A DNA stretch of 64,000 nt from Oryzomicrobium sp. GTDB taxonomy: Bacteria > Pseudomonadota > Gammaproteobacteria > Burkholderiales > Rhodocyclaceae. Positions within the stretch are counted from its first letter, which is position 1, and each line of letters begins with the position of its first letter. Shown piece after piece: positions 1 through 64,000 of this stretch. The notes beneath the pieces were generated by a model that saw only the letters and a list, made by a program, of their open reading frames with translations, was not told the DNA's origin and did not search any database. A program made the translations under genes and the position numbers. The stretch covers positions 295,241-359,240 of the forward strand of contig NZ_JAJTBG010000003.1 in NCBI RefSeq assembly GCF_021287045.1, read 5' to 3'.

Positions 1-44
1 CCGCCGTGGGTGACGCCATGCGCGGCGCCGGCCTTATCAAGTAG
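1..44 (+). CDS. 3' end of an unidentified upstream gene (partial)
   Basis: Only the last 13 codons are inside the window, reading AVGDAMRGAGLIK and ending at TAG 42-44. That is too little to name the product. The stop codon overlaps the AGGAGG ribosome binding site of the next gene, whose ATG is 12 bases downstream, so the two are very probably co-transcribed and co-translated. If the following operon is indeed Fap-like, this gene is where a FapA-like chaperone or another early operon member would be expected. Confidence 0.6.
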   Translation, partial: AVGDAMRGAGLIK

Positions 45-56
45 GAGGCAGCCGCC

Positions 57-710
57 ATGTCCACGCCCTCCTCCAAAACGCAACTGATGCAGACGCTGTA
101 CACCGCGCTGCTGTGCGGCAGTTGCCTCCTCGCCGCCACTCCCGCTGCGGCCCAGATAGTTCTGTTGCCTGCTCCGGCCGACGGCCTGGTCCGCGATACC
201 AGCGTGATCGGCGAAGGCGCCATGAGCGGCGTCAGCGGCATCAGCAGCGTCAATAGTTCCGCCGGCGATTTCAACCAGCAGGCCAACGTCCGCGCCATCA
301 GCATCAACCCGGGCGGCACGGCCAATGCCCAGAACCAGGTGAGCCAGTTCCAGGGCCCAGAGTTTTCCACCCCGGTGGGCCAGGCGGACGTACAGATCAG
401 GGCAGGTGCCTACACCGGCTCCATGGGAATCATGGGGGTGAATCAGGCGGCAGGCATCGCCAACAGTCAGGTCAATGGCTTGGCCATTGGCATCGGAACA
501 CGCGTCGAAGCCGTGGGGGACAGCACGCTGGCCACCATGGCTCCACGGGTGAGCAGTCTGGGCGGCAACACGCCGGGCGCTTCCAGCAACCAGAAGGTCG
601 GGGTCGACGACACCGCCTTCGCGGGTGCACGGGGCATCCTGCAGCTCAACCAGACGGCCGGCACGGGCAACCGTTCGGCCAACACGCTGGGCATCCAGAT
701 ATCCCGGTAG
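57..710 (+). CDS. Secreted repeat protein, FapB-like minor amyloid subunit candidate
   Basis: The 217-residue product starts with a signal peptide (hydrophobic stretch about 13-27, likely cleavage after the AAA before Q33). The mature part holds three degenerate 29-residue repeats at about residues 55-83, 118-146 and 187-215. They share the pattern A-x-x-G-x-x-G-I-x-x-V/L-N-x-x-A-G-x-x-N-x-x-x-N-x-x-A/G-I-x-I. The same pattern, better preserved, occurs in the next gene. Short Gly/Ala/Asn/Gln-rich repeats, a signal peptide and position ahead of a larger repeat protein and a C39 peptidase match FapB, the minor or nucleating subunit of Pseudomonas Fap fibrils. Start choice is supported by AGGAGG 9 bases upstream. 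The Fap assignment is inference from architecture; it could also be another repeat adhesin. Confidence 0.6.
   Translation: MSTPSSKTQLMQTLYTALLCGSCLLAATPAAAQIVLLPAPADGLVRDTSVIGEGAMSGVSGISSVNSSAGDFNQQANVRAISINPGGTANAQNQVSQFQGPEFSTPVGQADVQIRAGAYTGSMGIMGVNQAAGIANSQVNGLAIGIGTRVEAVGDSTLATMAPRVSSLGGNTPGASSNQKVGVDDTAFAGARGILQLNQTAGTGNRSANTLGIQISR
219..701 (+). repeat. Three degenerate 29-codon repeats in the FapB-like gene
   Basis: Repeat units lie at 219-305, 408-494 and 615-701 with linkers of 34 and 40 codons. All three keep the Gly, the N-x-x-A-G core, two Asn residues and the terminal I-x-I, while other positions vary, as expected for stacked beta-strand repeats of an amyloid or solenoid. The last unit ends two codons before the stop. 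Confidence 0.65.
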
Positions 711-751
711 CCCGGAGTTCTTACGCAGCAACCTCTCTCAAGGAGCGCATC

Positions 752-1699
752 ATGAACACTCGCACCAAAATCACGCCCGTTGCCCTGGCGCTGCTTGCCA
801 TGGGTGCTTCCAGTGTCTGGGCCGGCGAAGACGGCGGCGGAGATGGCCGTGGTGGCGACCGCCACCATCGCATGCCCCCGCCGCCCCCCCCGACCTACGC
901 CTCCGCCACGGTGAACGACACCCAGAACAACGTAGCCAACGTCGGCGTCAACGACGAGCTGGAAAACAAGGCCAGCCTCAGCGGTGGCTCCCTGTCGGGT
1001 GCATCGGGCAACATCGGCGTGAACATCGGCGCCGGCGACAACAACCAGCAGGCCAATGCCGCCGCCCTATCATCGGCCGACGCCTCCTTCGTCTTCGACC
1101 ATGCCACGGCCAGCGCTACCGCCAGCCAGTACAACGCCAGCAACCTCACCTCCAACGCCGGGGTGACCAACTCGGCGACCCTGGACGGCGGTTCCCTGAG
1201 CGGTGCTTCGGGCAACATCGGGGTCAACATCACTGCCGGCAACAACAACCAGCAGAAGAACGACCTGACTGCCTCGGTGGCGAACGCCAAGAACACCAGC
1301 GCATCCGTGACTGCCAACCAGAACTCCACCAGCAATACCACCACCAACTCGCCGGTGCGTATCTACCAGACCACCTATGAGACGGTGACACTGCAAGGTG
1401 GCATGTTCGGCGGCTATCAGGGCAGCACCGTGTCCTGGGAGCCTAGCAGCGGTCACGGCGACGATCATGGCCGCGGCGGCACGGAGTACGGCTACGAGGC
1501 CGGCGACATCGCCCTGGCCGGTTGCTTCACCGCCAACATCCCGGTGCAGACCCTGTCGGTGAACAAGCTGACCACCAACACCGCAACCCTTGGTGGCGGC
1601 TCCCTGTCAGGCGCGTCGGGCAACATCGGCGTGAATATCGCTGCCGGCACGGGTAACCAGCAGTTCAACGGCCTGTCCATCGTTGCCGCGACGAAGTAA
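752..1699 (+). CDS. Secreted repeat protein, FapC-like major amyloid subunit candidate
   Basis: The 315-residue product has a signal peptide (cleavage expected after VWA at residue 24), a Gly/Asp/His-rich segment and a run of six prolines (42-47). Three nearly identical 25-residue repeats follow at 78-102, 146-170 and 282-306, each with GGSLSGASGNIGVNI followed by A-G-x-x-N-Q-Q-x-N. Linkers are Ser/Thr/Asn-rich; the second is 111 residues and contains a Tyr/Thr-rich stretch and a His/Asp/Gly-rich patch near 233-248. Three conserved repeats with variable-length linkers match FapC, the main Fap fibril protein. It differs in having a single cysteine (C258), so the CxxC motif I recall near the C-terminus of Pseudomonas FapC is absent. 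A purine-rich AAGGAG lies 8 bases before the ATG. Confidence 0.65.
   Translation: MNTRTKITPVALALLAMGASSVWAGEDGGGDGRGGDRHHRMPPPPPPTYASATVNDTQNNVANVGVNDELENKASLSGGSLSGASGNIGVNIGAGDNNQQANAAALSSADASFVFDHATASATASQYNASNLTSNAGVTNSATLDGGSLSGASGNIGVNITAGNNNQQKNDLTASVANAKNTSASVTANQNSTSNTTTNSPVRIYQTTYETVTLQGGMFGGYQGSTVSWEPSSGHGDDHGRGGTEYGYEAGDIALAGCFTANIPVQTLSVNKLTTNTATLGGGSLSGASGNIGVNIAAGTGNQQFNGLSIVAATK
983..1669 (+). repeat. Three highly conserved 25-codon repeats in the FapC-like gene
   Basis: Units at 983-1057, 1187-1261 and 1595-1669 encode the same GGSLSGASGNIGVNI core followed by A-G-x-x-N-Q-Q-x-N. The core is identical at protein level in all three but differs at many third codon positions, so selection acts on the protein and the copies are not recent duplications. 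Confidence 0.8.
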
Positions 1700-1780
1700 G
1701 ACAGTCGTACGCATCTGCCCGGAGCGGAGGGCGGCTCGCCGTCTTCCGCTCCACATGCCCTTTTTGCCGGGAGGATATTC

Positions 1781-2521
1781 ATGTGCCAACGTACTTCGCT
1801 TTCGTCGGCAAGCGGTCGTAACGGAATACCCCGTCCCCTTGGGCTGGCAGTTCTGATCGGACTGGCATTCCTCACCCCTGCCGTGGTTTTCGCCGGCAAC
1901 GTGCCTCTGGCAGGCGTCGTACCGGGAACCGTCATCTCGAAACAGGTGCAGAGTGCCCGGGAGCGCAAGTTCGAAGACGTCGTCGAGCAGAAGACCGATT
2001 TCAGTTGCGGCGCTGCGGCACTGGCCACCATCCTCCAGGAGGCCTATCACCGCGACCTCAGTGAAAACCAGGTGGTCCAGGCGATGCTAAAGATCTCAGA
2101 CCCTGCCGTTGTCCGCGAGCAGGGTTTTTCGTTGCTGGACGTCAAGCACTACCTGGAAACCCTGGGCATGCGCGGCCGGGGCTACCGGGTCCCTCCCGAA
2201 GTCCTCAAGGAGGTGAAGGTGCCGGCGATCGTGCTGCTCAACTACAAGGGATACAAGCATTTCGTAGTGTTGCGCCGTGCCACGGATGAACAGGTGTACC
2301 TGGGCGACCCCGCCCTGGGCAACCGGGTGATGCCCCTCGACGAGTTCGCCAAGGGGTGGAACGGAGTGATCTTTGCCGTGATCGGCAACGATTACGACCA
2401 AGGCAATGCCCTCCCCCACCCCCGGGAGGCCCTGACGGTCTGGACGTCGATGAACCGCTTCACTCCGGTTCCGGAGCCATCCCTGCGGGACTTCGGTTTC
2501 ATCCGTGCCGACTTTTTCTAA
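1781..2521 (+). CDS. C39-family cysteine peptidase, FapD-like
   Basis: The 246-residue product has an N-terminal hydrophobic signal or anchor (about 20-38) followed by a C39 peptidase domain. The catalytic cysteine sits in TDFSCGAAAL (C76), the histidine in YKHFVVL (H160) and the aspartate in LGDPALG (D176), so the triad is complete. There is no ABC transporter portion, unlike bacteriocin C39 exporters, but stand-alone periplasmic C39 peptidases are the hallmark of Fap operons (FapD), where they are needed for fibril export. It lies directly after the two repeat proteins, with GGGAGG 7 bases before the ATG. Likely substrates are the neighbouring secreted proteins or the barrel gene product; no Gly-Gly leader is obvious in them. 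Confidence 0.8.
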   Translation: MCQRTSLSSASGRNGIPRPLGLAVLIGLAFLTPAVVFAGNVPLAGVVPGTVISKQVQSARERKFEDVVEQKTDFSCGAAALATILQEAYHRDLSENQVVQAMLKISDPAVVREQGFSLLDVKHYLETLGMRGRGYRVPPEVLKEVKVPAIVLLNYKGYKHFVVLRRATDEQVYLGDPALGNRVMPLDEFAKGWNGVIFAVIGNDYDQGNALPHPREALTVWTSMNRFTPVPEPSLRDFGFIRADFF

Positions 2522-2522
2522 A

Positions 2523-2541
2523 GGACATGCCCAGCATGTCC
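2523..2541 (+). other. Intercistronic hairpin between C39 peptidase and next gene
   Basis: GGACATGC and GCATGTCC form a perfect 8-bp stem around a CCA loop, starting one base after the peptidase stop codon. There is no T-run, and the next gene's GGGAGG follows immediately. It could protect the upstream message from 3' decay or tune expression of the next gene rather than terminate. Confidence 0.5.
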
Positions 2542-2552
2542 GGGAGGTTTTC

Positions 2553-3347
2553 ATGATCCACGCGAACTCCCCCACGCCCCGGCGAAAGCTGGCTGTATTG
2601 GCGCTCGCCCTGACCAGCTTGACCCCTGGTCTGGCCCATCCGATGACGACCACCGATCTGATGGCCAGCGAGGTCAGCGACGATGATCTGGCCAGCATGC
2701 GCGGCCGCTACATCGCGCCGAACCAGATTCTCAGTTTCGGCGTGCAGATGAGCACCACCTGGCAAACTCCCGGGGGCGGCATCGTCTCCACCGTGACCTT
2801 CCAGGTGAATCCCCAGTTCCAGCCGACCATCACCATCGACACCACGCCCCAGGGCGCCTCATCGCCCCAACCCCAGACCGCCACATCCCCGGCATCCACG
2901 TCCGTCGTCACAGCGGGCGGTATCGGCAACGTTGCAGGCGTCACCCAGACCATCCAGACCGCCGGCAACAGCAATGACGTGGCCAACAACATTCAGTTGA
3001 ACCTGACGAGTTCATCGCAACCCACCTCGCCTGGCGCCGGCAGCAACACCATCGTCATCACCGGCCCCGGTACCTATACCCAGACCCAGGGCAATACCAA
3101 AACGACGGTAGTGCTGGATAGCAATGGTCTGGCACTCAACCTCTCCATGCCCGGCGAGGGTTCGACCCTGCAACAGGTGGGCAGCCAAGGGCTGCGTCAG
3201 AGCGTCCAGATAATCAGCGATTTAAACCTGGTGCGTAATTCCATGGTTGCCATCGCCCAACTCAAGACACCTATGCTGGGAACCGAAACCCTTGGGCGAA
3301 CCCTAAACTCCCTACAGGGGCTATCCAAGACGGGCGGATGGTATTAA
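2553..3347 (+). CDS. Secreted Fap-operon protein, FapE-like position
   Basis: The 264-residue product begins with a signal peptide (hydrophobic about 13-27). After it comes an acidic motif DDDLASMRGRY (about 44-54), then a Ser/Thr/Gln/Pro-rich region and one degenerate copy of the operon's repeat around residues 123-151, reading A-G-G-I-G-N-V-A-G-V-T-Q then TAGNSNDVANN. The C-terminal third is predicted mixed and ends in Gly-Trp-Tyr. Size and place match FapE of Pseudomonas, but I see no sequence signature that proves this. The ATG at 2553 was chosen because GGGAGG precedes it by 6 bases; the in-frame ATG at 2505 overlaps the upstream gene and lacks a site. Confidence 0.55.
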   Translation: MIHANSPTPRRKLAVLALALTSLTPGLAHPMTTTDLMASEVSDDDLASMRGRYIAPNQILSFGVQMSTTWQTPGGGIVSTVTFQVNPQFQPTITIDTTPQGASSPQPQTATSPASTSVVTAGGIGNVAGVTQTIQTAGNSNDVANNIQLNLTSSSQPTSPGAGSNTIVITGPGTYTQTQGNTKTTVVLDSNGLALNLSMPGEGSTLQQVGSQGLRQSVQIISDLNLVRNSMVAIAQLKTPMLGTETLGRTLNSLQGLSKTGGWY

Positions 3348-3360
3348 TTCTCAACAATGC

Positions 3361-3387
3361 GGGCCTCACAAATGAGGCCCTTTTTTT
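3361..3387 (+). terminator. Rho-independent terminator after the repeat-protein operon
   Basis: GGGCCTCA, a CAAA loop and TGAGGCCC form a perfect 8-bp stem followed by seven T residues, 13 bases after the stop of the FapE-like gene. It separates that gene from the barrel gene, which has its own 129-bp AT-rich leader. Confidence 0.9.
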
Positions 3388-3516
3388 GCCATTCACCATG
3401 TTAATTGCATGGAAAAATGGCAATTTGGTTTTAACATTGGCTACATGTTACTGACTGCTGGCCAGATAGTTCTTTAGCGCTTTTGCAGGGTTTTTCCACT
3501 TAACAGGGGATGGAAA

Positions 3517-4848
3517 ATGAATCACCCGAAAAAAGTAGTGCTTGCCGTATTAATCGCCTCCGCATTTTCAACCACTGCATTTCCGGCATTTGCCGAAAGT
3601 GACGACATCGTCCAATTGAAGCGTCAGTTGCGCGAATTGACCGAGCGCTACGAGTCCCAGCGGGTCGCCACCGAACAGCTTGAGGTCCGCATACGACGCC
3701 AGGAAGCCCTCCTGGCCGCCTACACCAACGGCAATGCCCAGCTGGCCCAGGCCGATGCGCCGGCCCGGGGCCGCTTCTTCCGCACCGCCGACGGCGCGGC
3801 GGGCGATGCCGGCGCAGCCGGAGCCAGCGGCAACGCCGAAAGCACCTCGCCCGGCAGCGGCGGCGACACCCTCAAGGCGCCTCCGCCGTCACGCAGCGCC
3901 CAGGCGGTCTACCAGGAACAGGCCGGCGGCGTGTTCGGCCAGCCACGGCGCTGGACCTTCGAAACGGGGCTGACCTACACCCACTACGATTCGCGCCAGC
4001 TGCTGCTCAACGGCTTCCTGGCCCTCGACACCATTTTCCTCGGCAACATCAACGTCAACCGTATCCAGGCCGACATGCTGACCCTGGACCTGACCACCCG
4101 CTACGCCATTTCCGACCGGGCCCAGGTGGACTTCAACGCCCCCTTCCTCTACCGCCGCAGCAACTTCCAGTCCGGCGGCGCCGGCGGCGCGGCCGGCGCC
4201 CTGTCCGAGGCCACCGTCACCCAGTCGCCGCGGCTGGGCGACGTGAACATGGGCTTCTACTACAAGCTGCTGGCCGAAACCAAGGACAACCCGGACGTGG
4301 TGTGGAACGTCCGCCTCAAGGCTCCCACCGGCAGCAACCCCTACGGTGTGAAGATCGTCACCGACAGCGGCAACAACAACCTTCAGTACCCCTCCAAGCT
4401 GCCCTCGGGCAACGGGGTGTGGACCCTGTCGAGCGGCTTCTCCTTCATCAAGACGGTGGACCCGGCGATTCTCTTCGCCAACGTGGCCTACTACCACAAT
4501 TTCAAGCGCTCTTTCGGCGACATCAGCTCCACCGAGGGCACGGTCACCCCGGGCAGCGTCAAACTGGGCGACGTATTCCAGTGGGGCGTGGGCACTGCCT
4601 TCGCCCTCAACGAGCGCAGCAGCCTGAGCCTGGGCTTCACCCAGGCCATCTCCCAGCGCAGCAGTCTCCAGCCCGACGGCCAGTCGGCCCAGACCATCGT
4701 CGGCAGCAACGCCAACGCGGCGACCTTCAACGTGGGCCTGACCTTCGCCTCCAGCGACCGGACCACCATCATCGGCAACCTGGGCATCGGCCTCACACCG
4801 GACGCGCCCAACTTCACCATCGGCCTGAAGATTCCCTACACCTTCTGA
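3517..4848 (+). CDS. Outer-membrane beta-barrel with N-terminal coiled coil, FapF-like
   Basis: The 443-residue product has a clear signal peptide (cleavage near AFA-E27). Residues about 28-75 form a charged heptad-like coiled coil (DIVQLKRQLRELTERYESQR onward). A Gly/Ala/Ser-rich flexible stretch follows to about 125, and from about 140 alternating aromatic and polar strands run to a terminal Phe (IPYTF), the usual outer-membrane signal. Coiled coil, disordered linker, then barrel is the architecture of FapF, the trimeric pore that secretes Fap subunits. Because the preceding operon carries matching substrates and a C39 peptidase, it is probably their exporter, but it is transcribed separately after a terminator. 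Database names for such barrels are often uninformative. GGGGATGGAAA precedes the ATG. Confidence 0.65.
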   Translation: MNHPKKVVLAVLIASAFSTTAFPAFAESDDIVQLKRQLRELTERYESQRVATEQLEVRIRRQEALLAAYTNGNAQLAQADAPARGRFFRTADGAAGDAGAAGASGNAESTSPGSGGDTLKAPPPSRSAQAVYQEQAGGVFGQPRRWTFETGLTYTHYDSRQLLLNGFLALDTIFLGNINVNRIQADMLTLDLTTRYAISDRAQVDFNAPFLYRRSNFQSGGAGGAAGALSEATVTQSPRLGDVNMGFYYKLLAETKDNPDVVWNVRLKAPTGSNPYGVKIVTDSGNNNLQYPSKLPSGNGVWTLSSGFSFIKTVDPAILFANVAYYHNFKRSFGDISSTEGTVTPGSVKLGDVFQWGVGTAFALNERSSLSLGFTQAISQRSSLQPDGQSAQTIVGSNANAATFNVGLTFASSDRTTIIGNLGIGLTPDAPNFTIGLKIPYTF

Positions 4849-4861
4849 TCGGCCGGCACGC

Positions 4862-4897
4862 CATGAAAAAACCCGCCTTACGGCGGGTTTTTTCATG
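4862..4897. terminator. Bidirectional terminator between converging units
   Basis: Two 16-base arms pair perfectly around a TTAC loop. The 5' arm carries an A-tract before the GC stem and the 3' arm a T-tract after it, so it can end transcription of the barrel gene from the left and of the minus-strand symporter genes from the right. Confidence 0.9.
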
Positions 4898-4936
4898 CTG
4901 GGCGATGGCCCCGTAGCCAAGCCTTGCCTGTGCCTC

Positions 4937-5209
4937 TCAATCGTCGCCCTCATCCACCCCGTACTGCTTGTCCAGCCGCTTCATGTAGCGGGCGTAGAAC
5001 CAGATGATCAGCACATAGACGATCAGGCTGCCCTGGGCGGCCATGTAGAAGCCCAGGGGAAAGCCGGCGAAAACGACATCGTTGAGCTCCCGGGCGTAGT
5101 AGCTGGTGACGAAGGTGACGAGGAACCACAGCACCAGCAGCAGGGCCGTCACGGTCAGGTTGCGGCGCCAGTATTCCTGAAGCTTTGGAGTCACTTTCAC
5201 GGCCGGCAC
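4937..5209 (-). CDS. DUF4212 small subunit of sodium:solute symporter
   Basis: The 90-residue protein has two hydrophobic segments (about 19-39 and 50-72) and the family-typical YWRRNL start of the first segment plus YARYMKRLDK after the second. DUF4212 proteins (TIGR03647) are the small partner of VC_2705-type sodium:solute symporters. It follows the large subunit by 37 bases on the same strand; in many genomes the small subunit comes first, so the order here is reversed. The start is a GTG at 5209 with only a weak CGAG upstream. Confidence 0.85.
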   Translation of the reverse strand: MPAVKVTPKLQEYWRRNLTVTALLLVLWFLVTFVTSYYARELNDVVFAGFPLGFYMAAQGSLIVYVLIIWFYARYMKRLDKQYGVDEGDD

Positions 5210-5246
5210 CTCGATGCACGGGAACGGGTATGGAAAAGGCGCATCG

Positions 5247-7334
5247 TCAAAAGCCCTCCCGCTCCAGGCGCGGGTAGCGGATGCGGGTCACCACGTTCTG
5301 GGTTGCGGGCGGTGGCGGCGGGGTCAGCAGGCTCACCACCACGATGGTGATGAAGCCCAGGGGCACCCCCCAGACGCCGGCGGCGGTGGAATCGATGCCG
5401 AACCAGGGCTCCATGGCGATGCCGTGCAGCCCCAGCCAGGGAATGCTGTCGAACTGGACCCGCACCATGTAGTAGAGCGTCACCCCCAGCCCCACGAGCA
5501 TCCCCGCCACTGCCCCGGCCCGGTTGGCGCGGCGCCAGAAGATGCCCATCACCAAGGCCGGGAAGAAGGCCGCCCCGGCGATGGAGAAGGCCCAGGCCAC
5601 CATGTAGAGGATGGTGGAGGGCCGCTGGGCGGCCAGGGTGGCGGCGCAGATGGCCACCACCAGCAGCAGGGATTTCGATACCACCAGCCGCCACTGGGTC
5701 GAGGCCTGGGGACGGAAGATCTTGTAATAGACGTCGTGGGACAGGGCGCTGGTGATCACCAGCAGCAGCCCGTCGGCGGTGGACAGGGCCGCCGCCAGGC
5801 CGCCGGCGGCCACCAGGCCGGAGACCACGTAGGGCAGCCCGGCGATTTCCGGAGTGGCGAGCACGATCACGTCCGGATTGAGCGACAGTTCGGCCCATTG
5901 CAACAGGCCGTCCCGGTTGATGTCCTCGATGTGCACCAGCCCCACCTTGCCCCAGGCCGCCACCCAGGAGGGCAGCTTGATGATGGGGGTGTTGATCAGG
6001 CTGGAGAACACCTCCAACTTGGCATACACCGCGTAGGCCGGCGCCGCGATGTAGAGCATGAGGATGAACAGCAAGGACCAGAACACCGAGTCCCGGGCCT
6101 CCTGGACCGTGGGGGTGGTGTAGTAGCGCATCAGCACATGGGGCAAGGCCGCGGTGCCGATCATCAGGCAGAACATGAGGGACAGGAAATTGAGCCTGGC
6201 CTGGCCCGGATCGCTGCCCGGCCGCGGCTCGAAGGCATCGGCATGGCGGATCGGCTGGGCGCCCCGGTCCGCCGCCTCGCGCATCTGGGATTCCCATTTC
6301 ACCCGAGCCTCTTCCGGGCTGCGAGGCAGTTCGCGCCGCTCCTTTTCCACCGCCACGATGTCGCGCAGCAGGGCGTTGTTGGCCTTCATCTCATTGAGCC
6401 GGGTGGTCAGCCGGGCCCGTTCCTCCTCCAGGGAATCCGGCAGGCGCACGATGCGCTCGTAGATGGCGTCTGCCCGGGCCCGATAGAGGTCCCGGGCTTC
6501 CTTTTCGGCGGGCAGGTCGAAAATCTGCTCCTCCAGCCGGGATACCTGTTGCACCGCCTCGCCGTAGGCCACCGGCGGCACCATGCTGCCGCTCACCTTA
6601 TAGCCGAGGATGCATACCGGAGTCAGGTAGGCGATGATCAGGATGACGAACTGGGCGACCTGGGTCCAGGTCACCGCCCGCATGCCGCCCAGGAACGAGC
6701 AGACCAGGATGCCGGCCAGGCCGACGAACACACCGATCTCGAACTGGAGGCCGACAAAGCGGCTGGTGATCAGCCCCACGCCATAGATCTGGGCCACCAC
6801 GTAGACGAACGAGGCCAGGATGGCAGCCACCACCCCCACCAGGCGCGGCAGGGTGCCGCCGTAGCGGGCGGCGAGGAAGTCGGGAATGGTGTACTGGCCG
6901 AACTTACGCAGGTAGGGGGCGAGCAGCAGGGCCACCAGCACGTAGCCCCCGGTCCAGCCCATCACGTAGGCCAGGCCCTGGAAGCCCGAGAGGAAGAGCA
7001 TGCCGGCCAGGCCGATGAACGAGGCGGCGCTCATCCAGTCGGCCCCGGTGGCCATGCCGTTGAAGATGGCCGGCACCCGACGGCCTGCCACGTAGTACTC
7101 GGTCACGTCGGAAGTGCGCGACAGGATGCCAATGGTGGCGTAGAGCAGGATGGTAAACAGCAGGAAGGCGTAGCCGATCCAGCGCGGCGGCATGCCCATC
7201 TGTTCCAGCCCGGCCAGGGCGAGCACGAACAGGATGAACCCGGCGGTGTAGGCCAGATAGTAGCGGCGCAGCTGGGGCACGAACCCGGCCCCGCCGCGAA
7301 TCGCTCCGAACCAGCGCATCAATCCTCGGGCCAT
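5247..7334 (-). CDS. Sodium:solute symporter large subunit (VC_2705 type, acetate-permease-like)
   Basis: The 695-residue integral membrane protein belongs to the SSS family and resembles ActP-type cation/carboxylate symporters. It has the family segments TGADWMSAASFIG and the long hydrophobic helices LLLVITSALS and VAWAFSIAGAAFFPALV. Between about residues 235 and 365 a charged, largely helical insertion (many Glu/Arg/Leu heptads) interrupts the transmembrane core, probably a cytoplasmic loop. It sits 12 bases downstream of the exonuclease gene in a cluster headed by acetyl-CoA synthetase, which suggests acetate or another short-chain carboxylate as substrate. Substrate is inference from context. 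Confidence 0.85.
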   Translation of the reverse strand: MARGLMRWFGAIRGGAGFVPQLRRYYLAYTAGFILFVLALAGLEQMGMPPRWIGYAFLLFTILLYATIGILSRTSDVTEYYVAGRRVPAIFNGMATGADWMSAASFIGLAGMLFLSGFQGLAYVMGWTGGYVLVALLLAPYLRKFGQYTIPDFLAARYGGTLPRLVGVVAAILASFVYVVAQIYGVGLITSRFVGLQFEIGVFVGLAGILVCSFLGGMRAVTWTQVAQFVILIIAYLTPVCILGYKVSGSMVPPVAYGEAVQQVSRLEEQIFDLPAEKEARDLYRARADAIYERIVRLPDSLEEERARLTTRLNEMKANNALLRDIVAVEKERRELPRSPEEARVKWESQMREAADRGAQPIRHADAFEPRPGSDPGQARLNFLSLMFCLMIGTAALPHVLMRYYTTPTVQEARDSVFWSLLFILMLYIAAPAYAVYAKLEVFSSLINTPIIKLPSWVAAWGKVGLVHIEDINRDGLLQWAELSLNPDVIVLATPEIAGLPYVVSGLVAAGGLAAALSTADGLLLVITSALSHDVYYKIFRPQASTQWRLVVSKSLLLVVAICAATLAAQRPSTILYMVAWAFSIAGAAFFPALVMGIFWRRANRAGAVAGMLVGLGVTLYYMVRVQFDSIPWLGLHGIAMEPWFGIDSTAAGVWGVPLGFITIVVVSLLTPPPPPATQNVVTRIRYPRLEREGF

Positions 7335-7346
7335 GGCGTTCCCCGT

Positions 7347-8057
7347 TCAGGCGCTGCGGCGCAGCCAGCGCCGGGCCTTTTCGATCTCGATGAAGGACTG
7401 GGGGCTTTCCGAGCCCCGGCTCGAGGCCTTGGCCATGGCCACTTGCAGCAGCATGGCGGTGGCCAGGGAATCGGACACGGCGTTGTGGCGCTGGATGTTC
7501 TCGATGCCGAACACCGCCAGCCAGTGGTCCAGCCCCACGTGCCCGTCGAGCATGTCCTTGTACAGTTCAGGCACCACCCAGGCCAGGTCGATCCAGGCGT
7601 GGTCGGTCTTCACCCCCAGGTAGCGCACCATGGCCCGTTCGATCATGGTCTTGTCGAACAGGGCGTGGTAGGCGACCAGGGGCGACTTGCCCACGTAATC
7701 CAGGTAGGCCAGCAATGCCTCGGCGGGCTCGACCCCGCCCTGCTGGGCCTGGCCGCCGATGCCGTGGATGAGGATGTTGTCGGTGTCGCTCACCACGTCC
7801 TGGCGCAGGATCACCTCGAAGGCATCGGCCGGGTCGATCACACCGTCCACCACCGCCACGGCGCCGATGGAAATGAGCCGGTCCTTGCCCATGTTGAGGC
7901 CCGAGGCCTCCACGTCCACCACCACGTAGCGGCTGCGGTAGTGGGACAGGCCCATATCGGCCGCGGGCAGGGCCTGCCAGCGGGCCAGGCGCGCGGCCTG
8001 GTCCGGCGGCAGGATCACGGCCGGGGGGCGCTGGAAGAAGCGGGTCAGCCAGTTCAT
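7347..8057 (-). CDS. DnaQ-like 3'-5' exonuclease
   Basis: The 236-residue protein carries the DEDD exonuclease motifs: DVEASGL (D48, E50), YHALFDKTM with the second Asp, and RHNAVSDSLAT with the His and last Asp of the HxxxxD form. It is a stand-alone epsilon-like exonuclease, not fused to polymerase or GIY-YIG domains. AGGAGG lies 7 bases before the ATG and overlaps the stop region of the DUF294 gene, 10 bases away, so the pair is translationally linked. The same exonuclease/DUF294/symporter neighbourhood recurs in acetate loci of Vibrio and Shewanella; its role there is not known to me. Confidence 0.85.
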   Translation of the reverse strand: MNWLTRFFQRPPAVILPPDQAARLARWQALPAADMGLSHYRSRYVVVDVEASGLNMGKDRLISIGAVAVVDGVIDPADAFEVILRQDVVSDTDNILIHGIGGQAQQGGVEPAEALLAYLDYVGKSPLVAYHALFDKTMIERAMVRYLGVKTDHAWIDLAWVVPELYKDMLDGHVGLDHWLAVFGIENIQRHNAVSDSLATAMLLQVAMAKASSRGSESPQSFIEIEKARRWLRRSA

Positions 8058-8067
8058 TGCCGCCTCC

Positions 8068-9978
8068 TCAGAGCTGGTAGTCCAGCTTCAAGCGCTGTTG
8101 CAGCTTGCGCGCCTGGCGGAAGGCTTCCTTGAGGATGCGCCGGTCCAGTTCGTGGAGCTTTTCCGGATCGATGCGGTTGTCGCCGGGCCGGCCCCCGTCG
8201 GTTTCCAGGTGCTGGTGGCGCAGCCGCAGCAGCTGGATGTAGTTGAAGGCCTCCACCGCCGCCGACACGTCGTCCTGGCTCTGGCCCAGCTTGGTGGCGG
8301 TCTGGCGCAGGCGCTGCACGGTGTTGGTGTTGTGCACCCCGGCCGCCAGGGAGTAGATGCGGGCCACGTCGATGAACAGGCGGGCGCCGTACTTCTTCAG
8401 GTCAATGGTGCCCGGGTAGTCCGCCTCCAGGTCGGTGACGAAATCCCGGATCTTGCCCAGGGGCGGCACCACCTGGAGGGCGTTGGCCGCCATCATGCGC
8501 AGGAAGGCGGGGTTGATCTGGGTCAGGCCGAACAGGGACATGCGCAGCCGGTCGGCCAGGTAGCCCTTGCCGTAGAGGGGGCGGAAGTCGAAGAAGATGG
8601 TGGCGTTGAGCAGGGCCACCGGATGGGGCTTGCGCACCCAGTCGAAGAAGCGCTCCTGCCACTCCTCCAGGGTCAGGCACCACTCCGGGTTGCTGGCCAT
8701 GATGTTGCCCTTGCAGCGCGGGAAGCCGCAGGCGTCCAGGTCGTCGTTCACGTCCCGGGCAAACTCCAGCAGGCGCAGCTGCAACTGCTCCCGGTCCATG
8801 GTGTCGGGGCAGATGTAGATGATCCCGTTGTCCTGGTCGGTGCAGAAGGTCTGCTCCTCGCGCCCTTCGGAGCCGAAGGACAGCCAGGCCCATTCGATGC
8901 CGTAAAGGTCGTGGCGTGCCAGAGCCAGCTCGATGATGCGCCGGGTCAGGGTATCGTTGAGGGCCGAAATGAACTGGGTCAGTTGCTCGGCGCCGACGCC
9001 CTGGGCAAGCATGTTCATGGCCAACTGGGCCACGTCCTCGCTGGCCTGCTTGAGGGTCGCCATGTCCGGCGCCTTCTCGATCGACTGGCGGATTTGGCGC
9101 AGGCCCACCCGTTGCAGGGTGAACAGGTCGCGCTCGGAAATCACGCCCTTGAGCCGTCCCTCCTCATCCACCCCGAGCACGTGGCGGATGCCGTGCATGG
9201 CCATGGCCAGTGCCGCGTCGTAGGCGGTGGCGGTCTGGCGCAGGGTGTGGGGATGGGGGGTCATCACCTGCTCGATGGCCGTCTCCAGCGCCAGGCCAGG
9301 CAGCACCACGCGCTTGAGCAGGTCGCTCTGGGTGAAGATGCCGATGGGCTTGTTCTGCTCGTCCACCACCACCATCGAGCCCAGGTGCTCCTCGGCCATG
9401 GCCTCCAGCACCTGGCGCAGGGTAACGCCGGCGCCGACGCTCACCGGCGGGCGCTTGAGCAGGTTGGCCAGGGAGGTGTTGAGGGTCTGCTGCTCCGCCG
9501 CCCGCTGGGCGAACTGGACCTGCAACTGCTTGCGCGACTGGTTGAGCAGGGAGGCGATGTACTGGGTGCAGAACAGGTTGAAGACCTGGCTCATGCGCAT
9601 CAGCGCGAAAAAATCGTCGGCGTCGAGCTGGTAGCAGAAGGTGTCTTCCAGGGCGGCGTAAAGATTGGTGGACGCCCGCTGGGCGGTCACCGCGCCGATG
9701 GGGAAGCACTCCCCCACGCCCAGGGTCAGGCTGGAATACTCGGTGACGTTCACCTCACCCACCTGGCTGGCACCGACCTTGCCGCGCTGGATGATGTAGA
9801 AGGTCTTGGGAGGGCCGGACTCCGGCGTGAGGATGCGGGTGTCCTTGGCGAAATAGCCGAGCTTGGCCCGCTCGGCGAGAAAGCGCAGGGCGTCGGGCTC
9901 CATGCGGTCGAACGGGGAATGCTGGCGCAGTGAATCCGCCGTCGCCTTCACCAGCATCTGGGTCGCGCTGTTGCTCAT
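8068..9978 (-). CDS. cNMP-binding/CBS/DUF294 nucleotidyltransferase-like regulator
   Basis: The 636-residue protein has a cyclic-nucleotide-binding-type domain (about 20-140), a CBS pair (about 175-290) and a DUF294 nucleotidyltransferase-like domain with GSEGR (369-373) and D381/D383 of the D-x-D metal site, then a C-terminal DUF294 substrate-binding domain (about 480-625). The architecture resembles the GlnD-like uridylyltransferase fold with a sensory front end. It lies between acs and the symporter genes, so it may adjust acetate uptake or acetyl-CoA synthetase activity in response to adenine nucleotides. The enzymatic activity is unproven for this family; the domain call is firm. Confidence 0.85.
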   Translation of the reverse strand: MSNSATQMLVKATADSLRQHSPFDRMEPDALRFLAERAKLGYFAKDTRILTPESGPPKTFYIIQRGKVGASQVGEVNVTEYSSLTLGVGECFPIGAVTAQRASTNLYAALEDTFCYQLDADDFFALMRMSQVFNLFCTQYIASLLNQSRKQLQVQFAQRAAEQQTLNTSLANLLKRPPVSVGAGVTLRQVLEAMAEEHLGSMVVVDEQNKPIGIFTQSDLLKRVVLPGLALETAIEQVMTPHPHTLRQTATAYDAALAMAMHGIRHVLGVDEEGRLKGVISERDLFTLQRVGLRQIRQSIEKAPDMATLKQASEDVAQLAMNMLAQGVGAEQLTQFISALNDTLTRRIIELALARHDLYGIEWAWLSFGSEGREEQTFCTDQDNGIIYICPDTMDREQLQLRLLEFARDVNDDLDACGFPRCKGNIMASNPEWCLTLEEWQERFFDWVRKPHPVALLNATIFFDFRPLYGKGYLADRLRMSLFGLTQINPAFLRMMAANALQVVPPLGKIRDFVTDLEADYPGTIDLKKYGARLFIDVARIYSLAAGVHNTNTVQRLRQTATKLGQSQDDVSAAVEAFNYIQLLRLRHQHLETDGGRPGDNRIDPEKLHELDRRILKEAFRQARKLQQRLKLDYQL

Positions 9979-10143
9979 GGTCTGCTTATTCTCCCTTGTT
10001 CCATCCCCAGGCCGCCAGCATCGGGCGGCCGCCGCATGTCAAATGGATCGCCCCATGGCTGCGGCAGAAAAGAATGAGGCCGACGCGTCTGCACGCGCCG
10101 GCCCGAATGGCGGTTTATTTGTAATGGTCCGCCCCGATCAGGG

Positions 10144-10172
10144 CTGCCGGACCCATCCCCCGGGTCCGGCAG
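10144..10172. terminator. Strong GC hairpin downstream of acs
   Basis: CTGCCGGACCC and GGGTCCGGCAG pair perfectly over 11 bp around a 7-base loop. It lies 43 bases past the acs stop on the minus strand. There is no T-run on either side, so it may be a weak or Rho-assisted terminator, or an mRNA-stabilising stem between acs and the DUF294 gene. Confidence 0.5.
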
Positions 10173-10214
10173 TGTCTCCCCCTCGCTCCTCGGATCTGTT
10201 CTTGAAGCGTGTTA

Positions 10215-12203
<1,989 letters not shown>

Positions 12204-12332
12204 GCTTCATCTCCTCTGTAATGGTCGTGTGTCGCGGATCGCCCCGCTTCGTCGGCATTCGCCAACCGCGGCGGCGCCGCGCACGGATTACTGCGGACTT
12301 CTAGCGCGGTGACGGCGATTTAACGCGCTACG

Positions 12333-12350
12333 CCTTACAGCCCCCTTACA
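12333..12350 (-). promoter_or_regulatory. Direct repeat TGTAAGG x2 upstream of acs
   Basis: On the minus strand TGTAAGG occurs twice with 11-bp periodicity, about one helical turn, roughly 130 bases before the acs ATG. Such tandem half-sites are typical of two-domain response regulators binding as head-to-tail dimers. A CrbR/AcsR-type acetate regulator would fit, but the binding protein is not identifiable here. Confidence 0.35.
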
Positions 12351-12486
12351 TTTTCGTGGTGCAGTGCGTCAATACGAAGCCGTATCCACCAAGCGTTTGC
12401 GGGGTCTTTGGTGCTAAACTTTTGCAGTTTTGTGGCGCCTGGCTCGCCCCTGGTTTCCGCCCTCCCCTTTTTACCCAGACGTCCTG

Positions 12487-13011
12487 ATGAAACCCGCCAT
12501 TCAAAAGCTCGAAAACTTCATCTTTTTCAGCCGCTGGTTGCAGGCCCCTCTCTACCTTGGCCTGATCGTCGCCCAGGGGATTTACGTCGTCCAATTCATG
12601 GTGGAACTCTCCCACCTGGTGGTCGACATCGGCCACCTGGACGAAACCAAAACCATGCTGGTGGTCCTCGGCCTGATCGACGTGGTGATGATCGCCAACC
12701 TGCTGATCATGGTCATCATCGGCGGTTACGAGACCTTCGTCTCCCGCCTCGACCTGGAAGGCCATCCGGACCAGCCGGAGTGGCTGTCCCACGTCAATGC
12801 CGGCGTGCTCAAGGTCAAGCTGGCCACCGCCCTGATCGGCATTTCCTCGATCCACCTGCTCAAGACCTTCATCAACGCCGCCCAGCTCGACGACCGGGTG
12901 ATCATGTGGCAGGCAATCCTGCACGGCATGTTCCTCGTCTCCGCCTTCATGATGGCGCTGACCGACAAGGTGATGAACCAGACCTTGCTGATGCAGCACA
13001 AGGAGCACTGA
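12487..13011 (+). CDS. YqhA/UPF0114 family membrane protein
   Basis: The 174-residue protein begins [20 protein letters not shown], the typical opening of YqhA (TIGR00645). It has four hydrophobic helices (about 17-40, 50-72, 102-120, 135-155). The function of the family is unknown; E. coli YqhA is an inner-membrane protein. The ATG at 12487 was chosen because it matches the family N-terminus; upstream in-frame codons read into a promoter-like region. Fumarase follows 108 bases later on the same strand. Confidence 0.85.
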
Positions 13012-13119
13012 GCGGCGCGGGCCGCCGGCCCCGCCGGCCACCCCTTGCCGCTTGCTGCCATCACGATATTCACGCGACCTCCGCGCAATTTCCGCGACCT
13101 TTCCACCACGAGCCCAGCC

Positions 13120-14655
13120 ATGACGACCATCCGCCAGGAAGACCTCATCCAGTCGATTGCCGACGCGTTCCAGTACATCAGCTTCTACCACCCCCTGGAC
13201 TACATCAAGGCCCTGGGCGAAGCCTACGAGCGCGAGGAATCCCCCGCGGCCAAGGACGCCATCGCCCAGATTCTGACCAACTCCCGCATGGCCGCCGAAG
13301 GCCACCGCCCCATCTGCCAGGACACCGGCATCGGCATGGTCTTCCTCAAGGTCGGCATGAACGTCCGTTGGGACGACGCCACCATGAGCCTGCAGGAAAT
13401 GGTCGATGAAGGCGTCCGCCGCGCCTACGCCAACCCGGACAACCCCCTGCGCGCCTCCGTGCTGGCCGACCCGGCCGGCGCCCGCAAGAACACCAAGGAC
13501 AACACCCCGGCCGTGGTGCACTTCGAGATCGTCCCGGGCGACCACGTGGAAGTGATCTGCGCCGCCAAGGGCGGCGGCTCCGAAGCCAAGTCCAAGTTCG
13601 CCATGCTCAACCCCTCCGACGACCTGGTGGACTGGGTCCTCAAGAAGATCCCGGAAATGGGCGCCGGCTGGTGTCCTCCCGGCATCATCGGCATCGGCAT
13701 CGGCGGCACCCCCGAGAAGGCCATGCTGCTGGCCAAGGAATCCATCATGGCCCCGGTGGACATCCATGACCTGCAGGACAAGGCCAAGAGCGGCGCCAAG
13801 CTGACCCGGGCCGAAGAGCTGCGCCTGGAACTGTACGAGAAGGTGAACGCCCTGGGCGTCGGCGCCCAAGGCCTGGGTGGCCTGACCACCGTGCTCGACG
13901 TGAAGGTGCTGGACTACCCCTGCCACGCCGCCAACCTGCCCGTGGCCCTGGTGCCCAACTGTGCCGCCACCCGCCACTGCCACTTCCACCTGGACGGTTC
14001 CGGCCCCGCCAAGATTGAACCGCCCAAGCTGGAAGACTGGCCCGCCGTGACCTGGACCCCGGACCTGAAGGCCGCCACCCAGGTCAATCTGGACACCCTG
14101 ACCAAGGAAGAAGTCGCTTCCTGGAAGCCTGGCCAGAAGCTGCTGCTCAACGGCAAGATGCTGACCGGCCGCGATGCCGCCCACAAGCGCATCCAGGACA
14201 TGCTGGCCAAGGGTGAGAAGCTGCCGGTGGACTTCACCAACCGGGTCATCTACTACGTGGGCCCCGTGGACCCGGTGCGTGACGAAGTGGTCGGACCCGC
14301 CGGCCCCACCACCGCCACCCGCATGGACAAGTTCACCCGCATGATGCTGGAGAAGACCGGTCTCATCTCCATGATCGGCAAGTCCGAGCGCGGCCCCGTC
14401 GCCATCGAGGCCATCAAGGACAACAAGTCCGCCTACCTGATGGCCGTCGGCGGTGCCGCCTACCTGGTGGCCAAGGCCATCAAGAGCGCCAAGGTGGTGG
14501 GCTTCGCCGACCTGGGCATGGAAGCCATCTACGAGTTCGACGTGCAGAACATGCCCGTCACCGTGGCCGTGGATTCCTCCGGCACCAGCGTGCACAACAC
14601 CGGCCCGAAGGAATGGCAGGCCAAGATCGGCAAGATCCCGGTCACCGTCGCCTAA
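13120..14655 (+). CDS. Class I fumarate hydratase (4Fe-4S)
   Basis: The 511-residue protein is an iron-sulfur fumarase that interconverts fumarate and malate in the TCA cycle. The three cluster cysteines are visible: C66 in RPICQDTG, C185 in GWCPPGI and C281 in PNCAATRH, with spacing that matches characterised class I fumarases. AKGGGSEAKSK and GAQGLGGLT are also present. It combines the alpha and beta domains in one chain. The ATG at 13120 gives the expected N-terminus MTTIRQEDLIQS; the 25 codons upstream do not look like this family. A terminator follows at 14700. Confidence 0.95.
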   Translation: MTTIRQEDLIQSIADAFQYISFYHPLDYIKALGEAYEREESPAAKDAIAQILTNSRMAAEGHRPICQDTGIGMVFLKVGMNVRWDDATMSLQEMVDEGVRRAYANPDNPLRASVLADPAGARKNTKDNTPAVVHFEIVPGDHVEVICAAKGGGSEAKSKFAMLNPSDDLVDWVLKKIPEMGAGWCPPGIIGIGIGGTPEKAMLLAKESIMAPVDIHDLQDKAKSGAKLTRAEELRLELYEKVNALGVGAQGLGGLTTVLDVKVLDYPCHAANLPVALVPNCAATRHCHFHLDGSGPAKIEPPKLEDWPAVTWTPDLKAATQVNLDTLTKEEVASWKPGQKLLLNGKMLTGRDAAHKRIQDMLAKGEKLPVDFTNRVIYYVGPVDPVRDEVVGPAGPTTATRMDKFTRMMLEKTGLISMIGKSERGPVAIEAIKDNKSAYLMAVGGAAYLVAKAIKSAKVVGFADLGMEAIYEFDVQNMPVTVAVDSSGTSVHNTGPKEWQAKIGKIPVTVA

Positions 14656-14699
14656 ATCCTGGCAATCCTGGCCCGCCTGGCATTTCCCAGGCCGTCAGC

Positions 14700-14730
14700 A
14701 AGAAGCCGGCTTCGTGCCGGCTTCTTTTTT
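14700..14730 (+). terminator. Terminator after fumarase
   Basis: AAGAAGCCGGC and GCCGGCTTCTT pair over 11 bp around TTCGT and run into a T-tract. The next ATG is only 14 bases beyond, so the RidA-like gene would rely on read-through or an unrecognised promoter. Confidence 0.85.
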
Positions 14731-14743
14731 ATCTGGAGCCCCC

Positions 14744-15091
14744 ATGACCATCCAACGCCACGGCGTCACCCGCCGCTACGCCGACAGCACCGCCTTCGCC
14801 GGCACCGCCTACCTGGTGGAAGTGCCCCAGTCCCTGGAGGCCGACGCCGCCACCCAGACCGGCGAAATCCTTACCAGCCTCGACCGCCTGCTCGCCCAGG
14901 CCGGCTCCAGCAAGGAGCGCCTGCTGCTGGTCACCATCTACTTGGCCGACATGGCTGACTACGACGCCATGAACGCGGTGTGGGACGCCTGGGTGCCCGA
15001 AGGCCACGCCCCGGCCCGGGCCTGCGTCCAGGCCCGGCTGGCTAATCCGGGCTACAAGGTGGAGATGGTGGTGATCGCCGCCCAGGGGTGA
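14744..15091 (+). CDS. RidA family protein (YjgH/TdcF-like)
   Basis: The 115-residue protein shows the RidA/Rid core: ADSTAFAGTAYLVEVP at the start, QTGEILTSLDRLLAQAG in the middle, and the C-terminal ARACVQARLANPGYKVEM with the conserved arginine and the glutamate after it. Canonical RidA deaminates reactive enamine intermediates such as 2-aminoacrylate; other Rid subgroups may not. The arginine that binds carboxylate in RidA appears as R in PARACVQ. CTGGAG precedes the ATG by 8 bases. Subgroup assignment cannot be made by eye. Confidence 0.85.
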   Translation: MTIQRHGVTRRYADSTAFAGTAYLVEVPQSLEADAATQTGEILTSLDRLLAQAGSSKERLLLVTIYLADMADYDAMNAVWDAWVPEGHAPARACVQARLANPGYKVEMVVIAAQG

Positions 15092-15122
15092 GCATCGCCA
15101 GGGACCACGAGGGGGAGAAACC

Positions 15123-15173
15123 GAAACCCCGCGCCAGTAGGGCATCTCCACGATGCCCAAATGAAACCCCGCG
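15123..15173. repeat. Copy 1 of a palindromic intergenic repeat
   Basis: Two direct copies of GAAACCCCGCG (15123-15133 and 15163-15173) flank CCAGTA and a perfect hairpin GGGCATC-TCCAC-GATGCCC at 15140-15158. The CCGCGCCAGT and ATCTCCA blocks recur at 27225-27251 and 53269-53387, always between genes. Confidence 0.55.
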
Positions 15174-15242
15174 TCCCTATTGGCTTTCCGGCCACCCACT
15201 TTCAAACCCGGCGCCCCGCCTGGTGCTCCGGCACGGGTATAA

Positions 15243-15282
15243 AAAAACCGGCCTGCCACCTTGCGGTAGCAGGCCGGTTTTT
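15243..15282. terminator. Bidirectional terminator between RidA-like gene and prpE
   Basis: A perfect 14-bp stem, AAAAACCGGCCTGC with its complement, closes a 12-base loop that can pair further (ACC/GGT). A-tract on one side and T-tract on the other allow termination from both converging genes. Confidence 0.9.
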
Positions 15283-15363
15283 CCTTGGGGGCCGGAGTAG
15301 CGGAATAGCGGACTGCTCCACCACTCCGGCCCGTCAGGAGCAAACGACCACGACCAAGGGCGG

Positions 15364-17265
15364 TCAGCCCGCCAGCAGCTGCTTGATCTGCTCCAGGGCG
15401 GTCGGGTCCTCGATGGTGGTCATGTCGCCAGCGTCGCGGCCTTCGGCCAGGGCTTGCAGGGAGCGGCGCAGCAGCTTGCCGGAACGGGTCTTGGGCAGGC
15501 CGGTGACGAAGTGCACCCGGCTGGGGCGGGCGATGGCGCCGAGGCTTTCGTCCACCTTGGCCATCACTTCCTTCTCCAGCTGCTGGCGCTGCTCGGCGGT
15601 GGCGATGCGGCTGGCGTCCTTGACCACGGCGAAGGCCATCGGCATCTGGCCCTTGAGGGCGTCGTTGACGCCCACCACCGCCACTTCGGCGATGGCGGAG
15701 TGGCCTTGCACGGCCTCCTCGATCTCCCGGGTGCCGAGGCGGTGGCCGGCCACGTTGATCACGTCGTCGGTACGGCCGAGGATGAAGTGGTAGCCCTCGT
15801 CATCCTTGATGCCCCAGTCGAAGGAGGAATAGACCTGGGGTTCGGTGAACAGGCTGAAGTAGGTCTTGACGAAGCGGTCGTCGTCGCCCCACACGGTGGA
15901 CAGGCATCCGGGCGGCAGGGGCGGGACGATGCCGACGATGCCTTTTTCGTTGGCGTCGCAGATCGAACCGTCCTCGCGGAAGATCTTCAGGTTGTAGCCA
16001 TAGACCGGGAAGCTGGGGGAGCCGAACTTGAGCTTGGTCTTTTCCACGCCAGGCACGGAGGACAGGATCGGCCAGCCGGTTTCGGTCTGCCAGTAGTTGT
16101 CGATCACCGGAATCTTCAACTCACCCATGATCCACTCGTGGGTCGGCTGGTCCAGGGGCTCGCCGGCCAGGAACAGGTGCTTCAAGCTGGAGAGGTCGTA
16201 CTTGTGCATGTACGCCGGGTCCTGCTTCTTCAGGACGCGGGCCGCCGTGGGGGCGGAGAACATCACGTTGACCTTGTACTTCTCGACGATCTGCCACCAG
16301 ATGCCGGCGTCCGGGCGCAGCGGGGTGCCCTCGTACATGATGGTGGCCATGCCGGCGAGCAGCGGGCCGTAGATGATGTAGGAGTGGCCCACCACCCAGC
16401 CGATGTCGGAGGTGGAGAACATGGTCTCGCCCTCGCCGCCGCAGTAGATGTGCTTCATGGTGGAGGCCAGGGCCACGGCGTAACCGCCGGTGTCGCGCTG
16501 CACGCCCTTGGGCTTGCCGGTGGTGCCGGAGGTATACAGGATGTAGGACGGCTCGGACGATTCCAGCCAGGTCACGGGCACCTGGGCGTCCATGTACTGG
16601 GCGCGCAGTTCGGCGTAATCCACGTCGCGGCCGGCCACCTTGGGGAAGCCCTTGTCCAGGCCGCGGTCCACGATCAGCACTTTTTGCGGCGGGGTCTGGG
16701 CCAGGGCGCAGGCCTCGTCCACCAGATGCTTGTAGGGCACGGCCTTACCGCCGCGCATGCCGGCGTCGGCGGTGACCATCAGCTTGGGCTGGGCGTCGTC
16801 GATGCGGGTGGCCAGGGAGCCGGAGGCAAAACCGCCGAACACCACCGAGTGGATGGCGCCGATGCGGGCACAGGCGAGCATGGCGAAGCAGGCCTCGGCG
16901 ATCATCGGCATGTAGATCAGCACCCGGTCGCCCTTGGTCACGCCCAGGCTCTGGTAGATGGCGGCCATGCGCTCCACCTCGCGCTGCAGCTCGGCGAAGG
17001 TGTAGACCGTCTCGGTATCGGTCTCGGTGGAGATGAAGATCAGCGCCCGGTCGTTGGGGCGCTTGGCGGCGTGACGATCCACCGCGTTGTAGCAGAGGTT
17101 GGTTTCGCCGCCGACGAACCACTTGGCGAACGGCGGACGGGAGAAGTCGCAGGCTTGCTCGAACGGCTTGTGCCAGTCGATCAGCTTGGCCTGCTCGCCC
17201 CAGAAGGCGTCGGGCTGGTCGATCGACTGCTGGTAGAACTCCTGGTAACTCGTACTGCTGGACAT
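15364..17265 (-). CDS. prpE: Propionate-CoA ligase
   Basis: The 633-residue AMP-forming ligase converts propionate to propionyl-CoA. It carries the PrpE N-terminus YQEFYQQSIDQPDAFWGEQA, the P-loop [20 protein letters not shown] and the C-terminal [12 protein letters not shown] with the catalytic lysine. The acs-type segments differ, which separates it from the acetyl-CoA synthetase nearby. The ATG at 17265 was chosen because GGGAGAA precedes it and it matches family N-termini; the 48 in-frame codons upstream do not. It is the last gene of an acuI-response regulator-prpE unit, 67 bases after the regulator. Confidence 0.92.
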   Translation of the reverse strand: MSSSTSYQEFYQQSIDQPDAFWGEQAKLIDWHKPFEQACDFSRPPFAKWFVGGETNLCYNAVDRHAAKRPNDRALIFISTETDTETVYTFAELQREVERMAAIYQSLGVTKGDRVLIYMPMIAEACFAMLACARIGAIHSVVFGGFASGSLATRIDDAQPKLMVTADAGMRGGKAVPYKHLVDEACALAQTPPQKVLIVDRGLDKGFPKVAGRDVDYAELRAQYMDAQVPVTWLESSEPSYILYTSGTTGKPKGVQRDTGGYAVALASTMKHIYCGGEGETMFSTSDIGWVVGHSYIIYGPLLAGMATIMYEGTPLRPDAGIWWQIVEKYKVNVMFSAPTAARVLKKQDPAYMHKYDLSSLKHLFLAGEPLDQPTHEWIMGELKIPVIDNYWQTETGWPILSSVPGVEKTKLKFGSPSFPVYGYNLKIFREDGSICDANEKGIVGIVPPLPPGCLSTVWGDDDRFVKTYFSLFTEPQVYSSFDWGIKDDEGYHFILGRTDDVINVAGHRLGTREIEEAVQGHSAIAEVAVVGVNDALKGQMPMAFAVVKDASRIATAEQRQQLEKEVMAKVDESLGAIARPSRVHFVTGLPKTRSGKLLRRSLQALAEGRDAGDMTTIEDPTALEQIKQLLAG

Positions 17266-17332
17266 GGATCTTCTCCCTCGGTGATTCGGTTCTTTTGTGA
17301 AGTCGCTATCCCGGTCCGGCAGTACGCATTCG

Positions 17333-18463
17333 TCAGCCGGTTTGTCCGGGATGATGCTGGTTGAGTTGGCGTTCCAGCTCGTCCACTGGAAGCTGCCATT
17401 GTAATTCATAATTCAAAAACCGAAGCAGAGGCAGCAGGCGCCGGGCCACGTCCTGGCTGCTGCCGCGCACCATGTCGCCCCGGCCGGCTTCCAGCAGGGC
17501 CAGGGCCCGTTCCAGGGTGATGGCGTCGGGGCGGCGCCCCTCGGCCTCGCAGCCCACCACCCGGTTGCCGCCGGCGGCGATGGCCTCGCCCATGCGCTCC
17601 CCGGCCAGGGCCAGCAGATGATTGGCGGCGGCGGAACGGTCGTCACAGTTGTTGGCGATGCCGATGCTCACCGACAGATCCACCCGCTGACCGTGGAAGG
17701 CCACGTGGGCGGTTTCCACCGCTTCCTTGAGGCGCAGGGCGAAGGAGCGGCACGAGGCCCCCGGGGTGCCCGGCGAGACGATGGCGAACTGGGCCGTGCC
17801 GAAATGCCCCAGGCTGTCCTCGCGGCGGATCTTGCTGGCCAGCAGGCGGCCGAACTGGGCCACCAGCTGCTCCACCACCGAGGCACCGTATTGTTCGGTG
17901 AGTGCCGCCAGCCGGTCGAAGCCGATCATCAGCAGCGACACCTCGCCCCCCTTGCGCTGGGCCAGGGAGCAGGCCTGGTCGGCCTGGTTTTCCAGGTAGC
18001 GGCGGGTGAACAGGCCGGTCAGGGGATTCTTCACCGCATCGTCCCGCACCGCGTCCAGGGCCTCTTCGGCCTGGGCCAGGCGGATCTGGGCGTCGAGACG
18101 GGTGAGCAGTTCGGCGGTGCCCACGCCCTTGGAGATGAAGTCCGAGGCGCCGCCGGCCTGGGCCCGGTTGCAGGCGTCGTCGTCGTCCTCGCCGGAAATC
18201 ATGATCACCGGCAGGCGGCGGATGCGGCCAATTTTGGACTGGCGGATGCGCTCCAGCAGGCCGAAACCGTCGAGCACTGGCATCGACAGGTCCGAGATCA
18301 CCGCCTGGATGGTCGGGTCGAGCACCAGGGTCTGCCAGCCGGCCTCCCCGTCCTCCTCTTCCCGAACCTCGTAGCGGCTCTTGATGTGGCGGATCAGGGA
18401 AGCCCGGACGATGCGCGAATCGTCGACGATCAGGACCTTGGGCGGCACCACCGCGTCGTTCAT
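17333..18463 (-). CDS. Response regulator with degenerate GGDEF domain
   Basis: The 376-residue protein has an intact receiver domain (about 9-125): paired acidic residues D14/D15, phosphoacceptor D58 in ISDLSMPVLDG, and the switch lysine in FISKGVG. A GGDEF-fold domain follows (about 140-300, opening NPLTGLFTRRYLE), but the signature loop reads HFGTAQFAI instead of GG(D/E)EF, and no RxxD inhibitory site is evident. Diguanylate cyclase activity is therefore unlikely; it may be a binding or output module. The ATG at 18463 has GGAAGGG six bases upstream; a GTG at 18469 overlaps the acuI stop. Lying between acuI and prpE, it may regulate that pathway post-translationally. Confidence 0.8.
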   Translation of the reverse strand: MNDAVVPPKVLIVDDSRIVRASLIRHIKSRYEVREEEDGEAGWQTLVLDPTIQAVISDLSMPVLDGFGLLERIRQSKIGRIRRLPVIMISGEDDDDACNRAQAGGASDFISKGVGTAELLTRLDAQIRLAQAEEALDAVRDDAVKNPLTGLFTRRYLENQADQACSLAQRKGGEVSLLMIGFDRLAALTEQYGASVVEQLVAQFGRLLASKIRREDSLGHFGTAQFAIVSPGTPGASCRSFALRLKEAVETAHVAFHGQRVDLSVSIGIANNCDDRSAAANHLLALAGERMGEAIAAGGNRVVGCEAEGRRPDAITLERALALLEAGRGDMVRGSSQDVARRLLPLLRFLNYELQWQLPVDELERQLNQHHPGQTG

Positions 18464-18465
18464 GG

Positions 18466-19482
18466 TCACCCTTCCAGGGACGGGTTCACCGCCACCACCG
18501 TGCGGCCCTTGACCTGGCCGGCGATGAAGGCGTCGAAGGCCGCCGGCAGGTCATCCAGGGCCACCGTCCGGGTCACCTCGTCCAGATGCCGGGGCTTCAG
18601 GTCGCCGGCCAGCCGGTCCCAGATGCGCTGACGGATGGGGAAGCCGATGTAGCCTGAATCGACGCCGAGCAGGCTGACGCCGCGCAGAATGAAGGGGGCC
18701 ACGGTGGTCGGCAGGTTCATGCTGGCGGCCAAGCCGATGGAGGCCACGGTGCCGGCCTGCTGCATGGTGGAGAGAATCCAGGCAAGCACCTCGCCGCCCA
18801 GGTTGTCCACCGCCCCGGCCCAGCGGGCGTTGTCCAGGGGGCGGATCTTGGCCAGGTCTAGGTCGCCGCGCAGCAGGACGTCCTTGGCACCCAGGGATTT
18901 CAGGTAAGCCGCTTCCTGGGGCTTGCCGGTCAGGGCGGTGACCGCGTAGCCCAGGCCGGCCAGCATGTCCACCGCCAGGCTGCCCACCCCGCCGGTGGCG
19001 CCGGTGACGATCACCGGCCCTTTGTCCGGGGTCAGGCCGTTGTCTTCCATGCGCTGGACGCCCAGGGCGGCGGTGAAGCCGGCGGTGCCCAGGGCCATGG
19101 CCCGCTTCAGGTCCATGCCGGCAGGCAACCGGACCACCCAGTCGGCCGGCACCCGGGCGAACTCGGCGTAGCCGCCGTGGTGCGCCACGCCGATGTCGAA
19201 GCTGGTGGCGATCACCTTGTCGCCCGGTTCGAAGCGCGGATCGGTGCTGGCCTCCACCACGCCGGACAGGTCGATGCCGCCCACGCAGGGAAAGCGGCGG
19301 ATGATCTTGCCCTTGCCGGTGGCCGCCAGGGCATCCTTATAGTTGACGCTCGAATAGGCGACCCGGATGGTCACCTCGCCCGGGTCCAGGTCGGCCTCGG
19401 TCAGGGTGGTGAGCCCGCTGACCACGGCCTTCTTGCCCGCAACGTCCCGCTCCTCGATCAACAACGCCTTGAATGCCTGCAC
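18466..19482 (-). CDS. acuI: Acrylyl-CoA reductase (AcuI/YhdH type)
   Basis: The 338-residue medium-chain reductase belongs to the YhdH/YhfP/AcuI subgroup: VNYKDALAATGKGKI near residue 55, the NADPH-binding loop VTGATGGVGSLA and the C-terminal [19 protein letters not shown]. AcuI reduces acrylyl-CoA to propionyl-CoA, detoxifying acryloyl intermediates. It is co-directional with prpE, which produces propionyl-CoA, so both feed the same pool. The GTG at 19482 is preferred because AGGAG lies five bases upstream and the product then starts like YhdH; an ATG at 19503 has no site. Confidence 0.85.
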   Translation of the reverse strand: MQAFKALLIEERDVAGKKAVVSGLTTLTEADLDPGEVTIRVAYSSVNYKDALAATGKGKIIRRFPCVGGIDLSGVVEASTDPRFEPGDKVIATSFDIGVAHHGGYAEFARVPADWVVRLPAGMDLKRAMALGTAGFTAALGVQRMEDNGLTPDKGPVIVTGATGGVGSLAVDMLAGLGYAVTALTGKPQEAAYLKSLGAKDVLLRGDLDLAKIRPLDNARWAGAVDNLGGEVLAWILSTMQQAGTVASIGLAASMNLPTTVAPFILRGVSLLGVDSGYIGFPIRQRIWDRLAGDLKPRHLDEVTRTVALDDLPAAFDAFIAGQVKGRTVVAVNPSLEG

Positions 19483-19556
19483 GGTAGCTCCTGGAATCGT
19501 CATGAGCCGGACCCAGGCGCATTGCGGGCCGGACCGGCGGTTGTCTGGAAGCCCCG

Positions 19557-19562
19557 ATTATA
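19557..19562 (-). promoter_or_regulatory. Candidate -10 element for acuI-regulator-prpE
   Basis: A perfect TATAAT on the minus strand lies about 75 bases before the acuI GTG. I see no good -35, so it would be an activator-dependent promoter. The next gene on the plus strand starts 140 bases away. Confidence 0.4.
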
Positions 19563-19698
19563 GCCAGCCCGGGCGCCCCTGCCCCGGTCCGGCGGCGATC
19601 CGGCCGCATGTTCATCGGAAATGGCACAGATGACGGCAAAATTCCCTATCGCTTCAAAGGCTTTACAAGAGACTGATTCTCAAATAAAGTCCGGACCC

Positions 19699-20202
19699 AT
19701 GCGCAAAAAAACCCTCAAATTCCTGACGGCCTTGGCTGCGGCGATTCTCGTCTCCGCCTCCTTCTCCGTCTCGGCAGATGAGCTCAAAGGCGACGAACAG
19801 AGCTTCTTCCAACGCTATTCCAGCGGCGTTCAGGAACTGATCATCAAGGGGCTGGAATTCGTCGGCGTCCCCTACCGGCGCGGCGGCACCAACCCCGACG
19901 TGGGCATGGACTGCTCCGGCTTCGTCCAGCGCGTTTTCTCCGAATCCATCGGCATCAGCCTGCCCCGCACCGCCCGCGAGATGAGCGACGTGGGCGAGCA
20001 GATTTCCAAGACCGAACTCAAGCCCGGCGACCTGGTGTTCTTCAACACCATGCGCCGCGCCTTCTCCCACGTGGGCATCTACCTGGGCAACAACCAGTTC
20101 GTCCACGCCCCCCGTCCCGGCGGCGAAATCCGCGTCGAGGACATGCGCCAGGCCTACTGGACCCAGCGCTACGACGGTGCCCGGCGGATCACCGAGAAGT
20201 AA
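19699..20202 (+). CDS. NlpC/P60 (C40) cell-wall peptidase
   Basis: The 167-residue exported protein has a signal peptide (about 5-27, cleavage near SADE) and a C40 domain with the nucleophile in MDCSGFVQRVF (C72), the histidine in FSHVGIYLG (H124) and a third polar residue H136 in VHAPR. Family members cut gamma-D-glutamyl-diaminopimelate bonds in peptidoglycan stem peptides (Spr/NlpC-like). The ATG at 19699 was chosen because it places the signal peptide at the N-terminus; the 26 in-frame codons upstream do not continue a protein pattern. A terminator at 20238 makes this a monocistronic gene. Confidence 0.9.
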   Translation: MRKKTLKFLTALAAAILVSASFSVSADELKGDEQSFFQRYSSGVQELIIKGLEFVGVPYRRGGTNPDVGMDCSGFVQRVFSESIGISLPRTAREMSDVGEQISKTELKPGDLVFFNTMRRAFSHVGIYLGNNQFVHAPRPGGEIRVEDMRQAYWTQRYDGARRITEK

Positions 20203-20237
20203 AGCGATCCAGGTTTCAAACCGATCGTCCCGCAGAA

Positions 20238-20260
20238 AACCGGCCCCTGGCCGGTTTTTT
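20238..20260 (+). terminator. Terminator after NlpC/P60 gene
   Basis: AACCGGCC-CCT-GGCCGGTT is a perfect 8-bp stem followed by four further T residues, 35 bases after the stop codon. Confidence 0.85.
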
Positions 20261-20309
20261 CGTTTCCGGGCCGGCGATTGCCGATTGAGCATCTCCCCAC
20301 GTCGCTAAC

Positions 20310-20331
20310 AAGAAATCTTCTCATTTACATT
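20310..20331. promoter_or_regulatory. Possible Fur box upstream of the iron-binding protein gene
   Basis: In the minus orientation the site reads GTAAATGAGAAGATTTCTTG. It matches the GATAATGATAAT half of a Fur box at 8 of 12 positions and lies in an AT-rich patch about 140 bases before the ATG. The match is imperfect; the site of the partner operon (24482-24498) is better. Confidence 0.3.
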
Positions 20332-20468
20332 TCTTTACAGGCTGACTAGAATCTGCCGGGACGATTCCTGCACACGGCCCTGCGCCACCACGGCCTGTTG
20401 CCCGCCCCGCCCGGGCCAAGCCATCCCCCCGGGAATCGCTCATCCAGACGCCCACCGGAGCCCGCCCG

Positions 20469-21527
20469 ATGAAGAAACCGCACGAGAAGAAGACCCCGTT
20501 CGCCCGCCCCCTGGGCACCCTGATCCTGGCCCTGGCCGGCGCCGGGTTCTCCGCCACCCTGGCCCAGGCCGCCGAGGAAAAGGTGCTCAACCTCTACTCC
20601 GCCCGCCACTACCAGACCGACGAGAAGCTCTACGAGAACTTCACCAAGCAGACCGGCATCAAGATCAACCGCATCGAGGCCAAGGAAGACGAACTGCTCG
20701 AACGCATCAAGAACGAGGGCGCCAACAGCCCGGCCGACGTGTTCCTGACCGTTGACGCGGCCCGCCTGGCGGTGGCCCACGAACTGGGCCTGTTCGCCCC
20801 GGTCAAGTCCAAGCTGCTCGAATCCCGCATCCCGGCCAACCTGCGCACCGACGACTGGTTCTCGTTTTCCACCCGGGCCCGGGTGATCGTCTACAACAAG
20901 GCCGCAGTCAAGGCCGCCGACGTGCAGAACTACGAAGACCTGGCCGATCCCAAGCTCAAGGGCAAGTTCTGCTCCCGCTCCGGCTCCCACCCCTACAACC
21001 TGTCCCTGATGTCGGCGATCATCGCCCATCAGGGCGAGGCCAAGGCCGAGCAATGGGCCCGGGGCTTGGTGGCCAACTTCGCCCGTGCCCCCAAGGGTGG
21101 CGACACCGACCAGATCAAGGCCGTGGCCGCCGGCGAATGCGGCGTGACCATCTCCAACACCTACTACGTGGCCCGCATCATGCGGTCCGACAAGCCCGAG
21201 GACAAAAAGACCATGGAGGCCGTGGGCGTGATCTGGCCCAACCAGAAGTCCTACGGCACCCACATCAACGTTTCCGGCGGCGGCATGCTCAAGACCGCCC
21301 CGCACAAGGAAGCGGCGGTGAAGTTCCTCGAATACCTGGCCTCCGACGACGCCCAGCGCTACTTCGCCGACGGCAACAACGAGTGGCCGGTGGTGGCCGG
21401 GCTCAAGTTCGCCAACCCGGCCCTGGACAGCCTCGGCAAGTTCAAGGCCGACGCCCTGCCGGTGGGCTCCCTGGCCATGTACCGGACCAAGGCCCAGGTG
21501 GTCTTCGACCGGGCCGGCTTCCGCTAA
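20469..21527 (+). CDS. Fe3+ ABC transporter periplasmic binding protein
   Basis: The 352-residue protein has a basic N-terminus and signal peptide ending at AQA-A35, followed by KVLNLYSARHYQTDE, the standard opening of FbpA/FutA-type ferric-binding proteins. The iron-ligating double tyrosine is present in SNTYYVARI (Y232, Y233), and H47/Y48 occupy the N-terminal ligand position. It delivers ferric iron to the permease and ATPase encoded at 22727-25703. It is separated from them by the FmdE-like gene, so the transporter is split over three transcription units. Confidence 0.92.
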   Translation: MKKPHEKKTPFARPLGTLILALAGAGFSATLAQAAEEKVLNLYSARHYQTDEKLYENFTKQTGIKINRIEAKEDELLERIKNEGANSPADVFLTVDAARLAVAHELGLFAPVKSKLLESRIPANLRTDDWFSFSTRARVIVYNKAAVKAADVQNYEDLADPKLKGKFCSRSGSHPYNLSLMSAIIAHQGEAKAEQWARGLVANFARAPKGGDTDQIKAVAAGECGVTISNTYYVARIMRSDKPEDKKTMEAVGVIWPNQKSYGTHINVSGGGMLKTAPHKEAAVKFLEYLASDDAQRYFADGNNEWPVVAGLKFANPALDSLGKFKADALPVGSLAMYRTKAQVVFDRAGFR

Positions 21528-21589
21528 GTCCTGGCCGGGCACAACGCTCTGCCACCGGCCCCGGCCCGTGGCGGAGCCGTACCAACGCA

Positions 21590-21613
21590 AACGCCCCGCA
21601 GTCGCGGGGCGTT
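21590..21613 (+). terminator. Hairpin terminator after iron-binding protein gene
   Basis: AACGCCCCGC and GCGGGGCGTT pair over 10 bp around AGTC, 62 bases past the stop. The following bases (GTCGTTT) are only partly T-rich, so efficiency is uncertain. Confidence 0.65.
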
Positions 21614-21643
21614 GTCGTTTGCGGCGCCAACCGGACGCGCCAA

Positions 21644-21847
21644 TTACCGGGTTCCGGCAGTGCCGCAGCCGCAGATGTTTGCCGGCAATCGGGTGGGGGG
21701 CAGCAAGCCGCGGCCGGGCAATTCATTAATAAAATTAATACAACCGCTCAACCAAAAACCCAAGGTCCGCGCCAGTTCTTGAGTTTCACCAGACAAGCCT
21801 TCGAATACATGAAGAAAATTAATGTATCGAGGGCTGTCCTCTGTCAT
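21644..21847 (-). CDS. Small ORF (67 aa) translationally coupled to the FmdE-like gene
   Basis: The ATG overlaps the stop of the preceding gene in the arrangement ATGA (ATG 21847-21845, TGA 21846-21844). The product starts MTEDSPRYINFLHVFEGLSG, continues with a helical, mildly amphipathic segment (TQELARTLGFWLSGCINFIN) and ends in a basic tail with a CGCG-type pair of cysteines (NICGCGTAGTR). The first 45 codons are visibly more AT-rich than the surroundings, unlike chance shadow frames in this genome. No homologue is recognised. It may be a real small protein, a frayed remnant of a longer gene, or chance. Confidence 0.4.
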   Translation of the reverse strand: MTEDSPRYINFLHVFEGLSGETQELARTLGFWLSGCINFINELPGRGLLPPTRLPANICGCGTAGTR

Positions 21848-22452
21848 TCCGCTGATGCCACCCGCACCAGGGCCGGGTCGGCCGCCCGTTCGAGCAGCGC
21901 CCGCACCCGCCCCTGCCACAGGGCGCGAAAATCGGCCTGCATGGCCTCGTCGGCCTCCCCCGTCAGGCAGGCCCCCATCAGGGCGCCCGTTTCCGGGTCC
22001 GCCGGCACCAGGCCCAGGTCCAGGACCACATCCACTGCCGCCCCCGTGGCCAGCCGCGTCAAGCGGATGTCTCCCGGCACCCCGCGCCCGAAGCCAAGCA
22101 GGTTGCGGCGGTTGAAGCGCCCGGCCAGGCCGCGGAAGCCCGAATCCTCGGTGGCGCCGGTGACCAGAGTGAACACGCTGGCGGTGACCCCGGTCACCCC
22201 CTCGTCGCGCCGCCCGGGAAGCTCCACCAGGATGCCGCCCCGCTCCGGCAGGCCCTCCGGGTAGAGGGCCGCCAGCCCGCGACAAGCCATCAGCCAGGCC
22301 CCGGCCACGGTGGGGCAGGAATGGCCGGCCAGGCGCACCGCGTCGGTGTAGGCGTAGGTGAGCACGCCCTCCTCCGCCGCGCCGAGGAAGTCGGCCAGGG
22401 GGTCGCGCACCGTCAGGGTCGGGGCAAAGGCAAAAAAGTCGGGCATGGGCAC
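21844..22452 (-). CDS. FmdE-like family protein, function unknown
   Basis: The 202-residue protein contains LAGHSCPTVAGAWLMACRGL (about 42-61), which resembles the H-x-C-P-G/x-x-x-G-x-x-x motif of FmdE, the protein encoded with molybdenum formylmethanofuran dehydrogenase in archaea and found in many bacteria. An Asp/Val-rich middle and FNRRNLLGFGRGVPG follow. The zinc-finger half of longer FmdE proteins is missing. It is downstream of the iron permease gene on the same strand, 274 bases away, and its stop overlaps the start of a 67-codon ORF. Metal or cofactor handling is a plausible role but remains inference. It could also be a distinct uncharacterised family. Confidence 0.5.
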   Translation of the reverse strand: MPMPDFFAFAPTLTVRDPLADFLGAAEEGVLTYAYTDAVRLAGHSCPTVAGAWLMACRGLAALYPEGLPERGGILVELPGRRDEGVTGVTASVFTLVTGATEDSGFRGLAGRFNRRNLLGFGRGVPGDIRLTRLATGAAVDVVLDLGLVPADPETGALMGACLTGEADEAMQADFRALWQGRVRALLERAADPALVRVASAE

Positions 22453-22595
22453 GGCCGGGCTCCTTCAGGCAGACGCCAGCCGGCGCGCGGGGTGCCACGG
22501 GGCCGGCGAAAAGCAGGTGGGGACAAGGGAGCGGGCAGTGTGGCGGCCCCGGCCCGCCACGGCTTTGGCCTGGGTTAAATCCACGGAGCGGCGCC

Positions 22596-22629
22596 TGGAT
22601 TCCGGATTTCGCCGGACGCCGGGAATCCA
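22596..22629. repeat. Hairpin in the permease-FmdE intergenic gap
   Basis: TGGATTCC and GGAATCCA form an 8-bp stem around an 18-base GC-rich loop in the 274-bp gap between the permease stop (22727) and the FmdE-like start (22452). The sequence type (TGGATTCC...GGAATCCA) is common in bacterial dispersed palindromes. The rest of the gap is GC-rich without a recognisable gene. Confidence 0.45.
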
Positions 22630-22726
22630 CCAGCAGCAGGGACGCGGGAAAAACGCTAGAAAGGAAAGCCGCACACCGCCGCATAGGCCGGAAGGCCCCA
22701 GTGGCTCCGGCCCCGCGACCGCGCCC

Positions 22727-24400
22727 TCACCCCCTGCGACTGCGGGCGATCTGGCGCGACAGGGCGATCAGGGGCAGCAGCCCCACGGCAACGATGGCCA
22801 GGGACGGCAGGGCCGCCTCGGCCAGGCGCTCGTCGGCGGCCAGGGTGTAGGTCTGGGTGGCCAGGGTGTCGAAGTTGAAGGGCCGCATCACCAGGGTGGC
22901 GGGCAGTTCCTTCATCACGTCCACGAACACCAGCAGGGCGGCGGTGAGCAGACTGCCGCGCAGCAGCGGCGCATGGACCCGGGCCAGGATGCGCCCCTGG
23001 GTCAGACCCAGGCTGCGCGCCGCCTCGTCCATGTGCGGGGTGATCTTGCCCAGGCTGGCCTCCACGGTCTGTAAGGCGACGGCGAGGAAACGCACCAGAT
23101 AGGCATAGACCAGGGCGCTGATGCCGCCGGTGATGAGCAACCCGGGATTGCTGCCGAACCAGGCCAGCCACTGGCCCGCCAGCCAGTTGTCGAGGCGCGT
23201 CACCGGGATCAGCACCCCCACCGCGATCACCGAGCCAGGCACGGCGTAGCCCAGCCCCACCAGCCGGTTCAGCACCCGGGCCGCCGGACGCTTGGCCAGC
23301 CGCGCCCCGTAGGCCAGCAGCAGGGCCAGCAACACCGCCGCCAGGGCGGTGAGGGTCGCCAGGGTGGCACTGTTGCGCGCCAGCAGGGCGAAGCGCTGCC
23401 AGCCCAGGCCTTCCTCGCTATCGCCCAAGGCCAGCCGCACCAACAGCAGGGCGGGCAGGACGAAACCGGCCAAGAGCGGCAGGGTGCAGCCCAGGGTCGC
23501 CAGCCAGCCCGTGGCCCCGGTGAGGCGGCTGCGCGCCGGGCCGCGCCGCTGACTGCCGCCGCCGAAGCGGGCGCGCCCCCGGGAGGAGCGCTCCAGTACC
23601 AGCAGCAGGGCGACAAAGCCGAGCAGGCAGGCCGCCAGCTGGGCGGCGGCCACCCGGTCCCCCAGGGAGAACCAGGCCCGGTAGATGCCGGTGGTGAAAG
23701 TCTGCACGGCGAAGTAGGCCACCGTGCCGTAGTCGGCCAAGGTCTCCATCAGCGCCAGGGCCACCCCGGCGGCCACCGCCGGCCGGGCCAGGGGCAGGGA
23801 GATGCGCAGGAAACTGGCCCAGGGCGACAGGCCGAGCATCCGTCCAGCCTCCAGCAGCCCGCCGCTGCGCTCCAGGAAGGCGGTGCGGGCGAGCAGGTAC
23901 ACATAGACGTAGAGCACCGCCACGAACATGGCGATGGCCCCGCCCAGGCTGCGCACCTCGGGGAACCAGTAGTCGCCGCGCTGCCAGGCGAAGGTCTCGC
24001 GCAGGGCCGTCTGCAAGGGCCCGACGAATTGCAGGAAGTCGGTATAGACGTAGGCCAGCACGTAGGCCGGCATGGACAGGGGCAGCACCAGTGCCCATTC
24101 GAAGAAGCGCCGCCCGGGGAACTCGTGCATGGTGGTCAGCCAGGCCGCCCCCACCCCCACGGCGGCCGTGCCCGCCCCCACCCCCAGGCACAGCCAGACG
24201 GTGTTGAGCAGGTATTCGGGCAGCACGGTGCCGGCCAGGTGGCTCCAGGTAGCGCTGGTACCGCCCTGGGCCAGGTTGGCCAGGACGCTGGCCACCGGCA
24301 GGCCGACCAGGGCCGCCACCGCCAGGGCCAGGACGAGCAGAGGGGAAAAGGCGCGGCGGAGGCGAAAAGGGGAACGGAACGGGTGGCGGAGGGAAGTCAC
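22727..24400 (-). CDS. Fe3+ ABC transporter permease (fused, FbpB type)
   Basis: The 557-residue protein has about twelve hydrophobic helices arranged as two binding-protein-dependent permease modules. Each module has an EAA-type loop: EAGRMLGLSPWASFLRISLP (about 182-201) and DEAARSLGLTQGRILARVHA (about 458-477). Tandem modules in one chain are typical of ferric (FbpB/SfuB) and thiamine permeases. A Ser/Arg-rich cytoplasmic linker (about 268-292) joins them. It is divergent from the ATPase gene across a 154-bp region containing a palindromic -10 and a Fur-like box. Confidence 0.9.
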   Translation of the reverse strand: MTSLRHPFRSPFRLRRAFSPLLVLALAVAALVGLPVASVLANLAQGGTSATWSHLAGTVLPEYLLNTVWLCLGVGAGTAAVGVGAAWLTTMHEFPGRRFFEWALVLPLSMPAYVLAYVYTDFLQFVGPLQTALRETFAWQRGDYWFPEVRSLGGAIAMFVAVLYVYVYLLARTAFLERSGGLLEAGRMLGLSPWASFLRISLPLARPAVAAGVALALMETLADYGTVAYFAVQTFTTGIYRAWFSLGDRVAAAQLAACLLGFVALLLVLERSSRGRARFGGGSQRRGPARSRLTGATGWLATLGCTLPLLAGFVLPALLLVRLALGDSEEGLGWQRFALLARNSATLATLTALAAVLLALLLAYGARLAKRPAARVLNRLVGLGYAVPGSVIAVGVLIPVTRLDNWLAGQWLAWFGSNPGLLITGGISALVYAYLVRFLAVALQTVEASLGKITPHMDEAARSLGLTQGRILARVHAPLLRGSLLTAALLVFVDVMKELPATLVMRPFNFDTLATQTYTLAADERLAEAALPSLAIVAVGLLPLIALSRQIARSRRG

Positions 24401-24464
24401 GGAAATCGCCGGAAGGCGCGCGGGATGGACTGAACGGGCTGAACGGGGAAGGCGGCGTTTTTTT

Positions 24465-24498
24465 GCCCATTATAATGGGCGAGATGAGAATGCTTCTC
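24465..24498. promoter_or_regulatory. Divergent iron-transporter promoter with palindromic -10 and Fur-like box
   Basis: A perfect 16-bp palindrome (24465-24480, GCCCATTATAATGGGC) contains TATAAT on both strands. Immediately downstream on the plus side is GAGAA-TGC-TTCTC (24486-24498) within ATGAGAATGCTTCTC. That matches 10 of 14 informative positions of the 7-1-7 Fur consensus. Fur binding here would block the -10 region of the permease and ATPase genes together. Confidence 0.55.
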
Positions 24499-24554
24499 CC
24501 CAAACCCGCCGCCGCCCCCGGGCGCAACGCCCGCCGCTGACCCCTGCCGTGCCC

Positions 24555-25703
24555 ATGGCTCACCTCGAACTCCGCAACGTCGTCCAGCGCTATGCCACCC
24601 CGGACGGCTTCCACACCGTGGTCGACGGCATCAGCCTGACCATTTCCCCCGGCGCCATCGGCTGTCTGCTCGGCCCCTCGGGCTGCGGCAAGACCACCCT
24701 ACTGCGCTGCATCGCCGGCTTCGAGGAGATCGCCGCCGGCGAAATCCGCCTGGCCGGCGAGACGGTTTCCTCCCCCAGCGCCCACCTGGCTCCGGAAAAA
24801 CGTCGCATCGGCATGGTGTTCCAGGACTACGCCCTCTTCCCCCACCTCACTGTGGCCGCCAACGTGGCCTTCGGCCTGGGTCACCTGCCCCGGGGCGAAC
24901 GCGCCCCCCGGGTGGAGGAGATGCTGCGGCTGGTGGGCCTCACCGGCCAGGGGGCAAAGTATCCCCACGAGCTTTCCGGCGGCCAGCAGCAGCGCGTCGC
25001 CCTGGCCCGGGCCCTGGCCCCCCGGCCCCGCCTGGTGCTGCTCGACGAGCCCTTTTCCAACCTGGACACGGAACTGCGCGAGCGCCTCTCCCTGGAAGTG
25101 CGCGACATCCTCAAGCAGAGCGGCACCACCGCCATCCTGGTCACCCACGACCAGCACGAAGCCTTCGCCATGGCCGACGAGGTGGGGGTGATGCACGGCG
25201 GCCGGCTGCAACAGTGGGACCCCCCCTACAACCTCTACCACCGGCCGGCCAACCGCTTCGTCGCCGACTTCGTCGGCCAGGGCGCCTTCATCCCCGGGCG
25301 GGTGGTGAGCCCCACCGAAGTGACGGTGGAACTGGGCCGGCTCGAATCGGCGGTGCCCCTGGAGTGCGGCGCCGCCAACCCCGCCGGCCAGTCCTGCGCC
25401 ACCTGCCCCAAGGCCGAATCGGGCTGCCACGTGGACGTGCTGCTGCGCCCCGACGACGTGGTGCACGACGACCTGAGCCCGATCACCGCCGCCGTCGAGC
25501 ACAAAGCCTTCCGCGGCGCCCAGATCCTCTACACCCTGCGCCTGGACAGCGGCGCCCGGGTGCTCGCCCTGGTGCCCTCGCACCACAACCACGCCCTGGG
25601 CGAGAAGATCGGCATCCGCCTCGACGTGGACCACGTGGTGACCTTCCAGGCGCCGGCCACGGCCGCAATCTCCCCGACCACCGCTGCCTCCGCCGCGCCA
25701 TGA
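24555..25703 (+). CDS. Fe3+ ABC transporter ATP-binding protein
   Basis: The 382-residue ATPase has Walker A GPSGCGKTT (40-48), the signature LSGGQQQR (about 138-145), Walker B LVLLDEP and the switch histidine in LVTHDQHEA. The C-terminal part carries a TOBE-like regulatory domain with a short cysteine-rich insertion (CATCPKAESGC) that could sense metal. FbpC-type members drive ferric-ion import through the permease encoded opposite. The ATG at 24555 gives the normal N-terminus MAHLELRNVVQRY; upstream codons read through the promoter. The stop overlaps the aat start (ATGA). Confidence 0.9.
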   Translation: MAHLELRNVVQRYATPDGFHTVVDGISLTISPGAIGCLLGPSGCGKTTLLRCIAGFEEIAAGEIRLAGETVSSPSAHLAPEKRRIGMVFQDYALFPHLTVAANVAFGLGHLPRGERAPRVEEMLRLVGLTGQGAKYPHELSGGQQQRVALARALAPRPRLVLLDEPFSNLDTELRERLSLEVRDILKQSGTTAILVTHDQHEAFAMADEVGVMHGGRLQQWDPPYNLYHRPANRFVADFVGQGAFIPGRVVSPTEVTVELGRLESAVPLECGAANPAGQSCATCPKAESGCHVDVLLRPDDVVHDDLSPITAAVEHKAFRGAQILYTLRLDSGARVLALVPSHHNHALGEKIGIRLDVDHVVTFQAPATAAISPTTAASAAP

Positions 25704-26449
25704 TCCCCTGGCTGCGCCCCGGCGCCGCGCCCCGCTTCCCCCCCACCGGCCTGGCCCTGGACGAGCCCAACGGGCTCCTGGCCGCCGGCGGGGAGCTGTC
25801 CGCCGCCTGGCTGCTGGCCGCCTACCGGCGCGGCATCTTCCCCTGGTATGGGAACGACCAGCCGATCCTGTGGTGGTCACCGGACCCGCGCATGGTGCTG
25901 TTTCCCGGCGAATTCAAGCTTTCCCGCTCCCTGGCCCGGCGACTGCGCCAGGGGCGCCTGGCCAGCGGCCCCTACCAGGTACGCCTGGACACGGCCTTCG
26001 CCGAAGTCATGGCCGCCTGCGCCGACATGCCCCGGCCGGGCCAAGACGGCACCTGGATCGTGCCGGCCATCCACCGGGCCTATGGCGAGCTTCATGAACT
26101 GGGCCGCGCCCATTCGGTCGAAGTCTGGGTGGAGGAACGGTTGGTGGGTGGGCTGTACGGCGTAGCCATCGGGCGCATGTTCTATGGCGAGTCGATGTTT
26201 TCCCGGGAGAGCGATGCTTCCAAGGTGGCCCTGGCCCATCTCGTCCGTTTCCTCCACAGTCACCGTTTCGGGCTGATCGACTGCCAGATGCGCACCCCCC
26301 ACCTGGCCTCCCTGGGGGCCCGGGAAATCCCCCGGGGCGAGTTCGAGGCATGGCTGGCCGAACTGACCGGAGCGCCCGAGGCGTATCCTGACGGACTCTG
26401 GCCCGCCGACGGGGCCCGACTTCCGCCGCAATCCCCCTGGCAAGACTGA
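25700..26449 (+). CDS. aat: Leucyl/phenylalanyl-tRNA-protein transferase
   Basis: The 249-residue enzyme attaches Leu or Phe to N-terminal Lys/Arg of proteins, creating N-degrons for ClpS/ClpAP. Family signatures are FPPTGLALDEPNGLLAAGG near the start, YRRGIFPWY, WWSPDPRMVL, GLYGVAIGRMFYGESMFS and LIDCQMRTPHLASLGA. The ATG overlaps the ATPase stop, so translation is coupled to the iron transporter gene. Bpt follows 9 bases later, pairing the two bacterial N-end-rule transferases. Confidence 0.96.
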   Translation: MIPWLRPGAAPRFPPTGLALDEPNGLLAAGGELSAAWLLAAYRRGIFPWYGNDQPILWWSPDPRMVLFPGEFKLSRSLARRLRQGRLASGPYQVRLDTAFAEVMAACADMPRPGQDGTWIVPAIHRAYGELHELGRAHSVEVWVEERLVGGLYGVAIGRMFYGESMFSRESDASKVALAHLVRFLHSHRFGLIDCQMRTPHLASLGAREIPRGEFEAWLAELTGAPEAYPDGLWPADGARLPPQSPWQD

Positions 26450-26458
26450 CGACTAACC

Positions 26459-27217
26459 ATGGCGCTGCTCGACGATTCCGAATTGCCCTTCTCGCTGCTG
26501 CAGTTCTACGCGACGTCGCCCTATCCCTGCAGCTATCTGGCGGACCGCACCGCCCGCTCCCAGGTCGCCACCCCCACCCACCTGATCACCACCGAGGTCT
26601 ACAGTTCCCTGGTGCGGCGCGGCTTCCGCCGCAGCGGCGTGTTCACCTACCGCCCCTGGTGCGACCACTGCCGGGCCTGCGTGCCGGTGCGTCTGCCGGT
26701 GGAGCGCTTCGTCCCCGACCGTTCCCAGCGCCGCGCCCTGCGCCGCAACGGCCACTTGGCCGTGCGCGAACTGCCCCTGGGCTTCTACGACGCTCACTAC
26801 GACCTCTACAACCGCTACCAGGCGGCCCGCCACCCGGGGGGCGGCATGGATCAGGACAGCCAGGAGCAGTACGCCCACTTCCTGCTGCAAAGCCGGGTGG
26901 ACACCCGGCTGGTGGAATTTTCCGACGCCGGCCGGGTGGTCATGGTCAGCGTCATCGACGTGCTCACCGACGGCCTGTCGTCGGTCTACACCTTCTTCGA
27001 CCCGGACCTGACCCAGGCCAGCCTGGGCACCTACAACATCGTCTGGCAGGCCAGCCAGTGCCTGGCCAACCACCTGCCCTACCTGTACCTGGGCTACTGG
27101 ATCCGGGAGAGCCCGAAGATGGCCTACAAATCCCGCTTCCGCCCCCTGGAGGGGCTGGTGGACGGCGAGTGGCGGGCGCTGACCGAGGCCGACCTGCAAG
27201 GCCCCGTCCCCGGCTGA
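26459..27217 (+). CDS. bpt: Aspartate/glutamate leucyltransferase (ATE-like)
   Basis: The 252-residue protein is the bacterial homologue of eukaryotic arginyl-transferase and adds Leu to N-terminal Asp or Glu. It begins with a motif containing C24 in SPYPCSYL, then [15 protein letters not shown] (C68, C71, C74), the cysteine cluster characteristic of ATE/Bpt. [26 protein letters not shown] lies toward the end (here cited in part only), followed by [11 protein letters not shown]. It is directly behind aat. Confidence 0.95.
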
Positions 27218-27224
27218 CACGGGC

Positions 27225-27251
27225 AAACCCCGCGCCAGTGGCCGATCTCCA
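27225..27251. repeat. Copy 2 of the palindromic intergenic repeat (partial)
   Basis: AAACCCCGCGCCAGT followed by GGCCGATCTCCA matches copy 1 (15124-15149) with a few differences; the second hairpin arm is not conserved. It begins 7 bases after the bpt stop, in the 157-bp gap before pyrD. Confidence 0.5.
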
Positions 27252-27374
27252 GAGGGGCATTGCGCAGGACCAGCATCGGCGCGCCATCCCGCGATGGCAT
27301 CGTCGAGGTCCGCGCCCTGCCTGGGGTCCGGGCCGATGGTCGGCCGGCTCCCGGGGCTGGGGTAAAATGGCGGG

Positions 27375-28418
27375 ATGCTCTATACCCTGCTCCGCTCCGC
27401 CCTCTTCTCCTTCGACCCCGAGACCGCCCACCACCTGGGCCTCTCCGGGATGAACTTCACCGCCGCCTGCGGTCTCTCCCGCCTGCTGGCCCCCGCCATT
27501 CCCGCCCACCCGGTCGAGGTGATGGGCCTGACCTTCCCCAACCCGGTGGGCCTGGCCGCCGGCCTGGACAAGAACGGCGAGTACATCGACGGCCTGGCCG
27601 CCATGGGCTTCGGCGCCATCGAGATCGGCACCGTCACCCCCCGCGCCCAGCCGGGCAACCCCAAGCCCCGCCTGTTCCGCCTGCCCGAGGCCCAAGCCAT
27701 CATCAACCGCATGGGCTTCAACAACCACGGGGTGGACGGCCTGCTCGCCAACGTGGCCCGGTCCCGCTTCGCCCAGAGCGGCGGGGTGCTCGGCATCAAC
27801 ATCGGCAAGAACTTCGACACCCCCATCGACAAGGCCGCCGACGACTACCTGACCTGCCTAAACAAGGTTTACAGCGTATCGAGCTACGTCACGGTCAACA
27901 TCTCCAGCCCCAACACCAAGAACCTGCGCGAACTGCAACGGGACGAGGCCCTGGACGACCTGCTCGGCCAGCTCAAGGCGGCCCAGACCCGCCTGGCCGA
28001 CCAGCACGGCCGCTACGTGCCCCTGGCGCTGAAGATCGCTCCGGACCTGGAGCCGGCCCAGATCGTGGCCATCGCCGACGCCCTGAAGCGCCACCGCATC
28101 GACGGGGTGATCGCCACCAACACCACCATCGGCCGCGAAGGGGTCGAGGGCCTGGCCCACGCCCAGGAGGCCGGCGGCCTGTCCGGCGCGCCGGTGCGCC
28201 TCAAGTCCGACGCCGTGGTGCGCGCCCTGGCCGAAGCCCTGGCCGGCGAAGTGCCGATCATCGGCGTGGGCGGCATCCTCAACGGCCTGGACGCACGCAA
28301 GAAGGCCGAGGCCGGCGCCAGCATGGTCCAGCTGTACACCGGCTTCATCTACCGGGGCCCGGACCTGATCCGCGAAGCCGCCACCGAACTGGCCAAGGTC
28401 CTGCCGCGCAAGGGCTGA
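27375..28418 (+). CDS. pyrD: Dihydroorotate dehydrogenase (quinone), class 2
   Basis: The 347-residue flavoenzyme oxidises dihydroorotate to orotate in pyrimidine synthesis and passes electrons to quinone. The class 2 N-terminal helix pair ([20 protein letters not shown]), the FMN segment [19 protein letters not shown], the catalytic serine region [12 protein letters not shown] and the phosphate-binding GVGGI are present. It has its own upstream gap and precedes the rnf operon by 217 bases with a strong palindrome between. Confidence 0.96.
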
Positions 28419-28427
28419 CCCCCGCCG

Positions 28428-28451
28428 TTCCGGGGCCGGCCGGCCCCGGAA
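28428..28451. terminator. 24-bp perfect palindrome downstream of pyrD
   Basis: TTCCGGGGCCGG and its exact reverse complement abut directly, 9 bases after the pyrD stop, followed by AAAAC. No T-run is present, so it may be an imperfect terminator or a recombination/stability hairpin. The remaining gap to rnfA carries a 13-bp direct repeat (28591-28603 and 28618-28630). Confidence 0.5.
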
Positions 28452-28635
28452 AACATCCTCACCGGCGCAGGGGAAAGCTTGGATTTCACGGGCTTTCCCG
28501 GTCTCTCTGACCGTATCCTGTCCAAAAATACCTCATCCACCCCGACGGCATGGTTGAAGCCCGGCCCGGGGAAGCCGATAATCCGGGCCAGCCAATGCAG
28601 TTCACACAGCCATTCGAGCCAATGCACTTCTTGCT

Positions 28636-29220
28636 ATGAGCCATTACCTGTTCGTGGTCGTCGGCGCGGTGCTGGTCAACAACGTCGTGCTGGTGAAAAT
28701 CCTCGGGCTCTGCCCGTTCATGGGCGTTTCCAAGAAACTGGAGACCGCCCTCGGCATGGGCGCCGCCACCACTTTCGTGCTCACCGTAGCCACCGGCGCG
28801 TCGTACATCATCGACCATTTCCTACTGCTGCCCTTCGGCCTGGAATACCTGCGCACCCTGTCGTTCATCGTCACCATCGCCGCCATCGTCCAGCTCACCG
28901 AGATGGCGATCCAGAAGTCCTCGCCGGTGCTGCACCAGACCCTGGGCATCTACCTGCCGCTGATCACCACCAATTGCGCCGTCCTCGGCGTGCCCCTGCT
29001 CAACGTCACCAACCGCCACGATTTCGTCGAATCCCTGCTGTTCGGCGCCGGCTCGGCGGTGGGCTTTTCCCTGGTGCTGATCCTGTTCGCCGGTATCCGC
29101 GAACGGATCGAGGGCGCCGACGTGCCGGCCTACTTCAAGGGCACCGCCATCGCCATGGTCACCGCCGGGCTGATGAGCCTGGCCTTCATGGGCTTCTCCG
29201 GCCTGGACAGGTACCAGTGA
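28636..29220 (+). CDS. rnfA: Rnf electron-transport complex subunit A
   Basis: The 194-residue membrane protein has six hydrophobic helices and the RnfA signatures [19 protein letters not shown] and [18 protein letters not shown] with the cysteine (C25, C116) that ligates an intramembrane Fe-S centre in RnfA/E and NqrD/E. It starts a complete rnfABCDGE operon. Its stop overlaps the rnfB start (TGATG). Confidence 0.95.
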
Positions 29221-29807
29221 TGCTGTCCGCCATCGCCGTCATGGCCCTGGGCGCCCTGGTTCTGGGCGCCGCCCTGGGATACGCCTCGATCCGCTTCAAG
29301 GTCGAGGGCGATCCCCTGGTGGACAAGATCGACGCCTGCCTGCCCCAGACCCAGTGCGGCCAGTGCGGCTTCGCCGGCTGCCACCCCTACGCCGAGGCCA
29401 TCGCCAAGGGCGAGGCCGACATCAACCAGTGCCCCCCCGGTGGCGAAGAAGGCATCCGCCGCCTGGCCGACCTGCTCGGCCGGGAATTCAAGCCCCTGTC
29501 CGCCGATCACGGGGTGGAAAAACCCAAGGCCGTGGCCCTGATCGACGAGCAGACCTGCATCGGCTGCACCCTGTGCATCCAGGCCTGCCCGGTGGACGCC
29601 ATCGTCGGCGCCGCCAAGCAGATGCACACCGTGGTCGAATCCCTGTGCACCGGCTGCGAGTTGTGCCTGCCGCCCTGCCCGGTGGAATGCATCAGCATGG
29701 AACCCATCGCCGAGGACATCGCCACCTGGAAGTGGAAGTACCCGGTGACGGCAATCCGGCCGGCGGCGGCCACGCCGCTCCACCCATCTCCCGCGCAGGC
29801 CGCCTGA
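29220..29807 (+). CDS. rnfB: Rnf complex subunit B, iron-sulfur protein
   Basis: The 195-residue protein has an N-terminal membrane helix (about 3-23), a four-cysteine cluster of the CGQCGFAGC type ending in NQCPPGG, and two ferredoxin 4Fe-4S motifs, [12 protein letters not shown] and [12 protein letters not shown]. It passes electrons between ferredoxin/RnfC and the membrane part. The ATG overlaps the rnfA stop, and its own stop overlaps the rnfC ATG, so the three are translated in series. A short C-terminal Pro/Ala tail follows. Confidence 0.95.
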
Positions 29808-31840
29808 TGGGCATTTTCTCCTTCAAGGGCGGGGTCAAGCCCGCCAGTCACAAGGCCGAATCCACCGCCCTGCCCATCGGCGAGGCTCCCCTGGCGGCGC
29901 GCTACGTGGTGCCATTGCACCAGAGCATCGGCGGCACACCCCGGCCCTGCGTCGCCGTAGGCGATGCCGTGCTGCGCGGCCAGCGCATCGGCGAGGCCGA
30001 CGGCTGGATCTCGGCGGCGGTGCACGCCCCCACCTCGGGCACCGTGGTGGCCATCGAGGACGCCCCCATGCCCCACCCCTCGGGCCTGCCCGCCCTGGCG
30101 GTGGTGATCGAGGCCGACGGATGCGACGCCTGGATCGAGCGCCAGCCAGCGGACCCGGCAGCCCTGGGCCCGGACGGGGTGCGCGCCTACCTACAGCAGA
30201 GCGGCGTAGTCGGCCTGGGCGGGGCGGTGTTTCCCTCCCACGCCAAGCTCAGCGCCGGCAAGGCCGGGGCCCTGGACGAGCTGGTGATCAACGGCGCCGA
30301 GTGCGAGCCCTACATCACCTGCGACGATCTGCTGATGCGGGAGCGGGCCGAGGGCATCGTCGCCGGCACCGCCCTGTTCCGCGATCTGCTCAAGCCCAAG
30401 CGGGTGCTGATCGGCATCGAGGATAACAAGCCCGAGGCCATCGCCGCCATGCAGGCCGCCGTGGCCAAGGCCGGCGAAGACTTTGCCGTGGTGGCGGTGC
30501 CCACCCGCTACCCCACCGGCGGCGCCAAGGAGCTGATCCGGGTGCTCACCGGCAAGGAAGTGCCCGCCGCCCAGCGCTCCACCGACCAGGGCGTGCAGTG
30601 CTTCAACGTCGCCACCGCCTACACCGCCTGGCGCGCCGTGGCCTTTGGCGAGCCGGTCACCTCCCGGCTGGTCACCGTCACCGGCAACGTGGGCAGCGCC
30701 CGCAACTGGGACGTGCGCATCGGCACCCCCATCGCCGAGGTGATGGCCCTGGCCGCCCCCAACCCGGATACCGACGGCGTGGTCATGGGCGGGCCGATGA
30801 TGGGGGTGATGCTGCCCGACACCGCCGCTCCGGTGGTCAAGGCCACCAACTGCCTGATCGCCCATTCGCCGGCCCTGTTTCCGCCCAAGCCGGCGGAAAT
30901 GCCCTGCATCCGCTGCGGCGAGTGCGCCCGGGCCTGCCCCCACCAGTTGCAACCCTTCGAGCTGTACTGGTGGAGCCGCGCCAAGAACTTCGGCAAGGCC
31001 CAGGAATACGCCCTGTTCGACTGCATCGAATGCGGTTGCTGCAACTTCGTCTGCCCCTCCCACATCCCCCTGGTGTCCTACTTCCGCTTCGCCAAGAGCG
31101 AGATCTGGGCCCGGGAAAAGGAAAAGGCGGCGGCCGAAGCGGCCAAGACCCGTTTCGAATTCAAGCAACTGCGCGACGAGCGGGAAAAGGCCGAGAAGGC
31201 CGAGCGCCTGGCCAAGGCCGCCGCCCGCCAGGCGGAAAAGACGGCACCGGCCGCCACGGCGTCGGAGCGACCGGCGCCGGCGGCCCCCGGCGCCGACGTC
31301 ACGACTAGCGCTACCGTGGCCGCCCCCTCCCCGGCCGCCGACGGCAACGGCGATGCCGAAGCCGCCAAGAAGGCCGCCATCGCCGCCGCCCTGGAACGTG
31401 CCCGGGCCCAGCGCGCCAGCGCGGTGCCGCGCAACACCGACGGCCTTAGCCCGGCCCGTCAGGCCGAGATCGCCGCCATCGACGCCCGCCGCGAGTCCGC
31501 CACGCCAGCCACCGCGCCGACACCGGTTGCAAGCGCAGCCCCAGCCCCAGTCCCGGCCGACGCCACCACGGACGAGGAAGCGGCCAAGAAGGCCGCCATC
31601 GCCGCGGCCATGGCCCGCGCCCGGGCCCAGCGCGCCGCCGCCAAACCGCGCAACACCGATAATTTGACGCCGGCCCAGCAGGCGGCGGTGGCGGCCATCG
31701 ACCAGCGCCGCGAGAGCACCGGGCTGGCCTCCCCGGCTGGTGCGACCGGCACGGCCGCCGCCCCCCTCTCCACCGATCCCCACGCCGCACCGGCCTCTTC
31801 GCCCCCCGCGGCCGATGCCGACCGCACCAGCACGCCTTGA
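29807..31840 (+). CDS. rnfC: Rnf complex subunit C with long repetitive C-terminal tail
   Basis: The 677-residue protein has the RnfC N-terminal barrel-sandwich region (about 1-110), the flavin/NADH-binding SLBB-type core (GLGGAVFPSHAKL at about 140, NGAECEPYITCD) and two 4Fe-4S motifs, CIRCGECARACP and CIECGCCNFVCP. After residue 435 the chain becomes helical and Glu/Lys/Ala-rich. It ends with two copies of a unit reading EAAKKAAIAAA, RARAQRA, PRNTD and AAID.RRES, about 73 residues apart. Such tails occur in several proteobacterial RnfC proteins and differ in repeat number. Function of the tail is unknown. Confidence 0.93.
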   Translation: MGIFSFKGGVKPASHKAESTALPIGEAPLAARYVVPLHQSIGGTPRPCVAVGDAVLRGQRIGEADGWISAAVHAPTSGTVVAIEDAPMPHPSGLPALAVVIEADGCDAWIERQPADPAALGPDGVRAYLQQSGVVGLGGAVFPSHAKLSAGKAGALDELVINGAECEPYITCDDLLMRERAEGIVAGTALFRDLLKPKRVLIGIEDNKPEAIAAMQAAVAKAGEDFAVVAVPTRYPTGGAKELIRVLTGKEVPAAQRSTDQGVQCFNVATAYTAWRAVAFGEPVTSRLVTVTGNVGSARNWDVRIGTPIAEVMALAAPNPDTDGVVMGGPMMGVMLPDTAAPVVKATNCLIAHSPALFPPKPAEMPCIRCGECARACPHQLQPFELYWWSRAKNFGKAQEYALFDCIECGCCNFVCPSHIPLVSYFRFAKSEIWAREKEKAAAEAAKTRFEFKQLRDEREKAEKAERLAKAAARQAEKTAPAATASERPAPAAPGADVTTSATVAAPSPAADGNGDAEAAKKAAIAAALERARAQRASAVPRNTDGLSPARQAEIAAIDARRESATPATAPTPVASAAPAPVPADATTDEEAAKKAAIAAAMARARAQRAAAKPRNTDNLTPAQQAAVAAIDQRRESTGLASPAGATGTAAAPLSTDPHAAPASSPPAADADRTSTP

Positions 31841-31844
31841 CGCC

Positions 31845-32888
31845 ATGATCGACCAACCCGCGCCCTATCTGCTCAAGCCGGCCAGCGTCACCCGGGTGAT
31901 GGCCCAGGTGCTGCTCGCCCTGGTGCCAGGCATCGCCGCCTACGTCTGGTGGTTCGGCCCGGCCATCCTGGTCCAGCTGGCCATCGCCAGCGCCACAGCA
32001 CTGGCAGCCGAGGCCGCCATGCTGGGCCTGCGCGGCAAGCCGGTGGGGCCTGCCCTCGCCGACCTGTCGGCCCTGGTCACCGCCTGGCTGCTGGCACTGA
32101 CCCTGCCCCCCATCGTGCCCTGGTGGCTGACGGTGGTGGCGGTGCTGTTCGCCATCGTGGTGGCCAAGCACCTCTACGGCGGCCTGGGCCAGAACCCCTT
32201 CAACCCGGCCATGGTGGGCTTTGCCGTGGTCATCGTCTCCTACCCGGCCCTGGTCTCCCAGTGGCCGGGAATTTCCGGCCCGGACGCCTTCGCCGCCCAG
32301 CTCGACGCCATCCTCGGCCACCGGGCTGGGCTGGACGCCCTGACCGGCGCCACCCCCCTCGACCACCTGAAGACCGCCCTCAAGCTGGCAGAAGGCAACG
32401 GCAGCGTCGCCGCAGTGCTGGCCGACGCTGGCATCTACGGCCCCCTGGGCGGCCGGGGCTGGGAATGGGTGGGGCTGGGCTACCTGGCGGGCGGCCTGTT
32501 CCTGGTGGCGAGGCGGATCATGACCTGGCACGTGCCGGCGGCCTACCTGGGCGCCATGGCCGTCCTGGCCGGCGCCCTGTGGCTGTTCGACGGCGCCAGT
32601 TTCGCCTCGCCCCTGTTCCACCTCTTCTCCGGCGGCACCCTGCTCGGTGCCTTCTTCATCGCCACCGACCCGGTGTCGGGCAGCACCACGCCCCGGGGCA
32701 AGCTGCTTTTCGCCGCCGGCGCCGCGACCCTGGCCTACCTGATCCGGGTGTTCGGCGGCTACCCGGACGGGGTGGCCTTCGGCGTGCTGTTGATGAACCT
32801 GTGCGTGCCCCTGATCGACATGTACACCCAGCCCCCCATCTTCGGCGCCAAAGCCATGGCCGAACTGGGCCGCAAGGAAGGCCGCTGA
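31845..32888 (+). CDS. rnfD: Rnf complex subunit D
   Basis: The 347-residue membrane protein has about ten hydrophobic helices. The threonine in DALTGATPL is the expected covalent FMN attachment site, and NPFNPAMVGF and the late FFIATDPVSGSTT segments match the NqrB/RnfD family. The ATG at 31845 lies 4 bases after rnfC and starts with the normal MIDQPAPYLLKP. Confidence 0.94.
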   Translation: MIDQPAPYLLKPASVTRVMAQVLLALVPGIAAYVWWFGPAILVQLAIASATALAAEAAMLGLRGKPVGPALADLSALVTAWLLALTLPPIVPWWLTVVAVLFAIVVAKHLYGGLGQNPFNPAMVGFAVVIVSYPALVSQWPGISGPDAFAAQLDAILGHRAGLDALTGATPLDHLKTALKLAEGNGSVAAVLADAGIYGPLGGRGWEWVGLGYLAGGLFLVARRIMTWHVPAAYLGAMAVLAGALWLFDGASFASPLFHLFSGGTLLGAFFIATDPVSGSTTPRGKLLFAAGAATLAYLIRVFGGYPDGVAFGVLLMNLCVPLIDMYTQPPIFGAKAMAELGRKEGR

Positions 32889-32889
32889 C

Positions 32890-33597
32890 ATGCACGGCCC
32901 CCAACCCCCAATGCCCGGGACGACGCCCCCGGCGCCGGCCGGCGTGATCGGCGCCGCCGCCATGGCGCGGTGCACCGCCCTGATCCTGTTCGTCTTCGTC
33001 ATCGTCTTCACCGGCCTGCTGGCCGGGGCCTACCGCCTCACCCGGCCGGCCATCGAGGCCTCGGCCCGGGAGGAGAAGATGCGCCTGATCAACGAGGTGC
33101 TGCCCCCGGGCAGCTACGACAACGACCTGCTGGCTGACGCCCTGGCCCTGCCCGCCACCCCGGAACTGGGGCTGCCCGACGGCGGCCAGGTGCTGCGCGC
33201 CCGCAAGCAGGGCCGGCCCGCCGCCCTGGTGCTCGAAGCCGTGGCGCCGGATGGCTACGCCGGAGCGATCCGCCTGGTGCTGGCGGTGGGGGCCGACGGG
33301 CGGCTGCTCGGCGTGCGCGTCACCCAGCACAAGGAAACCCCGGGCCTGGGCGACTACATCGACCCGAACAAGGACAAGAACAAGGCCCATCCCTGGATCG
33401 GCCAGTTCGCCGGACTGTCCCTGGCCGACGTGCCGGCATCGGGCTGGCGGGTGAAGAAGGACGGCGGCCGCTTCGATTCCGTGGCCGGCGCCACCGTCAC
33501 CCCCCGGGCCGTGGTCAAGGCGGTGAAGAAGGCCCTGGACTTCGCCGCCGCCCGGGGCGAGGCCCTCTACGCCGTCAGCGCCAAGGAGCAACCATGA
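32890..33597 (+). CDS. rnfG: Rnf complex subunit G
   Basis: The 235-residue protein has one N-terminal membrane helix (about 30-50) and a periplasmic domain with the covalent FMN site SVAGATVTPRAV, where the threonine carries FMN, and HKETPGLGDYI as in NqrC/RnfG. The N-terminus is longer and more proline-rich than usual (about 20 extra residues); an internal ATG at residue 25 (MARCTALIL) is an alternative start. Its stop overlaps the rnfE ATG. Confidence 0.94.
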   Translation: MHGPQPPMPGTTPPAPAGVIGAAAMARCTALILFVFVIVFTGLLAGAYRLTRPAIEASAREEKMRLINEVLPPGSYDNDLLADALALPATPELGLPDGGQVLRARKQGRPAALVLEAVAPDGYAGAIRLVLAVGADGRLLGVRVTQHKETPGLGDYIDPNKDKNKAHPWIGQFAGLSLADVPASGWRVKKDGGRFDSVAGATVTPRAVVKAVKKALDFAAARGEALYAVSAKEQP

Positions 33598-34301
33598 TCC
33601 GCCGCGACGAATTCGCATCGATCGCCAACAACGGCTTGTGGAAACAGAACAGCAGCCTGGTGCAGATCCTCGGCATGTGCCCGCTGCTGGCGGTGACCAC
33701 CAACGCCACCAACGGCGCCATGCTGTCCCTGGCCACCCTGTTGGTGATGGCCCTCTCCGGCGCCGCCGTGGCCAGCCTGCGCCACCTGATCCCCCACGAG
33801 ATCCGTATCCCGGTGTTCATCCTCATCGTCGCCACCCTGGTGACGATGGTGGACCTGGCCTTCAACGCCGGCCTGCACGGGCTCTACCTGGTGCTCGGCA
33901 TCTTCATCCCGCTGATCGTCACCAACTGCATCGTGCTTGCCCGGGTGGAAGCCTTCGCCGCCAAGAACCCGCCCCTGCACAGCGCCCTGGACGGGGTGTT
34001 CATGGGCCTGGGCATGCTATGGACCCTGAGCCTGCTCGGCGGGCTGCGCGAACTGATCGGCGCCGGCACCCTGCTGTCGGGCATCGAGCTGGTGATCCCC
34101 GGCACCCACGCCCTGCGCCTCCTGCCGGAAGACTACCCGGGCCTGCTGCTGGCCTCCCTACCCCCCGGCGCCTTCATCCTGCTCGGCTGCCTGATCGCCT
34201 GGAAGAACTGGATGGAGGCCCGCGCCGCCCGGGCCAAACGGCCGCCGCTGCCCCATTCGCCTTCCAGCCCCGCTCCAGCCGCCGCCGGCCCCCAGGGATG
34301 A
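33594..34301 (+). CDS. rnfE: Rnf complex subunit E
   Basis: The 235-residue membrane protein is the NqrD/RnfE partner of RnfA. It shows NNGLWKQNSSLVQILGMCPLLAV (cited in part) and FIPLIVTNCIVLARVEAFA with the conserved cysteines that hold the shared intramembrane iron-sulfur centre. The last 30 residues form a basic then Pro/Ser/Ala-rich tail. The start overlaps the rnfG stop in ATGA, and nth follows after four bases, the order rnfABCDGE-nth known from many proteobacteria. Confidence 0.94.
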   Translation: MIRRDEFASIANNGLWKQNSSLVQILGMCPLLAVTTNATNGAMLSLATLLVMALSGAAVASLRHLIPHEIRIPVFILIVATLVTMVDLAFNAGLHGLYLVLGIFIPLIVTNCIVLARVEAFAAKNPPLHSALDGVFMGLGMLWTLSLLGGLRELIGAGTLLSGIELVIPGTHALRLLPEDYPGLLLASLPPGAFILLGCLIAWKNWMEARAARAKRPPLPHSPSSPAPAAAGPQG

Positions 34302-34305
34302 CCCC

Positions 34306-34956
34306 GTGAACGCCGCCAAACGACAGGAAATCTTCCGCCGCCTGGCCGCCGCCATGCCGGCACCCACCACCGAGCTGGAATACGACAGCCCGTTCCAGCT
34401 GCTGATCGCCGTGATCCTCTCGGCCCAGGCCACGGACGTGGGCGTGAACAAGGCCACCCGCCTGCTCTTCCCTGCGGCCCCCACCCCGGACGCCATGCTC
34501 GCCCTGGGCGAAGCCGGCCTGAGCGAGTACATCAAGACCATCGGCCTCTACCGCACCAAGGCCAAGAACGTCATCGCCACCTGCGCCCTGCTGCTCGAAC
34601 GCCACGGCGGCGAGGTGCCCCAGACCCGGGACGCCCTGGAAGCCCTGCCCGGCGTGGGCCGCAAGACCGCCAACGTGGTGCTCAACACCGCCTTCGGCCA
34701 CCCCACCATCGCGGTGGACACCCACATCTTCCGCGTCGCCAACCGGACCCGGCTGGCCCCGGGCAAGACGCCCCTGGCGGTGGAGCAAGCCCTGGAGAAA
34801 GTCGTGCCGGCCGTCTACAAGCAGGACGCCCACCACTGGCTGATCCTGCACGGCCGCTACACCTGCAAGGCGCGCAAGCCCGACTGCGGCGCCTGCTGCA
34901 TCGCCGACCTGTGCGAGTACCCCGGCAAGACCGCGGACACGCCGCCGCCCTTATGA
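34306..34956 (+). CDS. nth: Endonuclease III
   Basis: The 216-residue base-excision glycosylase/AP lyase has the helix-hairpin-helix LPGVGRKTANVVL with the catalytic lysine, the catalytic aspartate in VDTHIFRVANR and a C-terminal 4Fe-4S motif C-x6-C-x2-C-x5-C (CKARKPDCGACCIADLC). It removes oxidised pyrimidines. The GTG start lies 4 bases after rnfE; initiation is probably coupled. Confidence 0.96.
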   Translation: MNAAKRQEIFRRLAAAMPAPTTELEYDSPFQLLIAVILSAQATDVGVNKATRLLFPAAPTPDAMLALGEAGLSEYIKTIGLYRTKAKNVIATCALLLERHGGEVPQTRDALEALPGVGRKTANVVLNTAFGHPTIAVDTHIFRVANRTRLAPGKTPLAVEQALEKVVPAVYKQDAHHWLILHGRYTCKARKPDCGACCIADLCEYPGKTADTPPPL

Positions 34957-34977
34957 CCCACCGATGACCGTCGCCTA

Positions 34978-36072
34978 ATGACCGTCGCAACCGCCCTCGT
35001 CGCTGGTGTCGATGCCCTCCCTGGCCTGGTGGACCAGGCCGTGGCCCAAGCGCAGGCCAAGCTTGGCGGCCAGCATCCCCGGGCGGCCCTCCTGTTCCTG
35101 TCCGAGGAATTCACCCGCATCGCCCGGGAAACCCTGCGCCAGGCCACCCGGGCCACCGCCACCACCCAGATCGCCGGGGCCGTGGCCATGGGCGTGTGCA
35201 CCGAAGAAGGCTGGGTGGTAGACCGCCCTGCCGTGGCCGTCATGCTGTTCTGCGACGACGACGGCCTGGCGCCAAGCGGCAGCGGCATGCCCCTGTCCCT
35301 GGCCGGCACCCCCCATCTGTTGCCGGACTGGCAGGGCGGCCCGCCCCGCTTCGGCGGCAGCTTCAGCCCCCTGGGCGGCAGCTTCAGCCCGCTGCACGTG
35401 CCGCCGGCCACGCCGGTCTGGAGCCAGTCGCGCCTGGCCAGCGACGGCCGGGCCGAAGCCTATTTCCCCGGACTGACCCTGGACTGGAACGTCTCCCTGG
35501 GCCTGGAACTGCTCGCCCCACCGGCCCTGGTCACCGGTGTGGAGGGCTACGACCTGCACACCCTGGGCCAGCGCCCCGCCCTGGAAGCCCTGCTGGCGGC
35601 CCTGCCCGAAGCGGTGCGGCAGCGTACCCCCCTGCCCCTGCACCAGCTGGTGGCGGTGGTCGCCGACGGCAAACCCGACGAGGCCCTGGCCGCCGGCCGA
35701 GCCCGCATCGTCCCACTGCTCGCCGCCAACCTGGACCGTTCCATCACCCTGGCCCGCCGGGTCACCCCGGGGGCCCAGGTAACCTGGGGCCTGCGCCAGC
35801 CCCAGGGCGCCGAGCACGAAATGGAAACGGCCATGGAACGCTTGCGCAAGCGAGCACCCCAGCCGGAATTCGGCCTGATGTTCTCGTGCATCGGCCGCGG
35901 TCCCTACTTCTACGGCAGCGACGACCTGGACCTGCGCGCCTTCCGCAACGCCTATCCGGGGCTGCCGATCATCGGCGCCTACGGCTGCGGCCAGCTGGTG
36001 CCCAACCCCGGCGGCGGCGCGCGCCAGCTCAACAACAGCGTGCTGGCGGTGGTCGCCTCCCGAGCCGGCTGA
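34978..36072 (+). CDS. FIST-domain sensory protein
   Basis: The 364-residue soluble protein has FIST_N (about 20-200) and FIST_C (about 215-350) domains; the latter ends with the typical FGLMFSCIGRGPYFYG and IIGAYGCGQLVPN. FIST proteins are predicted small-ligand (often amino acid) sensors linked to chemotaxis or GGDEF output, but here the protein stands alone with no fused output domain. Residues about 121-134 hold a tandem duplication GGSFSPL-GGSFSPL absent from the family pattern. The sequence GACCGTCGC is repeated just before and at the start codon (34964 and 34980). A chemoreceptor gene follows 0.6 kb downstream. Confidence 0.85.
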   Translation: MTVATALVAGVDALPGLVDQAVAQAQAKLGGQHPRAALLFLSEEFTRIARETLRQATRATATTQIAGAVAMGVCTEEGWVVDRPAVAVMLFCDDDGLAPSGSGMPLSLAGTPHLLPDWQGGPPRFGGSFSPLGGSFSPLHVPPATPVWSQSRLASDGRAEAYFPGLTLDWNVSLGLELLAPPALVTGVEGYDLHTLGQRPALEALLAALPEAVRQRTPLPLHQLVAVVADGKPDEALAAGRARIVPLLAANLDRSITLARRVTPGAQVTWGLRQPQGAEHEMETAMERLRKRAPQPEFGLMFSCIGRGPYFYGSDDLDLRAFRNAYPGLPIIGAYGCGQLVPNPGGGARQLNNSVLAVVASRAG

Positions 36073-36142
36073 CGACCGCTCCCTTCACTCTCTTCCCCCT
36101 CTTCGATTCCCGGCCTTGCAGCCCCACCCAGCGAGCAACACC

Positions 36143-36574
36143 ATGTTCAACCCCAGCCGTGACCAGGTGCGCCAGTTCTTCTGCGACACCTACCGCAAGT
36201 GGCGCGATGGCGCCGTCCTCTCCGGCGCCGAAATCCCGGCCGCCGACATCATCGCCCTGCATCCCGAATACCACGGCCTGCTGGCCGACCCCGAGGCCCT
36301 CGGCAAGGAATGGACGCCCGAGCAAGGCACGATGAACCCCTTCCTGCACCTGTCGCTTCACCTGGCGGTGGCCGAGCAGTTGTCGATCGACCAGCCCCGG
36401 GGCATCCGCGCCGCCTACGACGGGCTGCGCCGCCGCTTCGACGACGAGCACGAAGCCCTGCACCGCCTGCTCGAATGCCTGGGCGAAGCCGTCTGGAAAG
36501 CCCAGCGCAACGGTGGGGTGATGGACGCGGAGGGCTACCTCGAATCGATCCGCAGGAGCTCTCCCGGCGCCTGA
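36143..36574 (+). CDS. DUF1841 family protein
   Basis: The 143-residue protein begins MFNPSRDQVRQFFCDTYRKW and contains HPEYHGLLAD and MNPFLHLSLHLAVAEQLSID, the typical DUF1841 pattern of betaproteobacteria. The conserved His residues in the centre suggest metal binding, but no function is established. The ATG at 36143 is preferred over upstream non-ATG codons because it matches family N-termini. Confidence 0.85.
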   Translation: MFNPSRDQVRQFFCDTYRKWRDGAVLSGAEIPAADIIALHPEYHGLLADPEALGKEWTPEQGTMNPFLHLSLHLAVAEQLSIDQPRGIRAAYDGLRRRFDDEHEALHRLLECLGEAVWKAQRNGGVMDAEGYLESIRRSSPGA

Positions 36575-36667
36575 AAAACCGTGCTCTAATCAACGCCGCA
36601 GCATTTCCAACCGTGACAGGCGCCCACAGAGGTCAGCCGTCCCAAGAGCCACCAGGAGGAGAGCAAC

Positions 36668-38314
36668 ATGCTGGAAAGTCTGCGCCTGCGCACCAAGATG
36701 CTGGTCATCACCGCCACCGTGATGATCGGACTGATCCTGATCACCGCACTTGCCGCTTTCAACACCCGCCATGAGCTGATCGAGGGGCGCAAGGCCCTGG
36801 TCCGCACCCAGGTGGAAAACGCCTACAACGTCATCGCCGGCCTCCAGGCCCTGGAAGCGGCGGGCACCCTGACCCGGGAAGAGGCCCAGGGCCGGGCCAA
36901 GGAAATGATCCGCCTGGCCCGCTACGGCGGCGCCGACGGCAAGGCCGAATACCTCTACGTCTGGTCCACCGAGGGGGTGAGCGTGATGCACCCGGTCAAG
37001 CTCGACTGGGCCGGCAAGAACATGAGCGACCAGATCAAGGACGCCAAGGGCCGCTTCACCATCCGGGACATGCTGGCCGGCGTGGCCAACGCCCCGGCGG
37101 CCTACGTGGACACCGCCTTCCCCCGCCCCGGCCAGCCGCCGGAAAAGGCCGTGCCCAAGCTCCAGTACGTGATGAAGTTCGCCCCCTGGGGCTGGGTGGT
37201 GGGCACCGGCATCTACCTTGACGACGTGGACAGCGAATTCCGCGAGCGCATGGCCGTCAACCTCACGGTGGCCCTCGCCATCCTGCTCGCCACCGGATTC
37301 ATCACCTTCCTGATCAGCCGCAGCATCCTGCGCCAGGTGGGCGGCGAGCCCGCGGAAGCCATCGACCTGATGGCCCGGGCCTCCGCCGGCGACCTGACGG
37401 TGAACGTGCCGCCGGCCCCCGCCGGCTCCATGCTCGCCTCCTTCGCCACCATGGTCGCCGCCATCCGCGCCATGGCCCGGGAAATCGGCCAGGGCTCGGA
37501 AACCCTGGTGACCAACGCCGAGCGCATCAGCACCGCCGCCCGGGAAGTCTCAGTCTCGTCCCACCAGCAGGCCGACGCCACCTCGGCCATGGCCGCTGCC
37601 ATCGAGCAGATGACGGTGAGCATCAACCACATCTCGGCCAGCGCCCAGGACACCCGCAACGAATCCCTGCGCTCGGCGGAACTGGCCGAACAGGGCGAAG
37701 GCCGGGTCGAAGACGCGGTGCGGGCCATGACCACCATTTCCGAGAGCGCCAGCCAGACCGCGGAGCGCATCCGCTCCCTGGAAGAGCGGGCCCAGCAGGT
37801 CTCGTCGATCGCCGGGGTGATCAAGGAGATCGCCGCCCAGACCAACCTGCTGGCCTTGAACGCCGCCATCGAGGCGGCCCGGGCCGGCGAGGCCGGCCGC
37901 GGCTTCGCCGTGGTGGCCGACGAGGTGCGCAAGCTGGCCGAACGCACCTCCACCGCCACCGTGGAGATCGAGGAGATGCTTCAGGGTATCCAGAGCGAAA
38001 CCAGCGAAGCGGTCCAGGTCATGGGTGCCGCCCTGCCTCAGGTCAACGCCGGCGTCGACATGGCCCAGAACGCGGCCGAATCCCTGCGCGGCATCCGGGA
38101 AAGCGCCGCCAACACCCTGGACCGCATCAACGACGTAGCCGACGCCACCCACGAGCAAAGCGCCGCCAGCACCAGCATCGCCCAGAAGGTCGAGCACATC
38201 GCCCAGATGGTCGAACAGACCAGCGCCGCCATGCAGAACACCGCCGCCACGGCGGAAAGCCTGGAAAAGCTCGCCGCCGAACTGAACACCCTGGTGCGGC
38301 GCTTCAAGTATTAG
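36668..38314 (+). CDS. Methyl-accepting chemotaxis protein with single-Cache sensor
   Basis: The 548-residue receptor has a membrane helix (about 12-32), a periplasmic single-Cache (sCache_2) domain (about 35-190) with [15 protein letters not shown] and [13 protein letters not shown], a second helix (about 197-216), a HAMP region and a signalling domain. Its hairpin tip reads [20 protein letters not shown]. It ends in RRFKY without a CheR-binding pentapeptide. sCache_2 receptors often bind short-chain carboxylates, in keeping with the acetate/propionate genes in this window, but the ligand is inference. AGGAGG precedes the ATG. Confidence 0.92.
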
Positions 38315-38327
38315 GCAGAGTGGGGAA

Positions 38328-38362
38328 AAAAAGAGGTAGGTCACTTCGACCCACCTCTTTTT
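38328..38362. terminator. Bidirectional terminator between chemoreceptor and J-like gene
   Basis: A 15-bp stem with one mismatch (arms AAAAAGAGGTAGGTC and GACCCACCTCTTTTT) closes an ACTTC loop, with A-tract and T-tract on its two sides. It serves the chemoreceptor from the left and the minus-strand J-like gene from the right. Confidence 0.88.
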
Positions 38363-38386
38363 CGGCACCATCCAACCCGATTAGCA

Positions 38387-38845
38387 CTACATTTTTTCAG
38401 TTTCGCAGTTATCCATAACCGTGGTTTGCCAGCCTGGACGCCACCGGCATTTCTTGCAACGCGAGTCTGCGGCTTCGTCTCCCGATGTCCCAACGGCGGC
38501 ATTTTCATGGCTATTTTGCGTGACATTCCCACGGCTGGAATAGCCCTGTGATTCTAGCTGTACGTCAACGTTCTCACCGGCTTGCCCCCCTGAAACATTA
38601 CCCTTAACACCGGGGTGCCACGAAAGATAAGACGCGTCATAGAGCCGTCTTGCCGCCGGAGTAGTCAGCACTTTGTAGGCATGACGCATCTCATCGAGGA
38701 TTTCGGGCTGTGGCGGAGTCCCGTCTATCAGGCTTTGCTTTAATCGCTCCAGACCGTGACGGTAGGCATCCACGATCTCCCCTTGGGACGCCCCAAACTC
38801 AATATTCAACGCCTGGTAATAATCGACTTGCTTTCGATGCCTCAT
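38387..38845 (-). CDS. J-domain-like protein lacking HPD, unknown function
   Basis: The 152-residue protein has an N-terminal J-like helical domain, YYQALNIEFGASQGEIVDAY then LDEMRHAYKVLTTPAARRLYD (about 9-75). The HPD tripeptide that stimulates Hsp70 is absent; the loop reads GTPPQPE instead. The rest is Gly/Asn/Ser-rich with a basic Cys-containing end (CKKCRWRP). The same HPD-less domain heads the YjgN fusion 1.3 kb upstream. Base composition is visibly lower in GC than the neighbours, and the 223-bp gap before it is AT-rich, so it may be acquired. GGAAGG six bases before the ATG at 38845 supports this start. Confidence 0.65.
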   Translation of the reverse strand: MRHRKQVDYYQALNIEFGASQGEIVDAYRHGLERLKQSLIDGTPPQPEILDEMRHAYKVLTTPAARRLYDASYLSWHPGVKGNVSGGQAGENVDVQLESQGYSSRGNVTQNSHENAAVGTSGDEAADSRCKKCRWRPGWQTTVMDNCETEKM

Positions 38846-39068
38846 CGCCAACCTTCCACCATTCTTGACGCCGATCTGACGAAACGACAAGCGGATTCTA
38901 CAACAAAAAATGACAAAAGATTAATTTACAAATGCCAATATCATTGTAAAAATTGGAGCGAGGGCAATAGCACACCATCACAATTCAATAAGGCATAAAA
39001 CAACAGAAGCGAAAACACCAGCAACACCTTGGTGCTCAAGCGCAAAAGAAAGTAAGTAGTTGTAGCGC

Positions 39069-40097
39069 TTAGGGACTTAAAGCTTGCAAGGCGGCTACAC
39101 GGGCTTGTATATCTGGGTGAGACGCCAACAAAGTGCCACGCTCATCAGAATGCGTACTTTGGTTTTGTTCAAGGCGAAGCAATATCTGCCCCAGCAATTC
39201 GGGGGACAGCCCCGCCTGACGCAGCCGGTCGGCCGCGTAGCGGTCCGCCTCCGACTCGAAGTCCCGGGAGTAGCGGAATTCCAGTACCAGGGCAGCCATG
39301 CCGCTGGCCAGGGACGACACGTCGCCCAGGTAGAGGCCGACCGCGTAGGCCACCACCGAGCTTTGCAGCAGCTGGCGCAGGCCGTGGCGATAGGCCACAT
39401 GGCCCAGTTCGTGGGCCATCACCGCCACCACCTCGTCGTCGCTGCCGGCCAGTTTCACCAGGGAGTCGAATACCACCACGTCGCCGCTGGGCAGGGCGAA
39501 GGCGTTGGGCATCGGCCCCTGGCGGAAATGCAGCGCGTAGGCCGGGCGCCCGGCACCGCCTTGCGGCGGGCCGAGCACGGCCGCCATCCGGCTGCGCAGT
39601 GCCTGCTGGCGCTCCTCCGGCAGGGCCGAGGGCTTGAGCAGGGTCCTGTCCAGGGTCGACAGGGCCGCGTCCGAGATGTGCTGGGTCAGCGCCGCCGGAA
39701 TCCGGGGGGCCACGATTCCCGCGGCCCAGGGCAGCCCCCACTGGTAGGCGGCGGCCAGAGCCGCCACGGTGACGACGAGGGACGCCAGGGCCACCGTCCA
39801 GCGACGCTGGAGGCGGGCCACGGCGCCGCTGGCTCCATCCCGGGTGCCGAGCCTGGCTCCGAGCTGGGCCAGGAGGTCTGCGCCACCGCTCGTGCGGGGG
39901 ATCTCGCAGTGACCGCCGTCGGGCAGGGTCAGCACCCGGGGAGCCCCGCCCAGGGGTTCGTCCAGACGGCATGCGTCGATGGGGTAGGAGCGGCTCACGG
40001 CCTCGCCGTCCAGGCATAGCCGGTCGCCGTCCAGGCGCAGGACGACCCCCTGGCGGCGGGCGCTGCGGCCGTCGTAGAAATCGATCGAGGCAGTCAT
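39069..40097 (-). CDS. M48-family membrane metalloprotease
   Basis: The 342-residue protein has an N-terminal beta-rich region (about 1-65, FYDGRSARRQGVVLRLDGD), a membrane helix (about 101-119) and an M48 peptidase domain with the zinc motif HELGH (229-233) and the third ligand region FESEADRYAAD (about 280). M48 enzymes such as HtpX, BepA and Oma1 act in envelope protein quality control. It is 32 bases downstream of the J-like/YjgN fusion gene and presumably in one unit. Partners are inferred from position. Confidence 0.88.
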   Translation of the reverse strand: MTASIDFYDGRSARRQGVVLRLDGDRLCLDGEAVSRSYPIDACRLDEPLGGAPRVLTLPDGGHCEIPRTSGGADLLAQLGARLGTRDGASGAVARLQRRWTVALASLVVTVAALAAAYQWGLPWAAGIVAPRIPAALTQHISDAALSTLDRTLLKPSALPEERQQALRSRMAAVLGPPQGGAGRPAYALHFRQGPMPNAFALPSGDVVVFDSLVKLAGSDDEVVAVMAHELGHVAYRHGLRQLLQSSVVAYAVGLYLGDVSSLASGMAALVLEFRYSRDFESEADRYAADRLRQAGLSPELLGQILLRLEQNQSTHSDERGTLLASHPDIQARVAALQALSP

Positions 40098-40129
40098 CGA
40101 CGGGTCGGGTTGGTGTGCGAAAGGCCTGT

Positions 40130-41488
40130 TCAGAAGGCCACGTCCAGATCGAACATCTCGGCCGCCTCGTCGCCCAGGGCGCTGGCCCTGGTGCTCTCAC
40201 CGGCCACGAAGGCCTCAAGCCCACCCCAGGCGGTGAGGGATAGGCCGGCGGCCCGGTAGCGGGCCAGGCGTACCTTGGCCCAGGGCCAGAACAGGCCCAG
40301 GGTGCAGATCGTCGCCAACCAGTTGGTCGCCACCAGGAAGAAGTACGGCAGCACCCGCAGCCGGCTGGCGAAACCGTGGTCAGCCAGGCGGGTGTGGTTC
40401 CACACCAGGTTGGTCATGCCGACGATGACGTAGGGCATGAACAGCAGCTGGAAGCCCAGCACTGCCACCATCAACAGCAACGGCACCATCGGCGCGACGG
40501 AATCGCCCAGTTGCCAAACCAGGAAAACCAACGCGGCGACCAGGACCACACCGCCCAGCAGGGGCTTTAGGAAAAGGGCGAAGAACGGCCCCGACGTGGC
40601 GGTGCAGGTGAACGGTGCCGAACCGTAGCGCAGGTTGTCGAGCACGAAGCGCTTCTGCCGTTGCAGCCACAGGGGAAACAGCAGTCCCAGGCTGAGCAGG
40701 GTGAGCAGACCGAAGCCGACGAAGGTGCTCAGGGCCTGGCGATAGGTGCCGTGGAACGAAAAACGCAGCCCCCGGTAGCTGGTGTTATAGGCGCGGAAAC
40801 GGAAGGCCCGCACCGCCAGCCACGGCACCAGGGGCACCAGGGCCAGCAAGGCGAGGCCATGGGCCACCGGGCCGGCTTTCTCGGCCACCGACAGGGCCAT
40901 CAGCAGGACAAAGGCCACCGCCCGCCCCTTGAGGATGGCCTGGGGCTTGGCGTGGTAGGTGAAGCCGCTGCCGTCGAGCAGCAGGTTGCGGTGGAAGAAC
41001 TGCTCGCGGCGCACCTTGGCCCAGGCCGAGTAGATGCCCAGGGTGAGGATCGAAAGCAGGAGGTTCACGATCCAGATGCGGAAATACTCACCGCCGCTGC
41101 CGACGAATTCGAAATCGAAGCGCTGGGCACCGTCCCCCGAACCACCGCCATAGGACGGCGGCGTCGCCGGCGTGCCGCCGCCGGGCGGGACGCTGCGCAC
41201 CGCCCGGCCCTCCCGGTCACCACCACCGTCCAGCCGGTGTTCGACGCCGGCGCGGGACGCGGGCGGACAGGCGGCGTCGTAAGCGCCCCGGGCCGTCGGG
41301 TCGGACAGGGTCCGGTATGCTCGGCTCAAGGCATCCAGGACCTCGGGACCCGGCGCGGTGCCGGTGTTCAGGCCATGCTGCAGCCGGGCCAGGCCGCGCC
41401 GGTAGGCGGCGTTCACTTCAAGCGGGGACGCATCACGTGCGATCCCGAGCACTTCGTAATGGTCGGCGGCGGTATCCCGGACCGTCAT
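40130..41488 (-). CDS. J-like domain fused to DUF898 (YjgN) membrane protein
   Basis: The 452-residue protein starts with an HPD-less J-like domain (about 10-75, HYEVLGIARDASPLEVNAAY), a Gly/Pro/Arg-rich linker, then a DUF898/YjgN membrane domain. That domain (about 135-440) shows FDFEFVGSGGEYFRIWIVN and ILTLGIYSAWAKVRREQFF, and the GIYSAWAKV-type motif recurs as CTLGLFWPWAKVRLARY near the end. YjgN is an inner-membrane family of unknown function. Many genomes place DUF898 next to M48 proteases, as here; the fused J-like domain is the unusual part. The start has AGGAT-type purines upstream. Confidence 0.8.
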   Translation of the reverse strand: MTVRDTAADHYEVLGIARDASPLEVNAAYRRGLARLQHGLNTGTAPGPEVLDALSRAYRTLSDPTARGAYDAACPPASRAGVEHRLDGGGDREGRAVRSVPPGGGTPATPPSYGGGSGDGAQRFDFEFVGSGGEYFRIWIVNLLLSILTLGIYSAWAKVRREQFFHRNLLLDGSGFTYHAKPQAILKGRAVAFVLLMALSVAEKAGPVAHGLALLALVPLVPWLAVRAFRFRAYNTSYRGLRFSFHGTYRQALSTFVGFGLLTLLSLGLLFPLWLQRQKRFVLDNLRYGSAPFTCTATSGPFFALFLKPLLGGVVLVAALVFLVWQLGDSVAPMVPLLLMVAVLGFQLLFMPYVIVGMTNLVWNHTRLADHGFASRLRVLPYFFLVATNWLATICTLGLFWPWAKVRLARYRAAGLSLTAWGGLEAFVAGESTRASALGDEAAEMFDLDVAF

Positions 41489-41603
41489 GGCATCCTCTCC
41501 CGGAGGTCAGTTATTGACGAGAGGCTGACGCTTCCCGCGGGAGAGGATTTTACGTCGTCGTCATTGTATTTGTATCGATCCGAAGACAATCCGGCGAAAA
41601 AAA

Positions 41604-42602
41604 TCAGCCGCCCACATCCACCACCAGGCGCCCGCGTACCTTGCCATCGACGATGTCGTGGGCGGCGCCGATCACCTCCGCCAAACCGATGTGGCGGGTC
41701 ATGGCGGCGAGCTTGGCCGGGTCCAGGTCCCGGGCCAGGCGCTGCCAGGCGGCCAGGCGCAGTTCAAGGGGAGCCATGACACTGTCGATGCCGCACAGGG
41801 TGACACCGCGCAGGATGAAGGGCGCAACGGTCGACGGGAAATCCATGCCCTGAGCCAGGCCGCAGGCGGCCACAGCGCCCCGGTAGCGGGTCCCGGCGCA
41901 GACGTTGGCCAGGGTGTGGCTGCCCACCGTATCCACCGCGCCGGCCCAGCGCTCCTTGGCGAGAGGCCGGCCCGGGGCGGCCAGTTCGGCCCGGTCGATG
42001 ACGGTGGCGGCGCCCAGCTGCTTGAGATAGTCCGTCTCGGCGAGACGGCCAGTAGAAGCGATCACCGCGTAACCGAGCTTGGCCAGCAGCGCCACCGCCA
42101 CCGAGCCCACCCCGCCGGCGGCGCCGGTGACCAGCACCTCGCCCTTGTCCGGGGTGACGCCGTGGGCTTCCAGGGCCAGCACGCAGAGCATGGCGGTGTA
42201 GCCAGCAGTGCCGATGGCCATCGCCTGGGCAGGCGTGAAGGCCGCCGGCAACGGCACCAGCCATTCGCCCTTGACCCGGGCCTTGGCGGCGTAGCCGCCC
42301 CAGTGGCCTTCGCCCACGCCCCAGCCGTTGAGGATCACCTGGTCGCCGGGCTTCCAGGAAGGGTTGGCGCTCTCCAGCACGGTGCCGGCGAAGTCGATGC
42401 CCGGCACCATCGGGTAGCGCCGCACCACCGGGGATTTGCCGGTAATGGCCAGGCCGTCCTTGTAGTTGACCGTGGAGGCGGCCACCGCCACGGTGACGTC
42501 GCCTTCGGTGTTGGCGATCAGGTCGCTGTCGTTGAGTTGGACCAGCCGGGCGCTGACCGCTCCCGTATCGCCGGACTTTTCCACCAGGATGGCATCGAAC
42601 AT
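41604..42602 (-). CDS. AcuI/YhdH-family reductase, second paralogue
   Basis: The 332-residue medium-chain reductase matches the AcuI-type enzyme at 18466-19482 in all landmarks: [32 protein letters not shown] and [19 protein letters not shown]. Sequence identity looks moderate, so this is an old paralogue, not a recent duplication. Expected activity is NADPH-dependent reduction of acrylyl-CoA or a related enone. Unlike its paralogue it stands alone, divergent from the moxR region. Its exact substrate cannot be read from the sequence. Confidence 0.82.
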
Positions 42603-42675
42603 GTATGGTCTCCAGAGCGTCTATTGAAGCGATAGCCAAAAGGAAATACCCGGCTGTGACATGAAAACCGCCGGC

Positions 42676-42693
42676 GTGCCGTACAATCGGCAC
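42676..42693. promoter_or_regulatory. Inverted repeat GTGCCG-N6-CGGCAC, possible operator
   Basis: Two 6-bp arms flank TACAAT, which is itself a fair -10 element on the plus strand. A repressor site over a promoter is plausible, but I found no -35 at proper spacing. Confidence 0.3.
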
Positions 42694-42805
42694 CAAGATA
42701 CGGAATAAGTAAAACGGTTGCTCAAAACATAATCCGCGATCAGGCCGGGCAGCGGGGCGTGCGATCCACACCCGCCGGCGGCCTCGCCCTGCAGGAGAGA
42801 ACATC

Positions 42806-42934
42806 ATGGCCGATCTTTTCGCCCCCGTCGACCCGGGGGCCATGCCCCGCAATGGCGGCATCGGAATACCCCGGCGGCATCGGCACGACAACCGCCGTGC
42901 ATATCGCCAACATTCCCGGTTCCCCCTCTGGTAG
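42806..42934 (+). CDS. Possible 42-aa leader or small protein upstream of moxR
   Basis: GCAGGAGAGAACATC places a strong ribosome binding site eight bases before this ATG. The product starts MADLFAPVDPGAMPRNGG and ends in an Arg/His-rich tail (RRHRHDNRRAYRQHSR). No homologue is recognised. It may be a real small protein, a translated leader, or a remnant of a longer gene cut by a frameshift; the reading frame next to it stays open for another 95 bases. Confidence 0.3.
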   Translation: MADLFAPVDPGAMPRNGGIGIPRRHRHDNRRAYRQHSRFPLW

Positions 42935-43030
42935 CCTGGGCCGCACCGTTCCCGCCCTGCCGCATCGCCCCCCGGCCAACCCCTCGCCAGGCCACGCTTC
43001 CGGCCCCGTTCCAGCGTTCAGACCCGCCCC

Positions 43031-43885
<855 letters not shown>

Positions 43886-43895
43886 CCCCCACCCC

Positions 43896-45353
43896 ATGCT
43901 CACCGACCTTCTCGATCTCAGCCCCGAGCACAGCCGCCCCGGCGACTCCGCCGACATCGATACGGCCGACGCCCGGGCCAGGGCGCTGCTCGAAATGTTC
44001 CCGGTGCCGGTCACGGTCTCGCGCCTGAGCGACGGTCTGCTGTTCTACTGCAACCGCCGGGCCGAGGACCTGCTGGAAATCGGGGGTGTGGACTGGCACG
44101 ACATCCAGTCCACCCGCTTCTACGCCAACCACGACGATCGGGCCGAGATGGTGCGGGAGCTGCTCATCGCCGGCCGGGTCACCGACAAGGACATGCGCTT
44201 CCGCAGCTGGAGCGGACGGGAATTCTGGGCCCACCTGTCGGCCCAGCGCTGCCGCTTCGGCGACGACGAGGCGCTCATCGTCTCGTTCCACGACGTGGAC
44301 CAGCAGCGCCTCCTGGCCGAGGCCACCCGTTCCCGGGAAGCCTTCCTGCGCGGCCTGTTCGACGCCCTGCCGATCGCCGTGCTGCAAACCGACCGGCAAG
44401 GCAGGATCGAATTCATCAACAACGCCAGCCAGGCCCTGTTCGGCCTGTCGCTGCACGAGTTCCGCCGCCGCGACTGGTGGCGCACCTTGTTTCCGGACAA
44501 GGATTACCGAGCTTTCGCCTCGGAACACCTAACCCGGCTGATGGATCAGGCCCGCCAGCGCCGCAGCCGGATGGAAGTCGGCGCCAACGGCTCCAGCGAC
44601 CGCATGGAACTGAAGGCGGTCTGCTACCACCCCCGGCGCGAAGAGCGGGACCTGGAATTCCTCTACGTAGACATGGACAGCCACGGCCTGTGGACCCTGG
44701 TGGACGTGACCGAACAGAACCAGGCCGAGCGCTCCCTGCTCGCCGCCAACCTGGATCTGCAACAGCAACTGGCCGAAAACCAGCGCCTCCAGGAACAGCT
44801 GCGCGAGCAGGCGGTGCGCGACCCTCTCACCGGCCTGTTCAACCGCCGCTATCTGGACGACATCCTGGACGGCGAACTGGCCCGGGCCCGGCGCCAAGGC
44901 TACCCGGTGGCCGTGGTGATGCTCGACATCGACCACTTCAAGCGCCTCAACGACACCTACGGCCACCAGGCCGGCGACGAGGTGATCCGCCGCCTGGGCG
45001 GCACCCTGCGCCGCAACTCGCGCAGCGGCGACCTGCTCTGCCGCTACGGCGGCGAGGAATTCATCCTGGTGCTGCCCAACATGGGCCAGGACGACGCCCT
45101 GGTGCGCTGCGAGGCGTTGCGCCGCTCTTTCGCCAGCGAGCCGGTGCGCTTTGGCCGCCAGGAACTGTCCGCCACCCTGTCCGGCGGACTGGCCCTCTTC
45201 CCGTTCCACGGCGAGGACCGGGACCAGCTCATCCGGGCCGCCGATGGCGCCCTCTACGCCGCCAAGGCCGCCGGACGCAACCGCCTGCGCCTGGCCGACG
45301 CCCCCCTGGCTTCGGTGGAGTCCGACTGCGGCGACGGGATGCTTCCGTGCTGA
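43896..45353 (+). CDS. PAS-PAS-GGDEF diguanylate cyclase
   Basis: The 485-residue cytoplasmic protein has two PAS-type domains (about 25-145 and 150-280), a coiled-coil linker (LQQQLAENQRLQEQLREQAV) and a GGDEF domain with DPLTGLFNRRYLDDIL, catalytic GGEEF (about 385-389) and the inhibitory I-site RSGD five residues before it. It should make c-di-GMP under product inhibition. There is no membrane segment. It starts 10 bases after moxR, and its end overlaps the start of the VWA gene, so the three are translated as a unit. Confidence 0.92.
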   Translation: MLTDLLDLSPEHSRPGDSADIDTADARARALLEMFPVPVTVSRLSDGLLFYCNRRAEDLLEIGGVDWHDIQSTRFYANHDDRAEMVRELLIAGRVTDKDMRFRSWSGREFWAHLSAQRCRFGDDEALIVSFHDVDQQRLLAEATRSREAFLRGLFDALPIAVLQTDRQGRIEFINNASQALFGLSLHEFRRRDWWRTLFPDKDYRAFASEHLTRLMDQARQRRSRMEVGANGSSDRMELKAVCYHPRREERDLEFLYVDMDSHGLWTLVDVTEQNQAERSLLAANLDLQQQLAENQRLQEQLREQAVRDPLTGLFNRRYLDDILDGELARARRQGYPVAVVMLDIDHFKRLNDTYGHQAGDEVIRRLGGTLRRNSRSGDLLCRYGGEEFILVLPNMGQDDALVRCEALRRSFASEPVRFGRQELSATLSGGLALFPFHGEDRDQLIRAADGALYAAKAAGRNRLRLADAPLASVESDCGDGMLPC

Positions 45354-46537
45354 TCGACTTCTTCCTCCACCTCAAGCAGCGCGGGCTACCCGTATCCGTC
45401 ACCGAGTTCCTCACCCTGCTCGAAGCCTTGCAGGCCCGGGTGGTGGCCGTGGACAGCGAGAGTTTCTACCTGCTTGCCCGCACCACCCTGGTCAAGGATG
45501 AATCCCGCTACGACCTGTTCGACGCCGCCTTCGGCGAGTACTACCGGGGGCTGGCCGCAGCCCCCGACCCGCTTGCCGACCTGCAACGCGCCCTGCCCCG
45601 GGAATGGCTGGAACTGCTGGCCAAGCGGGTGCTTTCGGCGGAGGAACGGGCCGCCCTGGAAAAGCTCGGCTGGGACGAACTGTTCAAGCGCCTGGAAGAG
45701 CGCCTGGCCGAACAGAAGGAACGCCACGCCGGCGGCAGCAAATGGATCGGCACCGGCGGCACCTCCCCCTTCGGCCACGGCGGCTACCATCCGGAAGGCA
45801 TCCGCATCGGCGGCCCCTCGGCGGGCAATCGCACCGCGGTGAAGGTCTGGGAGAAGCGCGAATACCAGAACCTGGCCGACGACGTGGAACTGGGCACCCG
45901 CAACATCAAGGTGGCCCTGCGCCGGCTGCGCCGCTTCGCCCGCCAGGGCGCCGCCACCGAGCTGGACCTGGACGCCACCATCGCCGGCACGGCGCGCAAC
46001 GCCGGCACCCTGGACCTGCACCTGCGCCCGGAGCGGCACAACGCGGTGAAGGTGCTGCTCTGCCTCGACGTGGGCGGTTCCATGGACGACCACGTGCGGG
46101 TCTGCGAGGAACTTTTCTCGGCAGCCCGCAGCGAGTTCAAGCACCTGGAGCACTACTACTTCCACAACTGCGTCTACGAGAACCTGTGGCGCGACAACCG
46201 GCGCCGCCACGACGAGCGGGTGCCCACCTGGCAGGTGCTGCACACCTACCCGGCCGACTACCGGCTGATCTTCGTCGGCGACGCCACCATGAGCCCCTAC
46301 GAGATCATCCAGCCTGGCGGCAGCGTCGAGCACTGGAACGAGGAGCCCGGCGCCGCCTGGCTCAAGCGCATGCTCGCCGCCTACCCCCGGGCGGTGTGGC
46401 TGAACCCGGTGCGCGAATCCCACTGGCCCCACAGCCATTCGCTGCGCATGGTGCGGGAGCTGATGGGCGAACGGATGTTCCCCCTCACCCTGGACGGCCT
46501 GGGGCGGGCCATCCGCGCCCTGTCCCGGCCCTCCTGA
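45347..46537 (+). CDS. VWA-domain protein (CoxE/DUF58-like MoxR partner)
   Basis: The 396-residue protein opens MLIDFFLHLKQRGLPVSVTE, the usual start of the MoxR-partner VWA family. It has a charged helical middle with SKWIGTGGTSPFGHGGYHPEG (cited in part) and a C-terminal VWA domain with the MIDAS motif DVGGS (about 241-245; the usual DxSxS has Gly in the third position). It presumably works with the MoxR ATPase to remodel a target complex. GTG at 45347 was chosen by family alignment; it overlaps the cyclase stop by 7 bases. No dehydrogenase or oxidase target gene is nearby. Confidence 0.85.
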   Translation: MLIDFFLHLKQRGLPVSVTEFLTLLEALQARVVAVDSESFYLLARTTLVKDESRYDLFDAAFGEYYRGLAAAPDPLADLQRALPREWLELLAKRVLSAEERAALEKLGWDELFKRLEERLAEQKERHAGGSKWIGTGGTSPFGHGGYHPEGIRIGGPSAGNRTAVKVWEKREYQNLADDVELGTRNIKVALRRLRRFARQGAATELDLDATIAGTARNAGTLDLHLRPERHNAVKVLLCLDVGGSMDDHVRVCEELFSAARSEFKHLEHYYFHNCVYENLWRDNRRRHDERVPTWQVLHTYPADYRLIFVGDATMSPYEIIQPGGSVEHWNEEPGAAWLKRMLAAYPRAVWLNPVRESHWPHSHSLRMVRELMGERMFPLTLDGLGRAIRALSRPS

Positions 46538-46618
46538 GCGGCCTCGCCACGCCCTTTGCCGGGGCTACGCCGGCACGACGGCATGACGAAGCGGTGTTAA
46601 TGGGGCAGAATCTCGCCT

Positions 46619-46638
46619 AATATGGCTTACGTCATATT
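46619..46638. promoter_or_regulatory. Inverted repeat AATATG-N8-CATATT ahead of the solute-binding protein
   Basis: Two perfect 6-bp arms with 8-bp spacing lie about 80 bases after the VWA gene and about 85 bases before the likely start of the next gene. The layout suits a dimeric regulator binding site. It argues against translation starting at the ATG inside it (46622). Confidence 0.4.
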
Positions 46639-46720
46639 CGTTTCGGCCACATTCCGGCGGTCGTCCCCTGCCCATTCCCACGTTCTTGCTCCGTCCAGGG
46701 TCCCTGGCGGGCGTCTACCC

Positions 46721-47566
46721 GTGCTCCATTCCCTCCTCGCTGCTACCCGTTCCCGCGCCACGGCCCGGTGCCGCCTCCTTGCGGCCGTCGCAGCCTGCTT
46801 GCTCCCGATCCTCGCCGGTCCGGCGGCGGCCCAGGGCGGCCGCCTGGTGGAGGTGCAGAACCGGGGCGAGGTGCGGGTCTGCATCTGGCCCGACTACTAC
46901 GGCATTTCCTTCCGCAACCCCAAGACCCGCCAGGTGGTGGGCGTGGATGCGGACATGGCCCGGGAACTAGCCAAGGAGTTGGGCGTGCGGCTGCGTTTCG
47001 TGGACAGCTCCTTCGCCACCCTGTCGGACGACCTGCTCGGCAACCGCTGCGACCTGGCCATGTTCGCCATCGCCGTCACACCGGCGCGCAACGCCGTGCT
47101 GCGCTTCACCCACCCCCACCTGCGCAGCGACATCTACGCCATCACCACCCGGGCCAACCGGCGCATCAAATCCTGGAGCGACATCGACACCGCCGGCGTG
47201 GTCGTGGCGGTGGCCAAAGGCACCCTCCACGAAAACATCATGCGTGAACGGCTGCGCCACGCCACCCTGCTCGTCACCACCACGCCCCACGAACGGGAGC
47301 AGGAGGTGGAAGCGGGCCGCGCCGACGTTTTCATGACCGACTTTCCCTACAGCCGGCGCATGCTCGAATTCGCCGACTGGGCCCGGGTGCTGGCGCCGCC
47401 GGCCCCCTACCACCTGTCGGACTACGCCTACGCCATGAAGCCCGGCGACGACCGCTGGTACGCGCGCATCGAGCGTTTCGTCGCCGACGTGCAGCGCGAC
47501 GGCCGCCTGCTCGGCGCCGCCCGACGCTACGGCCTCGACCCCATCGTGATCGCTCCGAGCCGCTGA
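46721..47566 (+). CDS. Periplasmic solute-binding protein (amino-acid type, SBP_bac_3)
   Basis: The 281-residue protein has a signal peptide ending at GPAAAQ and a bacterial family-3 solute-binding domain: GEVRVCIWPDYYGISFRN, VVGVDADMARELAKELG, and DLAMFAIAVTPAR. The C-terminal lobe contains VVAVAKGTLHENIMRER and ADVFMTDFPYSRRM. No ABC permease or ATPase is adjacent; instead a membrane GGDEF-EAL protein starts 10 bases later, which suggests a sensory rather than transport role. The start is uncertain: GTG at 46721 gives a clean signal peptide, while ATG 46622 would add 33 residues and sits in an inverted repeat. Confidence 0.8.
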   Translation: MLHSLLAATRSRATARCRLLAAVAACLLPILAGPAAAQGGRLVEVQNRGEVRVCIWPDYYGISFRNPKTRQVVGVDADMARELAKELGVRLRFVDSSFATLSDDLLGNRCDLAMFAIAVTPARNAVLRFTHPHLRSDIYAITTRANRRIKSWSDIDTAGVVVAVAKGTLHENIMRERLRHATLLVTTTPHEREQEVEAGRADVFMTDFPYSRRMLEFADWARVLAPPAPYHLSDYAYAMKPGDDRWYARIERFVADVQRDGRLLGAARRYGLDPIVIAPSR

Positions 47567-47576
47567 AAGCCCTCCC

Positions 47577-50500
47577 GTGGCCTCGTCTTCCGCCGCACCA
47601 TCCGACGCTAGGCGCCGGCCTGGCCTTTCCCTTCTGGCCGTCACCGCCCTGGGGGCCGCGCTGCTCACCCTGGCGGCCGGCCGCCTCGTCTGGGAACAGC
47701 GGGAGGAGCGCCTGGCCCGGGGCGAGGCTCTGGTGTCGATGCACACCCGCCTGGCGGAAGACCAGCTGACCACCAGTCTGCAACTGCTCGAACTGGGGCT
47801 CGACAGCCTGGCGCCCCGGGTGGCGGCAGAAGCGGCGCCGGCCCGGCAGAACACCCAGCTGCGCAACGCCCTCGCCCATGCCCCCATGCTGCGCTCCCTC
47901 AGCGTGGTGTCGCCCCAAGGGATGATCGTGGCCAGTAGCAACCCGGCCAACCTAGGAATGCGTCCCGACCCCCAGGGGCTGGTGTCCACCGTCGCCACCT
48001 CCGGCGATGCCTTCCGCATCGGTATCCCCTGGTCCGGCCGCGATTTCGCCGACGGCGCCCCCATCCAGGCCCGGGACTCCGGACGCACCGACCGGCCCAT
48101 CCACATGGAATTTCTGCCGGCCCTGTATACCCCGGGCGGTTCCACCAGCGACGGCGTCACCCTGCTGGCGGCGATCAACCCGGACTACTTCATCAACCAG
48201 TTCCTGCTCAACCTGGAAGGCGTCCAGGGCATGGTCCGGGTGCTGCGCTACGACAACCGGCTGCTCTTCTCCACCCGGGAAACGGACGACGCCCTGCTCG
48301 GCCAGCGCCTGCCCGGCGCCCTGTTCATCAGCCGCCTGCGCGATAGCGAATCCGGCTCGGGCGTGCAGCTCCTGGAGGATGAAGGTCCCTGCCTGGCGGC
48401 CTTCCGCGCCTCCAAGCGCTACCCGGTGGTGGTGATGGCCCAGGCGCCCCAGGCGGTGCTGCTGGAAGGCTGGCTGGCGGAAACCCGCCGCTTGCTCCTG
48501 CTCGGCATCCCCGCCCTCCTCGGCCTGCTGGTCCTGGCCGCCCTGTTCGACCGGGAACGTCGGCGGCGGCACGCCGCCGCTGCACACGACGACGCCCGGG
48601 AGCAGCGCCGCCTGGGCGCCGTGCTCGCCGCCCTGCCGATGGGCGCCGCCCTGCTCGGCCGGCAAGGCCAGGTGCTGCAAGGCAACGCCGCTTGGCGCCC
48701 CGAACCGGCACTGGACGAAGCGGCGCTACGCGCGCTGCTCGACGAAGGCACGCCCATCGACCTGGAAACGCCGGCGGGTCCGGATGCCGAAGCCAATAGC
48801 CTGGCCTGGCTACGCCTCCAGGCCACCCCGGTGACCCTGCCGGCAGCCGACGGCCCGGCGCCGTGCAGTGCGGTGGCCGTACAGTCCGACATCGCCGCCC
48901 GGAAGCTGGCCACTGAGCAGTTGCAGCTCCACGCCCACATCTTCGACCACAGCAGCGAAGGCATCTTCGTCTGCAACGCCGACAACGAAATCCTGTGGGC
49001 CAACCGGGCCCTGCTGGAGCTGACCGGCTACAGCGCGGCGGAAATCCTCGGTCAGAATCCGGCCATGTTCGGCGCCGGCACCCACGATGGCGGCTTCTAC
49101 GCCCAGATGTGGCGCGACCTGGCCCACACCGGCCTGTGGCAGGGCGAGATCGCCAACCGGCGCAAGAACGGCGATCTGCTTCCCGGCTGGCTGACCATCG
49201 TCGCCATCAAGGACGAGGGGGGGGCCGTGGCCCGCTACGTGGCCCTCTTTTCCGACATCACCGAACACAAGGCTTCGGAAGCCCGCATCCGCTTCCTCTC
49301 CGAGCACGACTTTCTCACCGGCCTGCCCAACCGGACCCTGTTCGCCGATCGGCTCGGCCAGGCCATCAGCCGGGCCGGTCGCCACGGCCAGCGACTGGCG
49401 GTGCTGCACATCGACCTGGACCGCTTCAAGGCGGTGAACGATTCCCTGGGCCATGGCGCCGGGGACCGGCTGCTCCAGGAGACGGCCCAGCGCATCTGCA
49501 CCTGCGTGCGCAGCAGCGACACGGTCTGCCGCCAAGGCGGCGACGAATTCCTGATCCTGCTTGAAGAAGTGGGTGATGCCGATGCCGCCGCCCGGGTGGC
49601 GGTGCACCTGATCCAGGCCATTTCCCGCAGTTGCGCCATCGACGGCCAGCAGGTGATCGTCACCCCCTCCATCGGCATCGCCATGTACCCCGAGGATGGC
49701 GCCACCGTCGAAACCCTGGTCAGCTGCGCCGACATGGCCATGTATTACAGCAAGGGACGGGGGCGCAACGCCTTCCATTTCTTCGCGCCGGCCATGACCG
49801 CCCAGGCCACCGAGCGGCTGGCCATCGAATGCGGCCTGCGCGGGGCCCTGGACAAGAACGAGTTCACCCTGCACTACCAACCCCAGGTCAGCCTCGGAGA
49901 TGGGGCCATCGTCGGCGTCGAGGCCCTGATCCGCTGGAACGATCCCCAGCGGGGCCTGCGCAGCCCCAACGAATTCATCGCCCTGGCCGAGGAAACGGGC
50001 CTGATCGTGCCCATCGGCGACTGGGTGCTGCACGAAGTCTGCCGCCAGGCGCGGCGCTGGCGCGACCAGGGCCTGGCGCCGATCCCGGTGGCGGTGAACG
50101 TGGCCGCGCCCCAGTTCTACCGGCCCGGCTTCGCCGCGTCCGTCGGCGCAATCCTGGCCGCCCACGACCTGCCGGGGGACGCCATCGAGCTGGAAGTGAC
50201 CGAACGCCTCATCCTCGAAACCCGGGACGAGCAACTGGAGCTGCTCCAGGAGCTGCGCCGCCTCGGCGTGAAGCTGTCGATCGACGATTTCGGCTCGGGC
50301 TATTCGTCCCTGGCCTACCTGCACCGCCTGCCCATCGACAAGCTGAAGATCGACCACGCCTTCATCGCCAACCTGGACAACCAGGGCAGCGACGCCACCA
50401 TCACCGAAACCATCATCCACCTGGCCCACGATCTGGGCCTGACGGTGCTGGCCGAGGGCGTGGAGCGGGAAGTCCAGCGGGATTTCCTGCGCGACCGGGG

Positions 50501-50609
50501 CTGCGACGCCTATCAGGGCTACCTGTTCAGCCCGCCCCTGGACGGCGACAAGCTCGCCGACCTGCTGCGCCGCCAGGCGGGCGGCATCGGCACGGCGCAC
50601 GCCGCCTGA
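47577..50609 (+). CDS. Membrane sensor with PAS, GGDEF and EAL domains
   Basis: The 1010-residue protein has a first membrane helix (about 15-36), a periplasmic Cache/CHASE-like sensor (about 40-298), a second helix (about 300-322), a degenerate PAS region, a PAS/PAC domain (about 450-560), a GGDEF domain with GGDEF intact (about 656-660) and I-site RSSD, and an EAL domain. The latter has EALIRW (about 781), the VTERLIL, IDDFGSGYSSL, LKID and AEGVE metal and catalytic motifs. Both synthesis and hydrolysis of c-di-GMP appear possible. Immediately behind a solute-binding protein, it may read ligand occupancy through its periplasmic part. GTG start. Confidence 0.92.
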   Translation: MASSSAAPSDARRRPGLSLLAVTALGAALLTLAAGRLVWEQREERLARGEALVSMHTRLAEDQLTTSLQLLELGLDSLAPRVAAEAAPARQNTQLRNALAHAPMLRSLSVVSPQGMIVASSNPANLGMRPDPQGLVSTVATSGDAFRIGIPWSGRDFADGAPIQARDSGRTDRPIHMEFLPALYTPGGSTSDGVTLLAAINPDYFINQFLLNLEGVQGMVRVLRYDNRLLFSTRETDDALLGQRLPGALFISRLRDSESGSGVQLLEDEGPCLAAFRASKRYPVVVMAQAPQAVLLEGWLAETRRLLLLGIPALLGLLVLAALFDRERRRRHAAAAHDDAREQRRLGAVLAALPMGAALLGRQGQVLQGNAAWRPEPALDEAALRALLDEGTPIDLETPAGPDAEANSLAWLRLQATPVTLPAADGPAPCSAVAVQSDIAARKLATEQLQLHAHIFDHSSEGIFVCNADNEILWANRALLELTGYSAAEILGQNPAMFGAGTHDGGFYAQMWRDLAHTGLWQGEIANRRKNGDLLPGWLTIVAIKDEGGAVARYVALFSDITEHKASEARIRFLSEHDFLTGLPNRTLFADRLGQAISRAGRHGQRLAVLHIDLDRFKAVNDSLGHGAGDRLLQETAQRICTCVRSSDTVCRQGGDEFLILLEEVGDADAAARVAVHLIQAISRSCAIDGQQVIVTPSIGIAMYPEDGATVETLVSCADMAMYYSKGRGRNAFHFFAPAMTAQATERLAIECGLRGALDKNEFTLHYQPQVSLGDGAIVGVEALIRWNDPQRGLRSPNEFIALAEETGLIVPIGDWVLHEVCRQARRWRDQGLAPIPVAVNVAAPQFYRPGFAASVGAILAAHDLPGDAIELEVTERLILETRDEQLELLQELRRLGVKLSIDDFGSGYSSLAYLHRLPIDKLKIDHAFIANLDNQGSDATITETIIHLAHDLGLTVLAEGVEREVQRDFLRDRGCDAYQGYLFSPPLDGDKLADLLRRQAGGIGTAHAA

Positions 50610-50640
50610 GCGCGCACCGGCCGCCGGCGGCTCTCCCCAC

Positions 50641-52497
50641 TCAGCCCTGGCTGGCCGGGGGCGCCACCTTGACCACTTCTTCGAGGGTGGTGGCGCCCGC
50701 CGCCACCTTCATCGCGCCGGACACGCGCAGGGGTTTCATGCCTTCCCGGTAGGCCAGTTCGCGCACCCGGGCCACATCGGTCTGGGGCTGGACCAGCTTG
50801 CGCATCTCCGGGCTGAGCAGCAGGATTTCGTACAGGCCGACCCGGCCCAGGTAACCGGTCATGCGGCATTCGAGACAGCCTTCCGGGTGGGGCAGCTGGG
50901 CCGGAGCGTTGGCCCGCCAGGGCACCACCAAGTTCTTCCACACCTCTTCCTCTTCCGGGCGCAGCGCCTCGTTCTTCTTGCAGTGGGGGCAGAGGGTGCG
51001 CACCAGGCGCTGGGCCATCACCCCCAGGACCGTGGCGTTGATCAGGTAGGACGGCACCCCCAGGTCGAGCAGACGGGTGATCGCCGAAGGGGCGTCGTTG
51101 GTGTGCAGGGTGGACAGCACCAGGTGACCGGTGAGCGCCGCCTGGATGGCCATTTCGGCGGTTTCCAGGTCGCGGATCTCGCCGATCATGATGATGTCCG
51201 GGTCCTGGCGCATCAGGGCCCGCACCCCGTCGGCAAAGCCCAGCTCGATGCCGTGCTGCACCTGCATCTGGTTGAAGGCGGACTCGACCATCTCGATCGG
51301 GTCCTCGATGGTGCAGACGTTCACCTCCGGGGTGGCCAGCTGCTTGAGGGTGGAATAGAGGGTGGTGGTCTTGCCCGAGCCGGTGGGGCCGGTGACCAGG
51401 ATGATGCCGTTGGGTTGGGCGGTCATCCACTTCCACTTCTGCTCGTCTTCCTCGGAAAAGCCCAGGTCGATGAAGTCGCGCACCAGCACTTCCGGGTCGA
51501 ATACCCGCATCACCAGCTTCTCGCCGAAGGCGGTGGGCAGGGTCGACAGGCGCAGCTCGATCTCCTGCCCCGCCGGGGTCAGGGTCTTGATGCGGCCGTC
51601 CTGGGGGCGGCGCTTCTCGATCACGTCCATGCGTCCGAGCAGCTTGATGCGGCTGGTCATGGCGGTCATCACCGCCATGGGCACCTGGTACACCTGGTGC
51701 AGCACGCCGTCGATGCGGAAGCGCACGATGCCCCGCTCCCGGCGCGGCTCCACGTGGATGTCGGAGGCGCGCTGCTCGAAGGCGTACTGCCACAGCCAAT
51801 CGACGATGTGCACGATGTGCTGGTCGTTGGCGTCGAGCTGGCGGTTGGTCCCGCCCAGCTGCACCAGCTGTTCGAAGGACGAGAGGCCCGACACCGAGGT
51901 GCTGCCCTTCTTCTGGGCGCCCTTGACCGACTTGGCCAGGTTGTAGAACTCCACCAGGAAGCGGGAGATCGCCAGGGGGCTGGCGATCACCGGGCGCACC
52001 TTCTTGCGCAGGATGCCGCGCAGCTCCCCCTGCCACTCGGTGAGGAAGGGCTCGGCGGTGGCCACCACCACTTCGTCGGCTCCCACCTCCACCGGCAGGA
52101 TGGTGAAGCGGCCGGCGTAGGCCGAGGACGCCACCTCGGTCACCGAGGAGACGTCGATCTTGAGCGGATCGATGTGGTAGTAGGGCATGCCCACCCGGCC
52201 GGCCAGCCATTCGGCCAGGGTATCCAGGGTCAGGGGCTTGCCCGAGCGGGCGTCCTTGTAATGCTGGTCGGCCACCACCGCCAGGGGATGGACCTGGTCC
52301 CGGTAGAGGCGCCGCTCGCGGCCGAGCTTTTCGCCCTCGTCCGGGGTGAGCACCCCATCTTCCATCAGCCACAGCAAGACCCCCTGGAGGGTCAGGCGCT
52401 GTTGGCCGTGGCCGCCCCCCCGCCCGCCGCTACCGGCGCCGCTGCCAGAGCGCGACGAGTGGGAAGTGGCGGTGGATGGGGCGCTGGACGGGGGCAT
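50641..52497 (-). CDS. GspE/PilB-family secretion ATPase
   Basis: The 618-residue ATPase has a Ser/Gly-rich start, a GspE N-domain (about 80-200) and a C-terminal ATPase with Walker A GPTGSGKTTT (about 370), the Asp box, Walker B IIMIGEIRDLETAEMA, the His box LSTLHTND and a zinc-type tetracysteine CPHC/CLEC (about 503-543). Such ATPases power type II secretion or type IV pilus assembly. No other pilus or secretion genes are nearby, so it is an orphan copy. The ATG at 52497 is a compromise; neither it nor the upstream ATG at 52566 has a clear ribosome binding site. Confidence 0.88.
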   Translation of the reverse strand: MPPSSAPSTATSHSSRSGSGAGSGGRGGGHGQQRLTLQGVLLWLMEDGVLTPDEGEKLGRERRLYRDQVHPLAVVADQHYKDARSGKPLTLDTLAEWLAGRVGMPYYHIDPLKIDVSSVTEVASSAYAGRFTILPVEVGADEVVVATAEPFLTEWQGELRGILRKKVRPVIASPLAISRFLVEFYNLAKSVKGAQKKGSTSVSGLSSFEQLVQLGGTNRQLDANDQHIVHIVDWLWQYAFEQRASDIHVEPRRERGIVRFRIDGVLHQVYQVPMAVMTAMTSRIKLLGRMDVIEKRRPQDGRIKTLTPAGQEIELRLSTLPTAFGEKLVMRVFDPEVLVRDFIDLGFSEEDEQKWKWMTAQPNGIILVTGPTGSGKTTTLYSTLKQLATPEVNVCTIEDPIEMVESAFNQMQVQHGIELGFADGVRALMRQDPDIIMIGEIRDLETAEMAIQAALTGHLVLSTLHTNDAPSAITRLLDLGVPSYLINATVLGVMAQRLVRTLCPHCKKNEALRPEEEEVWKNLVVPWRANAPAQLPHPEGCLECRMTGYLGRVGLYEILLLSPEMRKLVQPQTDVARVRELAYREGMKPLRVSGAMKVAAGATTLEEVVKVAPPASQG

Positions 52498-52721
52498 GGG
52501 ACGGATATACCGAAAATGGAAGATGGGGCGCGCCCACCGCCCGCAAGCGGAACGGGCGGAGGCCATGCGGCCGGGATGATTCTCCGCCCGACTCTATCCC
52601 AACCGCCTGACGCCCTCAATGGCGCCCCGCGCCAGCGGCAGGGCGGGGATGGCAAGCGGTGTGCGACCTGGGTGCGGTCGAGCCGCGATCCGGGCGGCCA
52701 TGGCCCAGGCAACTCGGCCGA

Positions 52722-53408
<687 letters not shown>

Positions 53409-55337
53409 TTACTTGCCGGAGATGGCCAGCATCAGCGCGTTCATGCGCTTGACGAAGCCGGCCGGGTCTTCCAGCTGGCCGCCTTCAGCCAGGATGGCCT
53501 GTTCGAACAGCAGGTGGGCCCAGTCGTTGAATTGCGCTTCGGCTTCGCCCTTCAAGCGCACCACCGCCGGGTGCTCCGGGTTGATTTCCAGGATCGGCTG
53601 GTAGGCCGGGGCCTGCTGGCCGGCCTGCTTGAGGATGCGCGCCAGGTTGCCGGATACGTCGTGCTCGTCGGACACCAGGCAGGCCGGGGAATCGGTCAGG
53701 CGCAGGGTGATGCGCACGTCCTTGACCTTGTCGCCCAGGGCGCCCTTGACCTTCTCGGTCAGGTCCTTGAACTCGTCGGCGACCTTCTCGGCGGCCTTCT
53801 TCTCTTCCTCATCCTCCAGCTTGCCCAGGTCCAGGCCGCCCTTGGCCACGGACTGGAGCTGCTTACCGTCGAACTCGGTGAGGTGACCCACCACCCACTC
53901 GTCCACCCGGTCGGAGAGCAGCAGCACCTCGATGCCCTTCTTGCGGAAGACTTCCAGGTGGGGGCTGTTCTTGGCGGCGGCGAAGGTGTCGGCGGTGACG
54001 TAGTAGATCTTCTCCTGCCCTTCCTTCATGCGCGCCACATAGTCGGCCAGGGACACGGTCTCGTCGGCAGCGTCGGTATGGGTGGAAGCAAAGCGCAGCA
54101 GGCCGGCAATGCGCTCCTTGTTGGCGAAGTCCTCACCCACGCCTTCCTTGAGCACCTTGCCGAATTCCTTCCAGAAGGTGGCGTACTTGTCCTTGTCGGC
54201 CTGCTCGTCGCTGTTGGCCAGGCCTTCGAGCATGCCCAGCACCCGCTTCACGCAACCGCCGCGGATGGTGTCGATCTCGCGGCTTTCCTGGAGGATTTCC
54301 CGGGAGACGTTGAGCGGCAGGTCGTTGGAATCGACCAGGCCGCGCACGAAGCGCAGGTAGGACGGCATCAGCTTCTTGGCGTCGTCCATGATGAAGACGC
54401 GCTTCACGTAGAGCTTGACGCCATGGCGCACGCCGCCGTCCTGGCCCCGGTCCCACATGTCGAAGGGGGCACGGCCGGGGATGTACAGCAGCTGGGTGTA
54501 TTCCTTGGTGCCCTCGACCTTGGCATGGACCCAGGCGAGCGGGTCTTCGAAATCGTGGGCGACGTGCTTGTAGAAAGCCTTGTACTCGTCCTCGGAAATC
54601 TCGGCCTTGGGCCGGGTCCACAGGGCGGAGGCCTGGTTGACCGTCTCGTCCTCGTCCTTGACCACGGACTCGCCCTTCTCCTGGTCCCACTCTTCCTTCT
54701 TCATGACGATGGGCAGGACGATGTGGTCGGAGTACTTGCGCACCAGGCTCTTCAGGGTCCAGGCGGAGAGGAACTCGTCCTCGCCCTCTTTCAGGTGCAG
54801 GACGATGTCGGTGCCGCGGCCAGCCTTGTCCACCGCTTCCACGGTGTAGTCGCCCAGGCCGGCGGATTCCCACTTGACGCCCTCGCCCGCCGGCAGGCCG
54901 GCGCGGCGGGAGATGACGGTGACCTTGTCGGCGACGATGAAGCTGGAGTAGAAGCCGACGCCGAACTGGCCGATCAGGTGGCTGTCCTTCTGCGAATCGC
55001 CAGTCAGGCTGGAGAAGAATTCCTTGGTGCCGGACTTGGCGATGGTACCCAGGTGGCGCACCGCCTCGTCACGGCTCATGCCGATGCCGTTGTCGGAGAT
55101 GGTCAGGGTGCGGGCGGCCTTATCGTAGGACAGGCGCACCTTCAGGTCGCCGTCGCCCTCGAACAGCTCGGGCTTGCCCATGGCCTCGAAGCGCAGCTTG
55201 TCGCAGGCGTCGGAGGCGTTGGAAATCAGCTCGCGGAGGAAGATTTCCTTGTTGGAATAGAGGGAGTGGATCATCAGGTGCAGCAGCTGCTGCACCTCGG
55301 CCTGGAAGCCCAGGGTTTCCTTGGTGGCGGTGGTCAT
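53409..55337 (-). CDS. htpG: Chaperone HtpG (bacterial Hsp90)
   Basis: The 642-residue protein carries Hsp90 signatures: [52 protein letters not shown] and [17 protein letters not shown] in the ATPase domain, then middle and C-terminal dimerisation domains. It is an ATP-dependent folding chaperone. The ATG at 55337 gives the usual start [16 protein letters not shown] and lies about 40 bases below a textbook heat-shock promoter, which rules out the longer in-frame start at 55403. Confidence 0.97.
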
Positions 55338-55376
55338 GTCGGAACGTGGTCGCGGTTGATGAACGGAACACGCTCC

Positions 55377-55404
55377 AGATGGGGGCACCGCCGGGGATTT
55401 CAAG
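55377..55404 (-). promoter_or_regulatory. Sigma-32 heat-shock promoter of htpG
   Basis: On the minus strand CTTGAAA (55404-55398) and CCCCATCT (55384-55377) are separated by 13 bases. Both elements match the known sigma-32 consensus (CTTGAAA, 11-16 bases, CCCCATnT) at every position. The transcript should begin near 55370 with a leader of about 33 bases. Confidence 0.88.
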
Positions 55405-55491
55405 CCCCCGGCGAAAGCGGAGAAAGCGGCGGGTAAAGCGAAGCAAACAGGGGGGGCCCAAAGACCAGGAGCCGCCCAGCGCCAGTGCCGG

Positions 55492-58119
55492 TCAGCTCAG
55501 GGCGCCGTTGTTGAACACCGCCTGGTTGCGGCCGTTACGCTTGGCTTCGTAGAGCGCTTCGTCGGCCCGGGCGAAGAGGCGGTCGAGCACGTCGTCCCGC
55601 TCCACCCGCACGGTCACGCCGATGCTCACGGTGAGGCGCAGGGGCACGCCGTCGGCGAGCAGGAAGGGGGTGGATGCCACTGCCTGGCGCAGCCGTTCGG
55701 CCACCTGCATGGCGCCCACACCGTCGGTTTCCGGCAGAACCATGGCGAATTCCTCGCCGCCCATGCGGCCGAGCCGGTCCACCTCGCGCACACCGATTCC
55801 CAGGCAGGAGGCGATGTGCTTGAGGGCGGCGTCGCCGGCGGCATGGCCGTAGGTGTCGTTGATGCGCTTGAAGTGGTCCACGTCGATCATCAGCACCGCC
55901 AGGGGGTGGCCGAAGCGGCGCGAACGGGCCCACTCCTCTGCCGATGCGTCGAGGAAGCGGGAGCGGTTGGCCAGGCCGGTGAGGGTGTCGGTGGTGGCCA
56001 GGCGCTGCAACTCGGCGGAGGCCCGGGAACGCTCGATGGCGATCGCCGCCATCTTGCACGAGTGGTCCAGGGTTTCCTGTTCCAGGGGCGTGGGGCGGCG
56101 TGCCTCGTCGAGCAGCAGGGTGAGCACGCCGAGGGTTTCGCGCCCTGGGGACATGATCGGGGTGGACCAGACCGCCGACGCTGCCAGCCGCTCCAGCACC
56201 TCCCGGCTCTGGTCGAAGCGGGAATCGGCGGCCACGGCGTCGCTCAGGTGCTGGACGCCGAAGTGCAGGGCCGGACCGCAGGTGGCATCCCCCGGGAACA
56301 GCCGGTTGTGGGCCAGGGTCGCCCGGTACCAGGCAGGCAGGGACGGGGCGGCACCGAAGGCCACGGGGATGGCGCCGTCCTCGTCCACCGGGCCGTCGCG
56401 CAGCAGCACCATGGCCCGGGCCTGGGACACGGCCTTCTCGATCTTGCTGCACAACAGCTCCAGGGTGCGCTGCAAGGGCGCGTCCTCGGCGATCAGGCGT
56501 AGCACTTGGCGCTCCACCGCCAGCATGGTCTCGGCGTGTTTGCGCTCGGTGATGTCCACCGCCGCCGCGATGGTCAGCTGGCGGCGGCCCAGGCGGATGA
56601 CGCGGCGGTACGACAGGTAATGGCGCGGAGTGCCGCTGTCGCCGGCCATGCGCTCCTCGCGCACCACCACCTTGCCCGTCTGGGCGGCCTTCTGGTCGTC
56701 TTCGCGCAGGCGCTTGACCGCTTCCTCAGGCAGCACGTCCGAATCGAGCAGCCCGACCAGGTCGGGCTTGCCCTTGCCCAGCACGGCGGCGGCGGCCTCG
56801 TTGACCACCACGAAGCGGCCGGACTCGTCGCGCACGGTAAGCATCACCGGCAGGGTGTCGAGGATCGACTCGGTCAGGTTGGACTGCTGGGCCAGTTGCT
56901 GCCGGCTTTCCGCCAGGTCCTGCTCGGAGCGACGTTGCTCGGACAGGTCCGAGAAGACGCAGATGTAATTGGAAACGATGCCGGCAGCGTTGCGCACGGC
57001 GGTGATGGTCATGGATTCCGGATAGATCTCACCGTTCTTGCGCCGGTTCATGATCTCGCCCCGCCACTCGCCGTGCCGGGCGATCTGCTCGTACATCGTT
57101 TCGTAAAAGCTCCGGTCGTGCAGGCCGGATTTGAGCAGGCGGGTGTCGCACCCCACCGCCTCCTCGGCCTCGTAGCCGGTGATCAGGGAGAACGCCGGGT
57201 TCACCGAGCGGATCGTCTGGCGATGGTCGGTGATCATGATCGCTTCCAGGGAGGCCTCGGCCACCTTGGAAGCCAGCGCCAGGGCTTGCTCCGACTTCTG
57301 TAGGCGTAGGGCCTGGTCGGCTAGGGCAGCCTGAAGCTCGCGCACGTATTCCTGCTCGACGCTGTCGAGGATGTCGGCGTAGCTGAGCAGGCCGACGACG
57401 CTGCCGTCCGCGCCCAGGACCCCCAGGTGGCGGATGCGCCGCTCGGCGAAGAGTTGGCGCGCCTGGTAGAGGGTGGCGTCCCGGGGTACCACCACCAGGG
57501 GGAAGGAGGCCACCCGCCCGGCGTTGAGGTTCAGGGTGCCCTGGCTGATCAGGCGCAATACGTCCTGACCGGTGAGGATGCCGAGCACCCCCTTGGCGGA
57601 GACGATGGCCGCATCGCTGCGCGCCTGGCGCATCTGGGCCACCACCTGGGACATGGGCGCTTCGGCGTCCACCTGCAAGGGCCGACTCTTGACCACCGAC
57701 TCGACGTTGCGCAAATGTACGTAGAACTCGATGCCCTGGTTGTTCACCACGTCGGTCTGGGACACCACGCCGAGGGGCCGCCCGGCGTCGTCCACCACCA
57801 GCAGGTGGCGGATGCTGTCCTGCTTGAAGCGGACCGCCGCCTCGCCCAGGGTGGCGCCCTCGCCCAGGGTCTTCACCGGCGAGCTCATCACCTCGGCCAC
57901 CGGCCGCTCCAGAGCGTTGGGGTTGTTGAAGTCGAGGGACAGGGCGTCCTTTTCGGTCCAGATGCCGAGAATCCGCTCGGGCATGGCCTCGTCCACCACC
58001 AGGATCGAGCCGCAGCGGGCCTCGTGCATGCGCGAGGCAGCCACCGCCAGGGAAGTGTCCGGGCTGCACACCAGCAGCTCACGCTGGAGGATGCGCGCAA
58101 CCGGCAGGTCGTAATGCAT
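55492..58119 (-). CDS. CBS-PAS-PAS-GAF-GGDEF diguanylate cyclase
   Basis: The 875-residue soluble protein has four CBS motifs (about 5-265; e.g. [20 protein letters not shown] and [20 protein letters not shown]), a PAS/PAC (about 290-405), a second PAS (about 415-530), a GAF domain (about 545-695) and GGDEF (about 710-870). GGEEF is intact near residue 786 with the I-site REVD five residues earlier. CBS domains suggest adenine-nucleotide sensing and PAS/GAF redox or small-molecule sensing. It begins 8 bases after the greB stop, so it is probably co-expressed with that elongation factor. The ATG at 58119 is the first that gives the CBS start [11 protein letters not shown]. Confidence 0.92.
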
Positions 58120-58127
58120 GAGTGTGC

Positions 58128-58688
58128 TCAATCCCAGACCTCGTAGCGAATCTCGACAATCTCGATTTCCCGCAGCCCCGCCGGGCTCTGGAAACGTACC
58201 ACGTCCCCTTCCCGGGCCTTGAGCAGCGCCCGGGCCAGGGGGGAAATCCAGCTGATGCGGCCCCGGGTCACGTCGGCCTCGTCCACCCCGACGATGGTGT
58301 AGGTGGCCTCGCCACCCGTTTCGTCGCACACCTGCACGGTGGCGCCGAAGAACACCTGCTCCACGTTCTCCTGCCGGCTCGGGTCCACCACCTGGGCGAT
58401 GTCCAGCCGCTTGGTGAGGAAGCGGATGCGGCGGTCGATCTCGCGCAGACGCTTCTTGCCGTACAGGTAGTCGCCGTTCTCGGAACGGTCGCCGTTGCTC
58501 GCCGCCCAGGACACCACCTCGACCACCTTGGGCCGTTCCCGCTTGATCAGGTCGTCCAGTTCGGCCTTGAGTCGGGCGAAGCCCGATGGCGAGATGTAGT
58601 TGCGGGTGCCTTGAGGCAGGCGCAGCGCCGGGGCGAGGTCCTCGTCCTCGTCGTCTCCGTCGCTTTCCCGTACGAATGCCTTGTTCAT
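58128..58688 (-). CDS. greB: Transcription elongation factor GreB
   Basis: The 186-residue protein has an acidic N-terminal extension, the Gre coiled-coil finger (YISPSGFARLKAELDDLIKR to RIRFLTKRLD) with ENGDYLYGKKR typical of GreB over GreA, and the FKBP-like C-terminal domain. GreB stimulates transcript cleavage in backtracked RNA polymerase. The ATG at 58688 fits family length. The CBS-GGDEF gene follows after 8 bases. Confidence 0.94.
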   Translation of the reverse strand: MNKAFVRESDGDDEDEDLAPALRLPQGTRNYISPSGFARLKAELDDLIKRERPKVVEVVSWAASNGDRSENGDYLYGKKRLREIDRRIRFLTKRLDIAQVVDPSRQENVEQVFFGATVQVCDETGGEATYTIVGVDEADVTRGRISWISPLARALLKAREGDVVRFQSPAGLREIEIVEIRYEVWD

Positions 58689-58746
58689 GGCTGGCCGCAA
58701 AACCTCGATTCTAGGCGATCGCCGGGGCGACCACCACCTGCAACGC

Positions 58747-58782
58747 AAAACGCCAACGCCCGACACATGGCCGGGCGCTGGC
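58747..58782 (-). terminator. Terminator between the 106-aa gene and greB
   Basis: On the minus strand GCCAGCGCCCGGC and GTCGGGCGTTGGC pair over 13 bp (two G-U pairs) around CATGT and are followed by GTTTTG, 32 bases past the small gene's stop. Confidence 0.65.
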
Positions 58783-58814
58783 GGCAAAACCCGGCGGCCA
58801 GGCCGCCGGAATGC

Positions 58815-59135
58815 TTAGAAGCCGATCTGGAAAGCCTGAACGTCGATACGCACCGTGGGCCGCTGCAACACGGCCGCGGTATTGCGGGCGAAGCTCTGGC
58901 CCCAGGAATTGCCGGCGCCGAAGCGGGATTCGCCGCCGTACTTGGCCACGTTGAGAATCTTGTCGATGATCAGCACCTTGCCCATGGGGTTGGTGGGCTC
59001 GCATTCCAGTTCGACGAATTCCTTGTCGAACCACTGCCGCGCCTCTGCCTCGCTGGTGCCTTGCAGGTCGGTTTCGGTGAAGCGGAAGGAATACTCCCGG
59101 TCCCGGCCATAAACCACCACCACGTCATACTGCAT
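58815..59135 (-). CDS. Conserved-looking hypothetical protein, 106 aa
   Basis: The product begins MQYDVVVVYGRDREYSFRFT and contains LQGTSEAEARQWFDKEFVEL and GKVLIIDKILNVAKYG; it is acidic, without signal peptide or membrane segment. I do not recognise a family with a known function. AAGGAGGGGACA immediately ahead of the ATG is an excellent ribosome binding site and settles the start. It is monocistronic, with its own terminator. Confidence 0.75.
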   Translation of the reverse strand: MQYDVVVVYGRDREYSFRFTETDLQGTSEAEARQWFDKEFVELECEPTNPMGKVLIIDKILNVAKYGGESRFGAGNSWGQSFARNTAAVLQRPTVRIDVQAFQIGF

Positions 59136-59313
59136 TGTCCCCTCCTTGCTTGAATTGTGGATGTGCTGAGAGAACCCCATTCTAACGCCAAAGCCGGCGC
59201 CGCCAAGAGGCCCCGCGCCGGTGCCCGCCCCCCGCGCCGCCGATGCCAGTAAACGATTGTTTTTGTCATTGCCCCGCCCTACCATTGCGGGCACTGCTTC
59301 GGAGACCCACGCC

Positions 59314-59526
59314 GTGACCCTCACCCCGGAAGAAACCGCGGAAATTCAATCCCGTCTGCGCAACCTGCAGGTGGAGCACCGGGATCTCGACGAGGTCATC
59401 GCCCGCCTGACGGTCAATCCGCCCAACGACCAGTTGCTCATCCGGCGTCTCAAGAAGCGCAAGCTCTACCTCAAGGACCGCATCACCCAGCTTGAAGGCA
59501 TGCTGGTCCCCGACATCCCGGCCTGA
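59314..59526 (+). CDS. YdcH/DUF465 family protein
   Basis: The 70-residue protein is almost wholly alpha-helical: HRDLDEVIARL, then NDQLLIRRLKKRKLYLKDRI, the DUF465 core of E. coli YdcH. The family has no firm function. The GTG at 59314 with GGAGA 8 bases upstream gives the normal length; an upstream ATG-free extension in frame is GC-rich promoter sequence. The sulfhydrylase gene begins 43 bases after. Confidence 0.85.
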   Translation: MTLTPEETAEIQSRLRNLQVEHRDLDEVIARLTVNPPNDQLLIRRLKKRKLYLKDRITQLEGMLVPDIPA

Positions 59527-59569
59527 GCCCGCGCAACCGCGCTCGGCCCCACCACTTAGGAGACCTCCC

Positions 59570-60877
59570 ATGGCCGGAATCGACGGCTATTCGCTGGATA
59601 CGCTCGCCCTGCACGCCGGCACCCCGCCCGACCCCGCCACCGGCGCCCGGGCCCTGCCGATCCACCTGACCACCTCCTTCGTCTTCCGCGACGCCGACCA
59701 CGCCGCCGCCCTGTTCGACCTGGAGCGGGCCGGCCACGTCTATTCGCGCATTTCCAACCCCACCGTGGCCGCCTTCGAGGAGCGCATCGCCGCCCTGGAA
59801 GGAGGTATCGGTTCGATCGCCACCGCCAGCGGCCAGGCCGCCCTGTTCCTCGCCCTGTCCACCCTGATGGGGGCCGGCGGCCACGTGGTCGCCTCCCGGG
59901 CCCTGTACGGCGGCTCCCACAACCTGCTCGCCTACACCCTGCCCCGCTTCGGCATCACCACCACCTTCGTCGATCCCCGGGACCCGGACGCCTGGCGCGC
60001 CGCCATCCGCCCCGAGACCCGGGCCTTCCTGGCCGAAACCCTGGGCAACCCGACCCTGCCGGTGCTCGACATCCCCGCCGTCGCGGCCATCGCCCACGAG
60101 GCCGGCATCCCCCTGGTGGTGGACGCCACCCTGACCCCGCCGACCCTGCTGCGCCCCTTCGACCACGGTGCCGACATCGTGGTGCACTCCGCCACCAAGT
60201 ACCTGTCCGGCCACGGCACCGTGGTGGGCGGCGTAGTGGTGGACGGCGGCCGCTTCGACTGGGAGGCCAACGCCGACCGCTTCCCCCTGCTCACCGCGCC
60301 CTACGACGGTTTCCACGGCATGGACTTCGCCGAGGAATCGCCGGTGGCGGCCTTCCTGCTGCGTGCCCGGCGCGAGGGCCTGCGCGACTTCGGCGCCTGC
60401 CTGTCGCCGATGAACGCCTTCCAGATCCTGCAAGGCATGGAAACCCTGGGCATCCGCATGGAACGCCACTGCGCCAACGCCCGCACCGTGGCCACCTTCC
60501 TCGCCGACAGCCCGGTGGTGGAATCGGTGTCCTACCCGGAACTGGCCACCCACCGCGACCACGCCCTGGCGCAGAAGCTGCTGCCCAAGGGCTGCGGCGG
60601 GGTGATGACCTTCGACGTGCAGGGCGGCCGCGAGGCCGGCAAGCGCCTGATCGAATCCCTGCGCCTGTTCTCCCACCTGGCCAACGTGGGCGACGCCAAG
60701 TCCCTGGTGATCCACCCGGCCACCACCACCCACTTCCGCATGGACGACGCCAGCCTGGCCCAGGCCGGTATCGGCCCGGGCACCATCCGCCTGTCGGTGG
60801 GCCTGGAAGATCCGGCCGACCTGATCGAGGACCTCTCCCGCGGCCTGGCCGCCGTCGCCAAGCTGCTCAAGGGCTGA
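59570..60877 (+). CDS. O-acetylhomoserine sulfhydrylase-type PLP enzyme
   Basis: The 435-residue enzyme belongs to the Cys/Met-metabolism PLP family (MetY/MetZ). It has YSRISNPTVAAFEERIAALE near the start, the PLP-phosphate segment ASGQAALFLAL, and the Schiff-base lysine in VHSATKYLSGHG (about K210). The C-terminal RMDDASLAQAGIGPGTIRLS and GLEDPADLIEDL are typical. Length favours MetY (O-acetylhomoserine) over MetB/MetC, but MetZ (O-succinyl) cannot be excluded. It would make homocysteine from sulfide for methionine synthesis. AGGAGA precedes the ATG. Confidence 0.88.
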   Translation: MAGIDGYSLDTLALHAGTPPDPATGARALPIHLTTSFVFRDADHAAALFDLERAGHVYSRISNPTVAAFEERIAALEGGIGSIATASGQAALFLALSTLMGAGGHVVASRALYGGSHNLLAYTLPRFGITTTFVDPRDPDAWRAAIRPETRAFLAETLGNPTLPVLDIPAVAAIAHEAGIPLVVDATLTPPTLLRPFDHGADIVVHSATKYLSGHGTVVGGVVVDGGRFDWEANADRFPLLTAPYDGFHGMDFAEESPVAAFLLRARREGLRDFGACLSPMNAFQILQGMETLGIRMERHCANARTVATFLADSPVVESVSYPELATHRDHALAQKLLPKGCGGVMTFDVQGGREAGKRLIESLRLFSHLANVGDAKSLVIHPATTTHFRMDDASLAQAGIGPGTIRLSVGLEDPADLIEDLSRGLAAVAKLLKG

Positions 60878-60896
60878 GCCCGAAACCGGACCGATC

Positions 60897-61685
60897 ATGG
60901 AACTGACCGTCAACCACCATCCCGTCTTCGTCTACACCGGCGGCGTCGCTTTCGATCCCGCCCGCCCCGCCGTGGTGTTCATCCACGGCGCTGCCCACGA
61001 CCACAGTGTGTGGGCGTTGCAGACCCGCTACCTGGCCCACCACGGCTACGCCGTGCTGGCCCCGGACCTGCCGGGCCACGGCCGCTCCGGCGGCGAGCCC
61101 CTGGCTTCGGTGGAAGCCCTGGCCGACTGGGTGATCGCCCTGCTCGACGCCGCCGGCGTGGAAAAGGCCATGCTGGCAGGCCACTCCATGGGCGCCATGA
61201 CCGTCCTCGAAGCCGCCGCCCGCCACCCGGCCCGGGTAAGCAAGATCGCCCTGCTCGGCGCGGCCTTTCCCATGGGCGTTTCCGAGGCCCTGCTCGCGGC
61301 CGCCCAGGACGATCCGGAAACGGCCTACAAAATGGTCAACCTGTGGTCCCACGCCCCCGCCACCCACGTCGGCGGCAACCCCAACCCAGGGGTGTGGCAA
61401 ACGGGCCTCAACCTGGCGATCATGCGCCGCTCCAGGCCCGGCGTGCTGCACCGGGACCTGCTCAACTGCCAGGCCTACCTGGGTGGGCTGGAAGCCGCCG
61501 CCAAGGTGGCCTGCCCGGCCCTGCTGGTGTGCGCCGAGCGGGACCTGATGACCCCGCCCCGGGCCGTCCAGGGGCTGCGCGACGCCATTCCCGGCGTCAA
61601 GGTGGCGACCATCGCCGGGGCCGGCCATGCCATGATGGCCGAGCGCCCCGACGCAGTGCTCGATGCCCTGCGGGCCTTCGTCTGA
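60897..61685 (+). CDS. Alpha/beta-hydrolase
   Basis: The 262-residue protein has the fold's landmarks: oxyanion region VVFIHGAAHDHSVW, the nucleophile elbow GHSMGAMT (S100), aspartate in CAERDLMTPP and histidine in GAGHAMMAERP. The substrate is unknown; esterases and C-C hydrolases look alike. It starts 19 bases after the sulfhydrylase gene, so the pair may be co-transcribed, but no metabolic link (such as homoserine acetyltransferase, which is also of this fold but much longer) is evident. Confidence 0.88.
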   Translation: MELTVNHHPVFVYTGGVAFDPARPAVVFIHGAAHDHSVWALQTRYLAHHGYAVLAPDLPGHGRSGGEPLASVEALADWVIALLDAAGVEKAMLAGHSMGAMTVLEAAARHPARVSKIALLGAAFPMGVSEALLAAAQDDPETAYKMVNLWSHAPATHVGGNPNPGVWQTGLNLAIMRRSRPGVLHRDLLNCQAYLGGLEAAAKVACPALLVCAERDLMTPPRAVQGLRDAIPGVKVATIAGAGHAMMAERPDAVLDALRAFV

Positions 61686-61701
61686 CCTTCCGGAAAGCGC
61701 C

Positions 61702-62220
61702 ATGACCCGCCCCGCCCACCTCCCTATGCTGCCCACCCTGCCAAGCCTTGCATTGGTGGCCGTCTTGGTACTGGCCGGCCCGGCCCGGGCGCAGGCCCAG
61801 GAACCCCCCCCCCTCTCCCGGGGCCAGACCCTCTACCTGCCGGTGTATTCCCACCTGTGGCACGGCAACCGGGACAAGCAGGGGCGGCCGGAAATCGTTT
61901 ACCTGTCGGCCCTGGTCAGCATCCGCAACACGGACCCGACCCGCCCCCTGCGCGTCACCCAGGCCCGCTACTACGACACCGCCGGCAAGTCCCTGCGCGA
62001 CTTCGTCAGCCAGCCCCAGACCGTGCCGCCCCTGGGCACCCTGGAGCTGTTCATCGAGCGGCGCGAGGCCGAGGGCGGTTCCGGCGCCAACTTCCTGATC
62101 CGCTGGCAGGCCGACGGGGCCATCAACCCGCCCCTGGTGGAAGCGGTGCACACCGACCTCTACGGCAACCGGGCCATCTCCTTCTCCACCCAGGGCCGGC
62201 CGATCAACGCTGGCGAGTAA
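61702..62220 (+). CDS. DUF3124 exported protein
   Basis: The 172-residue protein has a signal peptide (about 10-30, cleavage after ARAQA), then GQTLYLPVYSHLWHG and LSALVSIRNTDPTRPLRVTQ, VPPLGTLELFIERREAEGGS and NFLIRW, the DUF3124 pattern. A beta-sandwich periplasmic protein of unknown role is expected. The ATG at 61702 gives the signal peptide; GGAAAG lies 8 bases ahead. A palindrome at 62246 follows. Confidence 0.8.
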   Translation: MTRPAHLPMLPTLPSLALVAVLVLAGPARAQAQEPPPLSRGQTLYLPVYSHLWHGNRDKQGRPEIVYLSALVSIRNTDPTRPLRVTQARYYDTAGKSLRDFVSQPQTVPPLGTLELFIERREAEGGSGANFLIRWQADGAINPPLVEAVHTDLYGNRAISFSTQGRPINAGE

Positions 62221-62245
62221 ATTTCCCGCACCCACCGTCAACGGC

Positions 62246-62269
62246 AACGGCCTCCCGCGGGAGGCCGTT
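62246..62269. terminator. Palindromic terminator after DUF3124 gene
   Basis: AACGGCCTCCCG is followed directly by its reverse complement, giving a 24-bp perfect palindrome 25 bases after the stop, with CGTCTTT beyond it. It would serve transcription from the left; the next gene converges. Confidence 0.7.
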
Positions 62270-62335
62270 CGTCTTTCCACAACGGCACCGTGCCCGACAT
62301 CCGGCCGGGCACGACGCGGGGATACGGCAGCAACC

Positions 62336-62737
62336 TCAGCGGGCAGCGGCCCGGCTGTCAGGGACCACCCAACGGCCCTTGACCTTGCACATCACCTCGT
62401 CCTGGCTGCCGCGGGTCTGGCCGTGGGCATTCTCGATGCGCACCTGGCGGCACCCTTCCCGCCCTTCGGGCGCCGCGCCCGGGGTGACGCTGCCGCTGCT
62501 CCCGGTCTTGTCGTTGCGCCAGGTCACGGTCTGGCCGTCCGGCGCATTGTCCAGAGCGTCCTGAAGGGTTTTCTGCATCAGCGCCGTATCGGCCTTGGTG
62601 AACTTGCCCACGGCGGTGTTCTTGAGGAAGTCGGTATTGCCGGCCAGCGCCGCTCCGGACAGGCACGCCAACAGGACGGCAGATACGCTGGATACGCCAA
62701 CGCAACGACGATGGAAGGTGCTGCGGATAGTCACCAT
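62336..62737 (-). CDS. Exported surface-antigen-like protein (RT0821/Lpp0805 type)
   Basis: The 133-residue protein has a signal peptide (about 12-32, LLACLSGAALA) and ends with a two-cysteine module CRQVRIENAHGQTRGSQDEV then MCKVKGRWVV, typical of the C-terminal domain of RT0821/Lpp0805 surface proteins. No lipobox is evident at the cleavage site. GGAGG five bases ahead of the ATG at 62737 decides the start over the ATG at 62749. It is monocistronic, converging on the DUF3124 gene. Confidence 0.65.
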   Translation of the reverse strand: MVTIRSTFHRRCVGVSSVSAVLLACLSGAALAGNTDFLKNTAVGKFTKADTALMQKTLQDALDNAPDGQTVTWRNDKTGSSGSVTPGAAPEGREGCRQVRIENAHGQTRGSQDEVMCKVKGRWVVPDSRAAAR

Positions 62738-62796
62738 GGTTTCCTCCATGTGGATTTAACCGGGCCAGCTTGCACCACCGTCACGGCCTGCACAAG

Positions 62797-62830
62797 CAAA
62801 ACGGCCCGCAGATCGCTCCGGCGGGCCGTT
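62797..62830 (-). terminator. Terminator after the PiT transporter gene
   Basis: On the minus strand AACGGCCCGC and GCGGGCCGTT pair over 10 bp around an 11-base loop and run into TTTTG, 24 bases past the transporter stop. Confidence 0.8.
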
Positions 62831-62853
62831 CGCGGCACTGGCGGCAGGATCGG

Positions 62854-63861
62854 TCAGAGCACCAGGCTGCCCAGCCACCAGGCGATGGCCGCCACCAGGG
62901 CGCTGGCCGGAATGGTCAGAATCCACGCCCAGACGATGCCCCCCGCCACGCCCCAGCGCACGGCAGACACCTTGCGCGCCGAGCCCACGCCGACGATAGC
63001 GCCGGTGATGGTGTGGGTGGTGGAGACAGGAATACCCAGCATGGTGGCCAGGAACAGGGTGATGGCCCCGCCGGTTTCGGCGCAGAAACCGCCCACGGGC
63101 TTGAGCTTGGTGATGCGCTGGCCCATGGTCTTGACGATGCGCCAGCCGCCGAACAGGGTGCCCAGGCTGATGGCCACGTAGCAGGCCACCACCACCCAGA
63201 CCGGGATCGGGTCGCTCTTGCCGGTCATTCCGGCGGCGATGAGCAGCATCCAGATGATGCCGATGGTTTTCTGCGCATCGTTGCCGCCGTGCCCCAGGCT
63301 GTAGAGGCCCGCCGAGATCAGTTGCAGGCGGCGGAACCAGCGGTCGATCTTGCGCGGGGTGGTGCGGCGGAACAGCCAGGCCACCACCACCATCAGCAAG
63401 GTCCCGAGCAGGAAGCCGAGCAGGGGCGAGACGAAGATGAAGGCCACCGTCTTGAGGATGCCGCCGGCGATCAGGGAATCGGGACCGGCCTTGGCCAGGC
63501 CCGCCCCCACCAGCCCGCCGATCAGGGCATGGGACGAGGACGAGGGGATGCCGTAGTACCAGGTGATGATGTTCCAGACCACGGCGCCGATCAGGGCGCC
63601 GAAGACCACCACGTGGTCCACGATGGAAGGGTCGATGGTGCCCTTGCCGATGGTGGTGGCCACATTGAGGTGGAACACCGCCACGGCGATGAAATTGAAC
63701 ATGGCCGCCCAGGCGACGGCTTGGTGGGGTTTGAGTACGCCGGTGGAGACGACGGTGGCGATGGCGTTGGCCGCATCATGAAACCCGTTCATGAAGTCGA
63801 AGGCCAGCGCCAACGCCACCAGCACGATCACGACCCCCAGGCTGATGGTCACGGTATCCAT
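62854..63861 (-). CDS. PiT-family inorganic phosphate transporter
   Basis: The 335-residue membrane protein has about ten helices and the two PiT signatures FMNGFHDAANAIATVVSTG (about 23-41) and YSLGHGGNDAQKTIG (about 192-206), related by inverted repeat. These proteins import metal-phosphate with protons. It lies 9 bases after the stop of a DUF47 (PhoU-like) gene, its usual partner, and the pair is ended by the terminator at 62797. Confidence 0.93.
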   Translation of the reverse strand: MDTVTISLGVVIVLVALALAFDFMNGFHDAANAIATVVSTGVLKPHQAVAWAAMFNFIAVAVFHLNVATTIGKGTIDPSIVDHVVVFGALIGAVVWNIITWYYGIPSSSSHALIGGLVGAGLAKAGPDSLIAGGILKTVAFIFVSPLLGFLLGTLLMVVVAWLFRRTTPRKIDRWFRRLQLISAGLYSLGHGGNDAQKTIGIIWMLLIAAGMTGKSDPIPVWVVVACYVAISLGTLFGGWRIVKTMGQRITKLKPVGGFCAETGGAITLFLATMLGIPVSTTHTITGAIVGVGSARKVSAVRWGVAGGIVWAWILTIPASALVAAIAWWLGSLVL

Positions 63862-63870
63862 GGGAGTCGA

Positions 63871-64000
63871 TCAGGAGTTTTCGAGGACGATGCCTTCGAT
63901 GATGTTGGCCACATCCTCGCAGCGGTCGGTGACGGTTTCGAGGATTTCGTAGATGGCCTTGAGCTTGATCAGCTGGCGCACGTCCGGCTCGTCGCGGAAC
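63871..64000 (-). CDS. DUF47 phosphate-transport regulator, C-terminal part
   Basis: Only the last 42 codons are in the window: FRDEPDVRQLIKLKAIYEIL then TVTDRCEDVANIIEGIVLEN. This is the end of a PhoU-like DUF47 protein, which is encoded just upstream of PiT transporters in many bacteria and modulates them. The rest lies beyond the window. Confidence 0.88.
   Translation of the reverse strand, partial: FRDEPDVRQLIKLKAIYEILETVTDRCEDVANIIEGIVLENS

Follow-up and report, generated by a model that had tools for sequence, protein, structure and literature searches.

A C39-leader-like block in FapE is a candidate FapD cleavage site in a Fap amyloid operon of Oryzomicrobium sp.

The operon described here is a Fap operon whose FapD peptidase probably (at roughly 0.7, by our own estimate) reads and cuts a leader in FapE and probably also in FapX, a protein encoded at the head of the operon, with FapA as a possible mimic. 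Operons of this kind are already known, and what we add, from comparison with relatives, is the leader block of FapE with its counterparts in FapX and FapA and the proposal that FapD recognises it. The gene identities, the conservation and register of the block and its association with FapD-type genes were observed directly. We call the whole analysed stretch of DNA, 64,000 nucleotides long, the window, and coordinates count from its first letter.

Positions 57 to 4848 encode a Fap system
Judged by its sequence, this region is a genuine Fap functional-amyloid operon, the fibres themselves being predicted only. In relatives, Fap proteins are reported to reach the periplasm via Sec and to use FapF as the outer-membrane pore, the fibre is built from FapC, and nucleation is probably due to FapB. 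A first-pass annotation had proposed five genes in the fapB-C-D-E-F order, and all five open reading frames lie where it placed them (Table 1). Each product matches its own Fap profile in the right sequence of genes (NCBIfam, E 4e-33 to 9e-152, FapC alone exceeding the cut-off); these are the profile searches that the annotation had suggested as a check, and the two likenesses on which it had made its proposal depend, of the barrel to FapF and of the peptidase to FapD, were both found. Its C39 assignment likewise agrees with Pfam. Together with fapA, the gene order equals the ABCDEF order of Fap, with FapA and FapE present; FapD reaches 298.6 bits, below its cut-off of 330, and FapA 49.1 bits, below 110.

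Upstream of the window we located a sigma-54-type site, then fapX (a name given here), coding for an exported protein of 128 aa at the head of the operon, and then fapA. The leader block of FapE was not noted in the first pass, and fapX, most of fapA and the sigma-54-type site lay outside its window. We regard fapX-fapA-fapB-fapC-fapD-fapE, behind the sigma-54-type site, as the transcription unit, with fapF probably forming a separate one. Because two terminator-like sites were observed in 3300-4920 by the consensus scan against 1.5 expected, the hairpin between fapE and fapF is not significant by count. The count of sigma-54-type sites covers 20 operon heads that we chose out of 61 loci; one further stretch (L005) ends near fapC, with the operon head out of view.

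Table 1. Features of the Fap operon (window coordinates, except for the whole fapA gene)
Feature	Coordinates	Strand	Evidence or remark
fapA, 3' end	1..44	+	last 44 bases; rest of gene outside window
fapA, whole gene	L003:13713-14285 = G000:C16:294712-295284	+	NCBIfam FapA E 7.4e-13
fapB, minor amyloid subunit, three repeats	57..710	+	NCBIfam FapB E 4.3e-33, below cut-off
fapC, major amyloid subunit, three repeats	752..1699	+	NCBIfam FapC E 5.6e-69, above cut-off; PDB 9u4u, 9nqd
fapD, periplasmic C39 peptidase	1781..2521	+	NCBIfam FapD E 2.1e-89, below cut-off; Pfam PF03412 E 3.2e-22
fapE, minor fibre-associated protein	2553..3347	+	NCBIfam FapE E 2.9e-38, below cut-off
FapE C39-leader-like block VSDDDLASMRGR, residues 41-52	2673..2708	+	-12, -7, -3 to -1 and +1 conserved in 77/77 FapE
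Terminator-like hairpin and T-tract between fapE and fapF	3361..3387	+	consensus scan
fapF, coiled coil and outer-membrane barrel, secretion pore	3517..4848	+	NCBIfam FapF E 8.5e-152, below cut-off; PDB 5o65 E 4.8e-108

The claim that three proteins share one repeat holds for FapB and FapC. Three copies of the core pattern GxxxxNxx[AG]GxxNxxxN were found in each (nt 237-287, 426-476 and 633-683 in FapB; 1007-1057, 1211-1261 and 1619-1669 in FapC), against means of 0.000 and 0.002 copies in the respective same-composition shuffles, and the FapC repeats align with the FapC chains in the PDB. FapE, to which a single degenerate copy had been ascribed, has 0 copies fitting this pattern; by eye, two degenerate N/Q-rich stretches can be seen in its C-terminal half. 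As for the predicted coiled-coil barrel, the barrel part is borne out by solved FapF (5o65), whereas the solved coiled-coil chain (6fue) is matched at just E 0.13. The first PTG motif of FapF is present in the alignment, and the second reads PSG.

A block of FapE lies in register with double-glycine leaders
Just past the signal peptide, FapE has the block [LIV]-x-D-x-E-L-x-x-M-R-G-[RK] followed by Y, in the register of double-glycine leaders. We aligned 77 FapE sequences, namely those having a locus; some of these are closely related, and they do not count as independent. All 77 have a hydrophobic residue at -12, Leu or Met at -7, R-G-[RK] at -3 to -1 (Arg, Gly, then Arg/Lys) and an aromatic residue at +1, while -8 is acidic in 68 (66 Glu, 2 Asp) and -4 hydrophobic in 76. 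Part of this set came from the best 30 places of the 37 out of 299 genomes that matched (3 were already in the set), so that the weakest matches stand outside the 77; a 78th match (L007), the cut end of a gene already counted, was excluded. The FapE profile found no match in the PDB up to E 0.1.

For C39 leaders, a passage of PMC6363468 gives Leu at -12, Glu at -8, Leu at -7 and a hydrophobic residue at -4. FapE has the hydrophobic -12, acidic -8, Leu -7 and hydrophobic -4, but not the Gly-Gly, Gly-Ala or Gly-Ser of double-glycine leaders at -2/-1; because -1 is Arg or Lys in 77/77, we file it as leader-like and not as a canonical double-glycine substrate. From the sequence, the scissile bond would lie after nt 2708, before Tyr53. 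The strict leader pattern occurs in 15 of 21 FapE (13 at the aligned place), compared with 2/19 FapB, 0/20 FapC, 1/27 FapF and 3/27 FapD, and with 3-9% of shuffles; its recognition half is present in 3/58 FapB and 1/60 FapC. As the leader is rare or absent in FapB and FapC, we rejected them as FapD substrates, and the statement in a part of PMC10638192 that FapC is modified by FapD finds no sequence support here.

Related blocks are present in FapX and FapA
The FapX block is similar to that of FapE and mostly ends in G-[RK] followed by G. In 369 genomes, all 12 places matched by the FapX profile adjoin Fap-type or FapD/FapF-type genes (a match to FapB of L004, E 0.00089, was dropped); 52 of the 61 Fap loci gave no FapX match, among them 20 of an OprF-bearing genome's family and 20 of one order. 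Our literature searches brought up no description of fapX. Nor does it seem to be a known family, with neither its four members nor this operon's copy above a Pfam or NCBIfam cut-off; one member (L087) touches DUF6160 at E 0.014, and profile matches to PDB 3c0u (E 0.0092) and 3a21 (E 0.057) were taken as chance.

The FapA block is a degenerate copy without the usual G at -2. Since the peptide data in a section of PMC5557850 place peptides along the whole of FapA, we conclude that FapA is not cut at its block.

FapD is the only C39 peptidase match in the genome
The catalytic residues of FapD are Cys76 (nt 2006-2008), His160 (2258-2260) and Asp176 (2306-2308); His and Asp are invariant with LahT in the alignment, and Cys was read off the sequence. 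According to excerpts of PMC5557850, secretion of FapC requires FapD and its active-site Cys, and the authors, who weighed FapF too, saw no canonical C39 sequence among Fap proteins. The substrate of FapD was termed undetermined in a 2018 passage (PMC6173800), and the relevant part of a 2025 paper (PMC12822426) goes no further than to suppose that it is the N-terminus of FapE and the portion of FapF lying in the periplasm.

The pocket of LahT close to the cut is described in PMC6363468, in the portion dealing with it, as narrow, and this, together with the Arg or Lys at -1 of FapE, counts against cleavage at the block. Between 76 Fap-type and 10 sister peptidases, four FapD positions differ (T72/Tyr, A78/Ser, A88/His, I99/Phe), which is compatible with an altered pocket.

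Sister FapD-type loci have leader-bearing partners
Sister FapD-type peptidases have exported neighbours, whose leaders mostly end in a canonical RGG. A leader in register adjoins the peptidase in 13 of the 13 sister loci with the peptidase in view, with RGG in 12; at L127, where the peptidase lies outside the fetched stretch, a leader-bearing neighbour was looked for in that stretch and none was found. The RG[GRK] leader pattern was met in 17 of 60 proteins near sister peptidases against 2 of 225 elsewhere, a test that is partly circular because the pattern was written after FapE and the first sister loci had been seen. With the published consensus alone and seven later loci, the enrichment was weaker (10/34 against 11/110, p 0.008). 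The Fil locus L129 was excluded from these Fisher tests. Among sister FapF-like barrels, 6 of 14 match the pattern, four of them after the coiled coil (L089, L092, L126, L186), with RGG in leader register.

Likeness to named systems
The operon resembles fapABCDEF of Pseudomonas (UK4, PAO1, Pf-5) in gene content and order, in the FapB and FapC repeats, in the C39 peptidase FapD and in the FapF pore, and the FapE block recurs there in 29 of 29 FapE from the OprF-bearing genome's family, probably Pseudomonadaceae. It differs in beginning with the extra exported fapX, for which the 20 examined loci of that family gave no match, and in NCBIfam scores that fall under the cut-off except for FapC. The Acinetobacter Fil cluster (filA-filF, 'putative pilus system') shares a C39 peptidase and a FapF-like barrel, its FilA has MDDAALSAATGQ near the N-terminus, and the FapD and FapF of the window match the FilB (E 7e-32) and FilC (E 1.1e-13) models. 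Unlike our operon, its record (L129) continues with filE and filF, lacks FapB and FapC in the annotation, reads GQ at the site and shows the C39 gene in two pieces. The C39 peptidases of the ABC exporters LahT, PCAT1 and ComA have the catalytic residues of FapD, and their double-glycine leaders share with FapE the hydrophobic -12, Glu -8, Leu -7, hydrophobic -4 and Gly -2, but with Gly, Ala or Ser at -1 in place of Arg/Lys; FapD, in contrast, stands alone in the periplasm, with a Sec signal peptide reported in a part of PMC5557850.

Alternative explanations of the block
The block might be only a docking site for FapD, with the cut made elsewhere, near residue 70 of FapE or in the FapF linker. 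The peptide data given in sections of PMC5557850 speak for this, as no peptides were observed from the first ~70 residues of FapE, a gap which agrees with processing of FapE near its N-terminus, yet extends past the proposed cut and to that extent counts against this site, nor from the FapF linker. FapA keeps its block though without the usual G at -2, the four sister barrels named above have RGG in register past the coiled coil, and within the Fap clade the FapF of L072 has VPDSELERLAGR, of the AGR type, with a near match in L073. However, an RG-type site in register was found in 0 of 22 Fap-clade FapF, whereas FapE never departs from R-G-[RK] and canonical RGG closes the leaders of the sister partners; we consider a docking-only role unlikely. 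By the same 0/22, we do not favour the FapF linker as the place where FapD chiefly acts in Fap, and we keep it open for the sister barrels.

Still less probable is a role of the block in secretion or pore targeting, as a signal for FapF with no tie to FapD. On one hand, FapE is published to leave through FapF, a FapF-targeting sequence at its N-terminus was suggested earlier (in a passage of PMC5557850), and sister loci have FapF-like barrels plus FapD. On the other hand, the block stands in C39-leader register, FapB and FapC pass FapF yet have no block, and FapA, thought to reside in the periplasm, has one. We give very little credence to the view that this is an ordinary Fap operon, in which the block is structural in FapE and FapX a lineage-specific accessory unconnected with FapD. 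Fap operons have long been known from Beta-, Gamma- and Deltaproteobacteria (PMC3792158), and most Fap loci yielded no FapX, which fits such a view, but all FapX matches adjoin Fap-type or FapD/FapF-type genes and related blocks recur among otherwise unalike proteins.

A possible two-step export route
In the favoured reading, of cleavage by FapD, the periplasmic peptidase would recognise [LIV]-x-D-x-[DE]-[LM]-x-x-[MIL], a motif in register with the double-glycine leaders read by C39 peptidases of the cytosol. FapE would probably be cut after R-G-[RK], which would free its mature N-terminus and license secretion; FapX is the probable second substrate, and FapA may dock on FapD uncut. Binding, cleavage and the order of events are what we infer from the alignments.

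Taking Fap and sister loci jointly, we tentatively suggest, at somewhat less than even odds, that FapD-type peptidases define an export route of two steps, widespread among Pseudomonadota, which was turned to amyloid in Fap. Proteins would be exported by a Sec signal, lose a C39-type leader in the periplasm and exit via a FapF-type barrel, each cluster contributing at least one leader-bearing partner. Within Fap, the site may have drifted from RGG to RG[RK] along with the peptidase, FapX may be a new small substrate marking one part of the Fap family, and FapA may have turned into a pseudo-substrate restraining FapD.

With a candidate site that is exact and conserved, one peptide assay could address the question of the FapD substrate. 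A leader common to FapE, FapX and FapA would account for the presence of a bacteriocin-type peptidase inside an amyloid operon, and it may serve as a search handle for kindred export clusters without FapB or FapC.

The fap genes and the head of their operon

All five fap genes of the window match their NCBIfam families (see the table), with only FapC exceeding the curated cut-off. In addition, FapD matches the Pfam C39 peptidase family (E 3.2e-22), the solved FapF barrel aligns with residues 123-443 of FapF (E 4.8e-108), and two FapC chains in the PDB align with the window FapC (E about 1e-20). The repeat core GxxxxNxx[AG]GxxNxxxN occurs in three copies each in FapB and FapC, and a pattern search found none in FapE. 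ORF calls take the first possible start codon, and signal peptides were assigned by a crude hydrophobicity rule.

The operon extends upstream of the window in the host contig (locus L003), where we found fapA and the gene of a small protein without an NCBIfam family, which we name FapX. A -24/-12-type site, TGGCACGCTCTCTGCT, begins 89 bases upstream of the FapX start codon and agrees with 10 of 11 consensus positions; sites scoring at least 9 are also met by chance, with 6 in the 19.5-kb L003 versus 3.35 in shuffles. Of 20 selected Fap loci, 11 have such a site no more than 130 bases from the operon head, versus 10 of 530 control ORFs. RpoN-type control of this operon is to be expected, since for P. 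fluorescens PF07 the accessible text of PMC9207406 reports control of fapA-E by RpoN, a regulator BrfA, and a differing pattern of fapF expression.

Coordinates of the features discussed (L, locus; G000, source genome)
Feature	Location	Strand	Remarks
fapB, fapC, fapD, fapE, fapF	window 57-4848	+	NCBIfam E 4.3e-33, 5.6e-69, 2.1e-89, 2.9e-38, 8.5e-152, respectively
Terminator-like hairpin	window 3361-3387		between fapE and fapF
fapA	L003, upstream of fapB		NCBIfam E 7.4e-13
fapX	L003:13299-13685 = G000:C16:294298-294684		128 aa; signal-like start
-24/-12-type site	L003:13210
Divergent sigma-54 activator	L003:11243-12652	-	VpsR domain; faces operon
Split FapD gene	L184:5207-6988		second fap cluster of genome G323
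ORF between the FapD pieces	L184:5358-6449		resembles a transposase (by eye)
Large secreted-looking ORF	L089:4844-6823		beside sister FapD/FapF pair
Large secreted-looking ORF	L090:12111-14042	-	beside sister FapD/FapF pair
Large secreted-looking ORF	L092:1357-2892		beside sister FapD/FapF pair
Plasmid C39 gene, Vibrio sp. SCSIO 43009	L093:9395-10073		72- and 184-aa frames that overlap

Fap operons have been known in Beta-, Gamma- and Deltaproteobacteria since 2013; the common deviations are that fapA is missing or that fapF lies apart (PMC3792158, accessible text). Among relatives, strong FapF is patchy across 61 genomes (the source genome included): it was found at E <1e-100 only in the source genome and one other (G044), and the sole same-genus genome, G001, has no FapF match at E 0.001. 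The FapD gene of a second fap cluster is split in two pieces (L184 in the table).

FapE carries a block resembling C39 leaders

Transporter-bound members of the C39 family cleave leaders at double-glycine sites, with a leader consensus of Leu at -12, Glu at -8 and Leu at -7, and position -4 is hydrophobic (PMC6363468, as far as its accessible text goes). Shortly after its signal-peptide-like start, the window FapE reads VSDDDLASMRGR (residues 41-52), then Y. In an alignment of 77 FapE proteins (21 from wide-context loci, 27 belonging to a single order and 29 to the family, probably Pseudomonadaceae, of an OprF-bearing genome), which include many close relatives so that the counts are not independent, position -12 is hydrophobic in all, -10 is Asp in 71, -8 is Glu in 66, -7 is Leu or Met in all and -4 is hydrophobic in 76. 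Towards the proposed cut, Arg at -3, Gly at -2, Arg or Lys at -1 (65 and 12, respectively) and an aromatic residue at +1 are found in 77/77. A strict leader pattern is present in 15 of 21 FapE, 13 of these at the aligned place, versus 2/19 FapB, 0/20 FapC, 3/27 FapD, 1/27 FapF and 0/2 FapA, with 3 to 9% in shuffles. The recognition half alone matches 49/61 FapE, 3/58 FapB, 1/60 FapC and 11/61 FapD.

FapX and FapA share the register

A profile built up from eight operon-head ORFs finds FapX (104-139 aa) in 9 of 61 Fap loci; the 52 without a match include all 20 loci examined from the OprF-bearing family and all 20 examined from one order, and at least one searched locus, L005, ends before the operon head. 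Across 369 genomes the profile marks 12 places in 11 genomes, seven of which also have FapE, and all 12 adjoin Fap-type or FapD/FapF-type genes, some of them damaged or located at the end of a contig. The FapX proteins of the nine Fap loci have in common the leader-like block and V-x-L-W-D-[ES], and most of them an N-x-Q tail. In 14 blocks of 12 residues, selected from the alignment and by eye, -12 is hydrophobic and -7 is Leu in all, -2 is Gly in 13, -1 is Arg or Lys in 9 and +1 is Gly in 12.

FapA, located by profile in 49 of 61 loci, fits the same register with ELSDxDFAxVxSG: hydrophobic at -12 in all 49, Asp at -10 in 45, Asp or Glu at -8 in 43, aromatic or aliphatic at -7 in 46, hydrophobic at -4 in 47 and Gly at -1 in 37, with Gly at -2 in just 2 and a poor fit in several rows (L004, L072, L082, L084, L085, L169, L170). 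According to the accessible peptide data of PMC5557850, FapA peptides were detected along the entire length, so that FapA was not processed there; it may be an uncut mimic.

A sister clade with RGG leaders

In the FapD tree, 77 Fap tips (support 0.872) stand apart from 11 sister tips (0.971). FapD-like peptidases near FapF-like barrels fall within the examined stretch at 13 sister loci (L088, L089, L090, L092, L093, L094, L124, L125, L126, L128, L130, L186, L187). Each of these has at least one signal-like neighbour bearing a leader in register, and in 12 of them one such leader ends in RGG; examples are LTDDEMSSLRGG, then F (Photobacterium), and ITDYELATMRGG, then I (Polymorphobacter). In blind counts the RG[GRK] pattern, devised after FapE and the first sister loci had been seen, matched 17/60 near the peptidase versus 2/225 elsewhere (p 5e-11). 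The published consensus alone gave 9/26 versus 12/115 in the first six loci (p 0.004) and 10/34 versus 11/110 in seven later ones (p 0.008). Among the matches near the peptidase are FapF-like barrels (L092, L126, L186) or probable wrong frames.

Position -1 is Gly in all nine nameable sister FapE-type partners (L090, L093, L094, L124, L125, L126, L128, L186, L187), versus Arg or Lys in every Fap FapE. Independent FapE similarity was found for the L125 partner over the leader region (NCBIfam E 0.0053) and for those of L186 and L187 with our own FapE profile (E 4e-6 and 6e-4). The support that this difference would lend is modest, because most partners were found via the motif itself and our profile also touches FapB-type ORFs.

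In four sister FapF-like barrels (L089, L092, L126, L186) the coiled coil is followed by an RGG in the leader register; this would agree with the published suggestion that the linker of the pore can be cut by the peptidase as well. The large secreted-looking ORFs beside three sister FapD/FapF pairs, 511-659 aa long and rich in N and S/T at their starts, are possible fibre proteins of these systems, and the two-frame C39 gene of the Vibrio plasmid is perhaps a frameshift.

FapD as the candidate reader of the leaders

FapE, or the linker of FapF, has already been proposed as the likely FapD substrate (PMC5557850; PMC12822426), and canonical C39 sequences are absent from Fap proteins according to PMC5557850, both as far as the accessible texts go. 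In the accessible open-licence literature we found no earlier description of the exact FapE leader or its occurrence in FapX and FapA, of the difference between RGG and RG[RK], or of the fapX gene.

FapD is the sole C39 match in the source genome (98.66% complete), and thus the C39 reader of the leaders here, if there is any, is FapD. We propose that it would cleave FapE at the leader block, after the Arg or Lys at -1. Against such a cut, Arg or Lys is unusual at this position, and the FapE peptide gap reported in PMC5557850 extends to about residue 70, past the proposed site. Those data were obtained by trypsin digestion, which could not tell a FapD cut from digestion, because the proposed cut follows Arg or Lys. 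On the other side, the accessible part of the same study reports that FapC secretion requires FapD and its Cys, and that the N-terminus of FapE was unseen in the peptide data; both are consistent with FapD cleaving FapE at the leader.
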